DNA from: Spirochaetae bacterium HGW-Spirochaetae-2
GTDB taxonomy: Bacteria > Spirochaetota > Spirochaetia > Sphaerochaetales > Sphaerochaetaceae
Length of the DNA: 64,000 bases
Reading direction: 5' to 3'
Assembly: GCA_002839355.1 (NCBI GenBank)
Contig: PGXW01000016.1
Location: 1 to 64,000, forward strand
Below the pieces are notes generated by a model, which saw only the letters and a program-made list of their open reading frames with translations, did no database searches and was not told the DNA's origin. Position 1 is the first letter of the stretch. Each line of letters starts with the position of its first letter. This document shows, one piece after another, positions 1 to 64,000 of this stretch. The translations under genes and the position numbers were made by a program.

Positions 1-711
1 AAGCTGTTTCCCGATGCCATTTGGATCCCATTGGTCAATCCGGGGTATATCCTTGCCAAGACCGTGCGCGACGCCCAACAGGAATATGTGAAGTCCCATG
101 CCAATCAGGCCACCACGATCTTCCTGCAGAACCATGGGGTGTTCGTCGCATCCGATACGATCGAGGAGATCGATGCGCTCTACACCACGATCATGGAAAC
201 ACTCAACCATGCGATCGTCCGCAAGCCGGTGTTCAGCGAGGTGAAGGTTGATGCACAACGGGTGGACATGGTCCAACAAGCCATGCAACTGCACTATGGA
301 AGTCCGAAGACGTACCCGGTCATTGCGAACCGGGAGGTCGCGAACCGTTTGACCGATCCGGAATCCTTCAGCTCCATCTCTAGTGCATACACACCGGACC
401 ATATCGTCTACAGCGGGTTCAAGCCACTGTGGATCGATGAGACCGTCTTCGGGCAGGACGAGCCTGTCCAGGCGATGGTCTCGGCCATGCGAACGTTCGA
501 ACAGACGCATGGTGTTCCCGCCAAGATCATTGCCGTGCAGAAGACAGCGGCCTTCGCGATCAGTGAGGCTGCATTGGTACTGTTCTTGGATACGGTCAAG
601 GTGTCCGCCTTCACCGAGAGTTTTGGTGGCCCGCGGTTCATGGATGATGATCAGATCGATTTCATCCGCACATGGGAAGTGGAACAGTATCGTTCGAATT
701 TGCAAGCTTGA
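1..711 (+). CDS. Class II aldolase, RhaE-like (5' end outside window)
   Basis: The frame is open from the first base, so the start lies upstream; 236 residues are visible. The segment HANQATTIFLQNHGVFVA is the class II aldolase/adducin fold near its metal site. TPDHIVYSGFKPLW resembles the TPDHI(I/V) segment in the aldolase half of rhamnulose-1-phosphate aldolase/lactaldehyde dehydrogenase proteins, but here the gene ends without the short-chain dehydrogenase half. The expected reaction is cleavage of L-rhamnulose-1-phosphate to DHAP and L-lactaldehyde in the cytoplasm. It lies 62 bp before rhaS and is probably in the same operon. The family is clear; the exact substrate is inferred from the rhamnose transporter downstream. 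Confidence 0.8.
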   Translation, partial: KLFPDAIWIPLVNPGYILAKTVRDAQQEYVKSHANQATTIFLQNHGVFVASDTIEEIDALYTTIMETLNHAIVRKPVFSEVKVDAQRVDMVQQAMQLHYGSPKTYPVIANREVANRLTDPESFSSISSAYTPDHIVYSGFKPLWIDETVFGQDEPVQAMVSAMRTFEQTHGVPAKIIAVQKTAAFAISEAALVLFLDTVKVSAFTESFGGPRFMDDDQIDFIRTWEVEQYRSNLQA

Positions 712-773
712 TACCCGAACCCGAGGTTCGGAATCAAATAGATCACCGGAAAATCCGGAAAAGGAGTACACAC

Positions 774-1787
774 ATGAAAAAAGTTGCTGTGTTTTTGCTC
801 ATCGCGATGTTGGCGAGCACGATGGTGTTCGCCCAGGGTGCCAAAGAGGCTCCAGCCAAAGAGATGTACGATGTCGTCATCTTGGTGAAGAGCATGGGAA
901 ACGGATTCTTTGACGCTTGTTTCAAGGGAAGCCAGCAGGCTGCCGGGGAATTGGGGAACATCAAGACCACCTACATGGGTCCTGTCCAGACCACTGCAGA
1001 GGGTCAGATCGAGATCATCGAAACCCTTATTGCCCAGCGTGTCGATGGTATCGCCATCAGCGCCAACGATGCCGATGCATTGATTCCCGTGACCAAGAAG
1101 GCCATGGCTGCCGGTATCAAGGTCATTTCGTTCGACTCTGGTATCAACGAAGGTGGACGTATTGTCGATCTCGTTCCCTCCAAGGAAGAATTGATCGGTC
1201 GCCAGCAAATTCAACTTGCCGCCGAATTGGCCGGTATGAAGGGTGATGTCGCTGTTCTTTCCGCTTCTGCCCAGGCTACGAACCAGAATGCATGGATCAA
1301 GTGGATGAAGGAAGAGATCAAGGACGCCAAGTACAAGGACATGAAGCTGGTAGAGGTTGTCTATGGTGACGATGCTCCGGACAAGAGCTATCGTGAAGCG
1401 GTTGCTCTCATGAACAAGTACCCCAACCTGAAGGTCATCATTTGTCCGACCACCGTCGGTTTGCTCGCTACTGCCCAGGCAGTCAAGGATGAAGGCAAGT
1501 CGGGCAAGGTTGAGGTTACCGGTCTTGGTCTTCCTTCGGAAATGAAGGGGTATATCCTCGATGGTACCGTCGGACAGATGGCTCTTTGGAATCCGATCGA
1601 CCTCGGATACACATCCACCTACATCCTCGAATCCTTGATTACTGGCAAAGTTGCCGGTGCAGTTGGCGATTCGTTCGATGCAGGCAAGATGGGCAAGGTC
1701 GTCGTCGAAGCCCGCGGTGTCGCTGTCATGGGCACTCCGTTCGTCTTCAACAAGGACAACATCGTAGAGTACGCCGCGATCTTCTAG
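774..1787 (+). CDS. rhaS: L-rhamnose ABC transporter, periplasmic binding protein RhaS
   Basis: A periplasmic binding protein type 1 of 337 residues. The start at 774 follows AAGGAG (759-764) and gives a clean signal peptide beginning MKKVAVFLLIAML; an in-frame start at 672 would bury it. After the hydrophobic core comes VFAQGAKE, with no lipobox cysteine. The mature part has the ribose/rhamnose-binding repeats (TTAEGQIEIIETLIAQRVDG, AISANDADAL, FDSG). The order binding protein, double ATPase, two permeases, mutarotase is that of rhaSTPQ plus rhaU/rhaM in rhizobia, which supports rhamnose rather than ribose or autoinducer-2. A stem-loop follows the stop. Confidence 0.88.
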   Translation: MKKVAVFLLIAMLASTMVFAQGAKEAPAKEMYDVVILVKSMGNGFFDACFKGSQQAAGELGNIKTTYMGPVQTTAEGQIEIIETLIAQRVDGIAISANDADALIPVTKKAMAAGIKVISFDSGINEGGRIVDLVPSKEELIGRQQIQLAAELAGMKGDVAVLSASAQATNQNAWIKWMKEEIKDAKYKDMKLVEVVYGDDAPDKSYREAVALMNKYPNLKVIICPTTVGLLATAQAVKDEGKSGKVEVTGLGLPSEMKGYILDGTVGQMALWNPIDLGYTSTYILESLITGKVAGAVGDSFDAGKMGKVVVEARGVAVMGTPFVFNKDNIVEYAAIF

Positions 1788-1803
1788 ATCGGACGGTCTT
1801 TGG

Positions 1804-1833
1804 GACAACCGACGTCGACTGGCGTCGGCTGTC
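1804..1833 (+). terminator. Stem-loop between rhaS and rhaT
   Basis: GACAACCGACG (1804-1814) pairs with CGTCGGCTGTC (1823-1833) around an 8-base loop, with one A/C mismatch. TTTCTCC follows, so the U-run is weak. It sits 16 bases after the rhaS stop and well before rhaT. It more likely protects the binding-protein message or partly terminates transcription than ends the operon. Confidence 0.6.
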
Positions 1834-1925
1834 TTTCTCCGTTTCCTTCCCTCTCCGAAGGGACCGGGGATGGACAGTTGTATTCGCATTCGTCAGTATA
1901 TACCTGATTGAGAGGAGAACTACCT

Positions 1926-3437
1926 GTGGCAGAGACGCTGTTGACCATACGCGAACTCACGAAGTTTTTCCCTGGGATCAAGGCCTTGGACAACGTGCAC
2001 CTCACGGTGCGAACGGGTGAAGTCCATGCCTTGATAGGGGAGAACGGTGCGGGAAAATCGACATTGGTGAAAATTCTTACCGGAGTGTATTTCCCTACCG
2101 GTGGAACCATTACCATGGAAGGCCGTGAGTTGAATTTCAAGAACGCAATCGATGCCCAGCAGGCAGGTATTGTAGCCATCCATCAGGAAGCTTCCATGTT
2201 CCTCGAATTGAGTGTCACCGAGAATATCTATATGGGACACCACCTGCGGCACCCGAAAACCAAGCGGTTGGATTGGAAGGGGATGCGCGAGCGGACGGGA
2301 GAATTGCTCAAACAGTTGGAGTTGGCCATTGATCCCGATACGTTGGTCAAGAACCTCAGCGTAGCGCAACGGCACATGGTGGAGATCGCCAAGGCGCTGT
2401 CGTTGAATGCCAAAGTGGTGATCATGGACGAGCCGACAAGCGCCCTGACCACCCGGGAAGTCGAGGACCTCTACCGGATCGTGCGGCAATTGCGCAAGGA
2501 AGGAAAGGCGATCATCTTCATTTCGCACAAATTCGAAGAGATTTTCGAAATATGCGATTACTATACTGTCTTGCGTGACGGACAGTATATCGGTGAAGGG
2601 AAAGTCGCCGATACTTCGACCGATGAGATCATCAACATGATGATCGGGCGCAATATCGACCATATGTTTCCCAAGAAGGATCCGAATATCGGCGACGAGA
2701 TTCTCGCTGTCGAGAACCTCAGCCAACTGGGGGCCTTCCAGAATGTCTCCTTCAGCCTCCACAAAGGAGAGATCCTGGGTTTCTTCGGACTTGTCGGCGC
2801 CGGACGTACCGAGGTCATGCGGACAATCTTCGGTATCGACAAGCGAAATGGTGGATCGATAACAATCGATGGCAAGCCGTATGCGCCGAAGGGCCCGCAC
2901 GATGCGATGGCCCAGGGTATTGGATTTGTTCCGGAAGACAGGCAACGGCAGGGAGTGATCCTTTCCATGAGTATCGGGAAGAACATCACCATGCCCCAAT
3001 TGAGTTCCTTGTGCCACTTCGGTATCACCAACGCAAAAAGGGAATTGGAGGTGACGAAAACCTACGGGGAGAAGATGGAGATCCGTGCCGCGGGATGGCA
3101 CGTCGATGCCGACACCCTCTCCGGCGGAAACCAGCAGAAGGTTGTGCTCGCCAAGTGGATAGGAACCAATCCCCGTATACTGATCCTGGACGAACCGACA
3201 AAGGGTATCGATGTCGCCACCAAAGCCGCCGTACACGAATTCGTTTCGCAGATGGCCGGCGAAGGAATTGCCGTCATCCTGATTTCCAGCGAACTTCCCG
3301 AAATCCTCGGAATGTCGGACAGGGTGGTTGTCATGCACGAAGGAGACGTCACTGCGGTCTTCGACCGTAAGGAAATGAACCAGGAGCAGATCATGCGGGC
3401 AGCCCTGGGCGAAACGAAGGAGGCCCTCCATGGGTGA
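1926..3437 (+). CDS. rhaT: L-rhamnose ABC transporter, double ATP-binding protein RhaT
   Basis: A tandem sugar ABC ATPase (RbsA/XylG type) of 503 residues. The GTG start at 1926 is preferred because GAGAGGAG (1910-1917) lies about eight bases upstream; a TTG at 1908 overlaps that site. Domain 1 has Walker A GENGAGKST (residues 38-46), LSVAQRHMVEIAKA and Walker B IMDEPTSAL. Domain 2 has the degenerate P-loop GLVGAGRTEV normal for this family, an intact LSGGNQQKV signature and ILDEPTKGID. It powers uptake of the sugar delivered by RhaS. Its last eight bases overlap rhaP, which indicates coupled translation. Confidence 0.88.
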   Translation: MAETLLTIRELTKFFPGIKALDNVHLTVRTGEVHALIGENGAGKSTLVKILTGVYFPTGGTITMEGRELNFKNAIDAQQAGIVAIHQEASMFLELSVTENIYMGHHLRHPKTKRLDWKGMRERTGELLKQLELAIDPDTLVKNLSVAQRHMVEIAKALSLNAKVVIMDEPTSALTTREVEDLYRIVRQLRKEGKAIIFISHKFEEIFEICDYYTVLRDGQYIGEGKVADTSTDEIINMMIGRNIDHMFPKKDPNIGDEILAVENLSQLGAFQNVSFSLHKGEILGFFGLVGAGRTEVMRTIFGIDKRNGGSITIDGKPYAPKGPHDAMAQGIGFVPEDRQRQGVILSMSIGKNITMPQLSSLCHFGITNAKRELEVTKTYGEKMEIRAAGWHVDADTLSGGNQQKVVLAKWIGTNPRILILDEPTKGIDVATKAAVHEFVSQMAGEGIAVILISSELPEILGMSDRVVVMHEGDVTAVFDRKEMNQEQIMRAALGETKEALHG

Positions 3438-4461
3438 GATACAATTGAAAAACACCCGTGATGGCAATATCCTGCAGAGGGTGTCGAAGGTGTTGCTTGC
3501 AAGACGCGAGGCAAGCCTGGTCATTCTCCTGGCCGTGATTCTTGTTCCGATCGTCTTCAGGTCTCCGCAATTCCTCTCGTTTACCAATATCGACCGGATT
3601 ATCAACGATATCTCGATTCTCTCGATAGTCGCCATAGGTGAATTCTTCGTAATCCTCTCGAATGGAATCGACTTGTCTGTCGGCTCCATAATCGCCTTCA
3701 GCGGTATGGCCAGTGGGATGCTCAACGAGGCGTATCCACAGGTTCCGGTATTCTTCCTGCTGCTGCTCGGAACCGGTCTCGGTGCCGTTATGGGAGCGGT
3801 GAACGGTGCTCTTGTGGCATATGGAAAGATTCCCCCCATCATCACCACACTGGGAACCATGAGCATCTACCGGGGATTGACGTTCGTATTGAGCAAGGGG
3901 ACTTGGGTCACGGCACACGAGATGACGCCGAACTTCATCGGCTTTCCACGACAATCCTTCCTCGGTATATCGGCGTTGATCTGGATGGCGCTGATCGTAA
4001 TCGTGGTGACCTACTATTTCAGTCGTTTCACCCGATCCGGTCGGGAAATCTACGCGATCGGTGGCAATGCGACGGCCGCCAAGTTTGTCGGAGTCAATGA
4101 AAAGCGTATCCGGTTCATGGTCTTCGTGATCTCGGGAACCCTCTTCGGGTTCGCCGGATCGTTGTGGACCGCACGCTACGCATCGGCTGTGAATGAAATG
4201 GCGACCGGTTTCGAGATGCAAGCGGTCGCGGCATGTGTACTCGGTGGGGTGAACTTCGCAGGGGGTGCCGGTGCGATCCCAGGAGTCGTCCTCGGCGCAT
4301 TGTTCCTCGGTGTCTTGAACAATGCCCTGCCGGTGGTCTATCTGTCGTCCTTCTACCAGACCTTGGTCCAGGGCATGATCGTACTGCTCGCATTGGTGAT
4401 CAACACGGTGGTCGACCAGCGCAAGACCCGCAAGCTCCTTGAACAACGGAGGGCTCGATAA
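3430..4461 (+). CDS. rhaP: L-rhamnose ABC transporter permease RhaP
   Basis: A BPD_transp_2 (RbsC-like) inner-membrane permease of 343 residues with about ten hydrophobic segments. The family hallmark SNGIDLSVGSIIAFSGM is at residues 76-92, and GGVNFAGGAGAIPGVVLGA is near the C-terminus. The ATG at 3430 overlaps the end of rhaT by 8 bp, and the TAA overlaps the rhaQ start (TAATG). It forms a heterodimeric channel with RhaQ. Confidence 0.86.
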   Translation: MGEIQLKNTRDGNILQRVSKVLLARREASLVILLAVILVPIVFRSPQFLSFTNIDRIINDISILSIVAIGEFFVILSNGIDLSVGSIIAFSGMASGMLNEAYPQVPVFFLLLLGTGLGAVMGAVNGALVAYGKIPPIITTLGTMSIYRGLTFVLSKGTWVTAHEMTPNFIGFPRQSFLGISALIWMALIVIVVTYYFSRFTRSGREIYAIGGNATAAKFVGVNEKRIRFMVFVISGTLFGFAGSLWTARYASAVNEMATGFEMQAVAACVLGGVNFAGGAGAIPGVVLGALFLGVLNNALPVVYLSSFYQTLVQGMIVLLALVINTVVDQRKTRKLLEQRRAR

Positions 4462-5522
4462 TGGCTGAACAACGTGATTTGGTTGCAAAAACGAGATTGA
4501 TCCAGGAGACTGGATGGCGCAATGCCCTCATTGAGCTCTTCACCAAGTGGGAAGTCCTGTTGGGCATAATCTTCGTGCTCATGGTGCTATTCTTCTCGAA
4601 CCTGTCGCCGTACTTCCTCGATTATTTCAATCTGATGAATGCGACATTCCAATTTTCCGAGAAGGCGATCATGGCCTTGCCGATGATATTCATCATCATG
4701 TGCGGTGATATCGATATCTCCATAGCCAGTATCATCGCCTTGTGCGCCTATGCTGTCGGTACCGCGAGTGCCGCAGGAGTCGGGACTCCAGGTTTGATTG
4801 CCATCGGGCTCGCCGTCGGAGCCTCGGCAGGTCTGGTCAACGGGTTGTTGATCACCGGTTTCAATATGCCGGCGATCGCGGTTACGCTCGCAACACAGTC
4901 CATCTATCGGGGAATCGCCCAAGCTGCGTTGGAAGAGCGGGCTATGACGAAATATCCCGCAGAATTCGGTTTCTTTGGACAAGAGTTCATTCCCGGTACC
5001 ATGATTCCCTTCGAATTGGTGTTGTATATCGGCTTAGCGGTCATCATGGGCTTTATCCTCCACAAGACGTCGTATGGACGCCGTTTGTATGCGATCGGAA
5101 GCAGTCCGGAGGCCGCACGGTTTTCCGGAATCAAGGTCAAGAAGATCAGGATCACCAACTACATGCTCATGGGTCTGTTCAGTGGGATCGCCGGTGTGCT
5201 GTTGACCAGCCGCATCCTAAGTGCCCGTTCGAATATCGCCACCAGTTGGGACCTCGAGGTGATTACCCTTGTCGTTCTCGGCGGAGTCTCGATCAACGGG
5301 GGCAAGGGAACCATGTGGGGCGTTGTGATCGCATCCTTCCTGGTCGGATACCTGAAGTTCGGTATGGGACTGCTCAAGCTGTCGGGTACAATCATGACCA
5401 TAGTGATCGGGACTTTGCTAATCATTGCGGTGTTGTTGCCGAGACTTTTGGACGGCTATAAGAACACTAGGAAAATGCGACGGCAGCAGGTTGAAGCCGC
5501 ATTGCAGTCCGCAAAGGCTTGA
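4461..5522 (+). CDS. rhaQ: L-rhamnose ABC transporter permease RhaQ
   Basis: The second RbsC-like permease, 353 residues. It has MCGDIDISIASIIALCAYA, the same family motif as RhaP with different residues, and the C-terminal GGVSINGGKGTMWGVV. The start overlaps the stop of rhaP by one base. Two different permeases in one operon are normal for the rhamnose and AI-2 importers and argue against a ribose system with a single RbsC. The gene ends 10 bp before rhaM. Confidence 0.86.
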   Translation: MAEQRDLVAKTRLIQETGWRNALIELFTKWEVLLGIIFVLMVLFFSNLSPYFLDYFNLMNATFQFSEKAIMALPMIFIIMCGDIDISIASIIALCAYAVGTASAAGVGTPGLIAIGLAVGASAGLVNGLLITGFNMPAIAVTLATQSIYRGIAQAALEERAMTKYPAEFGFFGQEFIPGTMIPFELVLYIGLAVIMGFILHKTSYGRRLYAIGSSPEAARFSGIKVKKIRITNYMLMGLFSGIAGVLLTSRILSARSNIATSWDLEVITLVVLGGVSINGGKGTMWGVVIASFLVGYLKFGMGLLKLSGTIMTIVIGTLLIIAVLLPRLLDGYKNTRKMRRQQVEAALQSAKA

Positions 5523-5532
5523 TGGGGGACGT

Positions 5533-5853
5533 ATGGAAGAGAATAGACGCGCTTTCCTGATGAAGTTGAAACCCGGTTGCGAGGCGGAATATGAGAAACG
5601 CCACAAGGAAATTTGGCCGGAGCTGAAACAATTGCTCTCCGACAGCGGAGTCTACGACTATTCCATATACCTCCACAAGGAGAGCGGCTCCTTGTTCGCG
5701 TTCCAACGGACGCGGGGTGGTACCGGTTCGCAAAGTCTTGGCGAGACTGACATAGTGAAGAAATGGTGGGCGTTCATGGCCGATCTCATGGAAACCAATC
5801 CCGACAATTCACCGGTCTCGATTCCATTGGAGGAAGTCTTCCATATGGATTGA
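5533..5853 (+). CDS. rhaM: L-rhamnose mutarotase RhaM
   Basis: A protein of 106 residues, about the usual length of the family (E. coli RhaM is 104). It interconverts alpha- and beta-L-rhamnopyranose in the cytoplasm so that imported sugar can enter isomerisation. Family features are FLMKLKPGCEAEYEKRHKEI near the N-terminus, YDYSIYLHKES, LFAFQR, and the C-terminal WWAFMADLMETNPDNSP. The ATG at 5533 follows GGGGGA at a good distance; the frame opens further upstream but only inside rhaQ. It fixes the identity of the operon as rhamnose. Kinase and isomerase genes are not in view. Confidence 0.9.
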   Translation: MEENRRAFLMKLKPGCEAEYEKRHKEIWPELKQLLSDSGVYDYSIYLHKESGSLFAFQRTRGGTGSQSLGETDIVKKWWAFMADLMETNPDNSPVSIPLEEVFHMD

Positions 5854-5874
5854 AACCGGAAACCCGGTACACTC

Positions 5875-5890
5875 TGTGACTATTGTCACA
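5875..5890. promoter_or_regulatory. CRP/FNR-family operator upstream of the split permease
   Basis: TGTGA-CTATTG-TCACA is an exact match to the CRP-type consensus TGTGA-N6-TCACA. A TATCTT at 5912-5917 could be a -10 element and would put the transcript start near 5924, so the box would be centred near -41.5, the class II activator position. The box and its symmetry are seen directly; which CRP/FNR-family protein binds is not known. Confidence 0.6.
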
Positions 5891-5943
5891 CAATCATATG
5901 ATGAACTATGGTATCTTGTGGCAGTTCCCAGGAGGGCATGTGC

Positions 5944-6429
5944 ATGAGTACCATTGTGTTGTATGGAGTGACGGCAAGTTTGCTGGCATTCTCCTTTTTC
6001 AAGGACAGGAAGAAGACCCTGCAGGCGTTGCGCAAGGCTTTCAAGGCGTTGGAGAATATCCTTCCCGAATTTCTTGTCGTCATCCTGTTGGTGGGACTCC
6101 TGCTGGCCTTGATGGATCCTGCGTTCATTTCGAGGTTGATAGGTGTGGATTCCGGTATCTTGGGCTTGGTGATCGCCTTGGTGGTAGGTTCCATCACCCT
6201 GATTCCCGGATTCATCGCCTTCCCGACTGCGGCTATGCTGCTCCAAGGTGGCGCAGGGTACATGCAGATCGGTGCGTTCATATCGACGCTCATGATGGTC
6301 GGTGTTGTCACCATTCCAGTGGAAAAGAAATATTTTGGTCTCAGGCTGACAGTCCTCCGCAATAGTCTTGCATTTCTGTTCTCTATTGTTGTCGCACTGG
6401 TCATCGGTCTGGCGATGGGGGAACTATGA
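5944..6429 (+). CDS. Permease of the YraQ/ArsP (DUF318) family, N-terminal half
   Basis: A hydrophobic protein of 161 residues with about four membrane segments. GGAGGG (5931-5936) favours the ATG at 5944 over the one at 5938, which is too close. It shows the half-length YraQ pattern: a helix containing LPEFLVVILLVGLLLALM, then GSITLIPGFIAFPTAAMLLQGGAGYMQ in the region where full-length members carry their conserved proline/glycine stretch. The next gene overlaps by four bases (ATGA) and supplies the second half. The substrate is unknown; relatives export organoarsenicals or metal complexes, which cannot be assumed here. Confidence 0.65.
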   Translation: MSTIVLYGVTASLLAFSFFKDRKKTLQALRKAFKALENILPEFLVVILLVGLLLALMDPAFISRLIGVDSGILGLVIALVVGSITLIPGFIAFPTAAMLLQGGAGYMQIGAFISTLMMVGVVTIPVEKKYFGLRLTVLRNSLAFLFSIVVALVIGLAMGEL

Positions 6430-6968
6430 GCAAGATAATCAAGCGGTATCGAGTGTTTCTGATCGTGCTGGTGTTGTTGGGCATAGTGTTTCTCGTGGAC
6501 AGGGAGTTGGGCAGGCTGGCATTCCAGAACGCAGGCTATACGATCAAGGAAATGCTGTTGATCATCCCTCCGATTTTCGTACTCCTCGGGTTGCTGGATG
6601 TGTGGGTTCCCCGTGAGACGATGGTGAGGTTCATGGGGGAGGGTTCCGGTGCCAAGGGTGTACTGCTTGCATTCCTACTTGGCTCGGCGGCGGCCGGACC
6701 GCTGTATGGGGCGTTCCCGGTGGCAAGTGTCTTCATGCGCAAGGGTGTCAAGTTTTCCAATATCCTGGTATTCCTGGGAGCCTGGTCAACGACGAAGATC
6801 CCCATGTTCCTGTTCGAGCTCGAATCGTTGGGTCCCCGTTTCGCGTTGACCAGGTTGGCAATCAATATTCCCGGAATACTGATCATCGCATGGACCTTGG
6901 CAGCCATGGTGCCCAAGAAAACCATCGACGACATGTATCGGAAGAACTTGGAGATGAACAACAGTTGA
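6426..6968 (+). CDS. Permease of the YraQ/ArsP (DUF318) family, C-terminal half
   Basis: A membrane protein of 180 residues, translationally coupled to the preceding half. Its core GSAAAGPLYGAFPVASVFMRKG matches the Gly/Pro-rich motif of YraQ-type permeases. It also has FMGEGSGAKGVLLAFLLG and FLGAWSTTKIPMFLFE. The two products probably assemble as the equivalent of one full-length permease. Copy A of the dispersed hairpin repeat begins 64 bp after its stop. Confidence 0.65.
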   Translation: MSKIIKRYRVFLIVLVLLGIVFLVDRELGRLAFQNAGYTIKEMLLIIPPIFVLLGLLDVWVPRETMVRFMGEGSGAKGVLLAFLLGSAAAGPLYGAFPVASVFMRKGVKFSNILVFLGAWSTTKIPMFLFELESLGPRFALTRLAINIPGILIIAWTLAAMVPKKTIDDMYRKNLEMNNS

Positions 6969-7032
6969 GCTCCAGCCGGAGCTGGCTGAAAGGATCGCCA
7001 GGCTATCCTCCTTACATTTTTGTGTCATTCCC

Positions 7033-7128
7033 CAACGAAACGAGGGTAGCGGAACAATTACTATTGGTCCATTACCGAGTGAATGCAGGGAACGTAGGGG
7101 GAAATCCCCTTCATTTCCCTTGCGTTTC
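7033..7128. repeat. Dispersed hairpin repeat, copy A
   Basis: This intergenic segment is diverged from but clearly related to 40606-40700. Shared blocks are ACGAA(A/G)CGAG at the left and CCGAG(T/C)GA(A/G)TGCAGG(G/C)AACGTA(G/A)GG at the right, about 45 bp apart in both. It ends in an imperfect hairpin: AGGGAA (7087-7092) with TTCCCT (7115-7120), and an inner GGGGA/TCCCC. Both copies lie just downstream of a gene end. A REP-like or small non-autonomous element is likely; no coding capacity is seen. Confidence 0.6.
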
Positions 7129-7178
7129 CTCACCAATTGAGTATGATTTATCTACAGGTTCGCGAGGGAGGTGCCCGA

Positions 7179-7979
7179 ATGGCCCAACAGAAGCCCCATA
7201 TATTCCTCATGGTTCTGAATACCATAGCCTTGATCGGCATGATCGTGGTGAATGCCTTGGCAAATGCCTTGCCGCTCAACGGAATAAATACCGGTGAGCT
7301 TTCCGATGCGATTCCCAATCTGTTCGTCCCTTCCGGCAGGACCTTTGCGATATGGGGATTGATCTATACGTTGCTCATCGTGTTTGTCGTATACCAGTAC
7401 ACTTCCCGCCGAACGGTGAAGGCAGAAGAGGAACCCGTCGGATTGATCGGTCCGTGGTTCTTCATTTCATGTATTGCCAACAGCCTGTGGATCTTCGCCT
7501 GGCATTGGCAGTTGCAGATTCCTTCGATTGTCATCATGCTCGTCCTGCTGGCGACCCTGATTGTCATGCATACCAAATCCCGGTTGGACGATGCCTCGTT
7601 GGGATTCCGAATCGGTGTCATGTTGCCGATCAGTGTCTACCTCGGTTGGATCACAGTGGCGACAATCGCGAATGCGACTGCCGTTCTGGTCGTACTCGAA
7701 TGGAACAGGTTCGGATTATCCGAAGTGTTCTGGACTGTCGCGGTCCTGATAGTCGCGATAATCATCAATCTTCTGGCGATCATTATCCGTGGTGACATAT
7801 GGTTCGCACTAGTGGGCGCGTGGGCTTTATACGGTATCTACACCAAGCGCACCATGACTGGAATCGAACCGGTACCCATGGTTGTCTATACTGCGGTCGC
7901 AGGTGTTTTCGCGATCGGAATCGCGGTGATTATCCACTTGATCGTGAAAGGCCGGCGGGTTGCCAGGGAAGGGTATTGA
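7179..7979 (+). CDS. TspO/MBR-like multi-pass membrane protein
   Basis: A protein of 266 residues with about eight hydrophobic segments. The ATG at 7179 follows GAGGGAGGTG; an earlier start at 7137 lacks a site. LFVPSGRTFAIWGLIYTLL is the stretch shared by extended tryptophan-rich-sensory-protein relatives (compare the FTPAGxTFSIWxxIY pattern), and SLWIFAWHWQLQIPS is similarly Trp-rich. It is longer than classical TspO (about 160 residues) because of extra C-terminal helices. Function unknown; membrane location is certain from hydropathy. It is probably a single-gene unit, as the next gene converges. Confidence 0.65.
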   Translation: MAQQKPHIFLMVLNTIALIGMIVVNALANALPLNGINTGELSDAIPNLFVPSGRTFAIWGLIYTLLIVFVVYQYTSRRTVKAEEEPVGLIGPWFFISCIANSLWIFAWHWQLQIPSIVIMLVLLATLIVMHTKSRLDDASLGFRIGVMLPISVYLGWITVATIANATAVLVVLEWNRFGLSEVFWTVAVLIVAIIINLLAIIIRGDIWFALVGAWALYGIYTKRTMTGIEPVPMVVYTAVAGVFAIGIAVIIHLIVKGRRVAREGY

Positions 7980-8064
7980 GCTGGTATTCCCTACTTTACC
8001 ACAGTGATACTACTTTGGGATGCTTCCAATGGTTGGTGGAATCACGAGTAGAATTTTTTTCTAT

Positions 8065-9966
8065 TTACGTAACAGAGGCAACGTATTTCCTCACAGTGGC
8101 CCGATCGATGTTCAATTGGCGAGCGGTTTCACTGGTATTCCTGTTGTTGCGTACCCAACAGGCATGTACCATGATAGCCTCCGCTTCCTTCAGGGACTGC
8201 CGGTCCGAGGGCAACACGGTACCTGCTGCAAGAAGGTTGGATTCAGGTTGACCCGAACTCGGACACAATTCGTGCAGAAGATCCCCGACAATGTCATTCT
8301 CCCCTTGGTTCAGGGAAAGTAGGACACTCACTTTTTCCGCGAAATTTCTCAATTGCCGCACATTGCCCGGCCAATCGCACATGATGATGGCTTCCCTGAT
8401 CGGTTCGGGAACTCGTCTGTTCCCATGGTTGTATTTCTTGTTGAAATAATCGATGAACGAATCAAACAGGGGGAGGATATCCTTCTTGCGATCACGCAAA
8501 GCGGGAATCCTTATGTCGAGCACCTTCAACCGGTAATACAAATCACGACGGAACCGGCCATCCTCGGTCTCGATCCCAAGATCCTTGTTGCTTGCCGCGA
8601 TGACTCGGACATCCACATCATACAACCGGTTGTCACCGATTCTCATGACCTGTTTTTCCTGCAGGACACGGAGGAACCTGGCTTGGACCGTATTGCTCAT
8701 TTCATTGACTTCATCGAGGAAAATCGTGCCTTTGTGTGCCATCTCGAACAGACCCGGCTTGCCACCTTTCCGGGCACCGGTGAAGGCTCCCTCAGCATAC
8801 CCGAACAATTCACTCTCTAAAAGGCTGTCGGGGAGTGCCGCACAGTTGACCGCAACGAACGGGCCATCATTCCTTTTCGATGCATTGTGGATACTTTGCG
8901 CAAACACTTCTTTGCCCGAACCTGTCTCTCCCATGAGGAGGATAGTCGCGTTGGTCTGGCTGTATCTTTTGGCCTTGTCCATGGTCTTGATGAAGTTCGA
9001 CTCACCCGCGATCAGGTTTTCGAAGGTATAGGTGGCAATCAAACCACGATTGATCATTTGTTTTCGGATCATCCCTTCAAGATCCTTGATCCGACTACTA
9101 CTTTCCAGAAACACCAGGGTCGCTACGTGGATACCATCGTTGAGGATACGGCTGATCTCCACCATGTAGTCCTTCTCATGTATTTGGATCAACTGGTGCC
9201 TGGTTTCATTCCTCAACGCTTCGATAATGGTATTGGGACAATTCTCAGTCCCGATCTTTCTTCCGATAAGCTGTTCCTTGTTTTGCATAAGGATCTTTTC
9301 GGATTTGGAATTCATGTGCTGTATGAACCCGTCGGCGGTCAGATACAGGACGCCCATATCGGAATGTTCCATGATAAGGTTCAGCCGTTTGTTCCGCAGG
9401 AGTTCCTCGTTCATATGTTCCAGCATGTTTACCGCGGCTTCGACAGCACTCGAGATAGCCTCGGGACCAGAACGGACCAATCTGGTGAAAAGTCCAAGCT
9501 CCGATGCGGTCTTCACGGAAATCGTATCGCCGACCACGATATCGGCCCCCCAATCCCGCGCCTCACGCACGACCGAGGCGATATGTTTGCCCTGGGACAT
9601 GAGAAAATACCCAAGATCGATATGTAGTATTTCTGCGATGCTTCTGGCTCCACTGATGACATTCTCAAAACCGATCACCGCGATTTTCCGGTCCCGGATC
9701 GCGTAGGGATATATCGCACGCAACAGGTCGAATCCACTCACATCGATTTCAAATACAGGTACCGTCAGATTCTTTCGCAGCAGGGAAGCGGTTCCTCCCC
9801 GGCTTATGACTATCTGCACATTATGTTCGGCGATTTCCTTTTGGGCCACCTCGACACCCCTGTCCAAATCCCCAAGACAAATCTTGATTGGATAAGGTGT
9901 GTTTTTCAACGCCGATTCTGCGGTTCTGACCAAATCGGTATACGGTGCGACCAAAAGGATACTCAT
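8065..9966 (-). CDS. PrpR-type sigma-54-dependent transcriptional activator
   Basis: A regulator of 633 residues with four parts: a PrpR_N sensor (about 1-185; SRGGTASLL at 55-63), a PAS-like segment (about 195-290), a sigma-54 AAA+ domain, and a Fis-type helix-turn-helix (NTSETARQLNIDRATVRKY). The AAA+ part has Walker A GETGSGKE (346-353), the sigma-54 contact loop GAFTGA (393-398), Walker B TIFLDEVNEM and the arginine-finger region. All key residues are present, so it should be active. It diverges from the acid-sugar operon, which starts 196 bp away behind a sigma-54 promoter and a palindrome. The ligand is likely a sugar acid or catabolite (inference). Confidence 0.88.
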   Translation of the reverse strand: MSILLVAPYTDLVRTAESALKNTPYPIKICLGDLDRGVEVAQKEIAEHNVQIVISRGGTASLLRKNLTVPVFEIDVSGFDLLRAIYPYAIRDRKIAVIGFENVISGARSIAEILHIDLGYFLMSQGKHIASVVREARDWGADIVVGDTISVKTASELGLFTRLVRSGPEAISSAVEAAVNMLEHMNEELLRNKRLNLIMEHSDMGVLYLTADGFIQHMNSKSEKILMQNKEQLIGRKIGTENCPNTIIEALRNETRHQLIQIHEKDYMVEISRILNDGIHVATLVFLESSSRIKDLEGMIRKQMINRGLIATYTFENLIAGESNFIKTMDKAKRYSQTNATILLMGETGSGKEVFAQSIHNASKRNDGPFVAVNCAALPDSLLESELFGYAEGAFTGARKGGKPGLFEMAHKGTIFLDEVNEMSNTVQARFLRVLQEKQVMRIGDNRLYDVDVRVIAASNKDLGIETEDGRFRRDLYYRLKVLDIRIPALRDRKKDILPLFDSFIDYFNKKYNHGNRRVPEPIREAIIMCDWPGNVRQLRNFAEKVSVLLSLNQGENDIVGDLLHELCPSSGQPESNLLAAGTVLPSDRQSLKEAEAIMVHACWVRNNRNTSETARQLNIDRATVRKYVASVT

Positions 9967-10022
9967 ACGTTAGCGTAGCACGAGAATCTGAAATGCGCAA
10001 TTTTTCATCAATTTATCTTTTA

Positions 10023-10043
10023 GGTGGTGATAATTTCACCACC
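10023..10043. promoter_or_regulatory. Palindromic enhancer-like site
   Basis: GGTGGTGA (10023-10030) and TCACCACC (10036-10043) are perfect inverted arms around TAATT. The centre lies about 107 bp upstream of the -24 element of the sigma-54 promoter, a usual distance for an upstream activator site, and about 67 bp from the regulator start. A partial second site containing TGTGGTGTTCATG lies near 10060-10072. It is the best candidate binding site for the divergent PrpR-type activator. Confidence 0.6.
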
Positions 10044-10139
10044 AGATTGTATCGGCCATGTGGTGTTCATGAAAACCTACTTCTGGTAACTGATACTATT
10101 GAAAGCAGTTGGTCTATAGGTTCGACCTTCAGGGAAAGC

Positions 10140-10155
10140 TGGCACAGATGATGCT
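10140..10155 (+). promoter_or_regulatory. Sigma-54 (-24/-12) promoter
   Basis: TGGCAC-A-GATG-ATGCT fits TGGCACG-N4-TTGCW with both invariant GG (-24) and GC (-12) dinucleotides at the right spacing. It sits between the divergent sigma-54 activator and the kinase gene, as expected. Counting 12 bases from the -12 C puts the transcript start near 10166, at or inside the proposed start-codon region of the first gene. Confidence 0.75.
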
Positions 10156-10161
10156 ATAGAG

Positions 10162-11448
10162 ATGGCAATGGAACAAATACTTCGATTGGTTATAGCGGAC
10201 GATCTCACTGGGGCCAACGATACCGGTGTTCATTTTCTTTCCGATCAGGCTGCCGTGGTTGTCATAGTCGATCCATCGTCTGCAGACTTCGATCCGAAAG
10301 ACTTGAAAGCTCCTACTATAGTGGTGAATACCAATTCCCGTTCACTTTCTCCAGAAAACGCGTTTTGGGCAGTTCAGGAGAGTGTTGAGAAATTCGCATT
10401 CCTGAATCCAAGGGAAATATTCAAGAAAATCGATTCGACATTGCGTGGCAATGTCGGTGCTGAAATTGATGCGGTCATGGGTGCAAGCGGGTTCAGGGTA
10501 GCATGTGTCGCCCCAGCGACTCCAAGAAACGGGCGGACTGTACGAGATGGCTTGTGTTATGTGAATGGTATCCCTCTCGCCGTGACAGAAGTCGCGAACG
10601 ATCCATTCACCCCTGTCCAAGGTTCGGATGTGAGAATGATCATCGCTTCGCAAACAGATCGGACCATTGGCCTCTTGCCGTTGGAAATCGTTCGATCCAC
10701 TCCAGAAGTCTCGGTGGCTTTCGTGCAATCTTTGATCGCGACGGGAATTGAAATAATCGTTGCGGATACCATGACGATCGAAGATCTCCGGGCGGTACGC
10801 ACAACGTTCCTGGCCTTGGAGGAACCGGTTTTGTATGTCGGTTCGGCTGGATTTTTCCATGCACTTGGCGTTTCAAGTGAACACTCGGGAAGTCATAGCG
10901 GTTTGAAGCAAGGTGATTCCCAGCGCATCCTTATGGTCGTCGGAAGCATGATGGAAACATCCGTAGCCCAAGTCACATGGCTGTCGGAACAGGTTCGACT
11001 GCACGAAATCCACCGATTGATAACCGAGCAGGCAATCGCCGATTCCCGCTCTGAGATCGACCGATTGGTCTCGGCGGTCTGTGAGGGATTCTCAACATCC
11101 CGGTTGGTTCTACTCCAGACGGATCGGGACAATTCCAGACTCTCCGGGCATGTGATAGTCGGATCCGTTCTTGGAAAAGTAGTGGATGCCGTACTCAGGA
11201 GTATGGATATCGATGTCCTGGTGGTTACTGGCGGTGACACGGCGATGCATATCCTGAAAGGGTTGAAAGTCAACGAATTGGAGCTGATCGACGAATCCCT
11301 TCCGGGCATTCCAGTGGGAAGGATCATGGTTCCTGGGATCCCACAACCCATAGTATTTATTTCGAAAGCAGGTTCTTTTGGTGAACCGGATGCACTGGAA
11401 GGTGTGTTCGAATACATCCAGAACAAACCCACAACGCAGGTAGGTTAG
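10162..11448 (+). CDS. Four-carbon acid sugar kinase family protein (DUF1537; OtnK/DtnK-like)
   Basis: A protein of 428 residues. Family members phosphorylate D-threonate, L-threonate or D-erythronate at the 4-hydroxyl with ATP. The N-terminal ADDLTGANDTG (12-22) and FKKIDSTLRGNVGAEI (substrate site) are diagnostic, as is the C-terminal VTGGDTA ATP-site segment. ATGs at 10162 and 10168 are both in frame; ADDLTGA so close to the N-terminus rules out a later start. There is no clear Shine-Dalgarno sequence, and the predicted transcript start nearly coincides with the start codon. It is the first gene of the operon. Which acid sugar is used cannot be read from the sequence. Confidence 0.85.
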   Translation: MAMEQILRLVIADDLTGANDTGVHFLSDQAAVVVIVDPSSADFDPKDLKAPTIVVNTNSRSLSPENAFWAVQESVEKFAFLNPREIFKKIDSTLRGNVGAEIDAVMGASGFRVACVAPATPRNGRTVRDGLCYVNGIPLAVTEVANDPFTPVQGSDVRMIIASQTDRTIGLLPLEIVRSTPEVSVAFVQSLIATGIEIIVADTMTIEDLRAVRTTFLALEEPVLYVGSAGFFHALGVSSEHSGSHSGLKQGDSQRILMVVGSMMETSVAQVTWLSEQVRLHEIHRLITEQAIADSRSEIDRLVSAVCEGFSTSRLVLLQTDRDNSRLSGHVIVGSVLGKVVDAVLRSMDIDVLVVTGGDTAMHILKGLKVNELELIDESLPGIPVGRIMVPGIPQPIVFISKAGSFGEPDALEGVFEYIQNKPTTQVG

Positions 11449-11457
11449 GAGATGGAT

Positions 11458-12621
11458 ATGAAACTTGCATTTGATCTGGCGAGTTCGAATAGGACGATTC
11501 TTGGAGTAGATTCCATCAACACCCTCGGTTCAGTGGTCAAAGCCAAAGGGTATGGGAAGGTCGTTGTGCTCATGGATAGCGGAATTGAAAAGAGTGGGAT
11601 AGGGGAAAGGCTCCTCACCATTCTCAAGGAATCCGAAATCGAAGCCCATAGTATCAGCAATTTGCCTCGCGAGCCGGGTGTCCCCGATGTCGACAGGGTA
11701 ATGGAACAGGTCAAACGATTTTCCCCGGAGTGTGTGATCGCGGTCGGTGGGGGCTCTGTTCTCGATATCGGCAAACTCTGTGCGGTATTGGCATCATCGG
11801 AACTTACCGTACTCGATTTGCTTGATGGTGTTTCGTTGCCTCCCCATGCCACGTTCACCATACTCGTTCCAACAACCGCAGGAACAGGCTCGGAAGCTAC
11901 AAAGAATGCGATTATCGCCATACCGTCCCGAAAGACGAAAGGCGCTGTCGTACATGAGTTGTTGCTCCCCAACCTGGTGATCCTCGATCCGGTGCTTACG
12001 GTGAGTATGCCTCCGGTGATTACCGCTACCACTGGAATGGATGCGCTTTGCCATGCGATGGAATGCTATCTCTCCCAAAAAGCCAATGTGTTGAGCGATT
12101 TGCTGGCTGTAGAAGCTATTCGTTTGATTGCGGGTGCCATACGGAAAGCGTATGAGGACGGGACGGATATGACCGCACGAAGCGAAATGCTTCTTGCATC
12201 CTATTATGCCGGCATGTGCATAGCGCTGTCGGGAACCAATGCTGTGCATGCCATGTCGTATCCGTTGGGGACCACATTCCATATACCCCACGGGCAATCC
12301 AATGCAATGCTGCTGCCATTGGTCATGAAGCAGAATTTGACGGCTATCCCGGAGAAAACCCGGATAATAGCGGAATGTTTCGGATATCGGTCGTCCGATG
12401 GTACGGTCAGACCTGCCGAATATTTGGACAATGAATTGAATTCACTGTTGACCGATCTCGAAATAACCCGCTCACTCGGACAGTTTGGCGTGAAGCTCGA
12501 TGACCTCGATGCCTTGGTCGGGAGCGCATATGGAAATCGGCGTCTTATGGATAACAATCCGATGGAATGGACAAAAGGACAGATCGAGGCGATCTATAGG
12601 GAATTGCTTGAAGAGATGTAG
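11458..12621 (+). CDS. Iron-containing (group III) alcohol dehydrogenase
   Basis: A protein of 387 residues; AGGAG at 11447-11451 places the start at 11458 rather than the in-frame ATG at 11452. NAD(P)-binding GGGSVLDIGK and the family signature around TTAGTGSEAT are present. The metal ligands are visible as GMDALCHAMECY (Asp, His), NAVHAMSYPLG (His) and HIPHGQSNA (His). Members reduce or oxidise short aldehydes, alcohols or hydroxy acids. In this operon it most plausibly handles the aldehyde released by the aldolase or a hydroxy-acid intermediate (inference). The kinase gene ends 9 bp upstream. Confidence 0.85.
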   Translation: MKLAFDLASSNRTILGVDSINTLGSVVKAKGYGKVVVLMDSGIEKSGIGERLLTILKESEIEAHSISNLPREPGVPDVDRVMEQVKRFSPECVIAVGGGSVLDIGKLCAVLASSELTVLDLLDGVSLPPHATFTILVPTTAGTGSEATKNAIIAIPSRKTKGAVVHELLLPNLVILDPVLTVSMPPVITATTGMDALCHAMECYLSQKANVLSDLLAVEAIRLIAGAIRKAYEDGTDMTARSEMLLASYYAGMCIALSGTNAVHAMSYPLGTTFHIPHGQSNAMLLPLVMKQNLTAIPEKTRIIAECFGYRSSDGTVRPAEYLDNELNSLLTDLEITRSLGQFGVKLDDLDALVGSAYGNRRLMDNNPMEWTKGQIEAIYRELLEEM

Positions 12622-12665
12622 GCTAGTGGTTGCTTGCACAGTGATGATAAGGAAAGGAACAACGC

Positions 12666-13691
12666 ATGAATAATGGACAAAGGCCGATTTTAGGAATAAG
12701 TGTAGGGGATCCGGCAGGAATCGGGCCGGAAATCACCGCTAAGGCGCTAGCTGAAAAGCATATCTATGACATATGCAGACCACTGGTTGTTTGCGACCTC
12801 CGGATCATGGAGGATGCAGTCGAATTCTCCAAGCTTGATCTCAAGATTCGGACGGTATCCAAGCCATCGGAAGGGTGGTACGAATTCGGAACGATTGATG
12901 TACTCGACATGCACAATGTCGATATGGCTACGTTCCAGTACAAGAAAGTGGCCGCAATGACTGGTAAAGCCTCGTATGAATATATCGAGAAAGTCATCCA
13001 ATTGGCACTCGCCAAGGAAATCGATGCGACCATCACCGGCCCTATCCACAAGGAAGCGATAAATGCGGCAGGGATCCATGAAGCTGGACACACCGAGATC
13101 TATGCACGACTCACGGGTACCAAGGATTATGCCATGATGCTGGCCGAAGGAGACTTCCGGGTAGTTCATGTTTCCACCCACGTATCGCTGCAGGAAGCCA
13201 TCAACCGGGCAAAGAAGGAACGGGTCCATAAGGTTATCTGCCTTGCCGACGAAGCTCTCAAGAAGATGGGTATCCCGAATCCGAGAATTGCGGTGGCAGG
13301 TTTGAATCCCCATGCAGGGGAAAACGGAATGTTCGGACAGGAAGAGATCAAGGAGATCATCCCGGCGATTGAGCAGGCCAGGGCCGAAGGCAAGACGGTG
13401 GAAGGTCCGATTCCTCCAGACACGGTGTTCTCCAAGATGAAAGGTGGACAGTACGATATCGTTGTGGTCATGTACCACGACCAGGGACATATCCCCACGA
13501 AGTTGGCAGGTTTCAACTATGACAGGGCAACCAATACCTGGCTGTCCATGTCGGGAGTGAACATCACTCTCGGTCTGCCGATAATCCGTTCTTCCGTCGA
13601 CCATGGCGTTGCCTTCGGGAAAGCTGGGGAAGGAAGGGCGAATCCCGAGAGCATGCTACAGGCAATCGAGATGGGCGTAAGGATGGTATGA
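12666..13691 (+). CDS. pdxA2: PdxA-family dehydrogenase (PdxA2-like, 4-phospho-acid sugar)
   Basis: A protein of 341 residues. PdxA oxidises 4-phosphohydroxy-threonine; PdxA2 paralogues next to DUF1537 kinases oxidise and decarboxylate 4-phospho-threonate or -erythronate to DHAP. GDPAGIGPEI, EAGHTEIYARL, NPHAGENG and MYHDQGHIPTKL carry the NAD- and metal-binding residues (His, His, Asp). AAGGAAAGGA precedes the start. Its place directly in a kinase/dehydrogenase operon, far from any vitamin B6 gene, supports the catabolic role. Confidence 0.85.
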   Translation: MNNGQRPILGISVGDPAGIGPEITAKALAEKHIYDICRPLVVCDLRIMEDAVEFSKLDLKIRTVSKPSEGWYEFGTIDVLDMHNVDMATFQYKKVAAMTGKASYEYIEKVIQLALAKEIDATITGPIHKEAINAAGIHEAGHTEIYARLTGTKDYAMMLAEGDFRVVHVSTHVSLQEAINRAKKERVHKVICLADEALKKMGIPNPRIAVAGLNPHAGENGMFGQEEIKEIIPAIEQARAEGKTVEGPIPPDTVFSKMKGGQYDIVVVMYHDQGHIPTKLAGFNYDRATNTWLSMSGVNITLGLPIIRSSVDHGVAFGKAGEGRANPESMLQAIEMGVRMV

Positions 13692-13698
13692 GGCACAT

Positions 13699-14628
13699 AT
13701 GATGAACAAATCGACCTTCACAGCTTTGATAACAGTGTTCAACACAGACGAATCGGTTGCCTACAACCGGATCAAGCAGGAAGCTTCCCGACAGATAGCC
13801 GAAGGCAACGACATCTTCGCGTGTGGGACAAACGGTGATTTCTCAAGCCTTACCTTCCCGGAAAAAGTCCGCGTGGTCGAAGCCTGTGCCGAAGCGACAG
13901 CAGGAAAAGCCCGGCTTATCGCCAATGCCGGCTGTCCAGCGACCCATGAGACCATACTTTTGGCAAGGGAATTTGCGCAGATAGGCGTTGAAGCGGTTGC
14001 GGCTATTCTTCCATACTTCATTGCCTGTACCCAGGAGGGTTTGTACAAGCATTATATGCGTATTGCCGATGAAGTGGACGTTCCCGTATATATCTACGAG
14101 ATTCCGGCCCGGACCGGCAATTCCATCGACATCGCGACTGTCGCGCGTTTGGCAAAACATCCGAACATCAAGGGTATCAAGGATTCCAGCGGTAAAACGG
14201 AACGGTTGGACGGATTGTCCAAGATTGTGACCGACCAGCCGGGATTCGAGTTCTATACCGGAACCGATTCGCTTATCCTCTACGGATTGGAACGGGGTGC
14301 GAGCGGGTGTGTCTCCGGTATGGCGAACGTCGTTCCGACTTGGATTCATGCCATAACAACGGCGTTCGTTGCGGATGAGGCCGAAGCGGCTCTGGCCGCG
14401 CAGGAAAAGGTAAACACCTTGCGGAAGGCTCTCTATGCCCCTGGATATCCACCGGCAATGGTCAAACGCATCCTCTACCTCATGGATGCGACCGTGGGAA
14501 ACAATCGGTTGCCATCATTGGTTCCCGATGCGGAAATGGATACAGCACTCATGGCTGTGATCGATTCATTTGGGTTGAACGTGAAAAATCACGTATTCGA
14601 TATCAACAAAAAGGAGAAAGACGTATGA
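13699..14628 (+). CDS. DapA/NanA-family aldolase (class I, pyruvate-type)
   Basis: A TIM-barrel protein of 309 residues from the dihydrodipicolinate synthase/N-acetylneuraminate lyase family. The pattern GTNGDFSSLTFPEK corresponds to the family GTTGE-type loop. YIYEIPARTG carries the catalytic Tyr, and GIKDSSG the Schiff-base Lys. The gene overlaps the next by ATGA and follows pdxA2 by 7 bp. In a sugar-acid operon it probably cleaves a 2-keto-3-deoxy acid to pyruvate plus an aldehyde rather than making lysine precursors; this is inference. GAGG 6 bases upstream supports the ATG at 13699; 13702 is also possible. Confidence 0.82.
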   Translation: MMNKSTFTALITVFNTDESVAYNRIKQEASRQIAEGNDIFACGTNGDFSSLTFPEKVRVVEACAEATAGKARLIANAGCPATHETILLAREFAQIGVEAVAAILPYFIACTQEGLYKHYMRIADEVDVPVYIYEIPARTGNSIDIATVARLAKHPNIKGIKDSSGKTERLDGLSKIVTDQPGFEFYTGTDSLILYGLERGASGCVSGMANVVPTWIHAITTAFVADEAEAALAAQEKVNTLRKALYAPGYPPAMVKRILYLMDATVGNNRLPSLVPDAEMDTALMAVIDSFGLNVKNHVFDINKKEKDV

Positions 14629-16247
14629 AAAAGCTACTGGCAATTCTATTGCTCGGTTGTTTGGTCTTGGGTTCCGTTTTCGCTGGAGGCCAAACGGACG
14701 CGAAAGCCGCCGATTCTGGACAAGTCCTGAATATTGCCCACCCGGTTCTTCAGCAGAACTGGTCACCGCTTCAAGGTGGTGGTCACTCGGCACGTTGGCA
14801 GTCGTTGATGTGGGCTGCCCCGATGTATTTCGACAAGGAAGGTGTCCTGCAACCGTACGTGCTGTCGAAAGCCGAAGCGGATTCCACCTACACTACTTGG
14901 ACATTGACGGTGAATCCGAAGGCTGTCTTCTCAGATGGATCGCCGATCACAGCGACAGACATCAAGGGAACTTGGGACCTGAGTGCGAGGCCCAATACCA
15001 AGCATGCCCGTATCGACCTTTTCCTCGGTGGAGTGAACGGGTATCTGGATGTGTCATTGGGTAAGGCAAAGGCAATGTCTGGTATCGTAGTGAAGGATGA
15101 AAAGACCCTGGTTGTCACTTTAGCCGGTCCCGACCCGATTTTCGACCAGAAGATTGCGACGGCACTGATTGCCCCAGTCAAGATTTCCCAGGCTGAGGAT
15201 GCGAATGGCAATGAGAAGACCGAATGGTGGTCACCCAAGAATGGTGTTGTCGTCTCTGGACCATTCATGCCCAAATCCATGGATCTTGACCAAGGTATCA
15301 TCACATTGGTTCCGAACCCGAACTTCTTCGGACCCGCTCCCAAGTTGGACAAGATTGTGCTGACAACGGTTTCCGATGCCAGTACCGCAACCCTGATGCT
15401 CAAGACCGGTAAGATGGATGCGCATACCGAATTGATTACTCCTACAATCGTGCAGGATCTTGGAGCCGACTTCATCAGCGGTCCACCACTTGCAAAAGGC
15501 CAGCAATTCTGGATCGATGCGCATAAACCCCCCATGGACGATATCAATATCCGAAAGGCTTTGATCATGTCTATCAATCCAGATGAACTTGCTCTTGCCG
15601 CGTACCCCGATGGACCGTTTGTTCCTGCGACCCAGATCTTGAACAAGGTTCCTGGTGTCGATCCCAATTTCAAGGCATATCAATACGATCCGGATGCAGC
15701 GAGGAAAGCCTTGGCCGCATCGAAGTACAAGGACGCAAAATATTTGCCCAAGATCATGTTTGTCGGTATCAGCACACCAACCCACGAAGCCGCGGCACAG
15801 TACATAGCGGAGCAGTGGAGAACCGTACTTGGAATAACTGGAATTGAAATGAAACCTGCTATCGAAACCTATTCCGGTCCAGACCAGGCGAGTGTCCAGA
15901 TTTTCCGTGACGATGTCGGTACACGGGTTCCCGACGCAGTCTCCTATTTGATGGGAGCGATCCATTCCGGTTCCGGCAATGCGAGAAACAAATTGGGTGG
16001 ATACGGCAATGCTGAAGTGGACAAGCTTCTTGAGCAGGCGAGTGTGAAGGGTGTATCGGATCCTTCCCGCAATGCATTGGCACAACAAGCACAGAATATC
16101 TTTAGAGATGAATATTTGTTTATTCCGTACTACTATGACGTAATGTCGAAGTGGGCTATGCCTTGGGTAAACAATTTCGAGAAGAATGATGACTGGCAGG
16201 TCATCGAACCTTGGAATGTCACAATCGACGAGGCAAAGCGCCCGTAG
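14625..16247 (+). CDS. Oligopeptide-type ABC transporter, solute-binding protein (SBP_bac_5)
   Basis: A protein of 540 residues, typical for cluster C binding proteins that bind peptides, oligosaccharides or nickel. The signal peptide MKKLLAILLLGCLVLGSVFA is followed by GGQTDAK, without a lipobox cysteine after the core. The mature part has AVFSDGSPITATDIKGTWD (the SBP_bac_5 signature region) and PPMDDINIRKALIMSINPDE. It is translationally coupled to the aldolase gene, which ties import to this catabolic pathway. A long stem-loop follows its stop. An oligosaccharide ligand is more likely than a peptide, given the sialidase-like enzyme in the operon (inference). Confidence 0.85.
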   Translation: MKKLLAILLLGCLVLGSVFAGGQTDAKAADSGQVLNIAHPVLQQNWSPLQGGGHSARWQSLMWAAPMYFDKEGVLQPYVLSKAEADSTYTTWTLTVNPKAVFSDGSPITATDIKGTWDLSARPNTKHARIDLFLGGVNGYLDVSLGKAKAMSGIVVKDEKTLVVTLAGPDPIFDQKIATALIAPVKISQAEDANGNEKTEWWSPKNGVVVSGPFMPKSMDLDQGIITLVPNPNFFGPAPKLDKIVLTTVSDASTATLMLKTGKMDAHTELITPTIVQDLGADFISGPPLAKGQQFWIDAHKPPMDDINIRKALIMSINPDELALAAYPDGPFVPATQILNKVPGVDPNFKAYQYDPDAARKALAASKYKDAKYLPKIMFVGISTPTHEAAAQYIAEQWRTVLGITGIEMKPAIETYSGPDQASVQIFRDDVGTRVPDAVSYLMGAIHSGSGNARNKLGGYGNAEVDKLLEQASVKGVSDPSRNALAQQAQNIFRDEYLFIPYYYDVMSKWAMPWVNNFEKNDDWQVIEPWNVTIDEAKRP

Positions 16248-16261
16248 TGGCAACACGCCGG

Positions 16262-16293
16262 GAGTCGGGTCGCAGTCACATGCGATCCGACTC
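16262..16293 (+). terminator. Stem-loop between binding protein and permease genes
   Basis: GAGTCGGGTCGCA (16262-16274) pairs with TGCGATCCGACTC (16281-16293) across a 6-base loop: 13 pairs, one of them G-U. TTGTGTT follows, a poor U-run. The position, 15 bases after the binding-protein stop, suggests message stabilisation or partial termination that sets the binding-protein to permease ratio. Confidence 0.6.
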
Positions 16294-16367
16294 TTGTGTT
16301 CTGTACAGCTTACAGACAACTAGCCTTGTCGGTTCGAACGAATCTCTTGTAAAGAAAAGGAAGAAAC

Positions 16368-17324
16368 ATGGGACGCTATATCTTACATAGACTGCTTAGA
16401 TGGATTCCCTCGGTCCTATTGATCCTCTTGCTCATCTATGCATTGGTGTACTTTGGCGCAGGGGACCCGATAAAACTGATATTCCTTCGTGCGCCAGGAG
16501 ATGTCGCCTATGATGAAGCGCGTATCGAGGCTATTCGCGAGGAAGCAGGTCTGAATCGTCCCTTCATTGTACAATTCGGGAATTATGTCTGGAATATTAT
16601 GCATGGCAATTTTGGCAATTCATTGGTCTCCGGTCGCTCGGTCAACGATATGTTGAAGGCAGCCGTTCCAGTCACACTGAAACTCGGACTCACGGCGATA
16701 TTCTTCCTGTCCATCATAGGAATATTGCTGGGAGTAGTCGCGGCGTTGAACCAGAACAAGTTGGTTGACAATATGATTGTGGGTTTTGCCCTATTCACGT
16801 GGGGCATTCCTGTGTTCGTCGCCGGTCCGCTGATTATTGTCGTCATGGTGCTTGGCCTGGGGATGGATGTCCCGTATGGCTGGAGCGGTATGTTCAATCC
16901 CAAGGTGATTGTTCCTCTGCTGGTGCTTGGGTTGAATCCCATGGCTCTGATCATACGACAGGCGCGCGCCGGTGTCCTCGAGGTCCTGAGTGAAGATTAT
17001 GTTCGTACAGCACGTTCAAAGGGGCTGCCGAGGCGGACCGTGGTGGTGAGGCATATCATGCGTCCGGTACTTACTCCGGTAGTAAGTCAAATCGGCTTGA
17101 TAGTGATCGGGACACTGAACAATTCCATACTTATCGAGAAGGTTTTTGGTCTACCCGGTCTGGGAAGATTGACCGAGACCGCAATCAAGGATTCCGACTA
17201 TCCGGTGATCCTGGCGATAGTCTTGATTTTCTCCATTGTAGTCATGCTATCGAACTTGTTGGTCGATATCTCATATCCGTTGCTTGATCCGCGTGCGGCA
17301 GCCAAGAGAAAGGGAGACGAGTGA
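16368..17324 (+). CDS. Oligopeptide-type ABC transporter permease (DppB-like)
   Basis: A protein of 318 residues with six predicted helices. It has the N-terminal YILHRLLRWIPSVLLILLLI typical of DppB/OppB and, near the C-terminus, the EAA loop EVLSEDYVRTARSKGLPRRT followed by EKVFGLPGLGRL. AAAGGAAGAAAC precedes the ATG. It pairs with the next gene to form the channel. Confidence 0.86.
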   Translation: MGRYILHRLLRWIPSVLLILLLIYALVYFGAGDPIKLIFLRAPGDVAYDEARIEAIREEAGLNRPFIVQFGNYVWNIMHGNFGNSLVSGRSVNDMLKAAVPVTLKLGLTAIFFLSIIGILLGVVAALNQNKLVDNMIVGFALFTWGIPVFVAGPLIIVVMVLGLGMDVPYGWSGMFNPKVIVPLLVLGLNPMALIIRQARAGVLEVLSEDYVRTARSKGLPRRTVVVRHIMRPVLTPVVSQIGLIVIGTLNNSILIEKVFGLPGLGRLTETAIKDSDYPVILAIVLIFSIVVMLSNLLVDISYPLLDPRAAAKRKGDE

Positions 17325-18277
17325 TGCGTAAGAAAAAAATGGATATACCGCAAGACGAACAACAGTTCAGCTTGTATAAGGATGCATTCAACCGGCTCAT
17401 CGCCAACAAATTGGCGGTTATCGGTCTTGTTGTCATACTCGCCATCTTCATCATCGCAATTTTCGGGCCGTATATCACGCCATACGATTTCCTTGACCAG
17501 GATCTCATGGCAAGAAACCAATCTCCATCCATGAAGCATTGGTTCGGAACCGATGATCTGGGACGGGATATCTTGAGCCGGGTTATCTACGGTGCGAGGA
17601 CCGCCGTTATCGTTGCGGTTTCGGTTACCATGCTCAGTCTGATCATTGGAATGGCTATCGGAGCTTTGGGTGGATATTTGGGTGGCAAGGTCGATGCTTT
17701 TGTGGTTTGGTTCATCGATATCGTCATGTCGGTCCCTTCGCTCCTATTGGTGATTGTAATAAATGTGTCCCTGAAACCGCGCATGGTCAATTGGATGGAT
17801 GCGCAATTCCTGGCTACACACAACGAATTCTATCGCAATACCATATTGGCGGATTTCGTGTTGGTGTTTGGATCCCTTGCATTGATCAAGTGGCCCAAGG
17901 CAGCACGTATTATCCGTGGACAAATACTTTCGATCAAGAACAAGAACTATGTATTGGCGGCAAAAGCCCTGGGGGTGCCCACAAGCAAGATCATCACAAA
18001 ATATGTAATCCCCAATTCAATCGGGCCGATAGTCGTTTTCATCAGTGCGACTCTTGGGGAAGCAATGGTCCTGGAGTCTTCCTTCAGTTTCCTTGGGGTA
18101 GGAGTCCGGCCACCGATTCCCAGCTGGGGTAATATGATCAGTGACGGGTTGCGTGTATGGCAATTGTATCCACATACACTTGCTGCTCCGGCGGCGGTGT
18201 TGGCAGTTGTTACCATCGCTTTCAGTTTCTTGGGTGATGGACTCAACGACGCACTCAATCCGAGGCAGTGGAAATAG
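17324..18277 (+). CDS. Oligopeptide-type ABC transporter permease (DppC-like)
   Basis: A protein of 317 residues. GGGAG at 17312-17316 supports the ATG at 17324 over the in-frame GTG at 17321; the start overlaps the previous stop (TGATG). GTDDLGRDILSRVIYGARTA is the DppC/OppC hallmark, KNKNYVLAAKALG is the EAA-loop region, and LGDGLNDALNPR ends the protein as usual for the family. There is an unusual insertion between two central helices (about residues 150-185, NVSLKPRMVNWMDAQF and following) compared with the standard protein. Confidence 0.85.
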   Translation: MRKKKMDIPQDEQQFSLYKDAFNRLIANKLAVIGLVVILAIFIIAIFGPYITPYDFLDQDLMARNQSPSMKHWFGTDDLGRDILSRVIYGARTAVIVAVSVTMLSLIIGMAIGALGGYLGGKVDAFVVWFIDIVMSVPSLLLVIVINVSLKPRMVNWMDAQFLATHNEFYRNTILADFVLVFGSLALIKWPKAARIIRGQILSIKNKNYVLAAKALGVPTSKIITKYVIPNSIGPIVVFISATLGEAMVLESSFSFLGVGVRPPIPSWGNMISDGLRVWQLYPHTLAAPAAVLAVVTIAFSFLGDGLNDALNPRQWK

Positions 18278-18345
18278 ATCGCCGGAAAGTGTGTGGGACA
18301 GGATTTGTGCATTCCTGATCTACTGTTCATGAAAAGGGGTTAATT

Positions 18346-19347
18346 GTGGCGAAATTGTTGGAAGTAAATAATCTTGAGACTCGTTTTAAAGCTCGTTCAG
18401 GGTATCTGTATGCGGTGAATGGCGTCTCTTTCAGTCTTGAGAAAGGGGAGATGCTTGGTGTGGTGGGTGAATCCGGATGTGGCAAGAGTGTGACCATGAT
18501 GAGTCTAATCAAGCTATTGCCACCTTCGGCGCAAATTACCAATGGTACCGTGATACTGGACGGCAAGGATATTTCACACGCGACAACTCAGGAAATGAAT
18601 TATATCCGTGGTGTCAAGGTCGGTATGATATTCCAAGATCCCATGACCTCGTTGAACCCATTTGTCAAGATCGGCATACAGTTGTCGGAAGGTTTGATGT
18701 ACCACAAGAAGATGCCCAAGCAAGAGGCTATGAGACGATCTGCCGAATATCTTGACCTTGTGGGAATTTCCAACAGTACCGAACGCTTGAACGAATATCC
18801 CCACCAGTTGTCAGGTGGAATGCGACAACGCGTGATGATTGCGATGGCCCTGCTCAGCGAGCCCTCGCTGGTGATTGCCGATGAACCGACAACCGCTTTG
18901 GATGTGACTATCCAGGCGCAGATAGTCGAATTGGTCAAAGACTTGCGCGTCAAGTTGAATACCAGCATTATCTGGATAACGCATGACCTCAGTCTTCTTG
19001 CGGGAATGGTTGACCGAATCATTGTCATGTATGCGGGCTTGATAGTCGAGGAAGCATCCCTGGATGAGATATACAAGGATCCAAGACACCCGTACACAAT
19101 AGGTTTGCTGCACTCCATTCCCAAAGTGGATGCATCGCATGGGAAGCGTTTACCCTCGATCGGCGGGGCGCCACCCAATCTCTATGTAAAACCGACAAGC
19201 TGTCCCTTCGCACCTCGTTGTGCCTTCAAGGTCGAAAGATGCGAGCAGGAAAACCCACAGTTGAGGGATATTCCGAATATCGGGCCGAACTCCCTGCATC
19301 GAGTAGCTTGTTGGGTGGATGTTGGAAATAGGGGGAGTCGAGCATGA
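18346..19347 (+). CDS. Oligopeptide-type ABC transporter ATP-binding protein (DppD-like)
   Basis: A protein of 333 residues from a GTG start behind AAAAGGGG. Walker A GESGCGKS, signature LSGGMRQRV and Walker B VIADEPTTALDV are intact. The C-terminal oligopeptide-transporter extension PTSCPFAPRCAFKVERCEQENP carries the cysteines that bind an Fe-S cluster in relatives. It energises the DppBC channel with the ATPase encoded next. The stop overlaps the ATG of the following, frameshifted gene. Confidence 0.87.
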   Translation: MAKLLEVNNLETRFKARSGYLYAVNGVSFSLEKGEMLGVVGESGCGKSVTMMSLIKLLPPSAQITNGTVILDGKDISHATTQEMNYIRGVKVGMIFQDPMTSLNPFVKIGIQLSEGLMYHKKMPKQEAMRRSAEYLDLVGISNSTERLNEYPHQLSGGMRQRVMIAMALLSEPSLVIADEPTTALDVTIQAQIVELVKDLRVKLNTSIIWITHDLSLLAGMVDRIIVMYAGLIVEEASLDEIYKDPRHPYTIGLLHSIPKVDASHGKRLPSIGGAPPNLYVKPTSCPFAPRCAFKVERCEQENPQLRDIPNIGPNSLHRVACWVDVGNRGSRA

Positions 19348-19444
19348 GTGTTGGTGAAGACAAGAGGACCTTGGTCCAAGTAAAGCATCTGGTGAAACAC
19401 TTTCGGTAGACGATGTCTCTTTCGATATCTATGAGGGTGAGACC
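19344..19444 (+). other. 5' fragment of the DppF-like gene in a different frame
   Basis: The ATG at 19344 overlaps the dppD stop (ATGA). It reads MSVGEDKRTL then VQVKHLVKHFR and hits TAG at 19407. VDDVSFDIYEGETLG, the normal continuation of a DppF N-terminus, is encoded in another frame just downstream. One extra T in the TTT at 19401-19403 would join the two as KHFSVDDVSF. Even then the usual 15-20 residue variable loop between KHF and VDDVSF would be missing. A deletion with frameshift, or a base-calling error, explains this. Confidence 0.7.
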
Positions 19445-20320
19445 TTGGGACTCGTCGGGGAATCAGGGTGTGGAAAATCAACCACCGGTTTTACTATCCT
19501 CCAGTTGTTTCGACCGACTTCCGGTGAAGTGCTCTACAACGGGGTGGATTTGGCAAAGATGAAGGACAAGGAGTTGCGGTCGATTAGGAAAAATATCCAA
19601 ATCGTCTTTCAAGATCCCTATTCCACATTGAATCCGAGGATGACCATCGGCGAGGCACTTTCCGAACCGTTGAAGGTTCATGACCTGTTGCCGGCCAATG
19701 AGATTCCCGCCCGCATCGCCCAACTGATTTCAGATGTCGGATTGAATCCGAACGTCTCCAACAGATACCCGCATGAATTCTCCGGTGGACAGCGGCAGCG
19801 AATATGTGTCGCCCGTGCTTTGGCCAGCAATCCCGATTTTATCGTATGCGATGAACCGATATCCGCACTCGATGTTTCCATTCAGGCGCAAGTAATCAAC
19901 CTGCTCATGGATATTCAAGAAAAATATAATCTCACCTATCTTTTCATAGCCCATGACCTCGCTGTCGTTCGACATATCAGCGATAGGGTCATCGTCATGT
20001 ACTTGGGAAAGATCATGGAGATTGCTCCCAAGGACAAGCTCTTCAACAATCCAATCCATCCGTATACCACCGCATTGTTATCCGCAGTACCTGAAGCGGA
20101 CCCCGATAGGGAACGCGTAAGGAAGCGGATAATCCTGTGCGGGGATGTATCCAATGCGATAGATCCGCCATCGGGTTGCAGGTTCCATCCCCGTTGTCGT
20201 TTCGCGTTGCCGTTGTGTACCGAATCCGAACCGGAACTCAAGAAGTTGGAGGATGGGCATTGCGTGGCTTGCCATAGGATGGAGGAAAGCATCGCGAGGT
20301 CGTTGGTCGATCCACAGTAA
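19445..20320 (+). CDS. Oligopeptide-type ABC transporter ATP-binding protein (DppF-like), 5' frame broken
   Basis: The intact ATPase body, 291 residues from a TTG codon that is probably not the real start. Homology extends upstream in this frame to about 19406 (VDDVSFDIYEGET). Walker A GESGCGKST is near residue 5, signature FSGGQRQRI, Walker B VCDEPISALDV, and the C-terminal PPSGCRFHPRCRFALPLC motif marks an oligopeptide-transporter subunit. Without the N-terminal strand the protein would lack its adenine-stacking region. If the frameshift is real, DppD would have no full partner. A sialidase-like gene follows 29 bp later. Confidence 0.75.
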   Translation: MGLVGESGCGKSTTGFTILQLFRPTSGEVLYNGVDLAKMKDKELRSIRKNIQIVFQDPYSTLNPRMTIGEALSEPLKVHDLLPANEIPARIAQLISDVGLNPNVSNRYPHEFSGGQRQRICVARALASNPDFIVCDEPISALDVSIQAQVINLLMDIQEKYNLTYLFIAHDLAVVRHISDRVIVMYLGKIMEIAPKDKLFNNPIHPYTTALLSAVPEADPDRERVRKRIILCGDVSNAIDPPSGCRFHPRCRFALPLCTESEPELKKLEDGHCVACHRMEESIARSLVDPQ

Positions 20321-20349
20321 TTTGGTTTTTATAGGCATGGAGGTGCTGC

Positions 20350-21522
20350 ATGACGGATACGTTGGAATTTGGAAATGGAACAATAGGACCCGCCCTCGGA
20401 GATCGGCAGCGATTGGAGGCTTATCTTCCCACCGATACGGTTCAGAACCATGCTTCGAATGTATTGCCTATGCCCAATGGCGATCTGTTATGCACGTGGT
20501 TCGCCGGCACGCAGGAGGGAATGTCCGATATTTCCATTTATGTGGCACGGTTGCAAGCCGGAACACAAACCTGGTCGACCCCTGAAAAGGTTTCGGACGA
20601 TCCCGCAAGATCGGAACAGAATCCGGTATTCTTTCCCGTGCCGGATGGGAAACTTTGGCTGATGTGGACTTCCCAAGAATCGGGGAACCAGGATTCCGCG
20701 GTTGTGATGCGGAGAATTTCCAGCGATGGGGGATATACATGGGGCCCTATCGAACTCTTCATCGACACTCCGGGCACGTTTGTACGGCAACCGCCTGTGA
20801 TTCTGGAGAATGGTGATTGGCTGCTCACGGTGTTCTATTGTGTACATGTGCCTGGACAGAAGTGGGTGGGAAACAAAGACTATAGTGCAGTGAAGATTTC
20901 CTCGGACCAAGGAAAGACCTGGAAGGAAATCGTCGTTCCAGGAAGCTTGGGTTGTGTACATATGAATATCATCGATTTGGGGGGCGGGTCGTTGGTCGCA
21001 TTCTTTAGAAGTCGTTGGGCCGATCATGTATATACCACCAGATCCCGGGATTGGGGAAAAACTTGGGATGCGGCGGAACCCACGGAATTGCCGAACAACA
21101 ACTCGTCGATTCAAGTCTGCCGGTTGCAGAATGGGCATTTGGCGATGGTCTTCAACAATATGAATGCGGAAAACTGTACAGAGCGCCGTGTCTCGCTATA
21201 TGACGATATTGGCGAGGACGACACACCGGTGCAACCCGCAAAGGTTGAAGATCCCACCGCCAAGACCGCATTCTGGGGAGCTCCCAGGGCACCGTTGAGC
21301 ATAGCATTATCTCTCGACGATGGGAAATCGTGGCGGATTGTCAAAGACCTTGAAGTCGGTGACGGCTATTGTATGACAAACAATTCCAAGGAAGCGATCA
21401 ACAGGGAATATTCGTACCCGTCGATCAAACAATCGATCGATGGCAAGTTGCACATCACCTATACGTATTTTCGCCAGCGCATCAAATATGTTTGTATAGA
21501 CGAATCCTGGATCCTCGGGTAA
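20350..21522 (+). CDS. Sialidase-like BNR-repeat beta-propeller enzyme, no signal peptide
   Basis: A protein of 390 residues with four Asp-box (SxDxGxTW) copies: SSDGGYTW, SSDQGKTW, SRDWGKTW and SLDDGKSW, spaced as in a six-bladed propeller of the BNR_2/GH33-like class. HASNVLPMPNGDLLCTWFAG is the family N-terminal blade. It begins MTDTLEFGNG with no export signal, so it should act in the cytoplasm on imported material. GGAGGTG precedes the ATG. It is the last gene of the operon. True sialidase activity is uncertain: related propellers include lyases and other glycosidases. Confidence 0.75.
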   Translation: MTDTLEFGNGTIGPALGDRQRLEAYLPTDTVQNHASNVLPMPNGDLLCTWFAGTQEGMSDISIYVARLQAGTQTWSTPEKVSDDPARSEQNPVFFPVPDGKLWLMWTSQESGNQDSAVVMRRISSDGGYTWGPIELFIDTPGTFVRQPPVILENGDWLLTVFYCVHVPGQKWVGNKDYSAVKISSDQGKTWKEIVVPGSLGCVHMNIIDLGGGSLVAFFRSRWADHVYTTRSRDWGKTWDAAEPTELPNNNSSIQVCRLQNGHLAMVFNNMNAENCTERRVSLYDDIGEDDTPVQPAKVEDPTAKTAFWGAPRAPLSIALSLDDGKSWRIVKDLEVGDGYCMTNNSKEAINREYSYPSIKQSIDGKLHITYTYFRQRIKYVCIDESWILG

Positions 21523-21565
21523 TCCAATTTCGATCCAGTGGACCATACGGTATTTTTAGAACGTC

Positions 21566-22927
21566 TCAGTAGTAGTTCGACAGGAGTGCGAGCACGCCCG
21601 ATATCAACAGGAGCATGCTGAATCCGAAGATACCGTGCATCCTGGTGCTGAGGTACCACGAGGAATGCTTGGTCAAACCACCGGTAACCATGTTCGTCGC
21701 CGAGAACGGCGACAGCAGGATGCCGATTGACCATCCGGCGATCAGGGTGAATCCGAACATGAACGGGGTGAGTCCCAATGCCTCGGGCGCTATGGAAACG
21801 ACAAGTGCCGAACCGGCCACAACCGGGTGCAACCCCATATGGACTGTGATGACGAAGACCATCATGATACTGACGATGGCGAAAAAGGGGTACTCGGCGA
21901 CATTGTGCGGCAACAGGTACCTGACCGCCGATTGGATACCCGCAAGCTCGAGGGTTTTTCCAAAGAATCCAGCCGCTGTCAGAAGCACTACTTCGTTCTT
22001 CACATTCAGGATACGGACATTGTAATAATTGGACATGCCTTCGCCGTATCGTTTCCATTTGTTCATCAACAAAGCCATGAGGATAGGGTAGCTAAGCGAG
22101 ACCACGGGAATGACCGATGTGACCGAGATATCGGAAACATAGTTCAGTACCACTATCAAAAGTATCGGAAGCACGGTAAGGACCACGATCATGATAATTT
22201 CATGCCAATTGGTTCGAATGCCCACCTCACCTTCGATACGATGAGCATCGGACCGTTTGAGTGAGACATATATCCACGCCATGCTGCATATGAAGAAGAT
22301 CAATGTAAGGAACAGGCCGATCGGGATGAACCGTAGCCAGGGTATATCGAGTGTGTAGGTGATTATCACCATGGAGGACCACACGGGAGACCAGAACCCT
22401 CCGGAAATCTGCCCGTGTATCAAAGCCGACGTGAATTGTTTCTCGGCATTGTACAATTTGGAATTCTCATAAAAGAGCTGGAAAACCAATGGTATGGAAC
22501 CGATCAGGATTATCACGCCGAACAGATGGGTCAGAATCCATACCAGCATGCAGAACGTCCAAGGGGAACGCAAATACTTCATGGCAAACCGTTTCAATTC
22601 ATCCTGGTAATTGCCGTACCCGAAGGGGATATTGAGCATGGGGATGGTTATGAACAAGGCCGCCAAGCCCGCATTCCGGGAAAATGCCTCGAGCCAGAAT
22701 TTCATGGGGATTCCCGTATAGGTTAAAATCACGAATGCTATGACTATGAGGGAGACTGAAACGATCCTATTGGTCTTTGCCAAGGCAGGGAGGGTGAAAA
22801 GTACTGCAAGTAGGAGAAGGACCTGGCTGATGGAATCCAAGATGGGAATCTGTAGAAATGTATTCGTTGCATATATGAGCGCATATGCCACCATGCTGAT
22901 CTTTCGGACGTTGTTGCACATGAGCAT
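21566..22927 (-). other. Probable independent start of the transporter gene inside the fused frame
   Basis: The complement has GGGGAG (22934-22939) six bases before ATG at 22927, giving a 453-residue protein starting MLMCNNVRK and rich in hydrophobic helices (about 11-12). MGLHPVVAGSALVVSIAPEA and GILLSPFSATNMVTGGLTKH resemble the re-entrant segments of ion-transporter-superfamily carriers. I do not recognise the exact family or substrate. The good ribosome site suggests that the transporter was, or still is, made separately from the helicase. Confidence 0.6.
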
Positions 22928-24472
22928 GAGCCACTCCCCGTGAAACGAAGGCTTTATGGATATGGGCATTGTAAATCCAAACGGAAAAAGGCTCAAGTTG
23001 TTCAGCTGTCCTTGTTCGATGAGGAATTCGACCGCTTCCTTTACATCGTCGACTCTCCATGATTCCAACACGCCGAAGAAGGGGTTTGCCTGGTCTATCC
23101 GGCTACAATAGGGTATGGCGCGCGTACCGGCCAGAACATGACTGGCTTCCTCACCCGTGAAGCGCAGTGGATACCAACGGCACAGTGTGAGTATCTGCCT
23201 TGTTCCATCGGCCTCTTTCAGCACAGAATTGTCACATATATCGCACCCGTTGCAGGTTTCGTTCTGGAAGCCCATCAGTTCCAGCAGAGCTTCCCGGTAA
23301 CAGCGGGACTGTTGCCGGAAAGCGGAGACCAAGCGGCTGTATGGACTGCCGTGGCTTTCCTGTTTCGATCTGAGCCATTCTTCCCGACCCAACAGTACAA
23401 TCGATTGTGCTGGGTTCCCATCGCGTCCGGCACGTCCCGATTCCTGGAGAAAGGACTCGATATCACCCGACAAGTCCAGGTGTACGACTGTTCTGATGTG
23501 TTTCTTATCGACACCCATGCCGTATGCACTGGTCGAGAACAGTATCGCTTCGGAGCTTTCGAAGAACCATGCTTCGGTCGCTTCCCGTTCCTTTCTATCC
23601 AAACCGGCGTGGTAGTATCGGATAGGAAGCTCCGGTAGACGCCGTTTGAGCTCCCATGCGAACGATTCGCACCGTTTCCGTGTCGAGCAGAACACCACGA
23701 CGGGTCTGGAGACTGTATGGCGGACCAACATCTCGAGGTCGTGCATCTTTGCGATCGAGGGGACGACCCGATACGAAATATTCGGTCGGTCCGGGTCCCC
23801 TTTGACCAGATTGGGTGATTTGCCGTCGAACAGGATATGGGTAATGCGTTCGATGATCCGTGGTGATGCGGTCGCGGTGAATGCGGTGACTTGGTCCGGT
23901 TGGAGTCGCTTGATTATTCCAGACAACTCAAGGTATGCCGGGCGGAACGTATCGCCCCATTGGGTGACCGTATGCACTTCGTCTATCACCATAAGGGATA
24001 TGGGGAATCGGGAAAGCATCGCCAATACGGTCTTGTTCTTTAGCGACTCGGGATTGGTGATGACGAACCTTGCTGTGCCTACCGCCAATTGGCTCCAGAC
24101 CGTTTCGCGTTCGACCGCACTCTGGCCACCGCGAAGGGTTACCGCTGTGGCCCCCAGCGCTTCGACACGACGCCCCTGGTCGTTCATCAACGAGAGGAGG
24201 GGATACACCACCACTGTCAAGCCGGGCAACAACAAGGCCGGAAGCATGAAACAGACACTTTTTCCACTTCCGGTGGGGAGCACGACAATCTGGTTGCAGT
24301 GCGATACCCTCTTGCGCTGGTCCCCATACAACCCGCCACGTTCCAAAATAGTGCGGATCACCAGCTCCTGGTACGGATACAACGACTGCAGGTGGAATTT
24401 CTGGCAGGCGAGTCGATAGACCCGCTCGTCGATCGGATCCAATTCGGATTCATGACATGTCGGTTTGTCCAT
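21566..24472 (-). CDS. RecQ-family DNA helicase reading in frame into a membrane transporter
   Basis: One uninterrupted frame of 968 codons. Residues 1 to about 515 are a RecQ-type 3'-5' helicase: LPTGSGKSVCFMLPALLLPG (Walker A), VIDEVHTVTQWGDTFRP (motif II, DEVH in place of DEAH), FTATASPRI, STSAYGMGVDKKHIRTVVHL, QESGRAGRDGNPAQ (motif VI) and the zinc cluster CNGCDICDN, then a winged-helix-like segment. From about residue 516 the sequence is a polytopic transporter with its own ribosome site. The ATG at 24472 is chosen because homology starts soon after. TGG at 22931-22933, just before the transporter start, is where a recQ stop (TGA) would be expected. Fusion by stop loss is the simplest reading. 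Confidence 0.75.
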   Translation of the reverse strand: MDKPTCHESELDPIDERVYRLACQKFHLQSLYPYQELVIRTILERGGLYGDQRKRVSHCNQIVVLPTGSGKSVCFMLPALLLPGLTVVVYPLLSLMNDQGRRVEALGATAVTLRGGQSAVERETVWSQLAVGTARFVITNPESLKNKTVLAMLSRFPISLMVIDEVHTVTQWGDTFRPAYLELSGIIKRLQPDQVTAFTATASPRIIERITHILFDGKSPNLVKGDPDRPNISYRVVPSIAKMHDLEMLVRHTVSRPVVVFCSTRKRCESFAWELKRRLPELPIRYYHAGLDRKEREATEAWFFESSEAILFSTSAYGMGVDKKHIRTVVHLDLSGDIESFLQESGRAGRDGNPAQSIVLLGREEWLRSKQESHGSPYSRLVSAFRQQSRCYREALLELMGFQNETCNGCDICDNSVLKEADGTRQILTLCRWYPLRFTGEEASHVLAGTRAIPYCSRIDQANPFFGVLESWRVDDVKEAVEFLIEQGQLNNLSLFPFGFTMPISIKPSFHGEWLMLMCNNVRKISMVAYALIYATNTFLQIPILDSISQVLLLLAVLFTLPALAKTNRIVSVSLIVIAFVILTYTGIPMKFWLEAFSRNAGLAALFITIPMLNIPFGYGNYQDELKRFAMKYLRSPWTFCMLVWILTHLFGVIILIGSIPLVFQLFYENSKLYNAEKQFTSALIHGQISGGFWSPVWSSMVIITYTLDIPWLRFIPIGLFLTLIFFICSMAWIYVSLKRSDAHRIEGEVGIRTNWHEIIMIVVLTVLPILLIVVLNYVSDISVTSVIPVVSLSYPILMALLMNKWKRYGEGMSNYYNVRILNVKNEVVLLTAAGFFGKTLELAGIQSAVRYLLPHNVAEYPFFAIVSIMMVFVITVHMGLHPVVAGSALVVSIAPEALGLTPFMFGFTLIAGWSIGILLSPFSATNMVTGGLTKHSSWYLSTRMHGIFGFSMLLLISGVLALLSNYY

Positions 24473-24643
24473 GCCCAATGTATTGCGAAGAGGGTGAAAC
24501 CGCTTCAATGGAAACTGTTCCCCATGCGCATGAAACAACCAGGGAAAATTTAGAATTGTTGTAATCTAATGCGATTATGTGACATTTATAGTGACAGTAT
24601 AGTACATCGGAATCTGGCATTACCAAGGGGAGGAGGCGGGCAT

Positions 24644-25117
24644 ATGAAATTTCGTTCTGGACTGGCGGGTGTGTTGGTATCTATTTGTTTACTTATGTTG
24701 ATTGCCATGAGTGTGTCTTGCGAAGAATGGTGGTATGCGGAACTGGAACCGAACGATGATTTTTGGGAGGCCACTGCCATGCCCTCGAACAATAAGATCA
24801 GCGGTCGCATTTCGGAGAATGGGGACTTGGATAACTTCTATGATATTGTCTATGAAGGAAATACGTACACCTATACAATACAGGATATGACCAACAACCT
24901 ACAGTTGATGCTGTATAGGAAAGTCTACAATACCGAAGATAGTTCTTGGCATGCCGAAGTAGTCGGTGTTGCAGTCGATATCGAGTCCGGAGCGGGGAAT
25001 GAATCGCTTGTATATGTTCCGACAGAAACGCAAGAGGAGGTATTTGTCCGGGTTGAAGCATCATCAGATGCACCGGATGCGATATCAAGCTACTGGCTCG
25101 TGAAAACGGTCGAATAG
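24644..25117 (+). CDS. Small lipoprotein with a pre-peptidase C-terminal (PPC)-like domain
   Basis: A protein of 157 residues. GGGGAGGAGG (24627-24636) supports the ATG at 24644. The signal peptide has a hydrophobic core and a relaxed spirochaetal lipobox ending SVSC at residue 26. The mature part ELEPNDDFWEATAMP followed by KISGRISENGDLDNFYD matches the PPC fold pattern (EPND, then G-I-x-x-GDxD-x-Y/F), a beta-sandwich often found at the end of secreted peptidases. Here it stands alone. Function unknown; it should be anchored in a membrane facing the periplasm or surface. Confidence 0.6.
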   Translation: MKFRSGLAGVLVSICLLMLIAMSVSCEEWWYAELEPNDDFWEATAMPSNNKISGRISENGDLDNFYDIVYEGNTYTYTIQDMTNNLQLMLYRKVYNTEDSSWHAEVVGVAVDIESGAGNESLVYVPTETQEEVFVRVEASSDAPDAISSYWLVKTVE

Positions 25118-25376
25118 ATTTTTCTATTGGATGCCTTCCAGCGCATCAAGACTAGATAATCTCCACCACCCCAGCCATGGTTGCACGGGAAGAATCTTCG
25201 TGCGCGCACCTCTGCATGGAAATTGTTTTCCTTGCATCCGATATAAAATCGTACTATGATTTGGGCCAATGTTGTAGATGTTCTTTCTCAGCACAGGTAG
25301 ACCGTTGCGAGTCTACTGTGTGTTTGTGAAAGTTGTATCAAAGTTATACAATTTTTTTCAAAAAAAGGAGAATCGT
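25118..25376 (+). promoter_or_regulatory. Leader region of the phosphonate-type transporter operon
   Basis: This 259-base gap holds a candidate promoter, TTGCAT (25232-25237) and TATGAT (25255-25260) separated by 17 bases. A small inverted repeat, TTGTAT (25333-25338) and ATACAA (25346-25351), lies just ahead of the ribosome site AAAAAAAGGAG. The repeat could be an operator in the 5' leader. A weak stem GCACG/CGTGC lies near 25181-25201. I see no recognisable riboswitch and no coding capacity. Confidence 0.4.
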
Positions 25377-26363
25377 ATGAAGAAATTGTTACTCGTATCG
25401 TTGCTTCTGGTTCTGGCCGCAACCTTCGTCTTCGGTGCCGGAAAGCAGGAAGCTCCAACGGTTGTCGACACATGCACAAATCGAGGCTTGCTCGATTCGA
25501 TGTATTGCGATGAGGACTTTGACCTGGTCGCCGACCTTCCGAAGGATCCCAGCAAATGGATCAATCCGGATACGCTGATATTCGCGTATACACCAGTAGA
25601 AGATCCAGCTGTCTACCAGGATATCTGGCAACCGTTCCTTGACCACCTTGCGAAAGTCACCGGAAAGAAAGTACGGTTCTTCTCCGTCGACTCGTACGCA
25701 GCCCAGGTCGAGGCGATGCGCGCCGGACGTCTCCATATCGCCGGTATCTCGACTGGACCCACACCGTTTGCGGTCAACCTGGCCGGATATGTCCCGTTTG
25801 CGATCATGGGTGGTGCGGACGGACAATTCGGTTATACGCTGCAAGTCTATGTGCATGCCGACAGCAACCTGTACAAGCTTGAGGATATCAAGGGCAAACG
25901 TGTCGCACATACCAGTCCTACATCGAACTCTGGAAACATGGCTCCATCGGCCCTGTTCCCCTCGTTTGGTGTAACTCCTGGAGTGGATTACAAGATCGAA
26001 TTCTCGGGAAGCCATGAAAACTCCGCCCTCGGTGTCGTGGCGAAAGACTATGATGCGGCTCCGGTCGCCTCCGAAGTAGTCGACCGTATGGCCGACCGTG
26101 GCCTATTCAATCCAAAAGACGTCAGGATCATTTTCGAGACCGATCCGTTCCCGACGACTTCCTATGGACATGCAAACAACCTGCATCCCGATCTTGTCGC
26201 AAAAATCAAGGAAGCCTTCTTTACCTTCCCGTTCGCAGGGACGCCACTTGGCGACGAGTTCAAGGTTGATGGATTTATTCCCATAACATACCTGGACCAG
26301 TGGAAAGTGATCAGAACGATCAACGAAGCCAATAAGGTTCAATACACCTTCGAAGGTCTGTAG
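25377..26363 (+). CDS. phnD: Phosphonate-type ABC transporter, solute-binding protein (PhnD family)
   Basis: A protein of 328 residues. The ATG at 25377 follows AAAGGAG, and the signal peptide runs MKKLLLVSLLLVLAATFVFG then AGKQEAP, with no lipobox. PhnD-family traits: the LIFAYTPVEDP first strand, LAKVTGKKVRFFSVDSYAAQVEAMRAGRLHIAG split over the first lobe, and VAHTSPTSNSGNMAPSALFP, the phosphate/phosphonate-contacting Ser/Thr loop. A short Cys-containing N-terminal segment (residues 25-50) is atypical. The ligand may be a phosphonate, phosphite or phosphate ester; no C-P lyase genes are near. Confidence 0.82.
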   Translation: MKKLLLVSLLLVLAATFVFGAGKQEAPTVVDTCTNRGLLDSMYCDEDFDLVADLPKDPSKWINPDTLIFAYTPVEDPAVYQDIWQPFLDHLAKVTGKKVRFFSVDSYAAQVEAMRAGRLHIAGISTGPTPFAVNLAGYVPFAIMGGADGQFGYTLQVYVHADSNLYKLEDIKGKRVAHTSPTSNSGNMAPSALFPSFGVTPGVDYKIEFSGSHENSALGVVAKDYDAAPVASEVVDRMADRGLFNPKDVRIIFETDPFPTTSYGHANNLHPDLVAKIKEAFFTFPFAGTPLGDEFKVDGFIPITYLDQWKVIRTINEANKVQYTFEGL

Positions 26364-26393
26364 GATTTTCGTTGAAGATTGACGATCTATATC

Positions 26394-26424
26394 AAAACCG
26401 GTGCCGAATGAAGGCACCGGTTTT
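26394..26424 (+). terminator. Strong stem-loop between phnD and phnC
   Basis: AAAACCGGTGCC (26394-26405) and GGCACCGGTTTT (26413-26424) are perfect 12-base arms around GAATGAA. The A/T ends give a U-run on either strand. It lies 30 bases after the binding-protein stop and 28 before the ATPase start, so it should terminate part of the transcripts and keep the binding protein in excess. Confidence 0.75.
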
Positions 26425-26452
26425 AATGGTTGATGAATGCGAGTGAGGAAAT

Positions 26453-27235
26453 ATGCTTGAAATTAAGAATCTGGTGAAGAGTTATGGCAATGGTGAACGG
26501 GTGCTGAAGGGTTTGAACTTCTCCACTGGAGACAAGAAACTTACTGCAATTATCGGATCTTCGGGTGCCGGGAAGAGTACGATGTTGCGATGCATCAACA
26601 GATTGGTGACCGCCGATTCCGGTGAGATACTACTCGACGGTGTCGATCTGTTGAAGTTGCGTGGCAAAAGCCTGCAGAATGCACGAAGGCAGATCGGAAT
26701 GATCTTCCAGGGATACAACCTGGTCGACCGGTTGACCGTCATGGAGAATGTCCTCTCGGGGAGACTCGGATATGTCTCGTTGATGCAGGGAGTGTTCAGG
26801 AAATTCCCGGCGGATGATGTGGACCATGCATACCAGATGCTCAAACGTGTTGGTTTGTCCCAGTATATCAACAAGCGCTGCGATGAACTTTCAGGTGGTG
26901 AGCGCCAGCGGGTAGGTGCTGCCCGTGCATTGATGCAGAACCCCAGGATCCTACTGGCGGATGAGCCGACTGCATCGCTCGATCCGAAGACCTCGGAACT
27001 GATTATGGAACTCATTGCGAATCTGGCTGAGGAAATGGATTTGCCGGTACTGATCAACTTGCATAATGTCGCCCAGGCCAAGCATTATGCGGCCCGGATA
27101 GTGGGCCTCAGGGATGGCGTCATGGTATTCGACGGAAAACCGGACGAACTGACCAACGAGCACCTCGAGCATATCTATACAGCCAAGGCGGAGCTCAAGG
27201 AACAGTTGGAACACAAACCGAGGTCGAAAAGATGA
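26453..27235 (+). CDS. phnC: Phosphonate-type ABC transporter ATP-binding protein PhnC
   Basis: A protein of 260 residues. Walker A GSSGAGKST, Q-loop MIFQGYNLVDRLTVMENVL, signature LSGGERQRV, Walker B ILLADEPTASLD and the switch His in INLHNVAQAKHYA match PhnC. The Q-loop followed by VMENVLSGRLGYVS is characteristic for PhnC compared with other ATPases. It overlaps phnE by four bases. It energises import together with the two permeases downstream. Confidence 0.86.
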   Translation: MLEIKNLVKSYGNGERVLKGLNFSTGDKKLTAIIGSSGAGKSTMLRCINRLVTADSGEILLDGVDLLKLRGKSLQNARRQIGMIFQGYNLVDRLTVMENVLSGRLGYVSLMQGVFRKFPADDVDHAYQMLKRVGLSQYINKRCDELSGGERQRVGAARALMQNPRILLADEPTASLDPKTSELIMELIANLAEEMDLPVLINLHNVAQAKHYAARIVGLRDGVMVFDGKPDELTNEHLEHIYTAKAELKEQLEHKPRSKR

Positions 27236-28053
27236 AGCATGAAAACCAAACGATTCCTCTAAAGACCCATTACATCTGGAAGAAACCCGGTTTTATCAAG
27301 AACCCATGGCTGCGGTATGGTCTGCTTCTCGTATCTGCTGTCTATCTGATCTATGCCTTCAGTACCTTGAGTCTTGATATCCAGCGGGTCATGCGGGGAA
27401 TTCCCCGGGCCATGCAGATATTCTCAAGTGCCATTCCCCCGAATTTTGCGGCCAGAGGCAAATTGATTGTCACCGGTTTCATCGAAAGCATCCAAATCAC
27501 ACTGGTTGCCACAGCGGCTGGAGTACTGATCAGTATTCCGTTCGGATTCATGGCAGCGAAAAATATTTCGATTCTTCCCATCTATGCCCTGGGACGTGCG
27601 GTGATCATCATCTCCAGAAGCCTGCATCCTATCGTGCTTGGTGTGCTGTTTGTGAAAGCGGTCGGATTCGGTGCTTTCGCCGGTGTGCTCACATTGGTCA
27701 TCTATACCGTGGGATTTGTCGGAAAATTGATTGCCGAAGCTATCGAAGAGATCAAATACGGGCAAATCGAGGCAATCCGCTCGACGGGTGCCGGGTATTT
27801 CACCATTCTTGTCTATGCGGTATTCCCCCAGATCATGCCCCGGCTGATCGGACTTTCCATGTACCAGCTCGATATCAACCTGCGGGCATCTGCTGTCATC
27901 GGCCTTGTCGGTGCTGGAGGTATCGGCAATACGTTGAATTCCGCATTCGGTAGGTATGACTATGGTACCGCATCCGCGATCCTATTGGTCATGATCGCGA
28001 TAATCTTGGTATTCGAGTACGTCAGCGGGAAACTGAGGAGGTTTACCAAATGA
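27232..28053 (+). CDS. phnE: Phosphonate-type ABC transporter permease PhnE (first)
   Basis: A protein of 273 residues with about five to six helices. ESIQITLVATAAGVLISIPFG is the start of the BPD_transp_1 domain; EAIEEIKYGQIEAIRSTGAG is the EAA loop that contacts PhnC; RASAVIGLVGAGGIGNTL is the conserved PhnE end. ATGA overlaps on both sides show tight translational coupling. It is about a third identical to the next permease by eye. Confidence 0.85.
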   Translation: MKHENQTIPLKTHYIWKKPGFIKNPWLRYGLLLVSAVYLIYAFSTLSLDIQRVMRGIPRAMQIFSSAIPPNFAARGKLIVTGFIESIQITLVATAAGVLISIPFGFMAAKNISILPIYALGRAVIIISRSLHPIVLGVLFVKAVGFGAFAGVLTLVIYTVGFVGKLIAEAIEEIKYGQIEAIRSTGAGYFTILVYAVFPQIMPRLIGLSMYQLDINLRASAVIGLVGAGGIGNTLNSAFGRYDYGTASAILLVMIAIILVFEYVSGKLRRFTK

Positions 28054-28877
28054 GTTCATTGACATCAGGCCCGCTGAAGGAATTGGGTAAGGAATCCTAC
28101 CACTGGGAGCGGTTCACCGCGAAACAGCGGTTCTTGCGTTTCATCGCGTATCTTACGGTTGCCGTGCTTCTCTATTGGACGGTCAGCTCGATAGATATCT
28201 ATTGGCCGTGGGTATGGTCCGCACCGATAGAGATCCAGGATATGATTTCTCGGATGATACCACCAAATCCAGGGGCATTGCCGGAAATAATCCCAGCCCT
28301 CATAGAAACCATCAATATCGCAACGATCGGTACGGTGTTCGCCGTATTGATTTCCCTGCCAGTCGCGTATTTTGGAGCGAGCAATGTATCTCCCAACAAG
28401 GTCATGCTTTGGTTAGCCCGTGTGATAATCGTTTCCTCCAGGTCGATCGATACCCTGATATGGGCATTGCTTTTCGTCGCTATCCTGGGTCCGGGCCCTA
28501 TGGCTGGTGTTTTCGCGGTCACCTTCCGTGCCATCGGGTTTCTCGCCAAGCTTATTGGTGAAAGTATCGAGGAAATGGATTGGGGTCCGGTCGAAGCATT
28601 GCAGTCATCTGGTGCTTCCAAGGCGCATATCATAAGTTATGCGATCGTTCCACAAGTGTTGCCGACATTCTGGGCAGTGACGATTCTCCGATGGGACATC
28701 AACATCCGTGAATCCACAGTCCTGGGTATGGTGGGAGCCGGAGGAATAGGCATGTTGTTCCAGGTTGCGATCGACCTGTTCCGCTGGAGAGATGTATCCA
28801 TGGTACTGTTCTCGATTATCCTGGTCGTCCTGTTCGGTGAGATCGTTACGAGCATAGTGCGGAAAAAATTGATCTAG
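28050..28877 (+). CDS. phnE: Phosphonate-type ABC transporter permease PhnE (second)
   Basis: A protein of 275 residues with the same layout as the preceding permease: ETINIATIGTVFAVLISLPVAY, ESIEEMDWGPVEALQSSGAS (EAA loop), RESTVLGMVGAGGIGMLF. It probably forms a heterodimer with the first PhnE. It is the last gene of the transporter operon; a strong terminator begins 15 bases after the stop. No phosphonate catabolic gene is attached. Confidence 0.85.
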   Translation: MSSLTSGPLKELGKESYHWERFTAKQRFLRFIAYLTVAVLLYWTVSSIDIYWPWVWSAPIEIQDMISRMIPPNPGALPEIIPALIETINIATIGTVFAVLISLPVAYFGASNVSPNKVMLWLARVIIVSSRSIDTLIWALLFVAILGPGPMAGVFAVTFRAIGFLAKLIGESIEEMDWGPVEALQSSGASKAHIISYAIVPQVLPTFWAVTILRWDINIRESTVLGMVGAGGIGMLFQVAIDLFRWRDVSMVLFSIILVVLFGEIVTSIVRKKLI

Positions 28878-28892
28878 TGATCACCAATTCTT

Positions 28893-28922
28893 CCTGCCAC
28901 GGATTCTTCGTGGCAGGTTTTT
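28893..28922 (+). terminator. Rho-independent terminator after phnE
   Basis: CCTGCCACG (28893-28901) pairs with CGTGGCAGG (28909-28917) around GATTCTT and is followed by TTTTTC. It ends the plus-strand transporter operon and abuts the stop codon of the convergent EamA gene. Confidence 0.8.
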
Positions 28923-29821
28923 CATGCCCGCTTTGCATAGAAGAACAACACCGCAAGCGAGATGACCACCATCCCGACCACACTGTAGAGGTCGGGCGAG
29001 TCGTTTGCCATTATGATCCAACTCAAGGCAGCCCCAATTACAGGATTGAGGAATTTCATCATATTCAATTCCGAGATGCGGACCTCGGGACGTTGGAGGA
29101 GGTTGTACCAGATGGAAAAACCAACCGCTGAAACGAAACTCAACCACAACAGGCTGAAGTAGAATTCCGGTGGCTGGTTGAAGTTGAACATGCCTTCAGC
29201 CGGTATCGAGATGACGAACAAGATCGAGCCCCCGATGAAAATTTGGGCTGCATTGAGTTTCATGGGATCATAGGGGACTACGTTCTTTTTCAGAACGACT
29301 TGCAACACGGATTCCGAGATTGCGGACAGCAGGAGTAGTCCGATCCCAAGCACCTGCATCTTTCCTGTTTCGGAAGCGGGGGCCCTGCTCACACTGATGA
29401 GGACTATTCCGCCGATAGCAGCGAGCAGGCTGACGATTTTCCTCCCATTGAGATGATCGTTATGCATGAACAGGTGTGCGGTCACTGCGGAGAACAGTGG
29501 AATGGACCCGATGATGATTGCTGCGATCGAAGCCGGCACCTGGTCTATGCCATAGTAGTAGAGGGCATAGAATAGGGCGGTCTGAAGAATGGAGGTCTTG
29601 AATACCAGCTTCCAATGTTTGACCGTATGTTTGAGAAGCCCTTTGGGATCGCGTATGAAACTCGCCAGCAGGATGCCGGCGAGCATGAAGCGTATACCTG
29701 CGAAAGCAAACGGTGTTGTATAATCGAGACCCCGTTTCACAAAGACAAAAGCTGTAGACCATAGGATGACTGGGATCAATGCGAGGAGGTAGGTTTTTTT
29801 CATGCCTTTGAATATAAGCAT
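28922..29821 (-). CDS. EamA-family (DMT superfamily) exporter
   Basis: A protein of 299 residues with ten predicted helices in two EamA repeats. The first begins IPVILWSTAFVFVKRGLDYT with FAGIRFMLAG, the second VLGIGLLLLSAISESVLQVV. AAGGGA about seven bases before the ATG at 29821 supports that start; 29803 (MKKTYLL) is the alternative. Relatives export metabolites such as amino acids or nucleosides; the substrate here is unknown. It is convergent with phnE. Confidence 0.78.
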   Translation of the reverse strand: MLIFKGMKKTYLLALIPVILWSTAFVFVKRGLDYTTPFAFAGIRFMLAGILLASFIRDPKGLLKHTVKHWKLVFKTSILQTALFYALYYYGIDQVPASIAAIIIGSIPLFSAVTAHLFMHNDHLNGRKIVSLLAAIGGIVLISVSRAPASETGKMQVLGIGLLLLSAISESVLQVVLKKNVVPYDPMKLNAAQIFIGGSILFVISIPAEGMFNFNQPPEFYFSLLWLSFVSAVGFSIWYNLLQRPEVRISELNMMKFLNPVIGAALSWIIMANDSPDLYSVVGMVVISLAVLFFYAKRA

Positions 29822-29859
29822 CTTCGGGTCCCTTTGCAAGGACGTTTATCGATACTTGT

Positions 29860-30060
29860 TCAGTATGGACCTCGAATGACCACCGATACCGCATCATGAT
29901 CGAGTATCCAGCGCAAGGCCATGTGGGCCAACGTCATGCCCTGGTGGTATTGATACCTTTCATCCCGATCTCCTCCTTGTCGACGTGTATCCGCAATTCT
30001 ACCATGGGAGTCGAATTTCTTCAGCCGGAACCTGTTTCTGCGAAATGTGTAGAGGTTCAC
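29860..30060 (-). pseudogene. Remnant of an aldo-keto reductase gene
   Basis: The frame reads GMTLAHMALRWILDHDAVSV then VIRGPY and stops. This is the C-terminal block of NADP-dependent aldo-keto reductases (GMTLAQxALRWILDHxAVSxVIPGA), but Pro is lost and the remaining 20-30 residues are absent. Upstream, NRFRLKKFDSHGR resembles the family NRF-x-x-x-G region, then the frame becomes unlike any reductase. At most 66 codons survive of about 320. It is a decayed fragment, not a functional gene. Confidence 0.6.
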
Positions 30061-30069
30061 AGTCCCTTA

Positions 30070-30099
30070 TTGACATATATCAGGTGATTCCAGCATTAT
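30070..30099 (+). promoter_or_regulatory. Candidate sigma-70 promoter of the DUF401 gene
   Basis: TTGACA (30070-30075) is a perfect -35 element; CATTAT (30094-30099) is a moderate -10 at 18 bases. The transcript would begin near 30106, at the ATG at 30105. Either the message is leaderless or the true -10 lies elsewhere. Confidence 0.35.
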
Positions 30100-30104
30100 A
30101 CCGC

Positions 30105-31370
30105 ATGACTATTCCAATCATCATCAAATTGCTCTCGTCTTTGGTACTGATCATCATCCTGAACCGGGTCACCAAACGGTTGCCCCTGGCACTTTTGGGT
30201 GGGGCCGTCTTCTTTGCGGTATGGATCGGACTCGGTCCGTTGGGCATACTCGAGGTCGCCGGAACCAGCCTGTTCAATTGGAATACGGTGGGGTTGGTGG
30301 CGTTGGTCTCTTCTGTCATCCTGCTGTCCATGCAGATGAGTGAAACCGCAATGGTGCAGGAGTTGGTCGCGAGCATCCGAAGCGCCTTTTCGCCGCGGGC
30401 CTCGCTGGCTGTGATCCCTGCGGTCATAGGATTGCTCCCTATGCCGGGCGGAGCCCTTTTCTCGGCACCCCTGTTGGACAATTTCGATGATTTGCAGGGT
30501 ATCAATCCGAATACGAAGACCAGCATCAACTATTGGTTCAGGCACGTCTGGGAATTCGCATGGCCACTCTATCCCGGAGTGATTGTCGCATGCGATATCG
30601 CCGGAATCGAACTCTGGCAGATGCTGGTGTACGGGTTGCCGCTCAGCTTTGTCTCCATCGTTGCCGGGTATTTCTTTTTCCTAAAACAGATCGGGACTTC
30701 CCATTCCACAAGTATAAAGGTCCAGAAGTTTTCCTTTGTTCCATTCCTTCCTGTATTCACAGTCATCGTGCTGTACGGATTGCTGCAATTCATCGCACCT
30801 GCAATGGGAGATTTCAACCAGTACCTGCCCATGGTGATCGGGTTGTTCGCCTCCCTCGTAGTCCTGCAGGTCTTGCGCCCGCTTACCCTGGATACGTGGG
30901 TGAAAATGCTCATATCCCCGCGCATCTTCAAGATGCTGTTGATTATCCTCATGGTCAGGGTATACGGGGCGTTCATCGCGACCGAGATCAACGGTGTTTC
31001 CGTGGTCCAGTCCATGGCGAACGAGATGCAACATTTTGGAATACCCTCCCTACCGCTGATCATGGCGCTTCCTTTCCTTACCGGTATGACCATGGGTGTC
31101 GCTGTTGGATTCGCGGGAACAGCCATGCCGGTGGTTGTCGCGCTCATGGGACCCGATCCGAATTTCGGTGTGCTGATCGGGACGGTGATATTCGCCTATG
31201 TGTCGGGATTCATGGGAACCATGCTCTCTCCGTTGCACGTATGTATGATCGTGACCAGCGAGTATTACAAGACAGACTTGATCCGCTCCTACCGACCCAT
31301 GGTCATTCCGGCGGTGTTCATGATTCTCGTCGCTTTCGGTTATATGCAGGTGTTGTCAATCATTGTATAA
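30105..31370 (+). CDS. DUF401 family inner-membrane permease
   Basis: A protein of 421 residues from the ATG at 30105 with about 11-12 helices. The reading frame extends 40 codons upstream, but that part is hydrophilic, Cys-rich and unlike the family. GLLPMPGGALFSAPLLDN and the C-terminal TGMTMGVAVGFAGTAMPVVV with FMGTMLSPLHVCM are characteristic of DUF401, a branch of the ion transporter superfamily. An SDR gene follows 42 bp later, so the two may share a substrate pathway. There is no obvious ribosome site (AGGTGA lies 17 bases upstream). Confidence 0.75.
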   Translation: MTIPIIIKLLSSLVLIIILNRVTKRLPLALLGGAVFFAVWIGLGPLGILEVAGTSLFNWNTVGLVALVSSVILLSMQMSETAMVQELVASIRSAFSPRASLAVIPAVIGLLPMPGGALFSAPLLDNFDDLQGINPNTKTSINYWFRHVWEFAWPLYPGVIVACDIAGIELWQMLVYGLPLSFVSIVAGYFFFLKQIGTSHSTSIKVQKFSFVPFLPVFTVIVLYGLLQFIAPAMGDFNQYLPMVIGLFASLVVLQVLRPLTLDTWVKMLISPRIFKMLLIILMVRVYGAFIATEINGVSVVQSMANEMQHFGIPSLPLIMALPFLTGMTMGVAVGFAGTAMPVVVALMGPDPNFGVLIGTVIFAYVSGFMGTMLSPLHVCMIVTSEYYKTDLIRSYRPMVIPAVFMILVAFGYMQVLSIIV

Positions 31371-31412
31371 TCCTTGTATAGACAACGACCGATACTGAAA
31401 CGGAGGTGGGGA

Positions 31413-32180
31413 ATGTACAAGCGATTTGGTTCCGATCTGCAAGGAAAGACCGTAGTCGTCACCGGTGCCAGCAAAGGCATCGGCAGGGGTTTGGCGAAGA
31501 TACTAGCCAATGAAGGTGCCAGGGTTGCCGTGGCGGCACGTGATTTGGATTCGCTTGTTTCCCTTGCCGAGGAGATTCGCCAGACCGGCGGGGTTTGCGA
31601 GCCGTTTTTCCTCAATCTGAGAAGTGTCGTCTCGATACATGAATGCTTTGCGAAAATCGAGCAGCAATTCGGTCCCATCGATGTGTTGGTCAATAATGCC
31701 GGCATGGGAAATCCCATTCCTGCCGAAGATATCACCGAGGAAGATTGGGATTGGATGATGGACCTGAATCTGAAAGGTACATTCTTCTGCTGCCAAGTGG
31801 TGGGGAAGGCCATGCTCGAACGCAAGAAGGGCAGGATCATCAATATGAGCTCCCAGGCCTCCATAGTCGCCATTCCCAACGAAGCGGTCTATTGCGCATC
31901 GAAAGGTGCGGTGAACATGTTGACCAAGACGCTCGCGGTCGAATGGTCGGGTAGGGGAATCACCGTGAATGCTGTCGGGCCGACCTTTGTGAGGACCCCC
32001 GGGACGGCTAAACGGCTCGACGATCCCGAATTTCTTGCTGGTGTCCTGGCCAATATTCCGAGGGGAAAAGTAGCAACCATCGAGGATGTGGCCGGGGCAG
32101 TCCTCTACTTGGCTTCCGATGCCGCCGATATGGTTACCGGTACGCTATTGCTGGTGGATGGCGGGTGGACAGCAATCTGA
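31413..32180 (+). CDS. Short-chain dehydrogenase/reductase (SDR)
   Basis: A protein of 255 residues. GGAGGTGGGG gives the start at 31413. The NAD(P) site TGASKGIGRG, the structural NNAG, the catalytic Ser (NMSSQAS), the Tyr and Lys in YCASK, and the C-terminal LLLVDGGWTAI are all intact: a classical SDR of the gluconate/3-oxoacyl reductase type. It probably acts on a carbohydrate or polyol in the cytoplasm. It is likely cotranscribed with the DUF401 permease, whose cargo may be its substrate (inference). Confidence 0.85.
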   Translation: MYKRFGSDLQGKTVVVTGASKGIGRGLAKILANEGARVAVAARDLDSLVSLAEEIRQTGGVCEPFFLNLRSVVSIHECFAKIEQQFGPIDVLVNNAGMGNPIPAEDITEEDWDWMMDLNLKGTFFCCQVVGKAMLERKKGRIINMSSQASIVAIPNEAVYCASKGAVNMLTKTLAVEWSGRGITVNAVGPTFVRTPGTAKRLDDPEFLAGVLANIPRGKVATIEDVAGAVLYLASDAADMVTGTLLLVDGGWTAI

Positions 32181-32256
32181 CGGGAACGAAGTCTTCGGAT
32201 AGCTTTTTCCACCTCCCTTCTTGAAGGCCTTGCGATTTTCGTCTACCATGGGGTCC

Positions 32257-33765
32257 ATGAAACGAAAGCTTGTTTTCTCTGCATTGGTAGTCCTGATTGT
32301 ATTGGCTGTCAGTTTTGGCCTCGTCCGACTGTTCGAGCCAGTACATATCACTGTACGCGTGCAAGAAAAGTCACCGTTGAGCGCTTTGGTATCGATCCAG
32401 ACCAAAAACCTGACACAGGTATCCATACGGGTGGCTGGAAAACATAACAACGATATTGAAGTCCGGTTTCCAAATTTTGCCCGGGACCATGAGATTCCGA
32501 TCCTAGGCCTGTATCCGGATTTCAACAATACGGTGGAGCTGGTGTTTACCACAGATGAGGGTGTGACCTTCTCAAGGCAACTTCGTATCAAGACCAAGCC
32601 GTTGCCGCCGATGTATCCCCGCTTTTCAGTCGAGCGGCTTGAACCGGACCAGATTTCTCCCGGGATGATCTTCCTGCAACTGGGACACTATGACGAAGCG
32701 GGGAGCTTCACCTCCTTGCCCACGGCGATAGACGATTATGGCCAGGTCCGATGGTATTACATCGGTGAGATCGGACATGTCATGAAACGGCTCCCCAACG
32801 GCAATCTGCTCATACAAGGTAGCAGGCAAGGATCCACTCAGGACAACCTGCTATTGGAAATCGATATGTTGGGGAGGACAGTGGCCATCCGCGCCGAAGT
32901 GCAAACGGGAATCCACCACGATGTCTCGATCATGCCGAACGGAAACCTCCTGGTGCTCTCGACAGCACCGAATTCATTCGAGGACGGCGTCGTGGAAGTG
33001 GATGCCAAATCCGGAGAGGTGGTGCAATGGTGGGACTTCCGTACGATTTTGGATCCGAGCCGCCCGCCACAGCCACGCAATCTCGAAAAGAGGGATTGGC
33101 TGCACCTCAACGGTATCGATTACGATCCGCTTGGTGATACCTTCGTCGTATCCGGACGGGATCAGAGTGCCGTCGCGAAAATCGACAGGAAGAGCGGGAA
33201 ACTGGTATGGATTTTGGGTAACCACGAGTTTTGGCCCGAATCCCTCGAACCGTACCTCTTGAAACCGGTAGGCGAGACATTCGAATGGCAATGGGGACAA
33301 CATGCTCCGATGGTGCATCCTGAAATCTCCGGTAGATTGCTGGTGTACGACAATGGGAACGAACGGTCGTATGATAGTCCGGTCACGGTTGGGGACAACT
33401 ATTCCCGCGCCGTAGAATTCCAGATCGATGAACGGTCGATGCAGGTGCGGCAAGTGTGGCAATTCGGGAAAGAGAACGGATCGGAGACCTTTACGCCATT
33501 TATTGGCGATGCCAATTATCTGCCGAACGGCAACCGATTGGTTTGTTTTGGTGGGATCACCCGTTCCTTGGATGGGCAACCCATGGAAATTTTCGATTTC
33601 GCTGCGGGTAAGATCAACCGGATGAAGATTTCCGCACAGATTGTGGAAGTTACCGCCGACTCTCCTGCACGTGAGGTCCTGCGCATCTCCATCGCCGATT
33701 CCAACTCTTCAAGTTATCGGGGATACCGCAGTTACCAAGCTGAAAAATACCCTTTGTACTACTGA
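32257..33765 (+). CDS. Membrane-anchored aryl-sulfate sulfotransferase (ASST-like)
   Basis: A protein of 502 residues: an N-terminal anchor (residues 2-24), an Ig-like segment, then a propeller. Residues equivalent to the E. coli AssT site are present: His220/221 (IHHDVSIMPNGN), His283 and Asn285 (DWLHLNG), Arg301 (SGRDQSAV) and His349 (WGQHAP); the 18-residue His-Arg spacing is the same. Such enzymes move sulfate between phenols without PAPS in the periplasm. No DsbA/DsbI-type partner genes are adjacent, unlike the enterobacterial locus. ATGs at 32248 and 32257 lack a strong ribosome site. Confidence 0.78.
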   Translation: MKRKLVFSALVVLIVLAVSFGLVRLFEPVHITVRVQEKSPLSALVSIQTKNLTQVSIRVAGKHNNDIEVRFPNFARDHEIPILGLYPDFNNTVELVFTTDEGVTFSRQLRIKTKPLPPMYPRFSVERLEPDQISPGMIFLQLGHYDEAGSFTSLPTAIDDYGQVRWYYIGEIGHVMKRLPNGNLLIQGSRQGSTQDNLLLEIDMLGRTVAIRAEVQTGIHHDVSIMPNGNLLVLSTAPNSFEDGVVEVDAKSGEVVQWWDFRTILDPSRPPQPRNLEKRDWLHLNGIDYDPLGDTFVVSGRDQSAVAKIDRKSGKLVWILGNHEFWPESLEPYLLKPVGETFEWQWGQHAPMVHPEISGRLLVYDNGNERSYDSPVTVGDNYSRAVEFQIDERSMQVRQVWQFGKENGSETFTPFIGDANYLPNGNRLVCFGGITRSLDGQPMEIFDFAAGKINRMKISAQIVEVTADSPAREVLRISIADSNSSSYRGYRSYQAEKYPLYY

Positions 33766-33813
33766 GTGCACAATTTTCTACGAGTATACCTCCCGATTGT
33801 AAAATATTGATGC

Positions 33814-33838
33814 ACCACATCCATCGATGTGGTACTAT
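33814..33838 (+). promoter_or_regulatory. Inverted repeat overlapping an extended -10 element
   Basis: ACCACATC (33814-33821) and GATGTGGT (33826-33833) are perfect arms around CATC. TGG-TACTAT (33830-33838) reads as an extended -10 element, so the repeat would cover the spacer and -10 of a promoter starting near 33845. ATCGATGTG recurs just downstream. A repressor or activator of the outer-membrane gene could bind here. Confidence 0.4.
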
Positions 33839-33871
33839 CGATGTGTCATCTGTTACAGGAGGAGGATTAGT

Positions 33872-34813
33872 ATGAAGAAGATAGTGGTTGTGTCGATACT
33901 TGTTGGTATCGTCCTGACCGGTTCCTTGTTTGCCACACGACAGAACCTTTCACTAGGGATGTGGGGTGATGCCTACAATCTACGGGATATCCCGAATACC
34001 GAAACACTCGAATATTCGCTGTATCCATATCTGAAATACGATCTGGGTGATGTGGCCCAGGATGCGTTGACATTGTATTTGCAGGTTGGACTTCCGTATG
34101 TCATCGGCGACGGGTTTGACACCTTGTTCCCCGACGGTTCGTTGGCACTGAACTATAGAATCCGTTCGGGAAGTTCCGATGCTTTCATCAATACCGGACT
34201 TACGTCCACAATCAACCACTATTCGACTCCCAACACGGTGTTGGCCAACACTGCCTACTTCTATTGGTATCCGTTCAACAAAGCCCGGGAAGTGTATGTG
34301 GACGACAGGTATTACGAATTTATCGATGGAATACGTCTCGGCTTCGGTTTGGACGCTGGTGCTGATCTTGGCTACCTGTTCGAGGATCCGGAGATCGAGA
34401 CGGTTGTGCACGGAGCCCTTGTCGGCAGGATGCTGGCTGGAGCACAGCTCAGCGACCGGATCTGGCTGTCAGCCGACTTGCGGGTGCTGACTCCTGGAGG
34501 CAGGTATTTCTTGGAAAATGATACATATACGCTTGGATTCGATTCCGAGTTATCCATGAGCCTCGCATTCATGGGCAACAGATTCCAGGCTTTCGGCGGT
34601 ATGGATGCGTCTCTGAATGTTGCCGATCTCTATACCCAGGATGGATTTCTGGACGGTACCGACTATTCGTACGATTTCATGGTGTGGGGAGAACTTGCTT
34701 TCTTCATCATCGAGGATCTCAATGTCTATGCGGGTATTGAATTCTCCGGTAGCCGGGGAAGTCTAGACGACGAGCTCGTAGCGTACGTCGGTCTGCAATA
34801 TTTCTTTCTCTAG
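33872..34813 (+). CDS. Predicted outer-membrane beta-barrel protein
   Basis: A protein of 313 residues. AGGAGGAGG precedes the ATG at 33872. A classical signal peptide MKKIVVVSILVGIVLTGSLFA is followed by TRQNL. The mature part has many short alternating hydrophobic/aromatic strands with Asp/Gly turns (SLYPYLKYDLG, LALNYRI, RLGFGLDAGADLGY), and the sequence ends in VGLQYFFL, an aromatic C-terminal strand as expected for BamA-assembled barrels. Not recognised beyond that; a porin-like or structural role is likely. Confidence 0.62.
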   Translation: MKKIVVVSILVGIVLTGSLFATRQNLSLGMWGDAYNLRDIPNTETLEYSLYPYLKYDLGDVAQDALTLYLQVGLPYVIGDGFDTLFPDGSLALNYRIRSGSSDAFINTGLTSTINHYSTPNTVLANTAYFYWYPFNKAREVYVDDRYYEFIDGIRLGFGLDAGADLGYLFEDPEIETVVHGALVGRMLAGAQLSDRIWLSADLRVLTPGGRYFLENDTYTLGFDSELSMSLAFMGNRFQAFGGMDASLNVADLYTQDGFLDGTDYSYDFMVWGELAFFIIEDLNVYAGIEFSGSRGSLDDELVAYVGLQYFFL

Positions 34814-34865
34814 ATACAGCAGGTTGGGGTGAGGCAGCCTGGTGCCGCTTCGCCCCCCGCACCTT

Positions 34866-36242
34866 TCAAGCGTCGAAAACCTGTGGTTCCCACAGTGGTT
34901 CCATCGCCTCCGATGTGGTTTGCAGTGCCTCGAATATCGCCTCGGAAAGCTTTGACAACCGTTCTTTCCTTGACAGACCCTTCGTGGTTTCCCCGATTTC
35001 AGAGACCCTTACAGGAGAGCCGACCGAAACCAATGCCTTCTTGCCTTTGGGACTATAGCGGGTGTTGATGTTTCCGCCTTGGACCCGATTCAACACATCC
35101 AGCAGACTGAGGGCATACTCGCAAGCCCTTCCGGTTGAACAGGGAGCAGCGATATAGGATGGGTCGACATACTGCAGGACATCCACCAATTGCGAGTGGC
35201 GCGCATACACATGGGCTTCCAGGGCATGGAAATCGGCGATGCTTCTCCCCAGTTGTGGCAACTGGTTGGGATTGAACCTATGCGGATGGATAGCTTCCAC
35301 CGCACTGTAGCGGATCCTGAACAATCGGTCGAGCAAAGAACCTTGGGGTTCGACCAACGCCAACATCTCTGCCTTGCGCATGGCAATTTCGCAGATATGG
35401 AGGATGCGTTCCCGCAGATTCACAGTATCTTCCTTCCTATCGATCGCATACAATTGTTCCAACAGTTCGACTGTCAGCTGTGTCGCTTCGTGCAACAAAG
35501 CCAACGGTGGTCGCGATTCGGGATTCTGCAGGTGCAATCCCGTCTGCTGTTCCCATCTGTGCATCACGTTGCGGATCACCTGCAGGGGGTCGTCGCCATG
35601 GCGGTACCCGATCGCCACAGGCATTATTGTAACCTCCTTGTCGTCCGAACCACCCCAAACCGCGAGCGATGCCACACCTGCCGCCAACGGGCTGCACCGG
35701 TACATATGGTAAGTGACTTGGCTTTCAGGGGCCAAGGCGATCGGAAAGGTTCCGTCGTGCATCTCCCTTCTCAGGATATCGAGTCCATTCTTGTTGTTCC
35801 CACGGTTTTGCACCGGGACGCATCCGATCTTCGGAAACAACCAGGCGGCGGCCTTTCCAGCCCAATCGAGGACATCGCTTCCATAGAGGAACCGGGCATG
35901 AGCAATGATGCGGTCCTCCTTGCGCCTGGTACGGTTGCGCTTGCGGATCATCCGTTGCAGCTTCCTGTTCAAGGCGTACATCATGACCGGGGCATCTTCC
36001 TTGGCAACATGCCGGAATGCGATCACCAACCGTTGTTCCCCATTGTAGAAGCGTTCCAGTTCATCTATCAGGAGCTCCGCGTCCGCGATTTCGACGTGCC
36101 GCACCCCTTCGAGAATCCGCAAGTACCAGCCGCCCACCACTATCATGAAACGACGTGCCTTGGCCGAGTAGCGCGGAGCGACAAAACCACGGCCCGCCGT
36201 TGCCCTGGGCAGGACCATGAGCCGTTCCTTCCTCTTACCCAT
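34866..36242 (-). CDS. Divergent acyltransferase-like protein (LPLAT superfamily)
   Basis: A protein of 458 residues. The ATG at 36242 overlaps the stop of the upstream GPH transporter by 8 bp, so the two are coupled. LFPKIGCVPVQNRGNNKNGLDILRREM then FPIALAPESQVTYH resembles the central and FPEGTRS blocks of PlsC-type acyltransferases, but with APESQVT instead. The usual N-terminal HxxxxD motif is not evident. The last 200 residues are helical and hydrophilic. Membrane segments are few. The assignment rests on weak motif similarity; a lipid- or glycolipid-modifying role is possible. Confidence 0.5.
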   Translation of the reverse strand: MGKRKERLMVLPRATAGRGFVAPRYSAKARRFMIVVGGWYLRILEGVRHVEIADAELLIDELERFYNGEQRLVIAFRHVAKEDAPVMMYALNRKLQRMIRKRNRTRRKEDRIIAHARFLYGSDVLDWAGKAAAWLFPKIGCVPVQNRGNNKNGLDILRREMHDGTFPIALAPESQVTYHMYRCSPLAAGVASLAVWGGSDDKEVTIMPVAIGYRHGDDPLQVIRNVMHRWEQQTGLHLQNPESRPPLALLHEATQLTVELLEQLYAIDRKEDTVNLRERILHICEIAMRKAEMLALVEPQGSLLDRLFRIRYSAVEAIHPHRFNPNQLPQLGRSIADFHALEAHVYARHSQLVDVLQYVDPSYIAAPCSTGRACEYALSLLDVLNRVQGGNINTRYSPKGKKALVSVGSPVRVSEIGETTKGLSRKERLSKLSEAIFEALQTTSEAMEPLWEPQVFDA

Positions 36243-37545
36243 TGGACGTCTCCCGTCGCTGGAGCATGGCGGCATAATATTCCTTGTCGATCGGATAGCG
36301 ACGGAGTATCCATATGCCAACGAGATACCACACGAATGGAATAGGGCCGCAGATCAATTTGATGCCGATTGCCGCCAAGGCCGAAGGTTCGTCGGGCGTA
36401 TAGGCGAACAGGGCGAGTATCCACCCGTTCAGTGCCAGGGCGAAGGCTTGTCCTATCTTGCTCGAGAAGGTCCACAGGCTGGAGAATACTCCCTCACGCC
36501 GAACATTGCCGTGGTTTACAGCATCATGTTCCACCACATCGGGCAAGATGGCGTGGGGCATCACATAATGGGTCGACAATCCGACACCCGCCAAACCCAT
36601 GACCACCACAGCCGCCGTCGGACCGATGATTTCGCCTAGGAGGGAGAACACCATGACCCCGACTCCCATGATACCCATGCCGATCATGTAACAGGATTTT
36701 TTTCCTATACGCTCCGAGATCTTCACCCATATGGGGATGCAGAGGAGACTGGTGGCCAGCAGGAGGACAAGCGCCATTTGGAATAGCCCTCCATTGCCGA
36801 AGATATAGGTGAAGTAATAGACCAGCGCCCCTTGCACCATCGAAGTACCGGCGATGAAGAAAGCCCAGGGGAACAACGCGGTGAGGAAAACCTTGTTCTG
36901 CAATGCCTCCGTGTAGGTCGTGAAGAATCCTTTCTCCGGTTGACTTTCCAAATGTTGCGGTTCCCTGACCGCCCATATGGTGATCAGGGTGGTCAGAAGC
37001 ATGACAGCTCCCATGATATAGCCCATGACCGACCACCCGATATCCACCGATGGGGCGAACAGTCCGATGATCGGCATGACCGCACCCGCCCCGACAAATG
37101 TTCCGAGTACGGCAAAACTCATGCGGTATGCGGTCAGAAGTGTCCGTTCATTGTAATCGTCGGTCAATTCGGGAAGCAGAGCCGCATAGGGAATGTTCAC
37201 CAGGGTGTATGCGGTGTTCAACAGGCAGTAGAGGAACGTGAGGTAGACAAACAGTGTCGTTTGGGATTCGATCTCGGGTCGAGTGAACATCATTCCCATA
37301 GTGAAGAAGGATACGATCGCGCCGACGAACATATATGGCCTGCGTCTTCCCCATCGCGAACGGGTCCTGTCCGACACGTACCCTGTGATCGGATCCGTGA
37401 CGGCATCCCAGATCTTGCCTATCATCAGGACGGTTCCCGCAAGGGCTGCGGACAGGTGCACGATATCTGTCAGGAAGAAGAGCAGATAAAACCCGATCAC
37501 GGTGAAAAAGAGGTTGCCCCCCAAATCCCCGATGCCGAAACCCAA
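36235..37545 (-). CDS. GPH-family (MelB-type) sugar/cation symporter
   Basis: A protein of 436 residues as counted from TTG at 37545, with 12 helices. LGFGIGDLGGNLFFTVIGFY, the MelB/GPH hallmark with the cation-site Asp, is at the N-terminus, and KIWDAVTDPITGYVSDRTRS is the conserved loop. Normal members have 5-12 more residues before GFGIGD. In this frame the codons back to a TAG include only an ATC (37572-37570) that follows AGG at a good distance; no ATG or GTG exists. Non-standard initiation or a mutated start is suspected. It imports a sugar or glycoside with Na+ or H+. Confidence 0.8.
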   Translation of the reverse strand: MGFGIGDLGGNLFFTVIGFYLLFFLTDIVHLSAALAGTVLMIGKIWDAVTDPITGYVSDRTRSRWGRRRPYMFVGAIVSFFTMGMMFTRPEIESQTTLFVYLTFLYCLLNTAYTLVNIPYAALLPELTDDYNERTLLTAYRMSFAVLGTFVGAGAVMPIIGLFAPSVDIGWSVMGYIMGAVMLLTTLITIWAVREPQHLESQPEKGFFTTYTEALQNKVFLTALFPWAFFIAGTSMVQGALVYYFTYIFGNGGLFQMALVLLLATSLLCIPIWVKISERIGKKSCYMIGMGIMGVGVMVFSLLGEIIGPTAAVVVMGLAGVGLSTHYVMPHAILPDVVEHDAVNHGNVRREGVFSSLWTFSSKIGQAFALALNGWILALFAYTPDEPSALAAIGIKLICGPIPFVWYLVGIWILRRYPIDKEYYAAMLQRRETSNG

Positions 37546-37666
37546 TTTGATTCGTCTTGTTACAGTGCCGATGGTGTTTTCCTACCTTGGACTCGTCAGA
37601 TTGTCAGTAGTCTAAATCCTAATGCTGGTAAATACAAGCAAATCGTTGAAGCCATAGGAGTGCCGC

Positions 37667-39358
37667 TCACTCCATTTCTCCTGTTGCCATGGCCGTCTTC
37701 GAGTTGAAAAAAAGCGACTTGATCGATTTGAACGCAATCACAACAGCCAATCCGATCAGCAGGAGGGCAAATACCAACTGCATCCCGTCATTCATGATAC
37801 CGAAGGAACCATCAAGAAGTTTCGTTGATTTCTGGACAATGATCTGTCCCAGCGCGGTGAAGGTTATCGCCAACATGACCAGCATGGGAATCCATGTCAT
37901 GGCACCGCCCTTTTGGGTCTTGCGCAGGAATATCGCAATGGCGCACAGGGCCAAAGCCCCGATCATCTGGTTTGCGGAACCGAATAGCGGCCAAATATGT
38001 CGGTATCCAATTCTTGCCAGCAGGAAACCGAGGAACAGGGTGATGCCGGTCGCGAAATACGTGTTCGTCAGCAACTTCTGGACACGCGGCATATGCTGGT
38101 CATCGGTTGTGCTGTCGAGGAACAGCTCCTGGAAGGAGAGCCTTCCTACCCGGGCAACGGAATCCAAACTGGTGAGAGCGAACGCGCTGATTGCCAATGT
38201 GATGATCGTGGTGCTGGCAAGGGAGGGGATACCGGCTTTCGTAAGGAAGCTAGCCACCGCCATGGCGAAAATTTGTGGAGGCGTACCTGCCGGAAGAACT
38301 CCCTGGCTAGCTACGGCTCCAGCACATATCAGGGCAATGATTGCCAACAGGCATTCCACCAGCATGGCGCCGAATGTCACCGGCAACATATCCTTCTCGC
38401 TTCGTATTTGTTTCGATGAAGTTTCGCTGCTTATGAGGCTGTGGAATCCGGAGACGGCTCCGCATGCGACAGTTACGAAGAGAATCGGGAACAGATGTTG
38501 GCCGCCGATGGTAAAACCCAGGAATGCAGGCAAGTGGATGGTTGGATTGGCGATGAATATCCCTATCATGGCCGCAAACATCATGAATACCAACAGGAAA
38601 CTGTTCAGATAATCCCGCGGTTGCAGCAGCACCCAGACCGGAAGCACCGAAGCGAGGAAGATGTAGGCGAACACAAGGTACATCCATGTCTGTTTCGGGA
38701 TGAAGGTGGGGAATGCCATTCCCAGCACAATGCTGGTGACCAGCAATACGATTGCCACCAGGTTGCTTTTCAGAGCCGACGGCTTGCGCCTCTTCATGTA
38801 GATGCCGAGCAGGAACGCGAAACCCATGAAGGCGATGCTGGTCGAAGCCGTGGATCCATTTACTATGCTCCTGCCTCCATCGGCACCATATCCTGCGAAG
38901 GTTCCCGCCACAATATCGGAAAAGGCAGCGATCACCAGAATGGAGAAGAGCCAGACGAACAACAGGAACAGCCGTTTGCCGACCCTTCCTATATAGATTT
39001 CAATGATATAGCCGATCGAACGTCCTTTGTTTCTCACAGAAGCGAAAATCGAGCCGAAGTCCTGGACAGCTCCAATGAAGATCCCACCGACCAATATCCA
39101 CAGTACGACAGGAAGCCAGCCGAATATCGCGGCTTGGATAGGTCCATTGATTGGTCCGGCACCCGCGATCGATGCGAACTGATGCCCGAAGACAACCTGG
39201 GCTCCGGTGGGTACGTAATCCACACCATCCTCCAGCTCCACCGCCGGGGTCCTGCGGGTGGGATCTACTCCCCACCGCTTTGCCAGGAACTTGCCATAGG
39301 TGATATACGCTGTGATAAGAATTACGATGGACACAATCAGCAACACTATTCCGTTCAT
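37667..39358 (-). CDS. cstA: Carbon starvation protein A (peptide/pyruvate transporter)
   Basis: A protein of 563 residues with about 16-18 helices. FGHQFASIAGAGPINGPIQA is the CstA signature, followed by GAVQDFGSIFASVRNKGRSI and FHSLISSETSSKQI. AAGAGG precedes ATG at 39358; an in-frame ATG at 39373 lacks a good site. CstA proteins take up peptides or pyruvate and are induced when good carbon sources run out. The gene diverges from an aldo-keto reductase; the 188-base gap contains a loose ATTCAC/GTGAAT repeat but no clear CRP site. Confidence 0.88.
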   Translation of the reverse strand: MNGIVLLIVSIVILITAYITYGKFLAKRWGVDPTRRTPAVELEDGVDYVPTGAQVVFGHQFASIAGAGPINGPIQAAIFGWLPVVLWILVGGIFIGAVQDFGSIFASVRNKGRSIGYIIEIYIGRVGKRLFLLFVWLFSILVIAAFSDIVAGTFAGYGADGGRSIVNGSTASTSIAFMGFAFLLGIYMKRRKPSALKSNLVAIVLLVTSIVLGMAFPTFIPKQTWMYLVFAYIFLASVLPVWVLLQPRDYLNSFLLVFMMFAAMIGIFIANPTIHLPAFLGFTIGGQHLFPILFVTVACGAVSGFHSLISSETSSKQIRSEKDMLPVTFGAMLVECLLAIIALICAGAVASQGVLPAGTPPQIFAMAVASFLTKAGIPSLASTTIITLAISAFALTSLDSVARVGRLSFQELFLDSTTDDQHMPRVQKLLTNTYFATGITLFLGFLLARIGYRHIWPLFGSANQMIGALALCAIAIFLRKTQKGGAMTWIPMLVMLAITFTALGQIIVQKSTKLLDGSFGIMNDGMQLVFALLLIGLAVVIAFKSIKSLFFNSKTAMATGEME

Positions 39359-39546
39359 AATGGTCCTCTTCATGCTCTTGATGGTCTGGGAACACCGATT
39401 GCTCCACGATACTGTACCCGACTGTCACACCGCAACAAAATTCACTTGTTTCCAGCAAAAATTTGTGAATATCACCCGATTGCCTTGATTTTACCTTCAT
39501 GCGGCCATACTTTATTACTTGAACATATATCACAATTGGAGGAACT

Positions 39547-40578
39547 ATGTACGTACCGAAAGAGTCGCGTTATCAAGACATGCAGTACAACTACTGCGGA
39601 AGAAGCGGATTGAAACTCCCTGCCGTATCACTCGGCCTTTGGCATAATTTTGGGGATGCGACATCGCTGACCAACGCCCGCAAGATGGTGCATACCGCAT
39701 TCGACCTGGGGATCACGCACTTCGACTTGGCGAACAACTACGGCCCGCCCGCCGGTTCCGCGGAACTGAATTTCGGCAAGTTGTTGGCACAGGACTTGTC
39801 GGCATACCGAGACGAGCTGATCATCTCCACAAAAGCTGGGTACAACATGTGGCCAGGCCCCTACGGGGAATGGGGAAGCCGCAAATATCTGTTGGCCAGC
39901 CTCGACCAGAGCTTGAAGCGGATGGGATTGGACTATGTCGATATCTTCTACTCTCACCGATTCGATCCCAATACACCATTGGAAGAGACCATGGGCGCAT
40001 TGGAAACGGCCTACCGGCAGGGCAAGGCATTGTATGTCGGACTGTCGTCCTATTCGGGAAAGAAGACCAGGGAGGCATACGAGATCCTGAAAGCCCGCAA
40101 TGTGCCGGTGCTCATCCACCAGCCTTCGTATTCGATGCTGAACCGCTGGGTCGAGGAGGACCTGCTCGATACGGTCGACGAACTCGGAATAGGCACCATC
40201 TGTTTTTCTCCACTGGCACAAGGCATGCTTTCCGACAAATATCTCAAGGGTATCCCCGAAGGAAGCCGTGCGGCGACCGCCGGGACAGCCCTCTCGGAGA
40301 AATTGTTGACCAAGGAGAACCTGGAAAGGATTTCGAAATTGAACGACATGGCCACCCGACGTGGGCAGAGTCTGGCCCAAATGGCTTTGGCTTGGGTCTT
40401 GCGCCGCAAGGAAGTCACATCGGTCCTCATCGGAGCCAGCTCGCCGCAGCAAATCGTGGAGAATGTCGGTGCCTTGGGTAATCTGGAGTTCTCGGCAGCG
40501 GAATTGGCGGAAATCGATGCGTACGCCCAGGAAGGAAATATCAACCTGTGGGCACGCTCTAGCAAGGCCGGTTCCTAA
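39547..40578 (+). CDS. Aldo-keto reductase, YghZ/Gpr type
   Basis: A protein of 343 residues. MQYNYCGRSGLKLPAVSLGL, HFDLANNYGPPAGSAE (catalytic Asp and Tyr), LIISTKAGYNMWPGPYGEW (Lys) and VDIFYSHRFDPNTPLEETM (His) match the YghZ/L-glyceraldehyde-3-phosphate reductase group, which uses NADPH and detoxifies aldehydes such as methylglyoxal. TTGGAGGAAC precedes the ATG at 39547. It is a monocistronic unit; repeat copy B starts 28 bp after its stop. Confidence 0.86.
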   Translation: MYVPKESRYQDMQYNYCGRSGLKLPAVSLGLWHNFGDATSLTNARKMVHTAFDLGITHFDLANNYGPPAGSAELNFGKLLAQDLSAYRDELIISTKAGYNMWPGPYGEWGSRKYLLASLDQSLKRMGLDYVDIFYSHRFDPNTPLEETMGALETAYRQGKALYVGLSSYSGKKTREAYEILKARNVPVLIHQPSYSMLNRWVEEDLLDTVDELGIGTICFSPLAQGMLSDKYLKGIPEGSRAATAGTALSEKLLTKENLERISKLNDMATRRGQSLAQMALAWVLRRKEVTSVLIGASSPQQIVENVGALGNLEFSAAELAEIDAYAQEGNINLWARSSKAGS

Positions 40579-40605
40579 TGGCCTGTAAACTGTAATACTT
40601 TATTG

Positions 40606-40700
40606 CCAAACGAAGCGAGAGGAGAGGGGCTATGCAATGGCCACTTTCCCGAGCGAGTGCAGGCAACGTAAGGTAACCTATGTTACCTTACGTTGCCTTC
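40606..40700. repeat. Dispersed hairpin repeat, copy B (perfect 16-bp stem)
   Basis: The right part is a perfect inverted repeat: GGCAACGTAAGGTAAC (40662-40677), loop CTAT, GTTACCTTACGTTGCC (40682-40697). The left part CAAACGAAGCGAG and the block CCCGAGCGAGTGCAGG correspond to copy A at 7033-7128. It lies between the aldo-keto reductase and a convergent plsC, where it could also act as a bidirectional terminator, although no U-run follows. Confidence 0.7.
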
Positions 40701-40739
40701 GGTCTAAGCGGTGTGTGGCGGCGTTCGTGTCGAATCTAG

Positions 40740-41408
40740 TCACACCGTTTTGGTCATGGTGAAATCGAGTTGGTGCCCCTCGTAGAATCCCCAAAGGGAA
40801 GGGGGCATCAGCTCTGCCAACCGCAACATGATCTCATCGACCAGTTTCTGGCGACTGTCGGCATCCAAACGGCCTCCCTTGTTGACCACTTCGAACGGCT
40901 TTCCCACCGCGATGGTTATGGGGGTCCTCCGCAGGCGCTTGATGTTCTTTCGAAAATTCTCAAATCCTGTGATTGCGATCGGAACCATGGGGACTTGTTT
41001 CTTGTGGGCTATGAATGCGACGCCAGCCTTGCCTTGCTGAAGTGCACCGTCACTGCTGCGGGTTCCTTCGGGGGCAATGGCGAGGATCTTGCCACGGTCC
41101 AGGGTTGTAAAGCACTGTTCCATGGTCTGGCGACCCATGTTTTCCCTGTCCACGGGAATCGAGTTCCAAAGATTCATGATAAAACGTGTAAATGCATGGT
41201 CCCACAATTCTTGCTTTGCCATCGCCACCATTTCCCGCGGTCGCATGAATACATACATCAAAGGGCCGTCGAATACCGCGGTATGGTTTGCGATCAACAT
41301 GAACGGTCCGGTGCGTGGCACCTTCTCGAATTCGTCCAGGTTCATGGTAAAGAACATGCGCAGCAGTGTGCGCAACACAGCGTTGGTAATGCGTTCGGAT
41401 AACTTCAT
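40740..41408 (-). CDS. plsC: 1-acyl-sn-glycerol-3-phosphate acyltransferase (PlsC family)
   Basis: A protein of 222 residues. It transfers an acyl chain to lysophosphatidic acid at the inner membrane. ANHTAVFDGPLM carries the catalytic HxxxxD, LAIAPEGTRSSDG the FPEGTRS-like substrate block, and VPMVPIAITGF the third block. Length and motifs are complete. The AEC carrier gene lies 39 bp upstream, so cotranscription is possible. It is the only canonical acyltransferase in the window (compare 34866-36242). Confidence 0.85.
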   Translation of the reverse strand: MKLSERITNAVLRTLLRMFFTMNLDEFEKVPRTGPFMLIANHTAVFDGPLMYVFMRPREMVAMAKQELWDHAFTRFIMNLWNSIPVDRENMGRQTMEQCFTTLDRGKILAIAPEGTRSSDGALQQGKAGVAFIAHKKQVPMVPIAITGFENFRKNIKRLRRTPITIAVGKPFEVVNKGGRLDADSRQKLVDEIMLRLAELMPPSLWGFYEGHQLDFTMTKTV

Positions 41409-41447
41409 GGATTCAATATAGCAGAGGATTCCGGTTAGTGGTAGCTG

Positions 41448-42329
41448 TCATGTTGCGAGAATGAATGCAATTGGAATGGTGACCACACCCAGGATTGTGA
41501 AAAGCATTACGATCGGTCCCGCATACTGGGAACGGATGCCATATCGGAGAGGCAACACGGAGGTGAACACGGCCGACGGGAGGGTCGATCCTACAATAAG
41601 CACCGTTCGTGCCACTCCCGTGATACCGAATATCCGTGTGGCAAGAAGGGCGAACGCAAAGCCTCCGACAAGCCGGATGAAAACTCCAGCGAGAATGTGC
41701 CGATTCACCGTCAACTTGTCATTGTTCAAGGTCCCTCCCAACACGAACGCAGCGAGGGGTGGGGCAGCATCACCCCCGAACTCCAAGGTTGCCAACACGG
41801 AATGGGGGAGGGTAATTCCCGCGATGCGTACGAAGAATCCGGCACAGATTGCCCAGAGCAGGGGGGATTTGAGCATATTGAGCACCGATTTGGTGGACAG
41901 GCCTCCCGTGATTATCAAGATACCCAAGGTAAAGACATAGATCGTCAGAATCTGGTCGAACACAACAATCACCCCCATTGCCGAAAGGCCTCCCCACAAC
42001 CTCATGAGCGGAATGCCGATGAATCCGGAATTCATGAAAATCCCAGGGGGCATGAAATCCCGTGCATCGATCTTTGCGATTCGTGCATACGCATAGGTGG
42101 CGAGGGAGAGCAAGCCGACTATCACGGTTGTCGAGCCGAGAATGCCCACCATCAGGGAGCCTTGCAGATCACTGAAATACAACGAATGGAACACCAGCAT
42201 CGGCATGAAGAAGTCTACGATGAGCTTGACCAACAGCGATAGGTCGAACGGGTGGCTCCTCGTCATGAAGAATCCACCCGTCGAGATCAGCAGTATTGGC
42301 AACAGTTGCAGGAACGTCTCGATGAACAT
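41448..42329 (-). CDS. AEC (auxin efflux carrier) family transporter
   Basis: A protein of 293 residues with ten predicted helices in two five-helix halves. IDARDFMPPGIFMNSGFIGIP contains the AEC motif (NxGFxGxP) and the second half has FGGDAAPPLAAFVLGGTL. Bacterial members export or import organic acids such as malate or malonate. The ribosome site is weak. It lies between plsC and a small lipoprotein on the same strand. Confidence 0.8.
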   Translation of the reverse strand: MFIETFLQLLPILLISTGGFFMTRSHPFDLSLLVKLIVDFFMPMLVFHSLYFSDLQGSLMVGILGSTTVIVGLLSLATYAYARIAKIDARDFMPPGIFMNSGFIGIPLMRLWGGLSAMGVIVVFDQILTIYVFTLGILIITGGLSTKSVLNMLKSPLLWAICAGFFVRIAGITLPHSVLATLEFGGDAAPPLAAFVLGGTLNNDKLTVNRHILAGVFIRLVGGFAFALLATRIFGITGVARTVLIVGSTLPSAVFTSVLPLRYGIRSQYAGPIVMLFTILGVVTIPIAFILAT

Positions 42330-42361
42330 GGCTTACACTCGAGGAAACAACAGCCGGATAC

Positions 42362-42688
42362 TCAAGAGTTCCGTTTGTGGTGATAGTCCCTGCTGTCCTT
42401 CTTGCGCGCCAAAGACAAGCCGCCGAACCCGCTGATGATCGCCATATAGAAGCCGAAATCGTACCACCATCCGGTGTTGAACGATTCGTATATCCTGACT
42501 TCCGGCTTGAAAAGCCTGACTATGAGGGAAATCGGTGCGATCCACCCATGCCAAATTCCCATGAGGAATCCCGCCGGCTTCCTCCCTTCCGATTCGATGG
42601 TGCCGGGAAAACACGACGATAGCAGGATCAACAATGCCATGGCAAGAACGAACAGCGATATTTTGACTCTCCGACTATTCTGGTTCAT
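42362..42688 (-). CDS. Small membrane lipoprotein of unknown function
   Basis: A protein of 108 residues; AAGGAGG about eight bases before ATG at 42688 fixes the start. The signal peptide ends LILLSSC, a good lipobox. GFLMGIWHGWIAPISLIVRL then NTGWWYDFGFYMAIISGFGG suggests two further hydrophobic hairpins; I recall this arrangement from small uncharacterised proteins in many anaerobes. Basic residues follow at the C-terminus. No function can be assigned. Confidence 0.65.
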   Translation of the reverse strand: MNQNSRRVKISLFVLAMALLILLSSCFPGTIESEGRKPAGFLMGIWHGWIAPISLIVRLFKPEVRIYESFNTGWWYDFGFYMAIISGFGGLSLARKKDSRDYHHKRNS

Positions 42689-42796
42689 GAAACAAGGCCT
42701 CCTTGTAGTGTTGGTCGAGTATATCATACCAATTGTCCTTTGGTGTACTCAAAGACAATGGTATAATCGCCAGTGATCGATCGCAGGGAGGATACT

Positions 42797-43393
42797 ATGA
42801 AGATAATCGGGTTCAATGGAAGTCCAAGGAAGACCGGGAATACCGCAGCCATCATGAAATCCTTATTGCAGGGGGCGCAAGAAGCTGGGGCTCACGTGGA
42901 GAACATCCATCTTCGGTCGTACCATATCGAAGGGTGCATCGGTTGCGAGCGTTGCCGGAAGGACAAGACCTGTACGCAATTCTTCGACGGCATGCATCTG
43001 CTGTATCCGAAATTGATAGAGGCCGATGGTATCATTCTCGGTTCGCCCACCTACAACTACAATGTGACACCATGGATGAAAGCCTTCATCGACAGGTTGT
43101 ACCCCTTCTTCGATTTCACCGAGCCGCGGCCGGGCCCCTATACGTCACGATTGGCGGACCGGGGGAAGCGGGCCCTGGTGTTCGGAGTCTGCGAGCAGGT
43201 GGACCCGAAGGAGATGGGCTATACGATCGTCTCCATGCAGGATGCGATCGCCGCCCTCGGGTATGGCATGTCCGAACCGCTGGCTTTTCCAGCCCATTTC
43301 GGGCCGCAGTCGGCCAGCAAGTCGGAAAAGGAAATGGAAAGGGCTCGAAAGGCCGGTTTCGGCCTTGTACAGGAATTCCATGTCATAAATTGA
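42797..43393 (+). CDS. Flavodoxin-fold NAD(P)H-dependent FMN reductase/iron-sulfur flavoprotein
   Basis: A protein of 198 residues. MKIIGFNGSPRKTGNTAAIM is the FMN-phosphate loop, GCIGCERCRKDKTC a compact cysteine cluster as in iron-sulfur flavoproteins, and GSPTYNYNVTPWMKAFIDR the second flavin loop. AGGGAGG precedes the ATG at 42797. It probably reduces quinones or other electron acceptors in the cytoplasm. It diverges from the lipoprotein gene with a 108-base gap. Confidence 0.8.
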   Translation: MKIIGFNGSPRKTGNTAAIMKSLLQGAQEAGAHVENIHLRSYHIEGCIGCERCRKDKTCTQFFDGMHLLYPKLIEADGIILGSPTYNYNVTPWMKAFIDRLYPFFDFTEPRPGPYTSRLADRGKRALVFGVCEQVDPKEMGYTIVSMQDAIAALGYGMSEPLAFPAHFGPQSASKSEKEMERARKAGFGLVQEFHVIN

Positions 43394-43463
43394 CTTTTAT
43401 ATCTAAAGCACCCCACGTACTCGTCCTTGCATTCTCAGCCAATTGGGGTATCATGGAAGTGAT

Positions 43464-45845
43464 ATGCAACAGCAAGGAGCCGACAAGTACATGCAGGAGA
43501 CAAAACGGTGCATCGGTGTGTTCACTGCCTCGTTGGACGATGGATACCAATCGACAATTTGGCATGCGATAGAACAATCCGCCCGGGAACATGGATTCGG
43601 ATCGATATCTTTCCTGGGTTCGCGCTTGGGTTCACCCATTGCATCGGAGGCTTCGTCAAACCTGGCATACCATTTGGCGAATGTCGGGAATATCGACGGA
43701 TTGATCATTATCGCCTCCTCATTGGCCACGTTCTTCACTTCGGTGGACCTGAAGGAATTCTTCGCACCTTGGGCCGATTTGCCCCGGGTCTCGATCGGTA
43801 TGCGGATTCCCGGAATGTCCGATGTCGTCGTCGAGGGAACCAATGGCATTTCCGGTTTGATGGAACACCTTATCGACGAACATGGAAGGAGACACTTCGC
43901 CTTGGTTTGCGGACCTGGCAGTCACGACGAGGCGATCAGCAGATTGGAAGCCTGTAGGGAAATCTTGAAGCGGCGGGAGATTCCCTTGGACGAACGGATG
44001 GTGATACCAGGTTCCTTCACCCAAGAGTCCGGTACCCACGCGGTTCGCTCACTATGTGCATCGAACATTCCCTTCGATGCACTTGTTTGCCTGAACGACC
44101 GTATGGCCCAGGGAGCCTTGGAGGAATTGTCGAAGCGGGGTATCCGGGTTCCGGACGATGTCTCGGTGATTGGATTCGATGGAATAGAATCATCCAGGTA
44201 TTCTCTGCCTCCGCTCACCACAGTCGTCCAACCGATGCATGAATTGGGTGTAGCCGCTGTGGATATGCTGGAACGGTTGATGCGAGGCGGGAGTGAGGAA
44301 CATATCACCCTTTCCTGTTCTCCGCTCGTCAGGGAATCCTGCGGATGTGGACCGAGGTTCAACTATACGCCGAATTTCCACGAGATTCCCCGCTACGCCA
44401 GCAGCTCGGAACACCAGGCGATGTTCGATCTCATGATTCTCATACGCAAGGGCGACTACAACGGACTGATCAAGCGTCTCAATCGGGCAATCGACACGAC
44501 AGGGACCGAAAATGGTGCGGTCGACCGTTGGAACGAATACCTGTCAATCGTGGAACACCATTGTGAGAACACTCCTTTGGCTGGAGACATGTCGCTTTCG
44601 ACCCTCATGGGTGCCGCCCGCGTGTTTACCAACGAGAAGATCGGACGCTACCAGGCGGCGAAACGGATAGCCGCCGAAACCTCGTTCGAGACGTTGCGCC
44701 AAGTAAGTGCGATGTTGGCCGGAGCTTTCGAACTTGCCGATATGTTTTCCAACCTGAAGAAGGGATTGCAACTATTCGGCCTCGACCGCGGATATCTGGT
44801 TGTCTTCAATAGGAAAAAGGGAAAGGCACGGCTGTTGATGAGTGTCGAGGATGGTCGGCAGTCCACCTCGTCTTTTTCGCAGGAGTTCGATTATGCACAA
44901 CTGTTGCCCTCCCAGATCGGACCTGTCTGGAGACAAGGACAATGGATACTCATGCCGTTGGTATACAACGACGAACCCTTGGGATATCTGATCGTTCCCA
45001 TCGGAATCGTTTTGCCGGCACTCTACGATGTTTTGCAGGAACAGATTTCAAGCAACTTGAAGGGGACGTTGCTGCTTGAGCAGATCAGATCCCATGAGCG
45101 GACGTTGGCGGAGCAGGTGGAATTGCGGACGAAGGACCTGATCCGTACGAACCGCGAATTGTCCAGTGAGATCAAACGCCGCACGGAACTCGAACATGAG
45201 GTCATGGAGATCTCCAGCAAGACCATGGAACGGATCGGACAGGACTTGCATGACGACCTCTGCCAACATCTGTTGGGGATATCGCTCCTCGCATCTTCGG
45301 TAAAGAAAACCGTGGTTGACCATCATCAGGTACAGCCGGAAACCCTGGAGCGCATCAGTTCACTCCTCACCGAATCCATTGGCAAGATCAAGACCATTTC
45401 CCGGGGCTTGTTGCCGTTGGAGATGGATTCGCATACATTCGCGCAGCGCTTGGAGGCCTTGGTCGGAGATGCGAAACGGTATGCGCATGTGGATATATCG
45501 GTCCAGGTTGACCCTGTGTTCGAAATAGCCGATGCCGATAGGGCCTTGCATATATTCAGGATCATACAGGAAGCGCTGACAAACGCGATCCGCCATTCCC
45601 ATGCGCAGCATATCGTGATTGCATTGCAGACGACGATGGAATCGGACGGGACTATCCAACGGATCGCCTCCATCGCGGACGATGGGGTCGGATTGCCCGA
45701 ACAGATGCACAAGAGAGGCTTGGGTTTGCGTATCATGCGCAACAGGGCGAGTATGGCAAAGGCCGAATTGAGTATCGATTCCTCCTCTGGAGGAACGGTG
45801 GTTCGAATACGGGTTCCAGGGAGTAACGATGAGAAATCAAATTGA
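43464..45845 (+). CDS. Cytoplasmic sensor histidine kinase with LacI-type (PBP1) ligand-binding domain
   Basis: About 793 residues. Residues roughly 10-290 are a periplasmic-binding-protein-like domain of the LacI/GalR type (RRHFALVCGP, CLNDRMAQGALEELSKRGIR, VIGFDG), ending in the RESCGCGPR motif. A GAF-like region (about 390-530) and a coiled coil (about 540-585) follow. The NarL-partner type kinase core has ERIGQDLHDDLCQHLL with phospho-His596, N-box EALTNAIRHSHA, DDGVGL and GLGLRIMRNRA. There is no signal peptide, membrane helix or DNA-binding domain, so it senses a cytoplasmic ligand. Start 43464 or 43491 is unresolved. The regulator gene overlaps by 17 bp. Confidence 0.82.
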   Translation: MQQQGADKYMQETKRCIGVFTASLDDGYQSTIWHAIEQSAREHGFGSISFLGSRLGSPIASEASSNLAYHLANVGNIDGLIIIASSLATFFTSVDLKEFFAPWADLPRVSIGMRIPGMSDVVVEGTNGISGLMEHLIDEHGRRHFALVCGPGSHDEAISRLEACREILKRREIPLDERMVIPGSFTQESGTHAVRSLCASNIPFDALVCLNDRMAQGALEELSKRGIRVPDDVSVIGFDGIESSRYSLPPLTTVVQPMHELGVAAVDMLERLMRGGSEEHITLSCSPLVRESCGCGPRFNYTPNFHEIPRYASSSEHQAMFDLMILIRKGDYNGLIKRLNRAIDTTGTENGAVDRWNEYLSIVEHHCENTPLAGDMSLSTLMGAARVFTNEKIGRYQAAKRIAAETSFETLRQVSAMLAGAFELADMFSNLKKGLQLFGLDRGYLVVFNRKKGKARLLMSVEDGRQSTSSFSQEFDYAQLLPSQIGPVWRQGQWILMPLVYNDEPLGYLIVPIGIVLPALYDVLQEQISSNLKGTLLLEQIRSHERTLAEQVELRTKDLIRTNRELSSEIKRRTELEHEVMEISSKTMERIGQDLHDDLCQHLLGISLLASSVKKTVVDHHQVQPETLERISSLLTESIGKIKTISRGLLPLEMDSHTFAQRLEALVGDAKRYAHVDISVQVDPVFEIADADRALHIFRIIQEALTNAIRHSHAQHIVIALQTTMESDGTIQRIASIADDGVGLPEQMHKRGLGLRIMRNRASMAKAELSIDSSSGGTVVRIRVPGSNDEKSN

Positions 45846-46491
45846 ATTCGTGGTTGTCGATGACCATCCGTTGTTCCGCCAAGGTCTGGTGAGTGTCATA
45901 GGAAACAATGATCGCTATACGGTGATCGGTGAGGCCAGGACGATTTCCGAAGCGCTTGGGATTATCGGGGCACATCCGCCCCATGTCCTTCTGGTCGATA
46001 TCGCACTGCAACAGGAAAATGGGCTTGAACTGGTCAAGCAAGTGAAGGTCCTGCATCCCAAGATCCTTCAGATTGTCGTTTCCATGTACGATGAGATCAT
46101 CTACGCTTCAAGTGCCCTGAAATCCGGTGCACGCGGGTATGTCATGAAGCAAGAGGCTGCCGAGACCCTATTGGAGGCGATCGATACGGTCTTGAAGGGA
46201 AAGATCTACCTTTCCGCAACCATGCACGAACGGATGTTGGATTCCATGTTCACCCAAGACTCGAATGCGATGGAAGTCGACCCCATCGTTCAGTTGAGCG
46301 TTCGTGAATTGGAGGTTTTGCGGTTGATCGGCCAAGGATTCGGCATCTCGGAAATTGGGGAAACCCTGAACCTCTCGGTAAAGACAGTCAATGTGTACCG
46401 CGACAATATTCGCCATAAACTCTCCATTGCCGATGCCGGCGAATTGCGAAAATTCGCGATCAAGTGGGCGAGGGGCAACGAATCGTACTAG
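45829..46491 (+). CDS. NarL/FixJ-family response regulator
   Basis: A protein of 220 residues. The receiver has the acidic pair DDH (11-13), phospho-Asp57 in LLVDIAL, and KSGARGYVMK with the conserved Lys. The C-terminal LuxR-type helix-turn-helix is LSVRELEVLRLIGQGFGISE with LSVKTVNVYRDNI. It is the cognate partner of the overlapping PBP1-kinase. The sugar transporter and glycosidase genes begin 172 bp downstream and are the probable targets. Confidence 0.88.
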   Translation: MRNQIEFVVVDDHPLFRQGLVSVIGNNDRYTVIGEARTISEALGIIGAHPPHVLLVDIALQQENGLELVKQVKVLHPKILQIVVSMYDEIIYASSALKSGARGYVMKQEAAETLLEAIDTVLKGKIYLSATMHERMLDSMFTQDSNAMEVDPIVQLSVRELEVLRLIGQGFGISEIGETLNLSVKTVNVYRDNIRHKLSIADAGELRKFAIKWARGNESY

Positions 46492-46508
46492 GACAAACAT
46501 CCTAGTAC
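46485..46508. promoter_or_regulatory. Perfect 9-bp inverted repeat at the end of the response-regulator gene
   Basis: GTACTAGGA (46485-46493), CAAACA, TCCTAGTAC (46500-46508). It overlaps the regulator stop codon and lies about 160 bases ahead of the sugar-binding-protein start. There is no U-run, so a simple terminator is unlikely; an operator for the adjacent regulator or an mRNA-processing hairpin are both possible. Confidence 0.45.
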
Positions 46509-46663
46509 AAGTCAAGACAAATGCCCAATGGCGTCCTGCTTGGATCGATTGTAGCATTCGGTTGTAGGGAGAATCATAGACCATTGCTCCCTGGATACAC
46601 TGGTTCTTGCGCTATCCGATGAATCGATACCCGCAAGACGTGCGCATGTAAGGAGGAGTTGAA

Positions 46664-48004
46664 ATGAAACGGAAACTGGGTCTCATGGTTTGTGTTCTGC
46701 TGATCTTGAGTATGGGCTTGCCCGTATTCGCGGCAGGAAAACAAGAGAGTAGTCCGAAAGTGATCAACGTGTGGAGCTTCACTGACGAAGTACCGAAGAT
46801 GTTGGAGAAATACAAGGAGTTGCATCCTGATTTCGATTATCAAATCAAATCCACCATAATCGCTACGACCGATGGTGCCTACCAGCCCGCACTCGACCAG
46901 GCCCTGGTCAGCGGAGGAGCCGATGCACCGGATATCTACTGTGCGGAGAGTGCATTCGTCCTCAAGTATACACAAGGCGATGCGGCACAATTCGCGGCAC
47001 CTTACAAGAGTCTCGGCATTTCGGTCGATTCGCTCTTGAAAAAAGCCGACATTGCGCAATATACCGTCGATATCGGCACGAACAAAAGCGGGGAACTGGT
47101 CGGTCTCGGTTATCAGGCGACCGGGGGTGCTTTGATCTACCGCCGGTCGATAGCCAAAGCCGTGTGGGGAACCGACGATCCTGCCGTGATCAAGACCAAG
47201 GTCGGTCCGGGTTGGGAGAAGTTCTTTCAAGCCGCAGCCGAGTTGAAGGCGAAGGGATATGGTATTCTTTCAGGTGACGGGGACATTTGGCATGCGATCG
47301 AAGGAGCCTCGGAGAAGGGCTGGATCGTTGACGGCAAGCTGTATTTGGATCCCGATCGGGAAGCTTTCCTGGATATGGCCAAGATGTTGAGGGACAAGGG
47401 GTACCATAACGACACCCGTGACTGGACCGACGCATGGTTCGCGGACATGAAGGATGCGGGAGCCAAGCCCATATTCGGATTCTTTGGTCCCGCATGGTTG
47501 ATCAACTATGTCATGGCCGGCAACAGCGGCGGCAGTGCTCCTGGAGAAGGTACCTTCGGGGACTGGGCGGTCTGTGAACCACCGGTAGGATTCTTCTGGG
47601 GAGGTACCTGGGTACTCGCCAACAAGGACAGCAAGGTCAAGGATGTCGTGGGCGATATCATCGAGTGGATTACCCTCGACAGTTCTGAAACCGGACTCCA
47701 ATACTACTGGGCGAACGGAACTCTCAATGGACCTGGTGGAACCAAGGATACCGTTGCTTCCGGAACAGTCATGGAAAAATCCGACGGTTCGCTCGCCTTC
47801 TTGGGTGGACAGGACATGTTCGACGTATTCGTTCCCGCCGGACAATTCGCTACCGGGCGCAACAAGCACCAGTATGACGAAACCATAAACATCTACTGGC
47901 GCGACCAGGTGCGTGAATATGCACAGGGCAACAAGACCCGTGCGGCGGCAATCGCCGAGTTCAAGCAGCAGGTCAAGGACAATCTCGCCATCGAAGCACA
48001 TTAA
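46664..48004 (+). CDS. Sugar ABC transporter, solute-binding protein (SBP_bac_1)
   Basis: A protein of 446 residues behind TAAGGAGGAG. Signal peptide MKRKLGLMVCVLLILSMGLPV then FAAGKQESS, without a lipobox. The mature protein has INVWSFTDEVPKMLEKYKE, SGGADAPDIYCAES, and the long TWVLANKDSKVKDVVGDIIE region of cluster D oligosaccharide-binding proteins. Followed by two MalF/MalG-type permeases and a GH3 enzyme, so the ligand is probably a beta-glucoside or xyloside. No ATPase gene is present; a shared MsiK/MalK-type ATPase elsewhere is expected. Confidence 0.86.
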   Translation: MKRKLGLMVCVLLILSMGLPVFAAGKQESSPKVINVWSFTDEVPKMLEKYKELHPDFDYQIKSTIIATTDGAYQPALDQALVSGGADAPDIYCAESAFVLKYTQGDAAQFAAPYKSLGISVDSLLKKADIAQYTVDIGTNKSGELVGLGYQATGGALIYRRSIAKAVWGTDDPAVIKTKVGPGWEKFFQAAAELKAKGYGILSGDGDIWHAIEGASEKGWIVDGKLYLDPDREAFLDMAKMLRDKGYHNDTRDWTDAWFADMKDAGAKPIFGFFGPAWLINYVMAGNSGGSAPGEGTFGDWAVCEPPVGFFWGGTWVLANKDSKVKDVVGDIIEWITLDSSETGLQYYWANGTLNGPGGTKDTVASGTVMEKSDGSLAFLGGQDMFDVFVPAGQFATGRNKHQYDETINIYWRDQVREYAQGNKTRAAAIAEFKQQVKDNLAIEAH

Positions 48005-48024
48005 TCGCGCTTTCCGTTTGACCG

Positions 48025-48054
48025 GATGCGGGCGGGTCGGATTCCGCCCGCATC
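48025..48054 (+). terminator. Strong stem-loop after the sugar-binding-protein gene
   Basis: GATGCGGGCGG (48025-48035) pairs perfectly with CCGCCCGCATC (48044-48054) around eight bases, followed by GATTTT. It lies 20 bases after the stop and ahead of the permease genes, in the position where partial termination or 3'-end protection raises binding-protein yield. Confidence 0.7.
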
Positions 48055-48062
48055 GATTTTCC

Positions 48063-48089
48063 CCTCCCGGTGTCCTGTACAGCGGGAGG
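48063..48089 (+). terminator. Second, weaker stem-loop before the permease gene
   Basis: CCTCCCG (48063-48069) and CGGGAGG (48083-48089) form a 7-bp stem with a 13-base loop. Together with the hairpin at 48025-48054 it makes a tandem structure in a 134-base gap. No U-run follows this one. Confidence 0.4.
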
Positions 48090-48138
48090 CGTCCATACCG
48101 ATCGAAGCACGTCACAAGCAACTGGAGGGGTTATACTT

Positions 48139-49110
48139 ATGCGACGCAAGGGCATCAACTATGCTAAATACGGCTACATATTCTCCATACCGTTTGTAGT
48201 GACTTTTCTGATCTTCTCGCTATACCCGATCCTCTATACGACAGTCATCGGGTTTACCGATCTCAGGGGTCTTGGAAGGACCGATATCAACTTCCTGGAC
48301 AATCCTTTCCAGAATTTCCAGATTATCCTCACCAATGCGACCTTCCAGAAGGCCTTGTCCAATACTGCATTGATCTGGATCATGAACTTTATTCCCCAGA
48401 TGCTGGTGGCCTTCCTGTTGACCGCATGGTTCACGAACCGGCGGTTCAAGGTCCGAGGCCAGGGAGTCTTCAAGGTGCTGATCTACATGCCGAACATCAT
48501 AACCGCCGCCACCATCGCGCTTCTGTTCTATTCTCTGTTCGGATATCCCAAAGGCCCGGTGAACGATGTACTTATGGCATTCGGATTGACCGACGAACCT
48601 ATGAATTTCCATTTGCAGAAGTGGACAGCCCGCACTGTGGTGGCTTTCATCCAGTTCTGGATGTGGTATGGGCATACGATGATCGTCCTGATCGCAGGGG
48701 TGTTGGGGATCAGTCCGACGCTTTTCGAGGCGGCGGAAATCGATGGAGCTTCGGCTCCCCAGATATTTTTTCGCATCACGTTGCCCAGACTGAAGACCAT
48801 TGTCCTCTACACTCTGGTCACCAGCATGATCGGTGGACTGCAGATGTTCGATATCCCCAAGCTGTTTCTCCTGGGCGGTCCGGACAGCGCCACGCTCACC
48901 ACCAGCGTGTTCATCTACAACCAAGCGTTCAGCGGCAGTTATCTCTACAACCGTGCGGCGGCCGCAAGCATGATCATGTTCGTCATCATCTCGATCCTCT
49001 CGGCACTGTTGTTCTTCATCCTTCGTGACAGGGATCCCGGACGCGCACGAAGGCGGGAGCGCGAGTTGCGCAGGATCGCAAGGACCCTCGATGGGGAGGT
49101 GTCGGTATGA
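48139..49110 (+). CDS. Sugar ABC transporter permease (MalF/UgpA-like)
   Basis: A protein of 323 residues; GGAGGGG before the ATG at 48139 fixes the start. Six helices; N-terminal YIFSIPFVVTFLIFSLYPIL is the usual first helix, and EAAEIDGASAPQIFFRITLP is the EAA loop that docks the ATPase. The C-terminus ends in an unusually basic tail (RDRDPGRARRRERELRR). It overlaps the next gene by ATGA. Confidence 0.86.
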   Translation: MRRKGINYAKYGYIFSIPFVVTFLIFSLYPILYTTVIGFTDLRGLGRTDINFLDNPFQNFQIILTNATFQKALSNTALIWIMNFIPQMLVAFLLTAWFTNRRFKVRGQGVFKVLIYMPNIITAATIALLFYSLFGYPKGPVNDVLMAFGLTDEPMNFHLQKWTARTVVAFIQFWMWYGHTMIVLIAGVLGISPTLFEAAEIDGASAPQIFFRITLPRLKTIVLYTLVTSMIGGLQMFDIPKLFLLGGPDSATLTTSVFIYNQAFSGSYLYNRAAAASMIMFVIISILSALLFFILRDRDPGRARRRERELRRIARTLDGEVSV

Positions 49111-49955
49111 AGATGGGCATGCTCGCTTCTCGCAACAGTACGAAGGCAGTCATCTATATCGTGTGCATCTTCCTGGCATTGATAAGCATTTTTCCCTTCT
49201 GGATCATGTTCATGAACGCAACACGCAGCACCTTCGAGATCCAGCAGAATTCCGTGGCGTTCTGGCCTTCGACATTCCTTTCCAGCAATTGGAAGATACT
49301 GGTTGGAAAAAGTTTCAACCCGTTGACTGGATTCATGAATTCCATGCTGGTTTCAACCGGCGCCACGTTGGGGGCGGTCTACTTTTCCTCGCTTACCGCA
49401 TACGCGTTGGTCGCGTATAGCTGGAAACTGCGACAACCCTTCTTCACGTTCATCATGGCTATCCTCATGATACCTGCGCAAGTGTCGAGTATCGGCTTTT
49501 ACCAGTTCATGTACAGTATCCACTGGACAAACAGTCTGTGGCCACTGATATTACCGGCAATAGCGACCCCCGCGATGGTGTTTTTCATGCGCCAATACCT
49601 TATGGCAACCCTGTCGTTGGAAATTGTCGATTCAGCGCGAATCGATGGCGCGGGAGAGTTCTATACATTCAATCGGATCATCCTGCCGATCATGAAACCG
49701 GCGATAGCCACGCAGGCGATCTTTTCCTTTGTATTCAGCTGGAACAACTTGTTCTTGCCTTTGATCCTTCTGACTAACAACAAGAAGTATACGATGCCCA
49801 TCATGGTAAGCCTGTTGAGAGGCGACATCTACAAGACGGAATACGGTTCAGTATATCTGGGGCTTGCCCTTACGGTCCTGCCGTTGTTCGTCATCTACTT
49901 CCTGCTTTCGAAATATATTATTGCCGGGGTTGCGCTGGGTGCGTTGAAGGAGTGA
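49107..49955 (+). CDS. Sugar ABC transporter permease (MalG/UgpE-like)
   Basis: A protein of 282 residues. FPFWIMFMNATRSTFEI is the family N-terminal block, DSARIDGAGEFYTFNRIILP the EAA loop, and KYIIAGVALGALKE the conserved C-terminus. It completes the channel with the preceding permease. The GH3 gene starts 5 bp after its stop, so uptake and hydrolysis are coordinated. Confidence 0.86.
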   Translation: MKMGMLASRNSTKAVIYIVCIFLALISIFPFWIMFMNATRSTFEIQQNSVAFWPSTFLSSNWKILVGKSFNPLTGFMNSMLVSTGATLGAVYFSSLTAYALVAYSWKLRQPFFTFIMAILMIPAQVSSIGFYQFMYSIHWTNSLWPLILPAIATPAMVFFMRQYLMATLSLEIVDSARIDGAGEFYTFNRIILPIMKPAIATQAIFSFVFSWNNLFLPLILLTNNKKYTMPIMVSLLRGDIYKTEYGSVYLGLALTVLPLFVIYFLLSKYIIAGVALGALKE

Positions 49956-49959
49956 TGGT

Positions 49960-52326
49960 ATGCGGACGAATTATGAACGGGCAGTAGGGCTCCTGAAGGA
50001 AATGACCTTGGAAGAGAAGGTCGCCCAACTCTGTGCCGCTTGGCTGGAAATCTCGGAAGATGGCAGCTTCTCGGTAAAAGAAACGGCATTCCGGGCTGAT
50101 CGCCCCGCACATGACCGGGAAATGGTGTTGGGCAATGGCATTGGACAACTCACGCGACCATACGGCACACGTTCCCTTGCTCCCAGAAAGGTGGCACGGG
50201 GAATCAATGAGATCCAGCGGTATTTGACCGGTCGTACCCGTCTCGGTATTCCGGCGATGCTCCACGAGGAATGTCTTGCTGGAGCCATGGTCCAGGATGC
50301 GACGATATTTCCCTGCAGCCTCAACTATGGAGCCACCTGGGACACTTCGCTCATGTATCGGATCTCGCGGGCAATCGGGCGGGAGTTGACTTCACTTGGT
50401 ATCCACGAAGGGTTGGCCCCGGTCCTGGACGTCGCGCGGGATGCCCGCTGGGGACGATTGGAGGAAACGTTCGGTGAAGATCCGTATCTTGTAGGTTCAA
50501 TGGGTATTTCCTATGTCAAAGGTTTGCAGGGCCCCAACAGGTCTCCGATTTCGACGCTCAAGCATTTTGTCGGACACTCTTCGAGCGAAGGTGGAAGAAA
50601 CCATGCTCCCGTCCATATCGGACAGCGCGAATTGTCCAATACGTTTGCCCTGCCTTTCGAGATGGTGGTGAAGGCGGCTGCTCCGGGGGCAGTCATGCCG
50701 GCATACCATGATATTGATGGTGAACCCTGCTCATCCTCCCATTCGCTGATCACAGGATTGCTGAAGCGGACGTGGGGATTCGACGGCTTGGTGGTTGCCG
50801 ATTATGAAGCACCCATGCAACTGTTTGCTGATCACAAGGTAGCTCGCGACGTTTCCGAAGCGGCCGCACTTGCATTGAAGGCCGGGATGGATATGGAACT
50901 CCCCAGCAGTACGACCTTCAAGAAGGGTCTTTTTGAAGCTGTGGGGCGTGGCTTGATAGAAATTGCCGAGGTGGATGCCTCTGTGCTCAAGATCCTGCTG
51001 GAAAAATTCCGGTTGGGTTTGTTCGACCATCCGTTCATTGAAATCGATGCGATTGAACTCGGTTCACCCGCGAACCATGACCTGGCTGTCGAGGTAGCGG
51101 AGAAATCGATGGTGCTCCTGAAGAATTCCGGCGTGCTTCCATTGCCACAGGTAGGTTCGATCGCCTTGATAGGTCCTTTGGCGGACCACCCCTATGCCAT
51201 GCTCAGCGGGTATTCCGCTCCGGTACATCTGCAAGGTTCGAGCAATCCGGAGGACACGGTACCCGCACGGGCCTTGTCGATCAGGAAGGCGTTGGAAACG
51301 GTCCGGGGGAAAGCGACCATTATGTATGAACCGGGTTGTAAGATCTACGACTATTCGTTCAAGGACGCCGTGTATTTTCCTGGCGATGTAAGCGAGGACG
51401 AGCAGAATTCGCTCCAGTCGCCCAGTGAGGACACCAGTAATATCGCTTCCGCCGTAGCGTTGGCCAAAGAGGCGGATGTGGTTGTGGTTGTGGTTGTGGT
51501 TGGGGATCTTGTCGGGTTGTTCCAACATGGAACGGTCGGAGAAGGCTCCGACGTCTCCTCGCTTCGGTTGCCCGGCGTGCAACAACAATTGCTCGATGCG
51601 GTCTTGGAAACAGGGAAACCGGTTGTCGTTGTCTTGGTCAGCGGGCGACCGTACGAACTGGGAAAGGCTTTGGGTAGCGCTGATGCTATCTTGGCGACAT
51701 GGTTGCCTGGAGAGGGTGGTGGTGAAGCCACCGCGCGGATCCTATTCGGACTAGCGGTGCCGGGTGGGAAGACACCGCTCTCGTTTCCCAAGACTGCCGG
51801 GGCTATGCCACATTTCTACAATTACTCCTATAAGGCTCCTGGATTGCCGAAACAAAGACAATTCGATCCGGTGTTTCCCTTCGGTTTTGGGTTGAGCTAT
51901 ACCCGATTCTCGTACGGGGAGTGTTCTGTTGATGCCCTTACAGTGCCGAACGACGGTGTTGTGCGGATATCCGCCGTTATCGGGAATATTGGCAATTTCA
52001 CCGGTGATGAAGTTGTCCAACTCTACGTACACGACTGCCAGGCCTCGATTGTTCGGCCAGTCAAGGAGTTGAAGGGGTTCGCCCGTGTTTCTCTCGACCC
52101 GGGAACACGACGTCGGGTTGTATTCGCGTTGCCGGTGGATATGCTCTCGTTCATAGCCGATGGAACTACAAGGATAGTCGAACCGGGCTTCTTCGAGATC
52201 ATGATCGGCCGATCCTCCCGTGATATCGTCTGGTCACAAGAAGTGGAGGTGCTCGGTCCTAAACGGGTGCTTCCACGCGATTGGAGTTTCCAGACGGGTG
52301 TGGCAATCGAAGAGATTGTCGGGTGA
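49960..52326 (+). CDS. Glycoside hydrolase family 3 beta-glycosidase
   Basis: A protein of 788 residues, cytoplasmic (no signal peptide). The (beta/alpha)8 domain has MLHEECLAG, LAPVLDVARDARWGRLEETF and GEDPYLVG; TLKHFVGHSS follows. GLVVADYEA carries the nucleophile Asp281. The second domain has VLLKNSGVLPLP, and a fibronectin III-like domain ends the protein (YTRFSYGECSVDALT onward). The likely role is release of glucose or xylose from imported beta-glycosides. A (GTGGTT)4 repeat makes eight consecutive valines at 507-514. ATGs other than 49960 are not needed. Confidence 0.88.
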   Translation: MRTNYERAVGLLKEMTLEEKVAQLCAAWLEISEDGSFSVKETAFRADRPAHDREMVLGNGIGQLTRPYGTRSLAPRKVARGINEIQRYLTGRTRLGIPAMLHEECLAGAMVQDATIFPCSLNYGATWDTSLMYRISRAIGRELTSLGIHEGLAPVLDVARDARWGRLEETFGEDPYLVGSMGISYVKGLQGPNRSPISTLKHFVGHSSSEGGRNHAPVHIGQRELSNTFALPFEMVVKAAAPGAVMPAYHDIDGEPCSSSHSLITGLLKRTWGFDGLVVADYEAPMQLFADHKVARDVSEAAALALKAGMDMELPSSTTFKKGLFEAVGRGLIEIAEVDASVLKILLEKFRLGLFDHPFIEIDAIELGSPANHDLAVEVAEKSMVLLKNSGVLPLPQVGSIALIGPLADHPYAMLSGYSAPVHLQGSSNPEDTVPARALSIRKALETVRGKATIMYEPGCKIYDYSFKDAVYFPGDVSEDEQNSLQSPSEDTSNIASAVALAKEADVVVVVVVVGDLVGLFQHGTVGEGSDVSSLRLPGVQQQLLDAVLETGKPVVVVLVSGRPYELGKALGSADAILATWLPGEGGGEATARILFGLAVPGGKTPLSFPKTAGAMPHFYNYSYKAPGLPKQRQFDPVFPFGFGLSYTRFSYGECSVDALTVPNDGVVRISAVIGNIGNFTGDEVVQLYVHDCQASIVRPVKELKGFARVSLDPGTRRRVVFALPVDMLSFIADGTTRIVEPGFFEIMIGRSSRDIVWSQEVEVLGPKRVLPRDWSFQTGVAIEEIVG
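51478..51501 (+). repeat. In-frame hexanucleotide repeat (GTGGTT)4 in the GH3 gene
   Basis: Four exact copies of GTGGTT encode Val507-Val514 in a buried strand before GDLVGLFQHGTVGEG. GH3 relatives usually have about five or six hydrophobic residues at this strand. Slipped-strand gain or loss of one unit would change two valines without shifting the frame. Confidence 0.7.
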
Positions 52327-52347
52327 ATGGGTATGCCAGGAGCGTAG

Positions 52348-52376
52348 TTGACATATCTTGCTGTAAATTATATAGT
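52348..52376 (+). promoter_or_regulatory. Sigma-70 promoter of the peroxidase-ohrR operon
   Basis: TTGACA (52348-52353) and TATAGT (52371-52376) are separated by 17 bases, a near-consensus promoter. The transcript would start near 52383, giving a 31-base leader before the ATG at 52414. The -10 and start point lie inside the palindrome at 52364-52391. Confidence 0.7.
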
Positions 52377-52391
52377 GCACAATATAATTTA
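52364..52391. promoter_or_regulatory. 28-bp palindromic operator (OhrR/MarR type)
   Basis: TAAATTATAT (52364-52373) mirrors ATATAATTTA (52382-52391) perfectly, and the centre AGTGCACA adds GTGCAC; only one position in the whole 28 bp is asymmetric. It covers the -10 element and transcript start, so bound protein would block RNA polymerase. AT-rich dyads of this size are typical for OhrR-type MarR proteins, and such a gene is second in the operon. Confidence 0.7.
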
Positions 52392-52413
52392 GAACAATAC
52401 AAATGAGGTGCAT

Positions 52414-52893
52414 ATGGCTACGACTATCTATGATTTCCATGCGAAGACCAATTCCGGAAAGGACTTTTCCTTCGAGACCTTGAAAGGGCGACCGATCCTG
52501 GTGGTGAACACCGCAAGCAAATGTGGTTTCACTCCCCAATACGAGGGACTGGAGGAACTGTATCGCGAATATGGACCGAAGGGATTGGAGATAGTGGCGT
52601 TTCCATGCGATCAGTTTGCCCATCAGGAACCGGGTGACGATGCGGCGATAGAGCAATTCTGCAAGGTCAACTATGGTGTGACGTTCCCGATCATGTCGAA
52701 GATCGAAGTGAATGGGGAGTCTGCCCATCCGTTGTATGTCTGGTTGAAGAACCAGGCTTCCGGTGTTCTGGGTAACGGCATAAAGTGGAATTTCACCAAG
52801 TTCCTGGTTGCCAAGGACGGAGAGGCTGTAACCAGGTTCGCCCCGACGGTGGAACCCAAGGATATGCGCAAGGATATCGAGCGGGTGCTGTGA
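52414..52893 (+). CDS. Glutathione peroxidase-family peroxidase
   Basis: A protein of 159 residues. NTASKCGFTPQY contains the peroxidatic Cys37; AFPCDQFAHQEPG supplies Gln and a second Cys; KWNFTKFLV supplies Trp/Asn. These are the residues of the monomeric, Cys-based bacterial Gpx (BtuE-like), which usually takes electrons from thioredoxin and reduces lipid or organic peroxides. GAGGTG precedes the ATG, which is chosen over GTG at 52408. Its stop overlaps the next start (TGATG). Regulated by the palindrome upstream (inference). Confidence 0.88.
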   Translation: MATTIYDFHAKTNSGKDFSFETLKGRPILVVNTASKCGFTPQYEGLEELYREYGPKGLEIVAFPCDQFAHQEPGDDAAIEQFCKVNYGVTFPIMSKIEVNGESAHPLYVWLKNQASGVLGNGIKWNFTKFLVAKDGEAVTRFAPTVEPKDMRKDIERVL

Positions 52894-53363
52894 TGGATAC
52901 CGCCCCGTTGTTGTTGGAGAACCAGATTTGTTTCCGCGTGTATTCGCTTGAGAAGTCCATTATGGCTGCATACAAACCTATCTTGCGGGCCCTTGGCCTG
53001 ACCTATCCGCAATACCTGGTCATGCTGGTGTTGTGGGAAAAGGGAGAATCCACAATCGGCGGCTTGTGCGAGTCGTTGGGTCTCGATACCGGCACGGTTT
53101 CACCGCTGGTGAAGCGGATGGAGAAGAGTGGCCTGGTGGAAAGGCATAGGCAACCTGCCGATGAACGGACAGTGGTGGTTGTCTTGACCGAAAAGGGGAG
53201 CCGACTACGACAGGAGGCAGTGCAGGTCCCGCACATGATAGGGAACTGCCTGTTCGGCAGCGCCGGCGGGTTTGATCTTGTCTCGTACAACCGCTTGCGG
53301 ACCGCACTGGACGAGGCCTTGCAAGCATTGCAGGCACATGCGGGCCTGGATTTGGAAACTTGA
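52893..53363 (+). CDS. ohrR: OhrR-type MarR-family peroxide-sensing repressor
   Basis: A protein of 156 residues. LLENQICFRVYSLEKSI has Cys13 at the position of the OhrR reactive cysteine; AYKPILRALGLTYPQYLVML is the OhrR signature; LGLDTGTVSPLVKRMEKSGL is the recognition helix region and ERHRQPADERTVVVVLTEKG the wing. Oxidation of the cysteine by organic hydroperoxides should release it from DNA. Being cotranscribed with the peroxidase behind a 28-bp dyad, it is very probably autoregulatory. The tail from about residue 105 (HMIGNCLFGSAG) contains another Cys that could pair with Cys13. Confidence 0.85.
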   Translation: MDTAPLLLENQICFRVYSLEKSIMAAYKPILRALGLTYPQYLVMLVLWEKGESTIGGLCESLGLDTGTVSPLVKRMEKSGLVERHRQPADERTVVVVLTEKGSRLRQEAVQVPHMIGNCLFGSAGGFDLVSYNRLRTALDEALQALQAHAGLDLET

Positions 53364-53457
53364 TCAGGATTACAGTACGTTTCATCCCTTTTCGGGTATC
53401 TGGACAGACATACTGACGGATACGGTATATTACCAATTCCAAAACAGTATCACCATG

Positions 53458-53466
53458 TGGTATGCT
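53458..53466 (+). promoter_or_regulatory. Candidate extended -10 promoter of an outer-membrane gene
   Basis: TGG-TATGCT reads as an extended -10 element with transcript start near 53473, 27 bases before the ATG at 53500. It resembles TGG-TACTAT before the other outer-membrane gene (33830-33838). The -35 is weak (TTCCAA). Confidence 0.3.
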
Positions 53467-53499
53467 GATAACCTGTAAAGACAAGAAAGGAGATGCAGC

Positions 53500-54360
53500 A
53501 TGAAAATTGCCAGACAACTGTTCGTGACACTCATATTGGTATCGTTCGCAACTGTGGGTCTTTTTGCCGCGGAAAGCGAAATGTCGGGGAACTTGAAGCT
53601 TATCGCAAGCACGGCTCCCGAATTCAAGGTAGAAGCCGGTTATACAGTCAAGATCCCCTTCCTCCAGGGGGAGGGACCGTTGTTTAGTGGGAACAATGTG
53701 AAACTCAAAGGACTCATGGGGCTTTCTCCTGTTGCCGCGACCTTGTCGGTCGATGCGGTGTTGACACCCGTGGCGGTCATGGAGCTCTCTGTGGGTGGAG
53801 CCATGGGAACCGGATGGGATTTCCCGCTCATGGATACCGAAGGCCTTCGGGTGGGAGACGGAATCGCTGATTCCACGTCGGCTTCCATGGAAGGAATCTA
53901 CTACAAGGGTCGGGCCGGAGTCGCGTTGCAGTTCGACACGGCTGCCATTTGGCCGGGTGAGTGGAAAAGTGTGGTCATGCGGACCTATCACGAGGTGAAT
54001 TACCAAGGATATTCCGATGCTCCAGGGACAGGGTTTGCCTGGGAATACGAGACCAATGGTTTGCGCCAAAACGGTTTGAACTACAAGGGAGAATATCTGG
54101 TCGGCTACCAGATGCCGCTCATGGTCAATACCGTGGCGATCATGCTGGAGACCTATCTGGACAATATCGGAACCGAATTCGAGGTTACGCCCATGACGTT
54201 CGACCTTGGTCTGGTCGCCAACGTGAAGTTCTCCGACCGCTTGAATCTCACCATCATACCCCAGCTGACAACAAGATATACGGATGCGGATACTCGCTTG
54301 GTAACTCACGGTGACATCAAGTTCAAACGTGTCGCGGCCATGTTGAATTACGCTTTGTAA
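53500..54360 (+). CDS. Predicted outer-membrane or secreted beta-rich protein
   Basis: A protein of 286 residues behind AAAGGAG. The signal peptide MKIARQLFVTLILVSFATVG ends LFAAESEM. The mature part alternates short hydrophobic strands and polar turns (VAATLSVDAVLTPVAVMELSVG, FDLGLVANVKFSDRLNLTII) and ends RVAAMLNYAL, again a C-terminal aromatic/hydrophobic strand. It is a probable barrel that I do not recognise. It is monocistronic, with a terminator downstream. Confidence 0.55.
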   Translation: MKIARQLFVTLILVSFATVGLFAAESEMSGNLKLIASTAPEFKVEAGYTVKIPFLQGEGPLFSGNNVKLKGLMGLSPVAATLSVDAVLTPVAVMELSVGGAMGTGWDFPLMDTEGLRVGDGIADSTSASMEGIYYKGRAGVALQFDTAAIWPGEWKSVVMRTYHEVNYQGYSDAPGTGFAWEYETNGLRQNGLNYKGEYLVGYQMPLMVNTVAIMLETYLDNIGTEFEVTPMTFDLGLVANVKFSDRLNLTIIPQLTTRYTDADTRLVTHGDIKFKRVAAMLNYAL

Positions 54361-54387
54361 TGCTACAAGAGCACCAGTTCACGTGGA

Positions 54388-54448
54388 AACCGGATACTGT
54401 GTCGGGAGGGCAACCTTGCTGGGCACGGAATCCGGTTCTCTTTTTTTT
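54388..54448 (+). terminator. Rho-independent terminator after the outer-membrane gene
   Basis: AACCGGAT (54388-54395) pairs with ATCCGGTT (54430-54437); the 34-base loop contains additional partial pairing. Eight T residues follow at 54441-54448. Confidence 0.6.
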
Positions 54449-54587
54449 CTAGGGGTCGGAAATCCTGGGGGTGGTTGTACAAATTTTGCATATGCTCTAA
54501 GATTGTATGGAAAATTCATGATATCGATGATTTAGTTATAAAAAATTTGCGATATGATAATATTATAGCTAATGTAGGGAGACCAAT

Positions 54588-55835
54588 ATGGACAATAGTG
54601 CACCCGATTTCTCGTGGGTTATCCGGGACCATGGAAAGAAGAATCTAACCGTTGCGAAAGAGATGTTCCCTATTGAAGTCGCCAGGATCGCACGACGGTT
54701 CCACCGGCAGATTCCCGGATACCAGATGAGTCCATTGGTGTCGCTACCGAATCTGGCGGCTATGTTCGGGGTCGGAGGTATTTGGGTCAAGGACGAAGCT
54801 TCCCGCCTGGAGCTCAACAGCTTCAAGGTTCTCGGAGGGTCGTTCGCTCTGTATCGATTTATCCAGGAACGGCTGGGGATATCGGATAAGGATATGACCT
54901 ACAAGTATCTTATCTCGGCTGAAGTCAGGGAGAAATTGGGTGATATCACCTTTGCCAGTGCCACCGACGGCAACCATGGCCGAGGAATCGCTTGGGCAGC
55001 CCAGAAGCTCGGGCACAAGTGTGTCATATACGTCCACTCGGAAACGAGCAGGCGCCGTATCGATGCGATCCGCAGTTATGGAGCGACCGTAAAGATCATT
55101 ACGGGCAATTACGATGACGCGGTTCGCCAGATTGTTGTCGATGCCAAGAAGTTCGGCTGGGAAATTATCAGCGATACGAGTTGGGAAGGATACACACAGG
55201 TCCCCACATGGATCATGCAAGGGTATACGACCATGATGGCGGAGATCCAGGAACAGTTCAGCGGACAGGGAATCGTACGGCCTACCCATGTGTTCGTGCA
55301 AGCTGGGGTAGGGGCTTTGGCGGCCTCCGTGATCGGATACTATCAAAGTCTCTGTGGCGATCGCGCTCCCAAGTGTATCGTCGTCGAACCAGACAAGGCT
55401 GCGTGCCTATTTGCGAGCGCTACGGCGAACGACGGGACACCGCATCATGTCGATGGTACCTTGGATACCATCATGGCCGGTCTCGCGTGTGGAGAGCCAA
55501 GCGAAATCGCTTGGAATGTATTGAAGGATACGGTCGATGCCTTCGTCTCCGTTCCGGATTATACGGCGGCCCACGGCATGCGGGTCTACGCAACACCCTT
55601 GAAGGGAGATCCGTTCATTGTCAGTGGTGAGAGTGGGGCGGTGACACTCGGTGCCTTGCTGTCGATCTTAAAGCAGAATGGTGCACAACAGTTGCGGGAA
55701 TTCCTTAAAATGGATGAAGATAGCCAAATACTTCTTATCAATACCGAAGGGAATACCGATCCTGTCCTGTTCCGACAGATTATCTGGGCAGGCAGCAATC
55801 CTGTTCCCAAGGAATACTGGTTCGATAGGGAATAG
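54588..55835 (+). CDS. dpaL: Diaminopropionate ammonia-lyase
   Basis: A PLP fold type II enzyme of 415 residues, the usual family length. It converts 2,3-diaminopropionate to pyruvate and two ammonia. RLELNSFKVLGGSFALYRF carries the PLP Lys80, TDGNHGRGIAW the phosphate-contacting block, and SDTSWEGYTQVPTWIMQGY is specific to DpaL/YgeX rather than threonine dehydratase. TAGGGAGA precedes the ATG. The 130 bases upstream are very AT-rich (TATGATAATATTATAG near 54553-54568) and probably hold the promoter. No partner catabolic gene is adjacent. Confidence 0.9.
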   Translation: MDNSAPDFSWVIRDHGKKNLTVAKEMFPIEVARIARRFHRQIPGYQMSPLVSLPNLAAMFGVGGIWVKDEASRLELNSFKVLGGSFALYRFIQERLGISDKDMTYKYLISAEVREKLGDITFASATDGNHGRGIAWAAQKLGHKCVIYVHSETSRRRIDAIRSYGATVKIITGNYDDAVRQIVVDAKKFGWEIISDTSWEGYTQVPTWIMQGYTTMMAEIQEQFSGQGIVRPTHVFVQAGVGALAASVIGYYQSLCGDRAPKCIVVEPDKAACLFASATANDGTPHHVDGTLDTIMAGLACGEPSEIAWNVLKDTVDAFVSVPDYTAAHGMRVYATPLKGDPFIVSGESGAVTLGALLSILKQNGAQQLREFLKMDEDSQILLINTEGNTDPVLFRQIIWAGSNPVPKEYWFDRE

Positions 55836-55900
55836 CCAACTCCATGTAATCACCATGTACATTTCATATCAGATACAAGCAGAGACAGTATTCATTATCC

Positions 55901-57184
55901 ATGATCAAAAAGAGAACAATACTGATACTGCTTGTATGCATGTGTATCCTTGTCCCGATTGGCGCAGAAATTCTGCCTCTGGATCGGGCAGTTTCGCTGG
56001 CAATGGAAAATGTCTTGGCGATCCGTTCAGCCGAGTTGACGAAGACGAAAGCATTGCAAGTCGCTGAAACCAATGAATTGCTTCCATCCTTAGGTGTTTC
56101 CTATTCCTTCAATCAAGATATCGATCCTGCACAGGCAACCTTTGGAGATTCCACGCATACCGCGAAGATTGCCTTGAACTGGTCACTTTCGGGATCTTCC
56201 CTTCTACAGAAGAAGGAGAAGGCCATCTCCAAGTCCTCGGCACAGTTTTCCTACGACTCGACTGTCGATGAAATCATATCGGGTATAACCACCCAGTACT
56301 GGAACCTTGCCGCTTCCCGTTTGTCGGTAGAGAGTGCCAGCACAAATCATGAGGCGGCCGAGGAATCGTACAACCAGGTATTGGAATTATATGAGGCTTC
56401 CCGTGCCACCAGCCTACAATTGGCGCAAGCCAAAATGTATCTCCGTGAAACGGAACTAGATTTGAAGCAAATCAAGGACGAGTATGAACAGGCTAAACTG
56501 AACTTCCTGGAAAATTTGGGACTATCGTCCGATTATGGATTTGAATTGGAGGAGATGCCGGTACCACAACCCTTGAAAAATGAAATGGCAGAAGAACTGG
56601 TTGCTGAGAACCTTACCGGTACCACTGCTGTCCAACAAGCCTTCAATTCCCTTGAAGTTGCTGTTATCCAGAGGAAGGCCGCGATCCTTGATGCAAGGAT
56701 ACCACAAATCTCAACATCCCTTGGGTATTCCTTCCTGCAGAACGGCAGCAATCTCAGTTCACAACCTGTACAATTGTCGGTTGCGATATCAATACCGTTG
56801 GATAGCTACCTCCCTACCAGTTCAACCAATAGTGCCATCAAGAATACCGCGATTGGGATAGCGCAGGCAGAATTGGGTATACAAATGGTGAAACAAGAGC
56901 TGCAACGGGAAATTCGGAACATTCTTACTACCATTGGAAACACCTACCTCCTGTATCAAAGTCAACAAGAATATCTGGATATGGCCAGGGAGACGCTCGG
57001 TTTGACTACCGAAGCATACGAAGTCGGGTTGTCCACTCTTGCCGATTACAATGCAGCCAAGAGGGATGCCTACCAGGCTGAAATTTCCCTTGTGGCTCGA
57101 GCTTTGGATTATCTACTTGCATGCTATGATCTGGCGGACTTGCTGGATATCACCTATGAGACAGTAATGAGGTCCCTTATATGA
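55901..57184 (+). CDS. TolC-family outer-membrane efflux protein
   Basis: A protein of 427 residues with a signal peptide MIKKRTILILLVCMCILVPI ending GAEILP. Two OEP repeats of long amphipathic helices are visible: LDRAVSLAMENVLAIRSAEL, then QVLELYEASRATSLQLAQAK, and in the second repeat TTEAYEVGLSTLADYNAAKR. It forms the outer-membrane duct for the pump encoded next. It has no convincing ribosome site. ATGA overlap with the adaptor gene shows coupling. Confidence 0.85.
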   Translation: MIKKRTILILLVCMCILVPIGAEILPLDRAVSLAMENVLAIRSAELTKTKALQVAETNELLPSLGVSYSFNQDIDPAQATFGDSTHTAKIALNWSLSGSSLLQKKEKAISKSSAQFSYDSTVDEIISGITTQYWNLAASRLSVESASTNHEAAEESYNQVLELYEASRATSLQLAQAKMYLRETELDLKQIKDEYEQAKLNFLENLGLSSDYGFELEEMPVPQPLKNEMAEELVAENLTGTTAVQQAFNSLEVAVIQRKAAILDARIPQISTSLGYSFLQNGSNLSSQPVQLSVAISIPLDSYLPTSSTNSAIKNTAIGIAQAELGIQMVKQELQREIRNILTTIGNTYLLYQSQQEYLDMARETLGLTTEAYEVGLSTLADYNAAKRDAYQAEISLVARALDYLLACYDLADLLDITYETVMRSLI

Positions 57185-58095
57185 AATTTGAAAGATTTGT
57201 CACCATCCTTCTCCTCATCGTAATCCTGTTTGTCGCCTATTCGTTGGTTCAGAATACCAAATCTTCCAGGGAAGTCGGAAAACCGATAGTTCCCAATAGT
57301 CAACAAGATCCGACAGATGCGGCAATCAATGTACGGGTGCAGGTGATGGAACCGACAACCTTTGTCAAGACTACCGATATCACCGGAGAATTGGTACGGA
57401 AGGATGATTCCAAGAGTCTGTATTCAGACGTGACCGGCAAGATAACCGCAATTGTAACCAAACGGGGAGATACAGTAGCCGCTGGGGACGTGGTTGCATA
57501 TGTGAACCCATCGACACCTGGCGCTGTCTATAGGGAACGTGCAGTGACCGCTACGACTGGTGGAGTGATCCAATCGGTCGATACCTATACGGGACATTGG
57601 ATTACGGCAGATACCACACTGTTGTTCACTATCGCCGACCCTTCGGATCTTGTTCTTGAGGTCAAGTTGCCTGAACGGTATATCTCCATGGTCTCGGTGG
57701 GGGTTCCTGCTACTTTCACTACCGTGGCATGGCCCGATGAACCATTTTCGGCCGAGGTGACGTATATTTCATCTTCAGTCGATCCGTTGAGCAGAACAGT
57801 AGAAATTGAACTTGGTATTGAACCGGATGATCGGTTGAAAAGCGGCATGTTCGTTTCGGTCAAGCTATTGACGGGAGTGTTTGAACAGGTTCTGGTAGTG
57901 GAGAAGGAAGCGATATCCTCTTATCTTGGTGAAAAAGCAGTATTCACCATCAAAGGGGGGGAGGCGAGGAGAACACTTGTAACCACCGGTTCGGAGTCTG
58001 ATAGCCAAGCGATTGTGACATCTGGCTTGGAAGTGGGAGATCAGGTCGTAATTGCCGGTTCAGTTGTCGAAGGCAGCACCGTACACATACTCTAG
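57181..58095 (+). CDS. RND-pump periplasmic adaptor lacking the coiled-coil hairpin (BesA-like)
   Basis: A protein of 304 residues anchored by an N-terminal helix (about 6-22). The two lipoyl half-motifs SLYSDVTGKITAIVTKRGDT and TATTGGVIQSVDTYTGHWIT are separated by only about 30 residues (YVNPSTPGAVYRERAV), so the alpha-helical hairpin of AcrA-type adaptors is missing. Beta-barrel (LEVKLPERYISMVSVGVPAT) and membrane-proximal domains follow. Absence of the hairpin is known in Borrelia BesA and supports a spirochaete origin. It overlaps the TolC gene and precedes the pump by 10 bp. Confidence 0.85.
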   Translation: MKFERFVTILLLIVILFVAYSLVQNTKSSREVGKPIVPNSQQDPTDAAINVRVQVMEPTTFVKTTDITGELVRKDDSKSLYSDVTGKITAIVTKRGDTVAAGDVVAYVNPSTPGAVYRERAVTATTGGVIQSVDTYTGHWITADTTLLFTIADPSDLVLEVKLPERYISMVSVGVPATFTTVAWPDEPFSAEVTYISSSVDPLSRTVEIELGIEPDDRLKSGMFVSVKLLTGVFEQVLVVEKEAISSYLGEKAVFTIKGGEARRTLVTTGSESDSQAIVTSGLEVGDQVVIAGSVVEGSTVHIL

Positions 58096-58105
58096 GGGGA
58101 TATCG

Positions 58106-61100
58106 ATGACTCTTTCAGAATTATCCGTTCGCAGACCGATACTCATGACCATGGTGTATGTCTTGATCATCACATTGGCAGTGTTGGTGGTCCCGAAACT
58201 GAATATCGCGCTGTATCCTTCGGTGGATATGCCAATATTGAGTGTGATTGTCGAGACCAGCAATGCCGGACCTGAAGAGAGCGAACTGCAGGTCGCGCGT
58301 ATCCTCGAGAACAACCTGGGATCAATAACTGGATTGGAGAATATCACTACACAAAGTACCAACAGCAGGGTTGTTGCAATGATGGAGTTTTCCTACTCGA
58401 CAGATATGGATGAAGCCTATGACGATACGACTGCCAAACTGAACATGATCACCAACCAGCTACCCGATTGGGCATCGACTCCCACCATAATGAGGTTGGA
58501 TAGCATGATGGGTAGTACCGTTGTCGAATTGTTGATTTCCGGCCCATACAACTTGGAAGAGTTGAAAACCATTGCGGAAGATTCCGCATCGACACTACTT
58601 GAACGAATAGAAGGCGTTGCCCAAGTAACAGTTCTCGGAAGCGACGATATACAATATACGGTTGAAATTGATCCGACTATCCTGGCCTCCCATGGTTTGA
58701 CTTATGCTCAGGTTGTTGCGGCATTGTCTTCGAGAAACATCCAGGGACAAGGTGGCTCCCTGAAACGGGGGAACTTCGAATATGCTGTGACCGTCGACCA
58801 ACGGTATACCGACATCGACCAGATCCGGAATACGGTAGTCTCACGTGTTGGTGATGTTTCCATTCGGGTTAGAGATTTGGCCGAGGTATTTTCAGAGGAA
58901 TCAAGCAATTCGAATTCCCGTGTTTCCTATCTGAATGGTGAGCCGGTAGTGATGTTGTTGGTCAGCAATGAATCGGATAGCAATGCATCGAAAGTTGCCG
59001 CTTCGGTTATCGGCAAGTTGGATGATATCAATGCCCAACTGCCGACAGGTGTCGAACTATCCGTCCAACAGGATAGTACTACCATGATATCCTCCACCAT
59101 GCAGGAAGTATATAAAAGTGCATTCCAAGGTATCTTGTTGGCTGCCTTGATAATTTTTCTTTTTCTTCGGGGAATCAAGACCACACTTATCATTGTCCTT
59201 TCCATGCCGATTTCCATTCTCATCACATTGATGGCCATGGCTGTTATGGATGTGACTATCAACACCATGAGCATGAGTGGACTGATCCTCGGAATCGGAA
59301 TGATTGTGGATGCTTCGATTGTCATTCTCGAACGGACATATACGTACCGGGAGAAGGGGCTTAAACCGGCGATTGCGGCGATCTTGGGAAGCAAGCGCAT
59401 GTTCGCCGCGATCTTTGCCTCCACCATGACGACTCTTTGCGTGTTTGTTCCTATCCTGATCTACAAGACCGACTTGGGAATGATCGGAATGATATTCCAA
59501 GATCTTGTAATCACCGTGTGCATTTCCTTGGCTTCTTCCCTATTTATCGCGGTAACTCTTGTTCCTGCTCTCAGTGGCAGTATCCTGCGAATTCATACCC
59601 GGGTCCAAAAACCGTTGCGTTTCAAGTTCCTACGTGCAATAGATGCGGCGCTCTTGTGGGGCGAGGAGAAGATTCGCGATGGATACCAAGTGATGTTGGA
59701 ATATGTATTGAGGCATAGGCTATTGATTCTCGTATTGCTCATTTTTATACTTGGTTTGTCCCTTACCTACATTTCCGATATTGGTCTGAGTCTTATTCCG
59801 TCTATGCAAACCGATGATAGTGTAACCTTGCAAGTGACCACACCGGCGGGGACCTCCCGAGAAGAAACGGTTCGGCAGCTGTTTTCCCTGCAGGAACAGG
59901 TGAAGGAAGTGTTGCCCGACGATTCTTGGCTACACATGGTCGTACAGACTTCAAGCTCATCCGTGGGAACGCTGCAGATATCCCTGCCGGATGTCACCGA
60001 ACAGAAATTTAACGCTGCAGGAATCAAGGAATATATCCGGCCGCTACTGAGAAGTCAGGAGCCCGGTTCCAGTTGGGTGTTCGGCGGTGGGCGTGGTCCC
60101 TCGTCCGACTCTTCGATAGACATAGAAATCCATGCTTCAGATACTCTTGCAGCTAAAGAGACCTCCGACATGATACTATCTCTATTGGAACGTTTTGTTC
60201 CTGAAGCCGTTGATGTTTCCAGCGATATTTCCAATGGAGCTCCGAGAATCGAAGTCCTTGTCGACCAAAGCCGAGCCGATGATTTGGGAGTGAACATGTC
60301 CACAGTCCTCTCTACCTTGGAGGCAGCAATCTCGGGTGTTGAGGCAACAACCCTCAATACATTCAGCGATACCAAGACATACGACTTGGTTGTCCGGTTC
60401 AATGACAAGAATCTGAAGAATACGGATGAACTCGGAGCGCTGTTGGTAATGGGGTCGGCGGGAGCCGTGCGATTGGATAGCTTTGCAAGTTTTTCCGAGG
60501 GTAACGAGGCTATGACCATTACCCGAGAAAACAAGATCCGCGTGAACCATGTGACCGCATCCCTTGCTCCCGGTTATTCTGCGAATGAAGTGCAAGACTT
60601 GGTGGATTCGGCTTTGGATTCCAATCTGCTCCTACCTGCTGGTGTTACCATCAAGCAAAGCGGCGATATCCAGCAATTCATAGGTTTCAGCTCTTCGCTT
60701 ATACTGATTGTCGTGATTGCCCTGATCTTGGTGTATTCGGTAATGGCTGCCCAATTCGAGTCTCTTGTCGATCCCCTGATCATTTTTGCCAGCATTCCCA
60801 TGATTTTGATCGGAGTTGTCTTGATCCACGTGGTTATGGGTCAGACATTTTCCTTGTTTTCGATTGTCGGAATTGTCGCGTTGATTGGAATCGTCGTCAA
60901 CAATGGCATTGTCCTGGTGGATTCGATAAATTACGAAGTGCGGCAAAAACGTCCGATTGTGCCAAGTTGCATAAAGGTTGCCAAGGATCGTCTCCGTCCC
61001 ATTCTCATGACAACACTGACTACCGTCTTGGGACTCGTCCCCATGGCTTTTTTTCCTGGTGAAGGAGCAGAGTTGATGCAACCGATTGCTCTTACCGTTG

Positions 61101-61261
61101 TAGGAGGTCTGCTGTCAGGTGCATTCATCACATTGTTTCAGACACCTATTCTCTACAGTATCCTCAACAGACGAAAGGAAAGGCATTTCGATGATCCCAT
61201 GAGCCTGCAAAACCAGTTGGCCGAATACGATGCGTCGATTGTCATCGGAAATGATGACTAA
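58106..61261 (+). CDS. RND-family efflux transporter (AcrB/BesB-like)
   Basis: An inner-membrane pump of 1051 residues from the ATG at 58106, with the two-repeat RND layout: helix 1 [20 protein letters not shown], porter segments, helices 2-6 ([20 protein letters not shown]), then the second repeat ([20 protein letters not shown]). The helix-4 motif is [13 protein letters not shown]: one of the two AcrB Asp residues is kept and the second is Ala, common in HAE relatives outside proteobacteria. [12 protein letters not shown] is the helix-10 equivalent. It exports drugs or lipophilic compounds using the proton gradient. Confidence 0.9.
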
Positions 61262-61279
61262 CCAAGCATGGTGTACAGA

Positions 61280-62161
61280 TTATCGCTCCGTAGCTTTCAG
61301 CAACCGGACTTCGAAGAATGCCGCGAAGAAGGCCAGGACACAAAATGATAGTATCTTGGTGAGTATCACCGGTAGTGGCAATACGATTCCATCCATGTGC
61401 TGGAACACACTCTGTATCGGGACCATGATGCCGATGGTGACACACAAGGTGAACAGCAACGAAAGGACAATGACAACATAGTGTTTCCGATTCGACAATC
61501 CATGGAGACAGATCAGACATGCAGGGGCTATGATCGCCATGTCGAGCACATAGGTGATTTCTGTCGTATAGACTCCCAAGGTAGCCAACGGACCCCGGGA
61601 AACCAGGGCTGTCACGATATCGGGTAGCCATGCGACTACCAGTGCGATGCTGCAAAGGACAAGGAATATGCGCGTCCCTTTTCGATCCATGGTCGCCGTC
61701 ACGGTATCTTTCCAACTTCCTTCGCCAACATGGGGAAGGCCCAGAAGCAATGCGAAGAAGCTGGCCGAGACCAGTGCGATATAGACAAGAAGCATGGCAT
61801 TTGCGATAACCCCGAAGGACATCGAGATAGCGTAGTACAGGAATACCCCCATAAGGGAGGTGAGGAACAGCCTACGGGAATTGCTGGATTTTTTCATATC
61901 CTTGACCAGGACCATGATGGTGGTTGGGATTACGAGAATCAGCATGGTAAGGTCTGTGCCACGGAATATCGGGGCCTTGAAGGCATCGTCATGTGCATAT
62001 ATCCCATAGCCGTAGGCAACCATGCCCTGGCCGTACGAATTCGTCGCGTTTGTCACAGGGTGGGGAGTGTGGACGAATAGTCCTACAACCGTGGTGGTGA
62101 TTGTCAGAATCAATACGAAAATGACCAGAATATGAAATGATTTCATGTTGCGTGCAACCAT
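61280..62161 (-). CDS. Multi-pass membrane protein of unknown function
   Basis: A protein of 293 residues with about eight to nine helices; AAGAGGA before ATG at 62161 fixes the start. The first helix is followed by a polar, aromatic loop (TPHPVTNATNSYGQGMVAYG, then GIYAHDDAFKAPIFRGTD), and a later helix pair contains PDIVTALVSRGPLATLGVYT. It recalls uncharacterised integral proteins of anaerobes, but I cannot name a family. It converges with the RND operon with only 18 bases between stops. Confidence 0.6.
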   Translation of the reverse strand: MVARNMKSFHILVIFVLILTITTTVVGLFVHTPHPVTNATNSYGQGMVAYGYGIYAHDDAFKAPIFRGTDLTMLILVIPTTIMVLVKDMKKSSNSRRLFLTSLMGVFLYYAISMSFGVIANAMLLVYIALVSASFFALLLGLPHVGEGSWKDTVTATMDRKGTRIFLVLCSIALVVAWLPDIVTALVSRGPLATLGVYTTEITYVLDMAIIAPACLICLHGLSNRKHYVVIVLSLLFTLCVTIGIMVPIQSVFQHMDGIVLPLPVILTKILSFCVLAFFAAFFEVRLLKATER

Positions 62162-62259
62162 ACTGCTATCCTCTTGGCAGGAGGTTACCATATAATTTCC
62201 GACACCTCAACTCCCGGTTTTCAATTGAGAATCGGCACAATCCACGGTAGACTATCCGT

Positions 62260-62904
62260 ATGGATACAACCGAATGTAAACACATCGTGTGTTACGGCGA
62301 TTCGAACACCTGGGGGTTTACTCCTGCGACAGGTGAGCGTATGCCGTATGGACAACGCTGGACGAGTATCGTCGCCGAGAAGCTGGGGCCAGGATACAGG
62401 ATTATTCCCGAGGGGCTGAATGGAAGGACCACGGTTTTCGAAGATCCTGTCGAAGCGGGGCGGAATGGATTGGACTACTTGCATCCCTGCCTGGTTACGC
62501 ATCATCCGGTGGATGCTGTTGTCTTCATGTTGGGAACCAACGATACGAAGCATCGGTTCGGCTTGTTGGCTGTCGACATCGCACTCGGTCTGAAGCGGTT
62601 GGTCAAAACCGTACTGGCCGGTGGGTATGGACCGGCAGGAAGACCTCCGAAGATCGGTATCATCGCACCACCGGTGGTGAACGAATGGATCATGGATGGA
62701 CCGTTTTTGGGGTCGCACGAAATTTCGACCAAACTGGCCCAGGAATACCAATCGGTTGCCCGTGAGTTCGGCTGTGCTTTTCTCGATGCGGGGGAACGGA
62801 TCTTCTGTACCATGCCCGACGGCATCCATATCGATTCCCAAGCACACGCACTGTTGGGATCCATGGTCGCCGAATGGATCGGGAGGGAACTATTGCCGGG
62901 GTGA
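62260..62904 (+). CDS. SGNH/GDSL-family hydrolase (arylesterase-like)
   Basis: A protein of 214 residues, cytoplasmic. CYGDSNTWGF carries the nucleophile Ser (block I), PEGLNGRTT the block II Gly, MLGTNDTKHRF the block III Asn, and DGIHIDSQAH the Asp-x-x-His pair. Relatives remove acyl groups, often acetyl, from sugars or small esters. It overlaps the convergent acetyltransferase-like gene by 15 bases at the 3' end. The ribosome site is weak. Confidence 0.85.
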   Translation: MDTTECKHIVCYGDSNTWGFTPATGERMPYGQRWTSIVAEKLGPGYRIIPEGLNGRTTVFEDPVEAGRNGLDYLHPCLVTHHPVDAVVFMLGTNDTKHRFGLLAVDIALGLKRLVKTVLAGGYGPAGRPPKIGIIAPPVVNEWIMDGPFLGSHEISTKLAQEYQSVAREFGCAFLDAGERIFCTMPDGIHIDSQAHALLGSMVAEWIGRELLPG

Positions 62905-64000
62905 ATCTTCCAGGTGCTTTTGGTAGATGCGGTACGTTTTGGTTCTTCGTAGACCGAGCTTTTCCAAGGCATTGCGGATATTCCAATTGTCCTCGAGTAT
63001 ATAATTTGCCTCGATGAGCGGTTCCTTCGGCCCCAAAGCCTTGTAGAGGCTGTGATAAAGCAGTACGTCCAGACCCAGGCCATGGTATTGGGGCAAGACT
63101 CCCAATCCGAAGAGCCGATATCGTCGTATTGAGCCTTTGCGTCTCAGATACACCATGAAGCCGAACGGCAGCAGACGCCCGTGGATTGCCTGGAAGATTG
63201 CATTGGGATCGGGAAAGCCCAAGGCGTATCCCACCGGAAGGCCGGCATCCTGCACAAACCAGATCGCTTGCGGATCAAGTATCGGTTTGAGCCGTTTCAC
63301 CATGTCTTGCATGACCGGGAGTTCTACGGGGACATATCCCCAGTTGTTCGCCAGGGCCGTATTGGTTATGTGCCAGATGTGTCGTGCATCCTCGAGCAAT
63401 CGACTCGGATCGAGCGGTCGCACCGACAGATCGGGTTTCCGCGAAAGCAAAGTGGACGTGAACCGTTCGATCCTATCGGGAATCGTATACCCTGATCGGG
63501 TATCGGCTTCGTAGGCATAGAGGTCCTTGATCTTTGCCATGCCCGCATCGTGCATCATGCCATGGTAGTACGACGGATTGTACGGAGCCATGAGCACCGG
63601 CAAGGAATCATATCCTTCAAGCAGGAATCCCCAACTCTCCGCGATGGGATTGATAGGACCCCGCATATATGACAAGCCACGCCCGCGTATCCACGCTTCG
63701 GCTGCATCAAGCAGAAGCATGGATACCCTGATATCCTCGATACATTCGAAGGAACCGAAGAAACCCACCAATTCCCCGGTATGCGCGATATGGCTCGCAT
63801 CGATGAACACAAGGATTCGACCCACCACCGCTCCATCGTGTATCGCCAGATACAGGATGTGTTCGTTCGCCTGCAAGACCACATTGTTCGAGGCGATGTA
63901 ACTGCTTTTCTCATCGTGCCACAATGGAGGCGCCCAGCACCTGTCGTGACGGTAGAGCTGTCTTGGGAAGAGAACGAATGCCCGCATCGCCTTGGCATCG
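62890..64000 (-). CDS. GNAT-like acyltransferase family protein (5' end outside window)
   Basis: The frame is open to the window edge; at least 369 residues are visible. MRAFVLFPRQLYRHDRCWAP then PLWHDEKSSY matches the N-terminus of a family usually written as KAFIxFPxxLYxxDPxWVPPL, whose members start 10-20 residues earlier, so the true start is beyond 64000. MRGPINPIAESWGFLLEGYD and YRLFGLGVLPQYHGLGLDVL (acetyl-CoA loop) support a GNAT-type fold. The substrate is unknown. It overlaps the convergent SGNH gene by 15 bases. Confidence 0.75.
   Translation of the reverse strand, partial: DAKAMRAFVLFPRQLYRHDRCWAPPLWHDEKSSYIASNNVVLQANEHILYLAIHDGAVVGRILVFIDASHIAHTGELVGFFGSFECIEDIRVSMLLLDAAEAWIRGRGLSYMRGPINPIAESWGFLLEGYDSLPVLMAPYNPSYYHGMMHDAGMAKIKDLYAYEADTRSGYTIPDRIERFTSTLLSRKPDLSVRPLDPSRLLEDARHIWHITNTALANNWGYVPVELPVMQDMVKRLKPILDPQAIWFVQDAGLPVGYALGFPDPNAIFQAIHGRLLPFGFMVYLRRKGSIRRYRLFGLGVLPQYHGLGLDVLLYHSLYKALGPKEPLIEANYILEDNWNIRNALEKLGLRRTKTYRIYQKHLEDSPRQ

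Follow-up and report, generated by a model that had tools for sequence, protein, structure and literature searches.

A predicted cytoplasmic two-component system with a LacI-type ligand-binding domain probably controls the adjacent sugar ABC transporter/GH3 operon in a spirochaete

The window (the whole 64,000-nucleotide stretch of DNA that was analysed) belongs to the assembly of a 3.6 Mb spirochaete genome, whose nearest named relatives are the MAG Spirochaetae bacterium HGW-Spirochaetae-4 (93% identity) and a Spirochaetales MAG (68%). It carries genes for a sensor histidine kinase and a response regulator, followed by those of a sugar ABC transporter and a glycoside hydrolase:

43464..45845, + strand: sensor histidine kinase gene (probable start 43491), encoding a LacI-type ligand-binding domain, SCGC motif, GAF-like segment, coiled coil, HisKA_3 and HATPase_c
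Residues 15-299 of the sensor: LacI-type ligand-binding domain
Residues 292-295 of the sensor: SCGC motif, at the C-terminal edge of the LacI-type domain
About residues 424-531 of the sensor: GAF-like segment (tentative)
About residues 535-590 of the sensor: coiled coil
45829..46491, + strand: NarL/LuxR-type response regulator with intact phospho-Asp D57 and GerE HTH; 17-nt overlap with the kinase gene (45829-45845)
46489..46504, no strand assigned: putative operator O1, TAGGACAAACATCCTA (consensus TAGGACAWWTGTCCTA), overlapping the regulator stop codon
46513..46528, no strand assigned: putative second operator O2, degenerate, CAAGACAAATGCCCAA, centred 24 bp after O1; conserved as TCaaGaCAaa..CC
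About 46529, + strand: weak -35 region TGGCGT, abutting O2
46551..46556, + strand: putative -10 element TAGCAT of the predicted promoter, at a conserved distance from O1
46664..48004, + strand: solute-binding protein (SBP) of a sugar ABC transporter, with a signal-peptide-like N terminus; remote relative of the cellobiose-binding protein 8bfy
48070..49110, + strand: ABC permease (BPD_transp_1), UgpA/MalF type
49107..49955, + strand: ABC permease, UgpE/GlcU type
49960..52326, + strand: GH3 glycoside hydrolase with no apparent signal peptide; closest solved relatives are the beta-xylosidases 7zb3 and 8c7f

The open frame of the sensor spans 43443-45845. The start originally placed at 43464 is possible, but 43491 (M10) appears likelier, given a Shine-Dalgarno-like GGAG 11 nt upstream and an N terminus shared with some orthologs (L092). 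In Pfam searches the N-terminal part of the protein matched Peripla_BP_3 (E=1.3e-30) and Peripla_BP_1 (1.4e-13) and the C terminus matched HisKA_3 (8e-8) and HATPase_c (1.4e-12), all four exceeding the curated cut-offs; no Pfam domain was found between the LacI-type part and HisKA_3. A phmmer search of the PDB aligned residues 15-293/299 with ancestral LacI, PurR and RbsR, covering the entire ligand-binding domain. The HTH and hinge helix of LacI are absent, with no HTH found by Pfam. A hidden HTH further upstream was also considered and is ruled out by a stop that closes the frame: since the stop-to-stop frame is only 812 aa, there is no room for an HTH before the LacI-type domain. Judged by its domain content, the sensor is not a LacI repressor. 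Hydropathy analysis revealed no clear membrane helix and no signal peptide (the maximum Kyte-Doolittle value over 19 residues, 1.94, lies within the GAF-like segment), and thus by hydropathy the signal peptide or membrane segments that flank the binding domain in periplasmic-binding-domain kinases are missing here. We infer that the sensor is cytoplasmic.

The region between the two ends of the protein is less clear. The original prediction had named a GAF-like region and a coiled coil; the latter stands, at about residues 535-590, but a firm GAF assignment does not. GAF_2 was matched weakly in 4/19 sensor homologs (best E=0.025), the middle segment gave a profile match to the histidine kinase chain 8w26 (E=0.013), and structure models of the GAF-like region were poor (pLDDT about 48), with nothing significant in Foldseek. 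The weakly supported 'GAF-like' label is the weak point of the architecture.

Residue conservation was read from an alignment of 31 homologs (numbering of the 793-aa form). In the pocket, R160 and D239 are present in 31/31 and N211 in 30/31; these we take to correspond to R197, N246 and D274, the residues with which LacI contacts its sugar. The Asn-Asp pair is that of ancestral LacI, whereas PurR has Gly-Asp there. In the kinase core, H596 and D597, the N box and the first Asp and Gly of the G1 box are kept in all 31 homologs and the G2 box is near-universal; H596, N, G1 and G2 are all intact in the sensor of the window. The predictions of a complete PBP1/LacI ligand-binding domain and of a NarL-partner kinase core with intact active-site His and ATP boxes, joined without a membrane segment or DNA-binding domain, are thus borne out by these searches. 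As far as its sequence tells, the two-component sensor architecture is real, conserved and catalytically complete.

Adjoining the kinase gene, and overlapping it as had been predicted, is the gene of a NarL-type regulator with a receiver Asp and a GerE HTH (Pfam: Response_reg 1e-21, GerE 7.5e-13). D57, S85 and K107 of the regulator occur in 29/29 homologs and the acid pair is intact in essentially all 29. The kinase itself has no receiver or Hpt domain in Pfam. Because there is neither an Hpt nor a second receiver, the route from HisKA_3 to the single receiver is, by domain content, a one-step phosphotransfer, and the term 'phosphorelay', used in the original prediction, has to be dropped.

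The design is not a one-off. A sensor ortholog is present in 25/139 genomes of the same family (55-93% identity, near-full-length or cut by contig ends; the 25 genomes span three genera, g1, g6 and g9, the window's own included), and the class has more distant members (36-40%) outside this family. The domain order is the same in two further groups, a second at about 31-34% and a third at 25-27%, the third mostly without an adjacent transporter. The predicted proximity to a sugar ABC/GH3 operon proved general: in 23/23 first-group neighbourhoods read (22 clustered orthologs, the window included, and L074), ABC transporter genes and GH3 lie next to the kinase-regulator pair, most commonly arranged as kinase, regulator, SBP, permease, permease, GH3. 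The automatic gene list lacks one transporter gene in L093, L094, L095, L098 and L080; in the four of these without a listed SBP an antisense frame had been picked instead, and the intergenic sequence shows the same SBP start. The genes flanking the kinase-to-GH3 block differ between genera, and the linkage extends to members at 36-40% identity, including loci in which the pair follows the operon (L104, L073). This conserved synteny makes control of the operon the most economical function of the pair. L100 (G281) combines ABC genes 77-79% identical to those of the window with a second-group kinase (31%) and a GH3 of just 32% identity, which looks like an exchange of sensor and enzyme around a single transporter.

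Among solved structures the GH3 enzyme is closest to beta-xylosidases, matching 7zb3 and 8c7f over its full length with 645 and 642 bits, respectively. It falls under the curated cut-off of the NCBIfam beta-xylosidase/arabinosidase model (751.7 versus 1050 bits), and the identity of the sugar is therefore uncertain. Since the enzyme has no signal peptide, hydrolysis is probably cytoplasmic. On the grounds that GH3 is nearest to beta-xylosidases and that the SBP is remotely related to a cellobiose-binding protein we favour, without insisting on it, a beta-xyloside or its product as the plausible signal. Directly 3' of GH3, on the + strand at 52348-52376, lies a strong sigma-70-like promoter (TTGACA-17-TATAGT, 11/12), perhaps the start of a separate unit.

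Both the pocket residues and the genomic context suggest that the LacI-type domain binds a sugar. CytR and PurR bind nucleosides or purines. They are also the nearest NCBIfam models for the ligand domain, far below their cut-offs, and PurR ranks second in the PDB search, so that the ligand might instead be a nucleoside, a purine or a phosphorylated intermediate that reports the metabolic state rather than the substrate sugar. We find this rather improbable, because the Asn-Asp pair is of the LacI type and differs from that position in PurR, and because the operon partner is always the sugar ABC/GH3 set.

The intergenic stretch between the regulator and SBP genes contains the palindrome TAGGACAWWTGTCCTA. 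All 19 close orthologs (19/19, window included) have this O1 palindrome at the same place with a score of 13/15 or better, followed by a degenerate site centred 24 bp on, a weak -35 region and, at a near-constant distance, a TAGNNT-like -10 element. The predicted promoter at 46551 was missed by a scan with the sigma-70 consensus; an activator-dependent promoter would be expected to escape such a scan, although this is not proof of one. The only mismatch-free match to the pattern in the 3.6 Mb genome is O1 itself; weaker matches genome-wide were no commoner than those of a reversed-pattern control, giving no sign of a wider regulon, and no O1-type site that could serve autoregulation was found near 43464, before the kinase gene. 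In L104 and L073, where the pair lies downstream of the operon, a variant, TAGGTCAAATCACCTA, is found 95-115 bp upstream of the SBP gene, which indicates that the palindrome goes with the operon and not with the kinase-regulator pair.

Distant members have site variants of the form TAGG-N8-CCTA: L103 has TAGGTAATTATACCTA at the regulator's end, L075 has two sites of this type, and L100 and L101 have related sites after the regulator, while none was found in L074, L076 and L102. As shuffling gives about 0.4 matches to the relaxed pattern per 19 kb, single distant sites are weak on their own and it is their placement that counts; all seven, those of L104 and L073 included, are located either shortly downstream of the regulator or ahead of the SBP gene. 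The regulator is predicted to bind the O1 palindrome. The loci L089-L098, L080 and L081 of genus g9 have a second conserved palindrome, GTACARGCGTTGTAC, between the -10 element and the SBP gene, which the window lacks and which is possibly a site for another regulator.

Taken together, the architecture, the conservation of residues, the conserved synteny and the conserved palindrome before the operon strongly support the view that a cytoplasmic sensor with a LacI-type pocket probably controls the adjacent sugar ABC/GH3 operon. We consider it likely that the pair is a local cytoplasmic sugar-responsive two-component system whose phosphorylated regulator activates SBP-permease-permease-GH3. The sugar (plausibly a xylo-oligosaccharide, another beta-xyloside or xylose) would enter via the ABC transporter or be released by the intracellular GH3, and would bind the LacI-type domain in the cytoplasm. 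Domain closure would then be passed through the GAF-like segment and the coiled coil to the HisKA_3 dimer and change autophosphorylation at H596; the structure models are too poor to show such inter-domain coupling. Phosphate would pass from H596 to D57 of the NarL-type regulator, and the phosphorylated regulator dimer would bind the tandem O1 and O2 sites, against the weak -35 region, and activate transcription of the four genes.

We infer the sign of the response, activation rather than repression, from the layout of the sites, which lie upstream of and against the -35 region and not over the -10 element or the start, next to a weak -35 that suits an activator. Neither this layout nor residue conservation fixes the sign, and the families involved offer grounds for the reverse: LacI-family domains usually act by derepression, and HisKA_3 kinases are commonly bifunctional. 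An unliganded kinase could thus keep the regulator phosphorylated and repressing, or the ligand could switch the kinase to a phosphatase, with induction by dephosphorylation in either case, which we consider unlikely.

The LacI-type module is not confined to this kinase. In the phylum of a Lachnospiraceae genome the kinase profile also matches LacI-domain proteins without an HTH (L118-L129), for which Pfam finds GGDEF outputs (L118, L119, L121, L122, L128, L129), HD-GYP-type HD outputs (L124-L126) and an intact HisKA-HATPase-receiver-Hpt hybrid kinase (L127). Whatever the output, these proteins and their spirochaete homologs have SCGC at the end of the LacI-type domain, a possible metal, disulfide or redox site. 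Among 76 LacI-domain proteins, SCxC occurs in 54/56 with a long C-terminal part and in 2/20 with a short one (mostly repressors), counts that are not independent since many of the proteins are orthologs. A motif nearly universal in the long signalling forms and rare in the short ones, with a cysteine pair at a domain junction that could bind metal or sense redox, raises the question of whether the LacI-type part is a vestigial scaffold, with the true input coming from the GAF-like segment or from the SCGC cysteines, through a change in redox state or bound metal. We hold this to be very unlikely: the equivalents of R197, N246 and D274 are kept almost without exception, which a dead pocket would not need, and the joining of the module to many outputs suits a sensor.

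In Spirochaetes the LacI module also drives an AraC output. Regulators of about 1,050-1,090 aa with a LacI-type domain and a C-terminal AraC HTH are encoded at L044:7074-10352 (G000:C55:27073-30351), L077:5539-8676 and L078:7708-10875, and many genomes of the family have matches whose frames are of this size. In hhalign the middle part of these regulators matches the HisKA region of L127 (probability 83%, E=8e-6), with the phospho-His replaced (FFASMGASLKEPL versus FLANISHEIRTPL), and L078 keeps a weak HisKA match; by sequence they look like decayed hybrid kinases.

The system in the window is thus one output variant of an HTH-less LacI module, and the idea that a one-component repressor sensor was turned into a kinase finds no support here, the nearest relatives of the module being other HTH-less signalling proteins. 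More tentatively, and with a little less than even confidence, we suggest that a little-described cytoplasmic module (HTH-less LacI domain, SCGC and GAF-like transmitter), swapped across HisKA_3/NarL, hybrid kinase, GGDEF, HD-GYP and AraC outputs, gives glycan-degrading anaerobes a common route for feeding intracellular sugar levels into two-component and c-di-GMP signalling, and in Spirochaetes has also been reduced from a hybrid kinase to a one-component AraC regulator.

Two-component sensors are usually pictured as sitting in the membrane and sensing the exterior, and LacI-type pockets as belonging to repressors that bind DNA. In the system described here the pocket has been retained and a kinase has taken the place of the output; there is also a probable operator, and one conserved target operon. 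A full-text literature search, with subscription journals mostly outside its coverage, found no description of a LacI-domain histidine kinase. Being compact, the system lends itself to studies of how closure of a LacI domain can act on a kinase, and it would supply sensor engineering with a ready-made soluble kinase that responds to sugar. Its kinase core and regulator class are those of NarX/NarL, UhpB/UhpA and DegS/DegU (Pfam HisKA_3, GerE), and the NCBIfam matches of kinase and regulator include MctS/MctR, NarQ and UhpB; NarX and UhpB, however, are membrane proteins, whereas this sensor has a cytoplasmic LacI-type input and no membrane segment. With the LacI/GalR repressors (LacI, RbsR, PurR, CytR) it has the entire ligand-binding domain and the contact residues in common, but it lacks their HTH and hinge helix, has a kinase output and carries the SCGC motif rare in repressors. 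E. coli XylR, a LacI-type sugar domain joined to an AraC HTH, likewise re-uses a cytoplasmic LacI-type domain without the LacI HTH; XylR binds DNA itself, while here the signal would go by phosphotransfer to a separate protein. The HTH-less proteins L118-L129 share the LacI module and SCGC, and some of the HD-GYP and hybrid-kinase forms also the GAF-like region, but, unlike the kinase of the window, they end in c-di-GMP enzymes or in a class I hybrid kinase that has a receiver and an Hpt. The occurrence of a LacI-type Periplas_BP domain in c-di-GMP proteins is mentioned, in passing, in a review (PMC8846402). Bacteroides HTCS likewise place a glycan-use operon under two-component control; they are described as sensing outside glycans from the membrane and as combining kinase and DNA-binding output in a single chain (PMC10766802; PMC11253607).
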